Shown in pieces: positions 1-21,200 of a DNA stretch of 21,200 bases. This DNA is from a virus: IMG/VR virus record IMGVR_UViG_3300031616_000202, positions 1-21,200 of that record; one strand, written 5' to 3'. The notes under the pieces are model-generated. The model saw only the letters and a program-made list of their open reading frames with translations. It made no database searches and was not told the origin of the DNA. Position numbers and translations under genes: made by a program. Numbering within the stretch: position 1 is the first letter of the stretch; every line of letters starts with the position of its first letter.

Positions 1-552
1 GGCAGGGTGCTGAGCGTCGTCGCGGATGTGAGCTTCACCGTCGACATCAACTCGGCCGGCTTCACCGCTTTCAGCGGCGACACTGGCGGCACCGTGCGGA
101 CCGCGCCGCCGCCGGCACCGCCGACCGCGCCACCGGTGCCTCCGCCCCCACCGCCACCGCCGCCACCACCGACTGGCGGCGGCGGTTATGGCGGCGGCTG
201 GTGCGTCGCTGACGACACACTGATCCTGCTCGCCGATGGCAGCGAGATCGAGGCGCGCCTCCTCAAGGTCGGCATGCTCGTGAGGACGCAGCATGAGGAC
301 AGCCTCGAATGGGGCGACTATCCCGTCCAGGCGATTGAGCTGGCCTGGCAACCGGTGCTTCGCGCCGAGGGATATCCCCGCGCGACGGCGGAGCATCTGT
401 TCTGGATCGATGGCGCCTGGGTGCGGATGGATGCGATCGGCGAGCCTGACGGTTCGGCCTGGGTGGCGAAGATCGCGGTTGCGGGCGCGCGCACCTATGT
501 CTCGGCTGGCGTTCTGTCGCACAACAAGCGCGCGGACGGGCCTGAGCTATGA
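1..552 (+). CDS. C-terminal part of a phage protein ending in a Hint (intein/hedgehog-like) domain; 5' end outside window
   Basis: The frame is open to base 1, so this is the 3' part of a longer gene; a GTG at 7 is only the first start codon inside the window. Numbering from that GTG, residues 34-64 are a proline tract followed by a glycine-rich linker. Residues 66-173 then carry the Hint signatures: C66 starting [14 protein letters not shown] (block A), a T127-x-x-H130 motif in TAEHLFWI (block B), and the terminal H172-N173 in VSAGVLSHN (block G). Only eight residues follow the Asn, and the +1 residue is Lys rather than Cys, Ser or Thr. That resembles bacterial intein-like domains, which cleave themselves, more than a splicing intein. 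The stop overlaps the next start (ATGA), so the gene belongs to the tail operon. By inference it is a tail or adhesion protein processed by its own C-terminus. The domain call is firm; the role of the missing N-terminal part is unknown. Confidence 0.82.
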
Positions 553-2555
553 GTGTCGCCCGCCTCTTTCGCGTAGGGTCGCCCTATAATGCGAGCGAAC
601 TGGCCGAGCTCGATTTCGAGCAATCGGCGGATACGATGTACCTCGCGCATATCAACCATCCGCCGGCCAAGCTGGTGCGCGGCGGGCATACGAACTGGAC
701 CTTCAGCGCGATCAGCTTCACGCCTACGCTGGCTGCGCCGACCGGTGTCAGCGCGACTGCGCCTGACCCGATCCCGAACCAGGATGCTGACGGCACGCCG
801 CCACACAATGCCTATTTCCCGCAGCCAGCGAGCTATGTCGTAACCTCTGTCGATGACGTATCTGGTATGGAAAGCCGGCCATCGACGCCGGACAGCGCGA
901 CCAACGACCTGACGCTGAAGCGCAACAGCAACACGATCAGCTGGTATGCGGCAACCGGCGCCAGCCGATACCGGGTCTACAAAGCCGATAACACGCAGGA
1001 ATTTGGCTATATCGGCAACACCGTCTCGACCTATTTCGTCGATGATAATATCGGGCCCGACTATTCCGACGGGCCGCCGGTCGGGAGCAATCCGTTCGAC
1101 GACTTCGAAGCCGACTTAACCGGCAGCATCACGGGAACGGTGCTCACCGTCACCGCGATCGCAAGCGGCGAACTCGCCGCGAACAAGACACTGTCGGCAC
1201 CGGGCGTTACGACCGGCACCATGATTACGGGCCAGCTCAGCGGCACGGCCGGGGGCATTGGGACCTATAGCGTGTCGGCATCGCAGGCTGTCGCGAGCGG
1301 TACGATCGTTGCCAGGGACATGGGGAATTATCCCTCGACGGTGACCTTTTTCGAACAGCGATTGCTCTGGGCCCGTACCGCCAACCACCCGAACGCGATC
1401 TATGGTTCGCGATCGGGCAGTTTCGAGAATATGGACATCTCGCGGCCATTGAAGGCGTCGGATTCGCTCAGCTTCGCGCTCGTCGCGGGGCGGGTGAACG
1501 CGGTCAACCAGCTCGTCTCGATGAACGATCTCCTCGCGCTGACGTCGGACGCGATCTTCAAGATCGGGGGCGGGCAGGCGGGCTATATCAGCGCGACCGA
1601 TTTCGTGACGCGGCGGCAGAACGGGCGCGGGGCTTCGCGGCTCTCCCCGCTCGTGATCGACAGCGTGTGCTTCTACCAGACCGCGATCGGCAATGGCGTG
1701 CGCACGCTGGGGTATGAATTCCAGACGGATTCGATCAACTCGAACGATGTGACGATTTTTTCGCCGCACCTGTTCCGGGGGTTCGATATCGTGTCCTGGG
1801 CTTATGCGCAGGAGCCGCGATCGATCATCTGGGCGGCGCGGAACGACGGGGCGTTGCTGTGCTTCACCTGGGAGCAGGAACAGCAGGTCTGGGGCTGGAC
1901 GCTGTGCGAGACGGACGGGCTGGTCGAGAGCGTGTGCGTCATTTCGGAGAATGGCGAGGACCGGCTTTATCTGACCGTGCGGCGCAACGGAAAATTGCTG
2001 ATCGAGCGCATGGCGGCGGCGCGCTGGGACGGTGTCGAGAATAGCTGTTTCCTCGACAGCGCCGTCTCCTATGCCTTCGATGCGCCGGCGACGCGGTTGC
2101 GGAACCTCGATCACCTCGAGGGCAAGACGATCTCGGCGCTGGCGGACGGTAATGTCGTATCGGGCCTGGTGGTGGCGAACGGCGTTGTCGATCTGCCCGA
2201 ACCTGCCTTGATCGTGACCGCGGGGCTGCCTTTTGCGGCGACGATCGAGACGCTGCCGCTTGCCTATCAGGGGCAGGCGGGCTGGACGATCGCCAAGCCG
2301 CAGACCCAGGCCAAGGCGGTGATCCGCGTGATCGAGACGCGCGGGTTGAAGGCCGGGCCGACCGACGCGAAGCTCGAGACCTTGCGGGCGCGCACGACTG
2401 AGATCCTCGGCCAGCCGAACCGGCTCCAGACCGGCCTGCTCGAGACATGGCTGCGGCCCGATATCAATGGCGGCGCGCGGGTGGTGGTGCAATCGAGCGA
2501 CCCGCTGCCGATGACAATTACTGGCATTTACCTTGATCCCACCGCGACAGAATAG
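549..2555 (+). CDS. Podovirus tail nozzle protein (T7 gp12 / tail tubular protein B-like)
   Basis: The 668-residue protein opens with an [18 protein letters not shown]-type segment and has [15 protein letters not shown] followed by an [14 protein letters not shown]-type segment at about residues 259-296. Both are hallmarks of the nozzle family that closes the tail tip of short-tailed phages (T7 gp12 is 794 residues). Residues about 65-185 look like a fibronectin-type-III-like sandwich ([22 protein letters not shown]). Residues about 190-256 are a Gly/Thr-rich beta domain ([16 protein letters not shown] to [14 protein letters not shown]) that recurs as a decoration in many phage proteins and interrupts the nozzle here. 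The start overlaps the upstream stop (ATGA). The stop lies inside the N-terminal codons of the next gene if that gene uses its TTG start. A structural role in the virion tail is well supported; fine function is inferred from family. Confidence 0.8.
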
Positions 2556-3018
2556 GGCGAGGGCGGATATCCGCATCGTGAAGGCGTCGCCGGCTCATGT
2601 CGGGCGGATCGCGAACCGCATGCGAGACGCGGACATCGTCGAGTGTCGCGCGCTTGGACAAAGCCCGAAACAGGCGCTGCGGGAGGGGCTGATCGCTTCG
2701 ACGTTTTGCCTGACCGCGCTGGTCGACGGCTGGCCCGAGGCGATGTTCGGCCTGGTGGTGACGAATGCATTGGCCGGCGAGGGGACGCCGTGGATGCTCG
2801 GCACCGAAGCGATCTATGACCATCCGCGCGCAATGCTGCGCTGGGGCCCGCGCTTTGTGGCGGCGATGCTCGATTCAACTCCAGCGCTCAGCAACCTAGT
2901 GTCAGCCGATAACGCCCGCGCAATCCGTTTCCTGCAGCGGATGGGCTTTCACACAGGGGAGGACAGGATGTTCTTCGCCAATACCGAATTCTTCACCTTC
3001 ACCCAGGAGCGTCGCTGA
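2533..3018 (+). CDS. T7 gp13-like internal virion protein, GNAT fold
   Basis: The 161-residue protein begins [18 protein letters not shown], a GNAT-type first strand and helix, and ends with [16 protein letters not shown], the usual GNAT C-terminal 'N..a..fl...GF' element. This matches the gp13-like family of T7-type phages (T7 gp13 is 138 residues), which is needed for virion morphogenesis and is not known as an acetyltransferase. The position between nozzle and gp14-like genes agrees. The start is uncertain: TTG at 2533 overlaps the nozzle gene by 23 bases and keeps the whole first strand. GTG at 2578 has a purine-rich AGGGCGAGGGCGG stretch upstream but would remove IRI from the strand, so I prefer TTG. 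The stop overlaps the next start (TGATG). Acetyltransferase activity should not be assumed. Confidence 0.78.
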
Positions 3019-3542
3019 TGTGTGTCCCCGCCCTTGCCGTGCCGCTGATGATCGCTTCCACCGTGGTTTCGGCCGGTGGCGCCGTGTTGTCCGGCATCGG
3101 CCAGAAACAGGTGCTCGATTACCAGGCGCAGGTCGCCGACCAGAATTCGAAGCTGGCCGAGAACCAGGCACAGGATTCGATTCAGAACACCAACCTCGAG
3201 GCGCAACGCCGGTATCGCGAGATTTCGCGGACCAAGGGCGTGCAGACCGCGGCGATGGCGGCGAACGGCGTGGACCTCAATTTCGGCAGCGCGGTCGATG
3301 TGCAGCGCGACACCGCCATGATCGGTGCCGAGGATCTCACCCAGCTCTACAAGGCCGGGAACGAGCGAACCAAGGGCTTCGAAATCAACGCCTTCAACTA
3401 TCGATCCCAGGCCGCGGGGGATCGCGCCAAAGGGCGTGGTGCGCTGATGGACGGCATCTTCAAGGGTCTTGGCACCGCACTGAGTGGCGCGTCGCAGGCC
3501 TCGGACATGGCTGGAAAAATGCCAGTAAAAATGGGTGGATAA
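3018..3542 (+). CDS. T7 gp14-like internal virion protein (ejection channel component)
   Basis: This 174-residue protein has a hydrophobic N-terminal helix (about residues 4-28, ALAVPLMIASTVVSAGGAVL). A long Gln/Asn/Ala-rich helical region follows (IGQKQVLDYQAQVADQNSK), and then the family-typical 'R..G...AA.aanGvdl..GSa.dv..dta..g..D......na....g' pattern (KGVQTAAMAANGVDLNFGSA). That is the signature of virion core proteins of the gp14 type, which leave the particle and form the membrane part of the DNA-ejection conduit. T7 gp14 is 196 residues, so length fits. The gene overlaps its neighbour upstream (TGATG) and lies 4 bases before the next likely ATG, so it is translated as part of the operon. 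The family call rests on pattern and gene order, not on an alignment. Confidence 0.72.
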   Translation: MCVPALAVPLMIASTVVSAGGAVLSGIGQKQVLDYQAQVADQNSKLAENQAQDSIQNTNLEAQRRYREISRTKGVQTAAMAANGVDLNFGSAVDVQRDTAMIGAEDLTQLYKAGNERTKGFEINAFNYRSQAAGDRAKGRGALMDGIFKGLGTALSGASQASDMAGKMPVKMGG

Positions 3543-3546
3543 ACCG

Positions 3547-4869
3547 ATGCCAATTGAACAGGATCTTGCGGCGGATCAGACCGCTGGTAACGATGGGCAG
3601 CCCGGCGACGATCAGGGCGTCGCTGTCCAGCCGGCACAATTGTTGAGCGACGTCGGCGATGAGGCCGCCCCGCTCCAACCCGGAAACACGGCCACCTATG
3701 TTTCGCCGGTGGCCACCGCACCAGCGCAGGGCGGCAACCCGGCAATGCGGGTCTTCACGCGCGCGCAGACCGATCTTGCGGTTCAGACTGAGGGCAAGCG
3801 ACCGGCGACGCTCGATCAGGTCGCGCTCGCCGTCCATCATGCGATGGTGGCGGAGGGGTTGAAGCCTCCGCCTCAGCCGCAAGCTGGTGCTTTGACACAA
3901 AAGCTGCCGAATCCGGCGACGCCGTCACCCGCCCCGAGAAGCCTGATTGCTCCAGGACCCAATGCTGCCGCCCCAGTCGCGATGCCGGGATCTGGAGCGC
4001 CCGCCACGCCGGCCCCCTCCGCGCCGTCATCCCTTGCGCCACCTGTGGCCACTCCACCTGTTGTCGCCCCACCTTCTGTCACGCCGCCCGCCGTCGGACC
4101 CGAACGCCCGGGCGCGGGCGGGCCAAAAGGGCAACATGGCAAATTCGGCGACGCATTGAAGGAGTTGATCGAAGCGCCGACGCCAAAGTCTCCACATTAC
4201 CAGCGCGTCTTGAGCGTATTGACCACGCAGGATCCTGACCGGATCGGTTACCTCTCGTCAAAATATGAATCCGGGGGAGCGGGGCCGGAAGCCATATCTT
4301 CCGGCAAGAACGATCCTGGTGGTGTCTCCTATGGAGCCTATCAGCTTTCCTACAACAAGAAGACGCTGCAGGGCTTTCTGGCCAGCGATGAAAACCTGTG
4401 GGCACGCGATTTCGCGGGTCTCAAGCCCAGGACCCCGGCGTTCAACAAGAAATGGAAGGAAATCGCGGCACAGGACCCGGGACTGTTCCGCGATGCGCAG
4501 TTCAGTTTCATTTACCGGACGAAATATGTCGCTGCCGTCGACGCGGTCAAAAACGCGACCGGTGTTGATCTCGACACGATGCCGAATTCAATCCGCGCGG
4601 CGGTCTTTTCAATGGCGGTCCAGCACGGAAGGGCCAGGATCCCGTTGACGAACGCAGTCCTTGCCGCCAACGCCTCGCCCGGAATCGGCGCGCCGGACTA
4701 TAACGAAAAGCTTCTGCATCAGCTTTATGCGAAGCGATCCGACTATGTGATTTCGGTTGCCAAGGTCACAACGAAGCCGGGCGACAAAAAGACGTTGCTG
4801 GATCTCCCCAAGTCCCGCTATCCGAAGGAGGAAATGGACGCTTTCACTGCCTTTCTTTCGGGGCATTGA
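3547..4869 (+). CDS. Virion-associated peptidoglycan hydrolase-like protein with Pro-rich linker
   Basis: I place the start at ATG 3547, which has GGGTGG at 3533-3538 eight bases upstream; the in-frame GTG at 3535 lacks such a site. Numbering from 3547, residues 1-115 are polar and probably helical, and about 116-190 are a Pro/Ala/Ser-rich linker. From about 205 to the end is a lysozyme-fold-like catalytic region. It carries SSKYESGG (E241 as candidate catalytic acid), a GKNDPGGVSYGAYQLS segment and a MAVQHGRA stretch. That 'sKYESgg...GGvSYG.YQl' pattern recurs in phage and spike-associated wall hydrolases of the lysozyme/chitosanase superfamily. In T7-type phages the slot after gp14 holds large core proteins, and one of them (gp16) has lytic transglycosylase activity. 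Here the catalytic unit is separate. Role in cell-wall penetration is inferred; exact bond specificity is unknown. Confidence 0.65.
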   Translation: MPIEQDLAADQTAGNDGQPGDDQGVAVQPAQLLSDVGDEAAPLQPGNTATYVSPVATAPAQGGNPAMRVFTRAQTDLAVQTEGKRPATLDQVALAVHHAMVAEGLKPPPQPQAGALTQKLPNPATPSPAPRSLIAPGPNAAAPVAMPGSGAPATPAPSAPSSLAPPVATPPVVAPPSVTPPAVGPERPGAGGPKGQHGKFGDALKELIEAPTPKSPHYQRVLSVLTTQDPDRIGYLSSKYESGGAGPEAISSGKNDPGGVSYGAYQLSYNKKTLQGFLASDENLWARDFAGLKPRTPAFNKKWKEIAAQDPGLFRDAQFSFIYRTKYVAAVDAVKNATGVDLDTMPNSIRAAVFSMAVQHGRARIPLTNAVLAANASPGIGAPDYNEKLLHQLYAKRSDYVISVAKVTTKPGDKKTLLDLPKSRYPKEEMDAFTAFLSGH

Positions 4870-4913
4870 GTGCAGGCAATAAAGCGCGTCGTTAATTTTG
4901 GGGGGCTGGGCAT

Positions 4914-5693
4914 ATGGTGCGGTTTTTCATTGTCCCGTGCTTCATCGCGGCGATCATTGGTGGCGGTTCGGCCGCCATCGCCGGCCGGGCCCAGGGCGTC
5001 TCCACTCCGTCGCACCCCCAAAGCCGGTCGCGCGGCATTTCCGACCAGACCATCACCGCGTTGCAGCGGCTGGTCCATGCCCGATATCAAAAGGCGCGAA
5101 AGTCTTTCCTGTTTAACGAGGATTTCTCCCATAGCGATATCAGCAAGAACCCCTTCTCGATCGCCGTAGACGGCTGGAACCGGCGCCTGGCGGCCTGTGC
5201 CGATAACGCATGCCGTTCCGCCGAGCTTTCGTCACAACTCGCCAGGCTGAATTTCGCGCTCGGCGAAAACACCGCAGCGCTGGGGGGAGTGCGGTTACGA
5301 ACCGGCGCACTTTCACTGAAAGCGCGTGGTGCATCAGGCGACATTGCCATCATGCCGGTTGGTGACGGTTCGATCGTGGTGGCGATCACGACCTTTTATG
5401 TCGGCCCTGGTGGCTCCGGCGCCTGGGATTGCGCCGGCATCATCGCCACCGGAGCGCTGGCATCGGCGAGCCCTTCGAGAATGACGCTCTATGACGAGGC
5501 GCAGCCGGTGTCGTTCGACCTGAGCGTCGCGAGCCCAGCCAGCGTCAGGCTGTCCGAGAATGCCGAGAACGAAAAGCGCGCCGCGAAAGACGATGGCTGG
5601 CCGGCGGTGTGCTCCACGGGAACGATCTTCGGCACCTATCGCGCCGAGCCGGTACGTCGCGGCCATGCTGCACCGTCGAAAGCCGCGCGGTAG
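4914..5693 (+). CDS. Secreted protein of unknown function with weak LprI-like (DUF1311-type) segment
   Basis: The 259-residue product starts with a clear signal peptide (VRFFIVPCFIAAIIGGGSAAIA, cleavage near residue 23), so it should be periplasmic. Residues about 80-105, WNRRLAACADNACRSAELSS followed by QLARL, resemble the 'W...R..C.d..C....y..Rl..L' pattern of LprI/YecT-like proteins, some of which inhibit lysozyme. The resemblance is short and I treat it as a hint only. The rest contains a beta-rich stretch with two further cysteines (WDCAG, AVCSTG), so two disulfides are possible. It sits 44 bases after the wall-hydrolase gene with a G-rich stretch before ATG 4914. That position makes a modulator of the hydrolase, or a superinfection or moron protein, plausible. 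Function is not established. Confidence 0.6.
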   Translation: MVRFFIVPCFIAAIIGGGSAAIAGRAQGVSTPSHPQSRSRGISDQTITALQRLVHARYQKARKSFLFNEDFSHSDISKNPFSIAVDGWNRRLAACADNACRSAELSSQLARLNFALGENTAALGGVRLRTGALSLKARGASGDIAIMPVGDGSIVVAITTFYVGPGGSGAWDCAGIIATGALASASPSRMTLYDEAQPVSFDLSVASPASVRLSENAENEKRAAKDDGWPAVCSTGTIFGTYRAEPVRRGHAAPSKAAR

Positions 5694-5717
5694 CGGCCGG
5701 ATGCAGCGGTGAATGCC

Positions 5718-5759
5718 GGCGGATCCGGCGCCTTGATTCAAGACTAGTGCGGATCCGCC
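5718..5759. promoter_or_regulatory. Hairpin between operon segments, possible terminator or RNA processing site
   Basis: GGCGGATCCG at 5718-5727 pairs perfectly with CGGATCCGCC at 5750-5759, a 10-bp GC-rich stem around a 22-base loop. The loop itself holds the small palindrome CTTGATTCAAG (5732-5742). The stem is followed by TAGGGTTTCTT, only moderately T-rich. It lies between the stop of the secreted-protein gene and the strong ribosome site of the next unit. It could attenuate transcription or be an RNA-processing site of the kind T7 uses between late genes. Pairing is visible; function is inferred. Confidence 0.5.
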
Positions 5760-5789
5760 TAGGGTTTCTTCCAAAGCAGGAGGGTGCCC

Positions 5790-5831
5790 ATGGCTACCAA
5801 TTTCGCGTCGAATCTTCAGGCGGTGCGCTGA
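5790..5831 (+). CDS. Possible 13-codon leader ORF with strong ribosome binding site
   Basis: AGGAGGG at 5778-5784 is the best Shine-Dalgarno sequence in this part of the window, five bases before ATG 5790. It opens only MATNFASNLQAVR before TGA at 5829-5831. ATG 5833 of the 948-residue gene follows after one base and has no strong site of its own, so translation of the large protein is probably coupled to this leader. It may instead be the surviving N-terminus of an older protein replaced by the present one. It is too short for independent coding evidence. Confidence 0.5.
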   Translation: MATNFASNLQAVR

Positions 5832-5832
5832 C

Positions 5833-8679
5833 ATGCCCGTCGTTCCTACCGAAGAGAACCGGGTCGGCATTGCCGGCGTCACTGGTGAAAAGCTCGTCCC
5901 CGGGGATTTCTCGGGGTCGGGCCTCGATGCGCTCGGCGCGGGGATGCAATCGCTCGGACAGGCCGGCCAGAAGGTCGCCGTTGCGCAGCACCAGCAGGCG
6001 ATCGAGGACGATGCCGCGGTCAAGAAAGCATGGAACAATTATGCGGAGCAATCCCGCACGATCCGTGCCGGCTTTTATGCGCGGCAGGGCTCCGATGCGG
6101 CCTCTGCGCTGAAGCCAGCGACAGACGCGTTGCGCGAAACGGTCGACGGGTTGCGCGACGGGCTGAGGGGCAAACGCCAGCGTGGGATCTTCGATCGATC
6201 GGTTCCAGAGCGCCTCATTGCCGATGTGGCGAAGATGGACGATCATGTCGCGGCGCAGAATGTCGTGGACCAGCAAAAACAAAGCCTTGGTGTCCAGGGC
6301 AATGCCAGGGGCGATGCGGTCGAGAATGCCGGCGATCCGGAGCAGTTCCAAAGGCATGTCGATACGGGCATCGAGACGATGCGGACACGGGCGCTGTTGC
6401 AGGGAAGGGACCCGGCCTCGGTCAATCATGAGGCGGCGCATTTTCTGTCGTCGATCCACCGCGACGTCGCTGATGGGCTGACGGCCCATGATGCGCTCGC
6501 CGCGCATCAATATCTTCGCGACAAGGCCGGCGAGATGATCGCGCCGCACCGTGACGAGGTGGCGCGCTCGCTCGCGCCCGTGCTTGGCGAGGCGCAGGCT
6601 GTTGCTGATGTCGATATGCGCGATGCGCTCCGATCACCGACCGCGCCCGTGACGCCGCCCGGCGATATCGCGGCGGTGACGGGGCGGATGCTCACCGTCG
6701 AGTCAGCCCGGCAGGCGGATGGGGGAGGGGTGCGTGCCGCCGCTGTCTCGCCGGGGCCTGTGAACGAAAAGGACAATGTAGCCGGGAGCGACGCTCCGGG
6801 CCGTGGGGCCAATGCCGCTCGTACCGCCGAGCTGGCCGCGCTGATGCGCCATTATCGCGGCGACGCGGCGAAAGCATGGGCGGCGTCGCTGCAGGGGCAG
6901 GCGGGCGTGGATGCGCTGGTCGCGAACCACGGCGACGCCTGGTTCGGCGCGCTGCCCGAAGATGCGCGCAAGGCGGTGACGGCCAATATGACATTGCTCG
7001 GCGCCGCGACGTCGCCGCGCACCCCGCCGACGCCGGAAGATCATGCGTCCACATCTTCGTGGATCCAGGCCCAGGACTGGAAGGACGATCGCAAGCAGCT
7101 GGCGCATGAGGAACTGCACAAGCGCGTCGGCCTCGCCAACCGGCAGCGCAGCGCGGCACAGGATGCTGCCAAGGAAACGGGCCTCGCGCTTGCGCGCACA
7201 CTTGGCCCGGGGTTCATCTCGGTCAACCAGCTGCCGCCGGCGGTGCGCCGCGATCTCCCGGACGATGCGCTTGCCGCACTGACGCTCCGCGCCGATCGCA
7301 ATGTGCATCCGGTTACGGTCGCGCCGCACGGCGATGTCGCGACGAAGCTCAACCGAATGGCCGCGACGGATCCCGAAGGGTTCGCGAAAGTGGATCTGCG
7401 CCTGGAGCAGGACCGGATGTCGCCCGGGGAATATAGCTCGCTCGAGGACACGCAAAAGGGGATGGCCAGCTATCCGCCCGCGCCAGCTACCGTCACCCAG
7501 CGCAATCTCTGGGACGAAATCCGCCGGAACGGGCTGGATGATGGTGCGACGCCCGGCGCGGGAGCGGTTCCGCCGTCGCCGGACGAAGCGCAGGTGGACC
7601 ATCTGGCCAATGTGGCGTCCATTCCCGAGGCGTTGAGGGGTACCGCCGCGATCAAAGGGACTGTGCGGGAGATGTTGCGAAGGGACTGGACACCGGACCA
7701 AATTCAGAACCAGCTCTACGAAGCCTATGCGCGGCGCTCGCTTGATCTGAGCTCCGGCTATCATCCGGGTGAGGTCGGAATCCTGCCCGGGGGAGGGAAT
7801 CGGGACGAAATCGTGCCGGAGGCGCAGTTCAGGAACATCGCGTCCGGGCCGGATGGTCAGATTACGTTCGACCCCAATGGCCGGCCGGTCGTCGGCTCGG
7901 ATGGCGCTTCGCCCTCGGACGCGATCCTGAAGTCGCTTTTCCCGACACCACAGCCTGTCAAGAAACGGGTGCCTTCCAATCAACTCGACTATGGGGATTT
8001 CAGCACTTTATGGGAGGCCGAGCGCAAAAAGGGCGTCAAGCTGCCCAAATTTGTACCGGCTGAAGCATGGAAGAAATTTGCGCCGGATGCGGACAAGATG
8101 CATCCAGAAACGGACGCTCGCCCTTATGAGCGGATAACGCTGCACCATACGGGTAGCGAAGATACGCCGGAGGCCGTGGAGATCCTGCATGGCCATGAAT
8201 CGCGACTGCATAAAATTGGCAGAATGATCAATAGTCCCGGCAACCAGGAAGATTACGACACTTATGGTGATGTCGGATATCATTTCCTGATCGGTCGCGA
8301 TGGCACTATTTATGAAGGCAGGTCACTTGCCTATCAAGGCGCGCACGTAATGGATCAGAACGAGCGGAATATCGGAATCGCCATTCTTGGGGATTATTCG
8401 CGTCAGCCTCTGAATTCCGCACAGATACGTTCAGTGAAATATCTGATCATGGAACTCAATCGCGCATATCACGTGAGTACTAATGCTGGAGGCCTGCCCT
8501 ATGTTTTCACGCACCGGGAATTGGCACCCAGTGGGAAATTTGCGAGGCCGGATGAACTCGTAGGAGCGCAGAAACAGACAGATGAAATCGAAGCCTGGAG
8601 CCGGCGCTTTCTTCCGCCTCTGGCGAAGGACCACGAATGGGTCTTGCAGGCGCTCCCACCAGCCAGAAAGGGTCGCTGA
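5833..8679 (+). CDS. Large phage ejection-type protein with degenerate transglycosylase region and C-terminal amidase (Amidase_2/PGRP-like)
   Basis: The product has 948 residues. Residues 1-275 are Ala/Asp-rich and helical (KKAWNNYAEQSRTI, LRETVDGLRDGLRGKRQRG), like internal core proteins. Residues about 277-385 look like a decayed SLT transglycosylase: the 'tVES' motif is present at E290 and AVSP at about 305, but the usual 'GlMQ..P' segment is missing and the usual AYN reads AWA (348-350). Residues about 370-636 are a core repeated at 9570. Residues about 764-930 are an Amidase_2/T7-lysozyme-type domain: LHHT (H771/H772), GYHFLIGRDGTIYEGR, NIGIAILGDY and THRELAP (H894). In T7 lysozyme the third zinc ligand is a Cys in the ACP motif; here the matching place reads ARP (R905), so metal binding may be altered. 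Translation is probably coupled to the 13-codon ORF just upstream. An internal virion role is inferred from operon position; the amidase fold is well supported. Confidence 0.8.
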   Translation: MPVVPTEENRVGIAGVTGEKLVPGDFSGSGLDALGAGMQSLGQAGQKVAVAQHQQAIEDDAAVKKAWNNYAEQSRTIRAGFYARQGSDAASALKPATDALRETVDGLRDGLRGKRQRGIFDRSVPERLIADVAKMDDHVAAQNVVDQQKQSLGVQGNARGDAVENAGDPEQFQRHVDTGIETMRTRALLQGRDPASVNHEAAHFLSSIHRDVADGLTAHDALAAHQYLRDKAGEMIAPHRDEVARSLAPVLGEAQAVADVDMRDALRSPTAPVTPPGDIAAVTGRMLTVESARQADGGGVRAAAVSPGPVNEKDNVAGSDAPGRGANAARTAELAALMRHYRGDAAKAWAASLQGQAGVDALVANHGDAWFGALPEDARKAVTANMTLLGAATSPRTPPTPEDHASTSSWIQAQDWKDDRKQLAHEELHKRVGLANRQRSAAQDAAKETGLALARTLGPGFISVNQLPPAVRRDLPDDALAALTLRADRNVHPVTVAPHGDVATKLNRMAATDPEGFAKVDLRLEQDRMSPGEYSSLEDTQKGMASYPPAPATVTQRNLWDEIRRNGLDDGATPGAGAVPPSPDEAQVDHLANVASIPEALRGTAAIKGTVREMLRRDWTPDQIQNQLYEAYARRSLDLSSGYHPGEVGILPGGGNRDEIVPEAQFRNIASGPDGQITFDPNGRPVVGSDGASPSDAILKSLFPTPQPVKKRVPSNQLDYGDFSTLWEAERKKGVKLPKFVPAEAWKKFAPDADKMHPETDARPYERITLHHTGSEDTPEAVEILHGHESRLHKIGRMINSPGNQEDYDTYGDVGYHFLIGRDGTIYEGRSLAYQGAHVMDQNERNIGIAILGDYSRQPLNSAQIRSVKYLIMELNRAYHVSTNAGGLPYVFTHRELAPSGKFARPDELVGAQKQTDEIEAWSRRFLPPLAKDHEWVLQALPPARKGR
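6937..7740 (+). repeat. Core repeat, copy 1 (inside the amidase-tipped protein)
   Basis: This 804-bp stretch aligns without gaps to 9570-10373 at a constant offset of 2633 bases. By eye the encoded segments differ at about 21 of 268 residues. Homology stops abruptly after the codons for QLYEAYARRS; the downstream sequences (amidase versus protease-like domain) are unrelated. The frame is the same in both copies, so a crossover anywhere in the core would join the full N-terminus to the other C-terminal domain in frame. Confidence 0.95.
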
Positions 8680-8680
8680 A

Positions 8681-8720
8681 TATCGGCCTTTGTTATGGCG
8701 GATATTCGCCATGGCCGATA
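8681..8720 (+). promoter_or_regulatory. Nested stem-loop directly after the amidase gene
   Basis: Starting one base after the stop codon, TATCGGCC (8681-8688) pairs with GGCCGATA (8713-8720), and inside it ATGGCG (8695-8700) pairs with CGCCAT (8707-8712) around the loop GATATT. That gives 14 base pairs with a six-base bulge on the left. No T-run follows, so it is not a standard intrinsic terminator. It may be an RNA end-protection or processing structure, or mark the cassette boundary. Confidence 0.55.
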
Positions 8721-8743
8721 GCGATCCAGGTCGGGAATTGGCA

Positions 8744-8822
8744 TTGACTCGACGGGAACAAAAGGGGATCACTGCAGCGTAGTCATAAATCGACTGCCAG
8801 GGAGCGTGGATGCGCTGACCTG
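8744..8822 (+). repeat. Inter-cassette repeat, copy 1
   Basis: It begins TTGACTCGACGGGAACAAAA and ends GCGCTGACCTG. Related segments lie at 11252-11327 and 13319-13394, always between a (real or relic) core/C-terminal unit and a small membrane-anchored protein gene. The left block could be read as a -35 box with a -10 near GATCAC 17 bases on, but that -10 is poor. Read as codons it gives LTRREQKGIT, and differences among copies are partly synonymous, so a coding relic is at least as likely. The 8830 gene starts eight bases after the right block. Confidence 0.7.
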
Positions 8823-8829
8823 ATAACAC

Positions 8830-9420
8830 ATGACCGGGATGGCTGTTATGCTTCGTGCGACAAAACGCAGGATGACCGTGATCATCACCGGTGTGGTCAC
8901 CATATTCGTATTTGCCATTTATATTGATATTTTCAGGCTTAGCGTTGAAGATAATGAGAATTTCATTGCGCTCGCACCGTCAGGTATAAGGTCATTCTAC
9001 CTGGACAAAGTATTCTCTATAAGAAACGAAGACTGTCGACCTTGCCGATTCAGGCTTGTCTCCGCACTTCACGCTGTTCAGAACGACGCTGAATTCTATA
9101 AGAATTCATATCAATATGATTATACCAAGATATTGCCGTTTATAAAGAACAGTGAAGATGATACCGGGGGATTTTCGGAGCCAATCTATCAGATGGCTTG
9201 CAATATAATTCTATTAAGTAATGATAGAAAGCTGTTCGTAAAGATGGCGGAGATGTACAGGGCAACGCCCAGTATTCCCTACTCCTGCGTTGTGCAGGCC
9301 GATTGGATCAAGCGGGAGCGTCCTGCTCAATATCAGGATATACGGCAAAATCTGCAGTCCATCGCAGCCTATGCGCCTATGCTGAAACGAGTGGATGATA
9401 CTTCGGGGCTTCATCGATAG
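8830..9420 (+). CDS. Membrane-anchored protein of unknown function, candidate partner (immunity-like) of the amidase tip
   Basis: The product is 196 residues from ATG 8830; ATG 8839 and ATG 8848 (MLRATKRRMTV) are alternatives, and none has a strong ribosome site. A basic N-terminus (RATKRR) precedes one hydrophobic helix at about residues 16-34 (VIITGVVTIFVFAIYIDIF), predicting an N-in, C-out topology with about 160 residues in the periplasm. The soluble part has CRPC, two more cysteines and helical segments (KLFVKMAEMYR); I do not recognise the family. The gene is visibly richer in A+T than the phage genes around it, suggesting separate acquisition. Being placed just after a wall-amidase module and facing the periplasm, it may protect the cell or the phage from that activity. 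This role is inferred from position and topology only. Confidence 0.6.
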   Translation: MTGMAVMLRATKRRMTVIITGVVTIFVFAIYIDIFRLSVEDNENFIALAPSGIRSFYLDKVFSIRNEDCRPCRFRLVSALHAVQNDAEFYKNSYQYDYTKILPFIKNSEDDTGGFSEPIYQMACNIILLSNDRKLFVKMAEMYRATPSIPYSCVVQADWIKRERPAQYQDIRQNLQSIAAYAPMLKRVDDTSGLHR

Positions 9421-9452
9421 TCGCGAGCGGACGGCGCTGTGCTGAAGCCGAC

Positions 9453-11213
9453 ATGGAATTAATGTGCCGCGGAAAGTGCCCGTCCCTTCCATCTGAATAC
9501 TACTCGCTTCCGTTTGGCGCGAACCGCGGCGGTTGCCGATGTCGATATGCGCGATGCGCTCTGGTAGGCGCGTGGTTCGGGGCGCTGCCCGAGGGTGCCC
9601 GCAAGGCGGTGACGGCCAATATGAGATTGCTCGGCGCCGCGACGTCGCCGCGTACCCCGCCGTCGCCGGAAGATCATGCGTCGACATCTTCGTGGATCCA
9701 GGCCCAGGACTGGAGGGACGATCGCAAGCAGCTGGCGCATGAGGAACTGCACAAGCGCGTCGGCCTCGCCAACCGGCAGCGCACCGCAGCGCAGAATGCA
9801 GCCAAGGAGACGGGCCTCGCGCTTGCGCACACGCTTGGCCCGGGGTTCATCTCGGTCAACCAGCTGCCGCCGGCGGTGCGCCGCGATCTCCCGGACGATG
9901 CGCTTGCCGCGCTGACGCTCCGCGCCGATCGCAATGTCCATCCAGTTACGGTCGTGCCGCATGGCGATGTCGCGACGAAGCTCAACCGGATGGCTGCGAC
10001 AGATCCCGAAGGGTTCGCGAAAGTGGATCTGCGCCTGGCGCAGGACCGGATGACGCCTGGGGAATATAGCTCGCTCGAGGACACGCAAGAGGGGATGGCC
10101 AGCTATCCGCCCGCGCCCGCCACCGTCACTCAGCGCAATCTCTGGGACGAGATCCGTCGCAACGGGCTGGATGATGACGCGACGCCCGGCGCGGGAGCGG
10201 TTCCGCCATCGTCGGACGAGGCGCAGGTGGAGCATCTGGCCAATGTCGAGACCATTCCCGAGGCGTTGAGGGTAACCGACGCGATCAAAGACACTGTGCC
10301 GGAGATGTTGCGAAGGGACTGGACCCCGGACCAGATCCAGAACCAGCTGTACGAAGCCTATGTTCGCAGGTCGACTGGCTTGAATTCGGGACCAGTGGAT
10401 CAGGAGGGCAGCTCGGATCAGTTGGGGTCGGATCAGTGGGGGAAACCTTTAGCGAACGATCAGCCTGGAGTGGAGGACAACGCCACCGGCACCGAGCAGA
10501 CCGCACAATTGATTCCGGCCGGTTATGGCAAGGCCAAGCGGCGCACGCCGAAAGCGAAACAACCGTCAGCTGCGGACGCCCTGCCAGAATGGGCAAGGCG
10601 TCGAAATCTCAGCGTGTGGCGAAGCCCGGTCTATCTCAGCACCTCGCAAGACTCGCCTGACAAGGACATCTACGACGGTCTCAAGCGAATGGGCAACCCT
10701 GATGACTTGACCATTATTTTCTCTCACGGCTCTCCCGAATCCGGCAAAACAACGGATAAATCACGCGGGCAAGACCCGGTGACCAGGCGCGATGACAGAG
10801 AGATGGATGCGAAAGATATATACGTGACTTTACGACAAAAGAATTTCGTTCAAGGTACTCCCATTCTTCTTACAAGTTGCTTTGGGGCCAATGACGATGC
10901 AGCACGACAATTGTCGGCTATGACAGGCGGCATCGTTTATGTTGCCAAAGCCTATGTCCTGGCGCCATCCGCTGCAAATCATCGGTACGATCTGTCCGTT
11001 CATACCGACGGCCCGAGAAAGGGCGAAAGATCGGGCTACGCCAAATTCAATAACGGCAAGGAAGTTCCGTCGGAGCTGCTGGCGCTAAGGTACAACGAAG
11101 ACACGCACCAATGGAGTAGGCTTACCCGAACGCCACCAGCGCCCGTGGGTGATCGAGTCCCCGCACCGCTAAGCGGGTGGGCTAGGGTTTGGCATGATCT
11201 GACCAGGTGGTGA
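9453..11213 (+). CDS. Second cassette: truncated core fused to a caspase-like (clan CD) protease-type domain
   Basis: The frame runs 586 codons from ATG 9453, which has no clear ribosome site. Residues 1-39 (MELMCRGKCPSLP...) match nothing in the first copy. In fact 9532-9561 matches copy-1 bases 6601-6630 but is read here in a different frame, because 298 bases are deleted relative to copy 1. Residues 40-307 are the shared core. After a Lys/Pro/Gln-rich linker, residues about 385-560 carry DLTIIFSHGSPESG (H425) and PILLTSCFGAN (C476). Two hydrophobic strands ending in S-H-G and S-C-x-G, about 50 residues apart, are typical of clan-CD/CHAT-type cysteine proteases found in effector proteins. 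The unit may be a silent donor cassette, a pseudogene, or translated from the weak start. The protease assignment is by motif only; substrate unknown. Confidence 0.6.
   Translation: MELMCRGKCPSLPSEYYSLPFGANRGGCRCRYARCALVGAWFGALPEGARKAVTANMRLLGAATSPRTPPSPEDHASTSSWIQAQDWRDDRKQLAHEELHKRVGLANRQRTAAQNAAKETGLALAHTLGPGFISVNQLPPAVRRDLPDDALAALTLRADRNVHPVTVVPHGDVATKLNRMAATDPEGFAKVDLRLAQDRMTPGEYSSLEDTQEGMASYPPAPATVTQRNLWDEIRRNGLDDDATPGAGAVPPSSDEAQVEHLANVETIPEALRVTDAIKDTVPEMLRRDWTPDQIQNQLYEAYVRRSTGLNSGPVDQEGSSDQLGSDQWGKPLANDQPGVEDNATGTEQTAQLIPAGYGKAKRRTPKAKQPSAADALPEWARRRNLSVWRSPVYLSTSQDSPDKDIYDGLKRMGNPDDLTIIFSHGSPESGKTTDKSRGQDPVTRRDDREMDAKDIYVTLRQKNFVQGTPILLTSCFGANDDAARQLSAMTGGIVYVAKAYVLAPSAANHRYDLSVHTDGPRKGERSGYAKFNNGKEVPSELLALRYNEDTHQWSRLTRTPPAPVGDRVPAPLSGWARVWHDLTRW
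9532..10373 (+). repeat. Core repeat, copy 2, with 298-bp internal deletion
   Basis: 9532-9561 matches 6601-6630 (one difference in 30), and 9570-10373 matches 6937-7740. The offset changes from 2931 to 2633 between the two blocks, so 298 bases covering the degenerate transglycosylase part of copy 1 are missing. Because 298 is not a multiple of three, upstream and core frames no longer agree. This shows that copy 2 descends from a longer gene and has lost its normal 5' part. Confidence 0.9.
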
Positions 11214-11251
11214 TCAAACCGGAACGTCTCGCTTGATCGGCAGGAGTCGGG

Positions 11252-11327
11252 TTGACAAGAGGCGAACAAAAGGTGATCATCGTGAGATAACGAAGGGGTC
11301 TAGTAAATTCCACGTGTAGCTGACTTG
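11252..11327 (+). repeat. Inter-cassette repeat, copy 2, within the 315-base gap 11214-11528
   Basis: It begins TTGACAAGAGGCGAACAAAA and ends AGCTGACTTG, matching the first and third copies in order and spacing (blocks 66-69 bases apart). The codon reading is LTRGEQKVIIV; Thr and Arg codons differ synonymously from the other copies (ACA for ACT, AGA for CGA). This copy also gives the best promoter-like reading (TTGACA, 17 bases, GATCAT). The rest of the gap holds the short SD-led frame at 11396 and nothing else I recognise. Confidence 0.7.
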
Positions 11328-11395
11328 GGAGCGCTTGCGCGATCTGCAGCACTTCCTGACGGCAAGTGCACGGATAGACTTGAGGAGAGGGTGCC

Positions 11396-11536
11396 GTGCG
11401 ATCACATAGCTGCATCCTGCCGGAGCGCGATTGCTCGGTTGGCGATTTCACGCCGCACATTTCCGGAGGTGGGCAGGCCGTCGGGGAAAATCTCGGATCG
11501 GCCGGGTCGCGGCATGGGACGATGAATAATGAGTGA
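11396..11536 (+). CDS. Possible short ORF ahead of the Sel1-like membrane protein
   Basis: GAGGAGAGG at 11382-11390 is a good ribosome site five bases before GTG 11396. The 46-codon frame contains two cysteines and a glycine-rich end, and its stop (11534-11536) overlaps ATG 11529 of the next gene, which has no good site of its own. This repeats the pattern seen before 5833 and 13434: a short SD-led frame feeding a downstream start. It may be a coupling leader or the remains of a cassette end; no family is recognised. Confidence 0.35.
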   Translation: MRSHSCILPERDCSVGDFTPHISGGGQAVGENLGSAGSRHGTMNNE

Positions 11537-12098
11537 CCGGCCGCGGTGGGGAATTCGCACGGCGCTCATCTCATTTGTGCTTAGCGGGATCATTACGTCG
11601 GCCTTCATTTTGATATGGCCCCGTCAGACAATAGCGCAATGCCTCTACGTCTATAACAATGATCCGTCCGAACAGCTAATCCTTGGCTGGGATATGACTG
11701 GGTGCGACGAGGCGATTGAGGAGGCGGCAAAATCGGGAAATATAGATGCAGCGGTCGTCGGCGCCAATTATTTCAAACTGTATAGAAATGACGACCGTAA
11801 GTATGTCCATTATTTGCGTATATCTATAGAATTAGGAGATAACCGTTCAATATTGCAGTTGGCCCATCAATTGCTTTATGGCGGGAAACATGCACCGGGT
11901 GAGGCTAATGTGAAGAATTGCCCTGAGGTACTTGGATTGCTGAAGAAGTACAAGCTTCATGCGCTGACCCCGAGCGATGAATCTACAAGAGATTATTATC
12001 TACAGCAGAAGGGGCATTTCGAGGATTATCGCGCAGCATGCAGCCCGTCTTCGAGCAAGGCCAACATAGGGGGTGGGCATGCCGCGCATGAACAATGA
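11529..12098 (+). CDS. Membrane-anchored protein with Sel1-like repeat, candidate partner of the protease-like tip
   Basis: This 189-residue protein has a basic N-terminus and one hydrophobic helix at about residues 11-30 (ALISFVLSGIITSAFILIW), predicting a periplasmic C-terminal part. After WPRQTIAQC and a GCDEAIEEAAKSGN segment come alternating helices (SGNIDAAVVGANYFKLYRND, then ELGDNRSILQLAHQLLYGG) that resemble Sel1/TPR-type repeats. Sel1-like proteins occur among known effector partners, which fits the position after a protease-like effector tip. The region is lower in G+C than the core genes. Residues 29-72 resemble the small protein at 13434 (shared WPR-T, Cys, and D-x-x-x-C-x-E spacing), so the two are probably paralogues. 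The partner role is inferred; the anchor is clear. Confidence 0.6.
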   Translation: MSDRPRWGIRTALISFVLSGIITSAFILIWPRQTIAQCLYVYNNDPSEQLILGWDMTGCDEAIEEAAKSGNIDAAVVGANYFKLYRNDDRKYVHYLRISIELGDNRSILQLAHQLLYGGKHAPGEANVKNCPEVLGLLKKYKLHALTPSDESTRDYYLQQKGHFEDYRAACSPSSSKANIGGGHAAHEQ

Positions 12099-12414
12099 AA
12101 TGAAGCGGCTATTGGCGATATCGTCGATCTGGCTGGCCATCCCGCCCTGGATCGGCGCGCTTTTGATCACGCCCTATATGAGATTCGACGACTGGGGATC
12201 GAGCGCGACGATGAAGCGGCCCCATGTTGCGCATCTGGTTTTCGGCTTCGAAGCGGTATCCGTCGCATTGCTCCTCGCCGCATGCTTCCTGATCTTCCAG
12301 GTCAAAGCCAACCGGCAAAGCTGGCGGAACTGGGCGTTTGCTTTTGCCGTGGTGCTGATGATTGGTACGGCAATCGCGCGGGTCGTCTACACCTGGCGTC
12401 ATGTGTTCGCCTGA
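12079..12414 (+). CDS. Small three-helix membrane protein, unknown function
   Basis: I choose ATG 12079, with the G-run 12069-12073 spaced about five bases before it; GTG 12073 and ATG 12088 are in frame. The 111-residue product has hydrophobic helices near LLAISSIWLAIPPWIGALLI, then AHLVFGFEAVSVALLLAACF, then WAFAFAVVLMIGTAIARVVY, with charged connecting segments. It overlaps the end of the Sel1-like gene by 20 bases, so the two are probably co-translated. I recognise no family. It might be a second partner or an accessory membrane component of the cassette, or an orphan from a lost cassette. Confidence 0.6.
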   Translation: MPRMNNEMKRLLAISSIWLAIPPWIGALLITPYMRFDDWGSSATMKRPHVAHLVFGFEAVSVALLLAACFLIFQVKANRQSWRNWAFAFAVVLMIGTAIARVVYTWRHVFA

Positions 12415-12788
12415 AACCAGAGCGTTGGATAAGAATAGGATATAATGCCAATGCATCGGGGGCTTATGGAAAGGCGGCAGCCAACTGAGCTGAAAATACC
12501 AAGATCATTATCATTGGAAATTATTCTGGCTGAATAGGAAAATATGGCTATTTGAAAAAAGTGGCCGCGCTCATCCTGAGAGAGGGAAGGCCTCCGGATA
12601 TTGCTCATAAATTCGTATCATTTCTGATCGCGGTGTAAATTATCGATGTGTCGTTACAGCCGCTCGTGGCTGGCACTGCCTGTATCCGGAACTATGCACT
12701 AAAAATCCTCAGCCCCTGCAATTCAATGACATCACCCTTTAGCCGTTATCCGTATTAGTGTATCCAGTATCCGAGATGAGGGTGATCG
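12415..12788. other. A+T-rich spacer without a convincing gene
   Basis: These 374 bases are clearly richer in A+T than the phage genes. A TATAAT at 12441-12446 lacks a suitably spaced -35. A 27-codon frame from TTG 12552 to TAA 12638 (LKKVAALILREGRPPD...) looks like the end of a protein but has no start or ribosome site and matches nothing I know. The spacer is probably the residue of a decayed or partly deleted cassette. GAGGG at 12778-12782 serves the next gene. Confidence 0.5.
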
Positions 12789-13139
12789 ATGCACTCCAGA
12801 AAGCCAGAATTGAATCCGTTACGTCACGTGATGAGCATAGTCTGGATCACTCTCCTGACGTTTCCCTTCTCTCCCTCGATCTACTTTCTGATCATCCGTG
12901 GAAATCGCTGCTTCGAAGCGCCCGCTCCCCTCGCTATTGCTGAGTCTCCGGTCAAATGCCTTCTCGGCATCACCGTCTTCGCGCCGTTTTTCGCCGTATT
13001 CGGCGGGCTCGCGCATGATGACGGGCCGGACGACAATCCATGGCCCGGCATTTTTCTTACGGCGCTGATCATCGGCATCGCGTTAGCGGTGATCCGGGCA
13101 TACCTCTTCAGGCCTCGATCGGCCGCTGAACAGCGGTAA
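12789..13139 (+). CDS. Small membrane protein, unknown function
   Basis: ATG 12789 has GAGGG six bases upstream, a good ribosome site. The 116-residue product has hydrophobic helices around IVWITLLTFPFSPSIYFLII, then VKCLLGITVFAPFFAVFGGL, then GIFLTALIIGIALAVIRAYL. An acidic loop (AHDDGPDDNPW) lies between the last two, and the tail is basic. No family is recognised. It stands alone between the spacer and the third core relic, so it may be the partner of a cassette whose enzymatic part has been lost. An overlapping frame at 12758-12943 is less likely, having no ribosome site or membrane pattern. Confidence 0.6.
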   Translation: MHSRKPELNPLRHVMSIVWITLLTFPFSPSIYFLIIRGNRCFEAPAPLAIAESPVKCLLGITVFAPFFAVFGGLAHDDGPDDNPWPGIFLTALIIGIALAVIRAYLFRPRSAAEQR

Positions 13140-13190
13140 GATTTGCGCGATACGCTACCCGCCCATCGCATGTGCATTCGATTGGGTTCT

Positions 13191-13313
13191 GCCGCCCGGC
13201 GATATCGCGGCGGATGCTCACCGTCGAGTCAGCCCGGCAGGCGGATGGGGAGGGGCGGCCGCCGCCATCTCCTCGCCTGGGCCGGCGGACGAAAAGGACG
13301 ATGCAACCGGCAA
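13191..13313 (+). pseudogene. Third relic of the ejection-protein gene (start of the transglycosylase-like region)
   Basis: Bases 13191-13313 match 6654-6788, the part of the large gene coding for GDIAAV to EKDNVAG. Relative to copy 1 there is an 11-base loss between two GGCGG runs and a one-base loss in a G-run. Between these the frame is shifted, and after the second it is restored (PADEKDDATG against VNEKDNVAG). The relic ends directly in the third inter-cassette repeat, so its core and C-terminal domain are gone. Confidence 0.8.
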
Positions 13314-13318
13314 TGGTA

Positions 13319-13394
13319 TTGACTCGATATGAACAAAAGGTGCTCATCTGAGCATGACGATGGGGCGGATGTCAGGGTCTGACGCGCTGACCTG
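13319..13394 (+). repeat. Inter-cassette repeat, copy 3
   Basis: It begins TTGACTCGATATGAACAAAA and ends GCGCTGACCTG, the same length (76 bases) as copy 2 and with similar sequence between the end blocks. The codon reading is LTRYEQKVLI followed by a stop. It joins the third core relic on its left and leads into the truncated partner gene at 13434. Confidence 0.7.
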
Positions 13395-13437
13395 GCAGGA
13401 GGATCGCGTGATGAATGCCGGGGGAAGCGCGGAATGA
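13354..13437 (+). CDS. Possible short leader or relic ORF before 13434
   Basis: A 27-codon frame from ATG 13354 ends EDRVMNAGGSAE, and its TGA overlaps the next start (ATGA at 13434). Inside it, AGGAGG (13397-13402) sits eight bases before ATG 13411, so the ribosome may begin there and make only MNAGGSAE before reaching the overlap. The codons for DALT overlap the right block of the repeat, and at 8809-8820 the same four residues are coded with a GAT-for-GAC change. Too short for independent coding proof. Confidence 0.35.
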   Translation: MTMGRMSGSDALTWQEDRVMNAGGSAE

Positions 13438-13643
13438 GGTTTGCTCAAACAGGTTGGGTCGCACACGCGTTTCTCCTGAGCGCTGTCGCAACCGGATATT
13501 ATTTAATCGATTGGCCACGGCCGACGTTCCGGGAGTGCTGGAACGGGTATTTCCTGATCCCAATAGAAGACCGGTGGCTGCATGAGCTGAGCGACCTGAA
13601 GGACTGCCGGGAAACATCTGCGGCCGAAGCGATAAAGGTTTGA
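13434..13643 (+). CDS. Truncated paralogue of the Sel1-like membrane-anchored protein
   Basis: The product is 69 residues: an N-terminal hydrophobic helix (about residues 8-25, WVAHAFLLSAVATGYYLI), then DWPRPTFREC and ELSDLKDCRETSAAEA. The pattern WPR-x-T-x-x-x-C followed about 25 residues later by D-x-x-x-C-x-E and a helix start matches residues 29-72 of the protein at 11529. The repeat-bearing C-terminal part is absent. It is either a minimal partner protein or the 5' remnant of a longer one. It follows the third inter-cassette repeat, whose enzymatic unit is lost. Confidence 0.55.
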   Translation: MRFAQTGWVAHAFLLSAVATGYYLIDWPRPTFRECWNGYFLIPIEDRWLHELSDLKDCRETSAAEAIKV

Positions 13644-13645
13644 AA

Positions 13646-13657
13646 CCGGGATCCCGG
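13646..13657. terminator. Palindrome between convergent genes, weak terminator candidate
   Basis: CCGGGATCCCGG is a perfect 12-base palindrome in the 29-base gap between the stops of the rightward 13434 gene and the leftward methyltransferase gene. The stem is short and no T-run follows on either strand, so bidirectional termination is possible but weakly supported. Confidence 0.3.
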
Positions 13658-13672
13658 AATTCGCCGTGCCAA

Positions 13673-14383
13673 TTACGCGGGGCGCCGAGCCTCGACATAT
13701 TGAGAAAGTCGAGGATCGTGATTGAAGCGGTCGGCGTGCGAATCCAGAAAGCCGAGCACCGAACCCGGATCCTTGTACCCATAATGCACGCAGTCGGAAA
13801 AGCCGGCTGCGCCGAGCGCGCTCAACAGCTCCGCTCGCGAGTAGATATGGGCATGGCCATGTTCGTAAAAGGTTGAGTTCAGGAGATCGCACGAGACTGA
13901 GCCATCCAGGATGCCGGCGCTCAGCCAGTCGAGATCGGGCGTGGCGACTCGCATCGTTCCGCCTGGCTTCAGGATCCGGAAGCATTCACGGAGAAGCGCA
14001 AACCCGCGATCCTTGTCGACATGTTCGATCAGCTCCTCGAGCAGGATGAGATCGACCGACCCGCTTGTGAATGGCAGGGTCCTCATGACATTCACATAGC
14101 TGTCGGCGCGGGGATCGATATCCACCGTCAACGCGCCCTCGATGGTGTTGCCGCCGCCGCCGAGATTCAGCAGGCGCGAGCCCTGCGCACTGGCTTCCCA
14201 TTTCCGGCGATAGGCTTTCGAGACCGTCGGACCTAGCAGCGGCCACAGGAACGGAATCTTGGTGCTGGCGAAGCGCGCAACCGCATGCAACGCGCCGTAG
14301 CGTGCGCGGTAGAGCTTCAGCCGGTTGAGCAGGCCGGGCGGGGTGGCCGTAGGCAATGAGAACGGCAGGGAAGGATTCTGCAT
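13673..14383 (-). CDS. SAM-dependent methyltransferase (Methyltransf_11-type), likely cargo gene
   Basis: The 236-residue protein has a class-I methyltransferase fold. LLNLGGGGNT (residues 71-80) is the glycine-rich SAM loop and LTVDIDP the acidic end of strand 2. LPFTSGSVDLILLEELIEHV (103-122) matches the 'lPF.d.sfD.v....vleHv' signature, and FRILKPGGTMRVATPDLDWL (135-154) the next strand and hairpin. Residues 1-60 are basic and hydrophobic with LKLYRARYG. Such proteins near surface-polysaccharide genes often modify sugars or related small substrates; nothing here fixes the substrate. It is the only leftward gene between the late operons, a common arrangement for a moron expressed from its own promoter. 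The ATG at 14383 has no clear ribosome site. The fold is confident; the role is not. Confidence 0.8.
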   Translation of the reverse strand: MQNPSLPFSLPTATPPGLLNRLKLYRARYGALHAVARFASTKIPFLWPLLGPTVSKAYRRKWEASAQGSRLLNLGGGGNTIEGALTVDIDPRADSYVNVMRTLPFTSGSVDLILLEELIEHVDKDRGFALLRECFRILKPGGTMRVATPDLDWLSAGILDGSVSCDLLNSTFYEHGHAHIYSRAELLSALGAAGFSDCVHYGYKDPGSVLGFLDSHADRFNHDPRLSQYVEARRPA

Positions 14384-14589
14384 TTCAGTAGCCTAGGGTT
14401 GGTTTGATTGAACGCAAGCCCCCGTGCGGTTGCTGGTCGGTTCGACTACGAGTCCGCGTAGCGTTGCTATTGCGTTCGAATTCGCATTGTCGAGCGGATG
14501 TCTCGTCGTGACTGCGCCAATCCAAAGACGCCCTTGATTCAACAAGTGTCAGCTTCGCCGTATCTCCTGTCCATTATCAGGAGGTGCGC
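14384..14589. promoter_or_regulatory. Divergent intergenic region before the tail fibre
   Basis: This gap separates the leftward methyltransferase from the rightward fibre and must hold any promoters for both, but no convincing -35/-10 pair is visible. GCCTAGGGTT at 14391-14400 also occurs at 5757-5766 region, and CCTTGATTCAA at 14532-14542 also occurs at 5731-5741, so two short words from the hairpin region before the ejection gene recur here. AGGAGG at 14579-14584 is the ribosome site that selects GTG 14590. Confidence 0.4.
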
Positions 14590-17500
14590 GTGGCAGGTAT
14601 CAGTTCGAATGTTTACAGCGGTCCTTATGACGCAGACGGCGCGCAAACCGCGTTCCCATTCACCTTCTCGATCGCGACAGAGAACGAGGCCGCCGTCGAG
14701 ATGGACGGTCTGCCGGTTTCGCCCGATTTATACCGGGTCACGTTCGACAACGCCGGAGGCACCGTTACCTTCCTGACGCCGCCGGCCCTGCATGCGCAGA
14801 TCCTGCTTCGGTCGAACCCCGACTATCTCCAGACAAGCAGTTTCGAGAATGAGGGCTCCTATAACCTCGATACGGTCAACCTGATTAACCGTCGCGCCAC
14901 GATCCGCGATCTTGTGACGAAGGAAATGGCGGATCGGGCGTTGAAGGTTCCGCCCGGCGCGTTGGCTCCGGATCTGCCGTCCTTGATCGATAGCGACGGC
15001 ATGGTGCTGAGCGTAGCCGACGGCCGACTCCGCTGGATTGCGAACGACAATGCCTCCGCCGAAGATGCGGCGGCGCGGGCGGAGGCGGCCGCCGCTGGTG
15101 CTGCTGCGCAGGCAATTTTGGCGGACACGGCCCGCATCCGGGTAGAAGCGATCGCCGGCACTGGAGTTGGTCGGGTTTTCGAGAGCTGGGCCGCGCTTTC
15201 GGCCGTCACCGGCGCAGCCGACGACGGAGCGGTGGTGATCGATGCCGATGGAGGGGCGCACGCCGACCCGATCGTCGGCGGCACTGTCGCCAATGCCGGG
15301 GTATTTCGTTACGTCGTCGGAACACCACATGGTTGGAAGCGGATCGCAAATACTCTCGCGCTCGACGCCAGCTTGAGCGCAGCCACGGCAACTGCCGCCG
15401 CGGCTTCCGCAACAAGCGCTCTTGCGCGTGTTGATCCGGCGCATGCCAATGAACACTGTGCTCTGATTCAGGGCTGCGCAGTCAATAGTGCGACCACCAA
15501 TGCCGATAATACCGTTACACTGAACGGAACTACGGCGAGTTTCTCGTTCCTTCCGACACCCGCGTTTCTAGCCGCTCGCGCCGCGGGTTCGGTCGTGACA
15601 TTTGTCTTTGAACGTGTGTCTGGCTCGGCGTTGACCACCGCGCCGGTGCTTTATCGCAAGGCTGGTTTCACCAACCTGCATGCGGATACGATGACGCTCA
15701 ATAGTTATGGCGAATATTCGATCAGCTTTGTCATCGACGCCACTTGTGACAGCATCCAGATAGTTGCGGCCAGCGCTGGTTCAACCATCATGAAAATGCC
15801 CGGATTCGCACCGCTTCAGCCGGCACGGGCGCACAGTGATGCAAAGCTGTTAGCGACGGAAGGATTTCAACGCTCGAAAATAGATACAATCCTGCCGATC
15901 TCGTACACCGTTTCGCCGACCGGCCTTTCTGGGGGCTCAACCTACTCGAACGGATCCTTCACGATTCCGCCCGGTGGAGGTGGAGGCATTGACCTTCTTT
16001 CTCCGCTTGCAATCACGGATGGCGGGTACGGTGTGGTCTCGTTCGAGAGCAACATGCCACTCGGTAACGTCATCAATTCGCTCAGTACTATTTACAGCTC
16101 CGGACATACGGGCGCGCCAATAACGACACCTGCGTTCGAGCAAATCGGCGAAACATTGTATCAGATCGTGTTCGATGTTCAGTCGGCAGGTTATCCCTTT
16201 GCCGGGTTTCGAATCTTTACCAACAACACCACCACCCTAACGGCCGTCATCTCGAACATCCAGATCTGGCCGGGCAAGGTGCTGCCAGCCACGCTCAAAG
16301 TGCCGGCGCTCGTGAAAGACTATGCCGATAGCGCGGCATATCTTGCGATTTCCGACCTGCCCGCACGCCACCGTGTCCACGTCTGGGGCGACAGCACCTC
16401 GCACAATTACGCCCTCCCGGTAACCGACAACTGGCCTGCGCTGTTGCAGGGTCGGTCAGGCGATGCCGCCAGGCTTCTCAACCATGCCTTTGCCGGCAAT
16501 GTCGCCAACACCGGTGATGCACAGGTGGCGGCGCTGAATCCAGTCATCACGGTCAGCGGCAATGCGATCCCGGCCGACCTGACGCCAGTCGCGGTAACTG
16601 CCTATGACATCGCGCCAGTCATGGGTTTTACGGCGAGCAACCCGGATCTCGACAACATCTGGCTAGTCGAGGGCCGCAAGGTTCGCGTGTCCTCCACGAC
16701 ATTCGACGGATCCCAAAATCCGACCGCGCTAACCCTCACCCCCATCTCCCCGGCAGCTGCGCCAACTCCGGTCCCGCCCGGCTCCAAGATGATGTGCGTC
16801 CAGGGCCTTCAGGCCACCAACGATTTCCACATTATCTGGGGCTGGTTCAACTCGTCGGCGCAGACGATCACCGGGATGATCCCGATCGTCGCCCGGGTCG
16901 GCATGCAGAACTGCCTCATCATGCCCGCGTTGCAGGCGCTAAGCTCGGGACCGGTAAACCCCTATTCCGCGCAGATGCAGGCGATGTGGCCCGGCCGGGT
17001 CTATGACCCCAATTTCGCGCCGACCGCGCCCGAGCTGGCCTATCTGCTCGCAACCTATGGCTGGTCGCCCGATGCCACCGACCTCACCTATATCGCCGCG
17101 AACAAGATCCCGCCCGGGCTGCGCATGCCCAGCGACAATATCCATCTCAACCGGATGGGCGGCGATCTGATCGCGCGGCGCGTGTATAATTCGCCGCAAT
17201 ATCAGGCGATGCTGTTCGGGCACACCACGCCCGATGCACGGGTCGGCGCAGTCCAGATGTTCGCGAGCAAGCCCAACGCCCGCTGGCTGCCCTGTGATGG
17301 TGCCGTCTATACCCAGGCGGCTTATCCCGCCCTGTTCGGCGCGATCGGCGCGCAGCCCAATATCGGATCGTCGACGATTGCTACCGCCGGTGCCGGCACG
17401 GTCAACACGATCGAGTTCGGCAATGCGCTCTACATGGCCTTCACCACGACGGGCATCTATTCGGCGAGCGATCCCAAGGCGACCTGGACGCTGCGCCAGG

Positions 17501-18336
17501 CCGGCAATTTCAACCACGGCATCTGGGACGGCGCGCAATGGATCGCGGTCGGCGCGGCCGGCATCCTCTACACCTCGAGCGACGGCCTGACCTGGGCCTC
17601 CCAGACCAGCCCGAGCGGCGGGACGGCGATCAACTTCATCATGAAGGCATCGACCCATTATCTCATCCAATATGGCGGCACGATCGCCAGCGCCGCGACC
17701 GTCACCGGCACATGGACCGCGCGCGCGACCGGCAAGGCCTTCAACGTCAGCCGGATCGCCTGGAGCGGCACCGTGCTCGTCGCGGTCGACAATCTGATAC
17801 CGATCTATTCGACCGACGACGGTGTGACCTGGTCGAACGGCTCAGTGTCGGCCGCCGCCGGCTCACCAAATTCGCTCTATTTCCCAGCTTATGGCAACGG
17901 TCTGTTCGTCGTCTTCGGGCTCAGTGGTCGCGCGCTCAAATCGACTGATGGCATCAACTGGACCGACAACCGGCAGGCAGGGGTCACCGGCAGCCTGCAG
18001 AATTGCGCGGTATGGGACGGTGAGGACTGGATCCTTCCACCCCCGACTACCCTCTTCCAACTCTACGCCTCGCGCGACAATTTCGCGACGCCGATGCGGT
18101 CGATCTACCGGGGTGTGCTCGATTATGTGACCGCGTTGCTGGTGGTTGGGCCCGTCCCGCTGGCCCGCAACGATCTCTATATTTTCCCCGGCGCCGGGAC
18201 ATCCGGCAATATCCTGGTTGTCGACAAATATAGCTACAACAAGGCGACCAGCTTCGTGGCGCCCTTGCTGACCCCGATCCTCACAGGCGGGTCGCCCGGC
18301 GTCGAGCGTAGCTATGTCTATGCGGGCGAATCGTGA
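14590..18336 (+). CDS. Tail fibre/spike with SGNH esterase domain, collar domain and Asp-box repeats
   Basis: GTG 14590 is chosen because AGGAGG ends five bases before it; the in-frame GTG 14584 overlaps that site. The product has 1248 residues. About 1-135 resemble the T7-fibre virion-attachment domain (YSGPYDADGAQTAFPFTFSI, then TVTFLTPPALHAQILLR and YNLDTVNLI). About 150-190 form an Ala-rich coiled coil, and about 290-560 are beta-rich, perhaps glycan binding. An SGNH hydrolase follows: WGDST (G600-D601-S602) starts it and SDNIHLN (D849-x-x-H852) supplies the Asp-His pair. About 886-922 is a tail-collar motif (ARWLPCDGAVYTQAAYPALF), and about 950-1200 has Asp-box-like turns (SSDGLTW, STDDGVTW, STDGINW), suggesting a propeller. 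The esterase probably deacylates a surface polysaccharide during adsorption. The stop overlaps the next start. Confidence 0.82.
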   Translation: MAGISSNVYSGPYDADGAQTAFPFTFSIATENEAAVEMDGLPVSPDLYRVTFDNAGGTVTFLTPPALHAQILLRSNPDYLQTSSFENEGSYNLDTVNLINRRATIRDLVTKEMADRALKVPPGALAPDLPSLIDSDGMVLSVADGRLRWIANDNASAEDAAARAEAAAAGAAAQAILADTARIRVEAIAGTGVGRVFESWAALSAVTGAADDGAVVIDADGGAHADPIVGGTVANAGVFRYVVGTPHGWKRIANTLALDASLSAATATAAAASATSALARVDPAHANEHCALIQGCAVNSATTNADNTVTLNGTTASFSFLPTPAFLAARAAGSVVTFVFERVSGSALTTAPVLYRKAGFTNLHADTMTLNSYGEYSISFVIDATCDSIQIVAASAGSTIMKMPGFAPLQPARAHSDAKLLATEGFQRSKIDTILPISYTVSPTGLSGGSTYSNGSFTIPPGGGGGIDLLSPLAITDGGYGVVSFESNMPLGNVINSLSTIYSSGHTGAPITTPAFEQIGETLYQIVFDVQSAGYPFAGFRIFTNNTTTLTAVISNIQIWPGKVLPATLKVPALVKDYADSAAYLAISDLPARHRVHVWGDSTSHNYALPVTDNWPALLQGRSGDAARLLNHAFAGNVANTGDAQVAALNPVITVSGNAIPADLTPVAVTAYDIAPVMGFTASNPDLDNIWLVEGRKVRVSSTTFDGSQNPTALTLTPISPAAAPTPVPPGSKMMCVQGLQATNDFHIIWGWFNSSAQTITGMIPIVARVGMQNCLIMPALQALSSGPVNPYSAQMQAMWPGRVYDPNFAPTAPELAYLLATYGWSPDATDLTYIAANKIPPGLRMPSDNIHLNRMGGDLIARRVYNSPQYQAMLFGHTTPDARVGAVQMFASKPNARWLPCDGAVYTQAAYPALFGAIGAQPNIGSSTIATAGAGTVNTIEFGNALYMAFTTTGIYSASDPKATWTLRQAGNFNHGIWDGAQWIAVGAAGILYTSSDGLTWASQTSPSGGTAINFIMKASTHYLIQYGGTIASAATVTGTWTARATGKAFNVSRIAWSGTVLVAVDNLIPIYSTDDGVTWSNGSVSAAAGSPNSLYFPAYGNGLFVVFGLSGRALKSTDGINWTDNRQAGVTGSLQNCAVWDGEDWILPPPTTLFQLYASRDNFATPMRSIYRGVLDYVTALLVVGPVPLARNDLYIFPGAGTSGNILVVDKYSYNKATSFVAPLLTPILTGGSPGVERSYVYAGES

Positions 18337-18626
18337 TGGCGCCCCGCAAATCCGAGGCCGGGGGTATCGAGAATATCGACACCGGCATCGCGCTCCTGCT
18401 CGGCGAGATCCGCGGGCAGATGCGTGAACTCATCCACTCCACCAACGCCACAGGCATGAAAATCGATGCTTTGGCCGCGCGCGTCTCGGCGCTCGAGGCT
18501 GAGCATAACCGCCGCCAGGGCGCCAGCAACGTCCTGCACGCGCTGCTCAAGAGCCCGGTGCTTGGCTGGCTGGTCGGCGTCTCCGTCTCGGCCTGGGCGA
18601 TTCTGACCGGAAAGGTTCACCCATGA
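18336..18626 (+). CDS. Small coiled-coil protein with C-terminal membrane helix (lysis module)
   Basis: ATG 18336 overlaps the fibre stop (TGATG); GTG 18333 just before it is also possible. The 96-residue product has a helical region with heptad-like spacing (GEIRGQMRELIHSTNATGMK and ALAARVSALEAEHNRR) and one hydrophobic helix near the C-terminus (VLGWLVGVSVSAWAIL). Small proteins of this plan are common directly before phage endolysins and are often annotated as holin-like or hypothetical. Here a second holin candidate follows at 19069, so this protein might be a holin, an antiholin or a membrane organiser. The stop overlaps the endolysin start (ATGA). Confidence 0.6.
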   Translation: MAPRKSEAGGIENIDTGIALLLGEIRGQMRELIHSTNATGMKIDALAARVSALEAEHNRRQGASNVLHALLKSPVLGWLVGVSVSAWAILTGKVHP

Positions 18627-19072
18627 TCCATAGCAAGGCAGCCCGCGACCTGATCGCCGCGTTCGAAGGTCGCCGCCACCAGGCCTATCCCGATCCCGCG
18701 ACCGGCGGTGATCCCTGGACGATTGGCGTCGGCCATACCGGGCCCGAGGTCCACAAGGGGCTGACATGGGACGATGCCCGGATCGATGCGGCGCTCGATG
18801 CCGATCTGAAGCGCTTCGATGAAGGGGTGAGCGCGCTGATCGGCGCGGCGCCGACCGTGCAGAACGAGTTCGATGCGCTCGTTTCGTTCGCGTTCAACCT
18901 CGGGCTCGGCAATCTCGGCAAGTCGAGCCTGTTGTCGTCCCACAAGGCCGGCGACAAGGCCGGCGCCACGATCGAATTCGCTCGGTGGAACCGGGCAGGG
19001 GGCAAGCCGATGTCCGGCCTGACCCGGCGTCGCGCGGCCGAGGCGCGGCTGTATCAGGGCGCGCGGCCATGA
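18623..19072 (+). CDS. Endolysin, GH24 lysozyme
   Basis: This 149-residue muramidase cleaves the MurNAc-GlcNAc bond. The T4-lysozyme-type catalytic triad is visible: E15 in FEG, D24 eight residues later, and T33 in WTIGVGHT, with a small GGDP insertion between D24 and T33. NEFDALVSFAFNLGLGNL and the closing SGLTRRRAAEARLY segment are also family signatures. There is no signal peptide or N-terminal membrane anchor, so export must depend on a holin rather than on Sec. Start and stop overlap both neighbours by ATGA, giving a rigidly coupled lysis operon. Length and motifs are fully typical of phage endolysins. Confidence 0.93.
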   Translation: MIHSKAARDLIAAFEGRRHQAYPDPATGGDPWTIGVGHTGPEVHKGLTWDDARIDAALDADLKRFDEGVSALIGAAPTVQNEFDALVSFAFNLGLGNLGKSSLLSSHKAGDKAGATIEFARWNRAGGKPMSGLTRRRAAEARLYQGARP

Positions 19073-19311
19073 GCCTCAATTTCCTGAAAGGCCCGACGAA
19101 CCAGCATCTCGAGCTGTCGCGGATGCTGTGGGCCATCTCCATGCTGTCCGGCATCGGGTTCGCCGGCGCGCACCTCGTTATCGACCACGCCTTCAGCATC
19201 ATCGAGTTCGGGACCGGCATGGGCCTGCTGATGGCGGGCGGGGGTGGTGCCACGGCGATGAAGGATACTGCGGTCGCCCGGGCCGTCTCACCACCGGAGC
19301 CGGGATCATGA
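19069..19311 (+). CDS. Holin-like small membrane protein
   Basis: ATG 19069 overlaps the endolysin stop (ATGA). The 80-residue product has two hydrophobic stretches, LWAISMLSGIGFAGAHLVI and a Gly-rich IIEFGTGMGLLMAGGGGATA, separated by a short DHAFS loop, with a polar N-terminus (FLKGPTNQHLELSR). Size, two-helix plan and position directly behind the endolysin agree with a holin that permeabilises the inner membrane to release the lysozyme. Holins have little sequence conservation, so the assignment rests on topology and context. The stop overlaps the next start. Confidence 0.65.
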   Translation: MSLNFLKGPTNQHLELSRMLWAISMLSGIGFAGAHLVIDHAFSIIEFGTGMGLLMAGGGGATAMKDTAVARAVSPPEPGS

Positions 19312-19412
19312 TCTGGCTGAAACGGGCCGTGATCGACACCGCCTGGCTAGCCCTGGGCGGGTTCGCCCTGCTCCTCTGGATGGAACGGGAGGCGGGATAT
19401 GGAGTGGATTGA
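19308..19412 (+). CDS. 34-residue single-helix membrane peptide
   Basis: ATG 19308 overlaps the holin-like stop (ATGA), and the TGA at 19410-19412 lies inside the spanin gene that starts at 19399. The peptide MIWLKRAVIDTAWLALGGFA continues into LLLWMEREAGYGVD: a basic start, one hydrophobic helix and an acidic tail. The overlaps on both sides argue that it is a real gene despite its size. It could be a holin regulator or spanin accessory; no family is recognised. Confidence 0.6.
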   Translation: MIWLKRAVIDTAWLALGGFALLLWMEREAGYGVD

Positions 19413-19770
19413 AAAGAACCTCGCAAAGGTCAGCCTCATCACGGCGGCGGCGTTGATCCTGCTCGCAGTGTTCGGCTGGCATGAATGGCGGGCAACGCGA
19501 ACGGCCAAAGTCGAGGCCAGGCTCGCGACTGGCCAGGCGGGTGCGGCGCTCGCCAGCGGCCAGGATGCCGCCAACACCATCGGCAACCGCATGGAAGCGG
19601 ACGCCGCCACTGACACCGTCACCAGGGAAAACGACCATGCGATACGGACTGCCCCGGGCGCGGATGCGCCTGTCGATCCCGCTCTGCGCGATGCTGCTTT
19701 GCGCGGCTTGTGTCGGCGCGCCGCCTATCGTCACGACGCCAAATGCCTGCAGCACGCTGATCCCCGATAG
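19399..19770 (+). CDS. Inner-membrane spanin (Rz-like)
   Basis: This 123-residue protein begins with an N-terminal membrane helix (VSLITAAALILLAVFGW, about residues 11-27). A charged, Ala/Arg/Glu-rich periplasmic helix follows (RATRTAKVEARLATGQAGAA and TVTRENDHAIR). This is the plan of Rz inner-membrane spanins, which join the outer-membrane partner and fuse the envelope membranes at the end of lysis. It overlaps the 34-residue peptide by 14 bases. The outer-membrane partner is encoded within it in the +1 frame (19637), the classic Rz/Rz1 arrangement. Sequence identity to known spanins is not expected to be high; topology and nesting carry the call. Confidence 0.75.
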   Translation: MEWIEKNLAKVSLITAAALILLAVFGWHEWRATRTAKVEARLATGQAGAALASGQDAANTIGNRMEADAATDTVTRENDHAIRTAPGADAPVDPALRDAALRGLCRRAAYRHDAKCLQHADPR

Positions 19771-19972
19771 CTGGCGGTCGCCGGTCGCGGGCGCCGATCT
19801 GCCGGACGGAAACACCGTCGCCGACTGGGTCGCGTTCGGCGATGCGCAGACCGGTCAGCTCGACAAAGCGAACGGCCGGACGACCGACGCGCTGGCGATC
19901 ATCGGGCGCTGCGAGGCGCGTGATCTGGCCGCGGTGAAGAAAGCCCGGCCCAAAGTCCTCGGCATCTTCTGA
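19637..19972 (+). CDS. Outer-membrane lipoprotein spanin (Rz1-like), nested in Rz
   Basis: Starting at ATG 19637 (or ATG 19664) in the +1 frame of the Rz-like gene, the product opens MRYGLPRARMRLSIPLCAML and then LCAACVGAPP: a basic start, a hydrophobic segment and a lipobox ending at C25 (-3 residue Cys is unusual but tolerated). The mature protein of about 87 residues would be an outer-membrane lipoprotein facing the periplasm. Overlap with Rz spans 134 bases, after which the frame continues alone. It is longer than lambda Rz1 and not notably Pro-rich, and it ends KVLGIF. The stop codon directly abuts the stop of the leftward winged-helix gene. Confidence 0.75.
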   Translation: MRYGLPRARMRLSIPLCAMLLCAACVGAPPIVTTPNACSTLIPDSWRSPVAGADLPDGNTVADWVAFGDAQTGQLDKANGRTTDALAIIGRCEARDLAAVKKARPKVLGIF

Positions 19973-20368
19973 TCAGATCTCGGCGAACCATGCCTCCATC
20001 GCGGTGATCGCGGCTTCGGTCGGGATCAGATACCAGCGCCGCCGGTCCTCCGGGTCAGGCCGCCGCTCCACCAGACCATGGCGCTGCAGCGCCTCGATAT
20101 AGCGGAGCGCCGTGGTCGGCGGCACGGCAGCGGCGATGGTGGCGCTACTGATCGAGATCTGCTGGCCCCGCACATGCGCTGTGTAAAGATCGAGCAATAT
20201 GTCCCAGGCGGGATCGCCGAACAGCTCGGCCGCAGGTCCGAACGCCCGGGCACGTTGCGCGCGGGCGCGAGAGATATGCGCTGCCTGGTCAGCATAAGCG
20301 GCCGGGCCGGTGATCAGCGCGGCGAGAGTTTCGATCTCGCGGGACAGCCGCTCGATAACCGGCGTCAG
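19973..20368 (-). CDS. Winged-helix (MarR-like) DNA-binding protein, probable CTG start
   Basis: The frame extends to 20557, but the part upstream of 20368 overlaps the membrane-protein gene and is Arg/Asp/Pro-rich without family character. No ATG, GTG or TTG lies between there and the conserved region. CTG at 20368 overlaps the upstream stop as CTGA, which mimics the usual ATGA coupling and gives a 131-residue protein. FGDPAWDILLDLYTAHVRGQ, then ISSATIAAAVPPTTALRYIE and ALQRHGLVERRPDPEDRRRW form helix, recognition helix and wing of a MarR-type domain. Ligand and targets are unknown. Its stop touches the spanin stop with no spacer. Confidence 0.7.
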   Translation of the reverse strand: MTPVIERLSREIETLAALITGPAAYADQAAHISRARAQRARAFGPAAELFGDPAWDILLDLYTAHVRGQQISISSATIAAAVPPTTALRYIEALQRHGLVERRPDPEDRRRWYLIPTEAAITAMEAWFAEI

Positions 20369-20796
20369 CTTTCGATGATGCCAAGCCGCAGCCGGGCGCG
20401 GTGGCGCCAGGTCGCGATCCCCAGCATCATCACGATCGGGTAACTCACCAGCGCGCTGTTGATCATGTACACCGGGAACACGGTCCCCGGATTTGCCAGC
20501 TCGCCCAGATGAGCGACCACCGTGTAGGCATGGAGTGAGGTCATCCATATCGGCCAATACCTGTCCGTGTTGAGCGCAAGGGCTGTGAGCCCGAGCAGCA
20601 GCGCGACATCGACCCAGAAAACATCGAATTCAAAGCCGCGGAAATGGCCGAGCATTTCGAGCGCGAAGAGCTTCGACAGGATGGTGGCGGCGAGAAGCAT
20701 CGCCGCCGCCAGCCGTTCGGGCTTTCCCCCGGACGCGAGCGCGTAGCCGCAATTGGCGAGAAGCAGGGCATAAAAGAGCATGATGTGAAGCGGCAT
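20365..20796 (-). CDS. Four-helix integral membrane protein, unknown function
   Basis: The 143-residue product has four hydrophobic segments: IMLFYALLLANCGYALA, RLAAAMLLAATILSKLFALE, VDVALLLGLTALALNT and SALVSYPIVMMLGIATW, with short polar loops (GGKPE, RYWPIWM). No catalytic motif is evident, and I recognise no named family. It lies 32 bases after the unknown gene on its 5' side and overlaps the winged-helix gene by four bases, so the three are probably one transcript and the regulator may control or respond to it. Whether it is host or phage DNA is undecided. Confidence 0.7.
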   Translation of the reverse strand: MPLHIMLFYALLLANCGYALASGGKPERLAAAMLLAATILSKLFALEMLGHFRGFEFDVFWVDVALLLGLTALALNTDRYWPIWMTSLHAYTVVAHLGELANPGTVFPVYMINSALVSYPIVMMLGIATWRHRARLRLGIIES

Positions 20797-20828
20797 GCCG
20801 CGATCGGATCACCGACCGCGGCCCCGCG

Positions 20829-21200
20829 TCAAGCCCCGCCTGAAACCTGGCGTCGATCGGCCACCAGCGAAAGATTGGGGCCGGGCGTCGCCGTGGCGAG
20901 CAGGCCGCAATCCCATTGGTCCCCGAACAGCATCGGCAAATCGAGCCGGCGCCCGAAAGCCGCGCAACCCGCATGGAGCTTGACCGCCTGGGCGCGGGCA
21001 TCCGCCAGCACCATGCCGATCTCCATATTCTTGTAGATCAGGGCGTGCCCGTCGCGGATCGGCAAGCCGGCCGCCTTGCGCGCCTCGATCATGGCGATGG
21101 TCAGTTTTGCGCTGCCGGCGATGGCCGCGTCGATTTCGTCTTCCATCGCACGTAACGGGAGCCGCGCCTCGATCGCGGCGGTGAAATCTGCCTTGGACAT
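20829..21200 (-). CDS. Conserved-looking protein of unknown function
   Basis: ATG at 21198-21200 gives a 123-residue soluble protein that reaches exactly the window edge; an earlier start outside cannot be excluded. It is helical and Ala-rich at the N-terminus (DEIDAAIAGSAKLTIAMIEA) and continues ALIYKNMEIGMVLADARAQA, then a beta-like C-terminal part with FGDQWDCGLLATATPGPNLS. No signal peptide, membrane helix or catalytic motif is seen. It is the first visible gene of the leftward operon with the membrane protein and the winged-helix protein. Confidence 0.65.
   Translation of the reverse strand: MSKADFTAAIEARLPLRAMEDEIDAAIAGSAKLTIAMIEARKAAGLPIRDGHALIYKNMEIGMVLADARAQAVKLHAGCAAFGRRLDLPMLFGDQWDCGLLATATPGPNLSLVADRRQVSGGA

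Follow-up and report, generated by a model that had tools for sequence, protein, structure and literature searches.

To our knowledge, it is still an open question whether BIL-type Hint domains have a biological job. Dassa and colleagues have reportedly found fractured genes with split inteins. Among the other closely related systems, the A-type BILs are described as forming a thioester and cyclising their Asn, with mostly cleavage as the outcome (PMC4031507, PMC7664689), and Tyr at +1 has been described for one BIL (PMC4031507). BIL2 is reported to form an isopeptide bond with the side chain of a Lys, to conjugate its N-terminal partner to other proteins and to be activated by zinc (PMC8616854). 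Here, we analysed a stretch of 21,200 nucleotides from a virus (positions 1 to 21,200 of IMG/VR record IMGVR_UViG_3300031616_000202, hereafter the window), in which a Hint domain is found at the end of the first ORF, and compared it with related tail nozzles and with other Hint domains carried by tail proteins.

The Hint domain of the window

The first ORF (1..552, plus strand, 183 aa) has an open 5' end, the gene being truncated by the contig end, and it overlaps the second ORF. The features of this region are as follows.

1..102, plus strand: C-terminal remainder of an FCCH-like domain of the nozzle N-half (alignment of the N-halves of L003, L004, L010 and L012; PF16190 at E 2.5e-7 in the L004 N-half)
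103..201, plus strand: flexible linker, Pro-rich and then Gly-rich, common to the N-halves without Hint (pLDDT of the L004 linker about 45-50)
202..525, plus strand: Hint domain (Cys1 at 202-204; TxxH at 385-396, with Thr127 at 385-387 and His130 at 394-396; His-Asn at 520-525)
526..552, plus strand: post-Asn tail KRADGPEL and stop (Lys +1 at 526-528; TGA at 550-552)
549..2555, plus strand: C-half of the tail nozzle, whose gene is split (phrog_376 positions 105-706; overlaps the N-half at ATGA)

Residue numbering from the GTG at base 7 reproduces Cys66, Thr127, His130 and His172-Asn173, and each key position named by the sequence-only reading (C66, T127-x-x-H130, H172-N173) lies at exactly the residue given there. 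Its description of the surroundings was likewise borne out, as the reading frame has Lys at +1 (526-528) and eight residues between the Asn and the stop (550-552), and the alignment of N-halves places a Pro/Gly-rich linker (103..201) before the Hint. The domain is compact, with 108 residues, and has Arg in block F, versus His in 65 of 75 distinct Hints.

It is practically certain that the ORF ends in a Hint fold. The AF2 model of bases 190-549 contains the fold with a mean pLDDT of 92.0 and a pTM of 0.84, and the post-Asn tail falls below a pLDDT of 50. When this model was compared with the PDB by Foldseek, BIL2 (6y75) was matched at E 1.6e-7 and the C. thermocellum BIL (2lwy) at 8.2e-6, and VIA-align gave Z scores of 15.8 to 6fre, 1mi8 and 6y75, 14.3 to 2lwy and 13.9 to hedgehog (1at0); the nearest solved folds are thus BIL2, the DnaB mini-intein and the C. 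thermocellum BIL. A 29-row Hint profile also found 6y75 (3.7e-10) and 2lwy (1.1e-7) among PDB sequences. The claim of a complete Hint at the C-terminal end of a podovirus-type tail-operon protein is therefore supported in agreement by AF2, structure comparison and profile. Pfam gave no Hint family for the window protein at E<=1; at the same threshold, Intein_splicing was found in 15 and PT-HINT in 10 of the 29 family members. Relatives were found in three viral contigs (81-91% identity). The Hint is under purifying selection: when 14 loci were compared in all 91 pairs, the median dN/dS was 0.32 (0.070 between the window and L002), and the median for the nozzle C-half is 0.21.

Nozzle halves and their relatives

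Searched against solved structures, the N-half profile matched residues 14-105 of the tail nozzle 8ck1 (E 9.7e-21) and the C-half profile matched residues 114-820 (E 4.1e-87), and therefore the split lies between about residues 105 and 114. PHROG 376 divides in the same manner in L004, where the first ORF covers profile positions 2-101 and the second 103-706. From these matches, the nozzle gene is almost certainly encoded as two halves, with the split at the position of the Hint. As the first nozzle residues (about 100) lie outside the window, which holds only the C-half of the nozzle and the FCCH end, the N-terminal part that the sequence-only reading had called unseen was taken from relatives with a complete N-terminus, including L003 (404 aa) and L004 (340 aa), and proved to be nozzle residues 1 to ~100 together with the FCCH domain. 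The N-half in these relatives starts with nozzle residues ~1-105, continues with the FCCH domain and a Pro/Gly arm, and may carry a Hint, which is followed by a tail of 5-14 residues. When the L004 N-half was modelled with AF2, FCCH and Hint were mostly at 84-95 and the linker was low, and residues 1-96 had block means of only 25-54, which fits a segment that needs the C-half to fold, other causes being possible.

Among 56 split junctions (window included), the ORFs overlap by 4 nt in 23 and by 1 nt in 30, with neither arrangement in three. In L004, a minus-strand gene (2295-2867), which we take to resemble the manganese exporter gene mntP, separates the halves, and the same region in L006 is arranged likewise; since a separate gene stands between them in L004, the halves need no fusion. 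In the window, a stop codon lies at 543-545 in the frame of the C-half, and therefore a -1 fusion would need a slip within two codons. Gly/Thr-rich, repeat-like inserts were also observed among close relatives at varying sites in either nozzle half (N-halves of L003 and L027; C-halves of the window and L002).

For the distribution of these arrangements, the best 80 of 509 nozzle relatives from a C-half scan were examined with the window (81 loci), split and contiguous calls being made by HMM; a repeat with seeds from the retrieved loci alone gave identical counts. In this sample of the best 80 relatives and the window, both halves of a split nozzle are present in 55 of 81 loci, of which 21 carry a Hint and 34 end after the arm, whereas the HMM found no Hint in any of the 21 contiguous nozzles. 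The nozzle N-terminus is off the contig in the other five loci, two of them with Hint. The Hint-less N-halves finish after the same Pro/Gly arm as the Hint-bearing ones. Because 34 of the 55 split nozzles do without it, the Hint is dispensable for nozzle assembly, and its role must be accessory. On a nozzle tree of 75 rows (the 81 C-halves minus two under 380 aa and four duplicates), presence of the Hint changes at least five times and the contiguous state three times. The contiguous nozzle of L043 has an internal Met exactly at the start site of the C-half of split relatives, as a re-fusion of the halves would leave. Among bacterial genomes, the Hint was found in 4 of 397 in the family of the source genome of L006 (E<=1e-5) and in 1 of 398 in its phylum (E<=1e-8). 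One of the four genomic Hints, L103, belongs to a split nozzle embedded in a 6.2 Mb contig and is therefore probably in a prophage.

The Hint family and its conserved lysine

Scans with Hint queries and an HMM gave 122 matches, which were reduced to 75 distinct core sequences, L105 being left out; candidates in the wide scans were first filtered by a short conserved motif, so that distant Hints may be missed, and the motif-prefiltered scan of genome contigs gave one locus. Besides nozzles, the carriers are J-type tail fibres (PHROG 5616/31; L118, L119 and L122, with the Hint at the end) and other tail proteins that the Hint ends (PHROG 1101 in L125 and L133; PHROG 2048 for the second Hint of L122), and in L137 the Hint lies in a protein of PHROG 358, a family of unknown function. 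Of ten proteins scanned, three matched no family. The Hint is terminal, with 5-14 residues after the Asn, in 52 of 75 sequences and internal or off the contig in 23; the seven internal rows of the 32-row Hint tree form one clade (support 100/99).

Two further observations concern the carriers. L122 is a single phage contig with two Hint-bearing tail proteins (422-1507 and 1904-4354) from different PHROG families. In L095, L098 and L099, the same Hint family is found near the N-terminus of 1765-aa proteins of virion type, where its flanks are Pro-rich and its junction reads SHNKT.

The active site is invariant, with Cys1 in 73 of the 73 sequences that reach it and the block-B His and His-Asn in all 75. 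At +1, the 75 distinct Hints have K (32), I (23), L (10), V (4), A (3), Y (2) or M (1), and none has Cys, Ser or Thr. Ordinary splicing is unlikely, as the sequence-only reading had said, because there is no canonical +1 nucleophile. The same reading treated Lys +1 as simply a missing nucleophile. That part stands, as no nucleophile is present at +1, but Lys occupies +1 or +2 in 72 of 75 Hints and is probably part of the chemistry. This proportion is kept after clustering (54 of 57 at 80% and 32 of 35 at 60%), and Lys occurs within +4 in 75 of 75 and in only 4 of 415 residues at +5 to +12; these counts describe this Hint family alone, whose rows are related. The exceptions (L154, L177 and L179) have their first Lys at +3 or +4. 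On the Hint tree, which has few columns and related rows, the Lys position class changes at least ten times, and when well-supported branches alone are used, at least six changes are kept for each of the two main classes. Because the class changed so often, the Lys near the junction is not one inherited string. As a control for Lys after His-Asn, ordinary pretoxin HINT domains were sought in 199 genomes; one genome had such a domain (L105), which was unusable for the comparison.

Neighbouring genes

Downstream of the nozzle C-half are T7-type internal virion proteins (PHROG 308 and 418), and the annotated neighbours in the window are as follows.

2533..3018, plus strand: internal virion protein (phrog_308; the match to the T7 gp13 model stays below the Pfam cut-off)
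3018..3542, plus strand: T7 gp14-like internal virion protein (phrog_418)
3535..4869, plus strand: Pro-rich protein with a VgrG3-like C-terminal domain (PF21277)
5833..8679, plus strand: large protein with an Amidase_2 domain

The gene adjoining the gp14-like gene (3535-4869 in the window, 3672-5366 in L002 and 6994-8344 in L003) has a Pro-rich N-terminus and C-terminal regions that differ, that of L002 having no Pfam match where its window counterpart has the VgrG3-like domain; judged from these sequences, the variation looks as if enzyme modules were swapped. Window positions 6936-7235 and 9569-9868, in ORFs 5833-8679 and 9453-11213, are a partial duplication (94% over 300 nt), by which the central part of the large amidase protein also precedes another C-terminal domain, in ORF 9453-11213; this domain has no Pfam match and, by eye, has short HG and SC motifs that are caspase-like. 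A class I methyltransferase gene (13673-14383, minus strand; PF08241, E 1.5e-8) lies on the opposite strand in the tail region and is possibly an accessory gene.

Discussion

We propose that the N-half of the nozzle carries an autoprocessing domain similar to an A-type BIL, which would transfer the nozzle arm to a Lys. First, the two halves would assemble non-covalently into one nozzle subunit, and since the halves would pair in this way, the arm would leave the subunit at the split and present the Hint. Second, Cys1 and the end of the arm would be linked as a thioester, and cyclisation of the Asn would release the post-Asn tail. Third, the most likely acceptor of the acyl group would be the conserved Lys at +1 or +2, whose side-chain amine would then form an isopeptide bond, or alternatively a Lys of another virion or surface protein. 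As an outcome, the Hint would be removed and the nozzle arm left capped or conjugated. The sequence-only reading had held cleavage or crosslinking by the Hint to be possible, and the domain is probably active in autoprocessing. We give the explanation as a whole slightly less than even confidence, the role of the Lys as acyl acceptor is a little more doubtful than that, and use of the Hint for conjugation of the tail is rather unlikely. Lys-directed transfer is proposed as the likeliest chemistry because of the chemistry of BIL2 and the conserved Lys, with simple trimming as the main rival. Four points count against the explanation: if the Lys acts only in cis, transfer in terminal Hints would merely yield a short branched peptide; 34 of the 55 split nozzles have no Hint; three of the 75 Hints have their first Lys only at +3 or +4; and the window Hint departs from the usual block-F His.

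In plain A-type maturation, thioester hydrolysis and Asn cyclisation would trim the Hint, and the Lys would aid only Asn cyclisation or folding. Trimming would leave a Gly-rich end identical to that of the Hint-less N-halves, which do finish in the same Pro/Gly arm, and BILs are reported to yield mostly cleavage products (PMC7664689, PMC4031507). However, trimming leaves unexplained why a Lys is kept within two residues despite at least ten shifts of its position, and we regard it as rather unlikely to be the full explanation.

Two other explanations are improbable. The Hint may stay uncleaved as a displayed surface domain of the tail, and its active site would then be retained through common descent or for a binding function; its place on flexible arms of several unrelated tail proteins agrees with this, but the invariance of Cys1, the block-B His and His-Asn over 75 distinct and highly diverged Hints does not. 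Equally, there is only a small chance that the Hint is the remnant of a selfish or domesticated mini-intein that survives harmlessly at gene ends. Its presence is patchy, with at least five changes on the nozzle tree, and it sits in variable Pro/Gly regions, as BILs are reported to do (PMC7765530). Against a remnant stand purifying selection and the invariant active site and Lys, and no homing endonuclease insert was found in the 29-row alignment. A decayed intein is countered by the dN/dS values and the invariant residues.

A remnant of a pretoxin HINT from a polymorphic toxin that lost its toxin domain is very improbable: PT-HINT was matched at E<=1 in 10 of 29 family members, but 52 of 75 Hints stop 5-14 residues after the Asn, tails too short for a toxin, and all carriers with an assigned identity are tail proteins. 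Rejoining of the halves by protein splicing, whether canonical or in trans, or by a ribosomal frameshift, suggested by the location of the Hint exactly at the nozzle split, can hardly hold, given that none of the 75 Hints has Cys, Ser or Thr at +1, that the C-halves begin with nozzle sequence and have no C-intein part, and that 34 split nozzles lack a Hint entirely, the frameshift being rejected because of the stop in the C-half frame at 543-545 and the intervening gene in L004. We also rejected a ligation in which the C-half, once its Met is removed, would offer an N-terminal Ser, since this residue is Pro in L012 and Gly in many others.

If Lys-directed transfer is true, the nozzle arm would be welded to itself, to its neighbours or to the host surface, which would be an ATP-free, ubiquitin-like conjugation in a phage tail. 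A two-gene nozzle in which a self-processing domain is gained or lost at one point would be a new way to build or modify an injection machine, and the Hint with its near-constant Lys on the nozzle N-half hints at possible trimming or gluing of the tail by the virus itself. If the Lys is the acceptor, the large family of compact variants would be a natural isopeptide-forming system that needs no ATP, and it would allow a direct test of whether BIL-type domains have a biological role. By title and abstract, in a search with thin coverage of subscription literature, no paper was found on a Hint at the tail nozzle or on this nozzle split. More speculatively, these Hints may be a distinct class of lysine-directed domains on flexible arms of tail proteins, in which a Lys amine would replace the +1 Cys/Ser/Thr and self-excision would end in an isopeptide; we think this somewhat less likely than the acceptor role itself.

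Compared with the known systems, the locus has several common and several different features. The homology to the T7 gp12-like tail nozzle (PHROG 376; PDB 8ck1) spans both halves taken together, but the T7 gp12-like nozzle is one polypeptide, whereas the nozzle here is two overlapping ORFs, with FCCH, the Pro/Gly arm and, in some loci, the Hint where the gene is split. Fractured genes with split inteins are alike in that a phage gene is broken at a Hint element; here, in contrast, the N-half has the whole Hint and the C-half no part of it, and the Hint is absent from 34 of 55 split loci. A class 1 intein has a +1 nucleophile, found in none of the 75 phage Hints, and interrupts a host protein that continues in a C-extein, whereas the window Hint is followed by an eight-residue tail and a stop. 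The pretoxin HINT (PF07591) is related in sequence, as the matches in 10 of 29 members at E<=1 indicate, but no toxin domain follows the phage Hint (eight residues to the stop in the window), and its named carriers are tail proteins. With A-type BILs such as 2lwy of C. thermocellum, the phage Hint has in common the Hint fold, Cys1, the His-Asn end and the lack of a +1 nucleophile; it differs by the conserved Lys at +1 or +2 and by its place on tail proteins, where it recurs at a single site in the split nozzle. A-type BILs are located in variable regions of non-conserved proteins; the proteins that carry the phage Hint are conserved tail parts, and the Hint sits at their variable Pro/Gly end. 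The best match by both profile (3.7e-10) and Foldseek (1.6e-7) is BIL2 of the Tetrahymena thermophila BUBL1 polyubiquitin locus (6y75, 6tmm), in which H48 and H125 form a zinc-binding His pair. Both Hints are placed after a folded domain, BIL2 is reported to form a Lys isopeptide, and the Lys within +4 of 75 of 75 phage Hints may or may not correspond to its acceptor; BIL2, however, is eukaryotic and lies between ubiquitin-like domains, whereas the phage Hint is carried on a tail arm.
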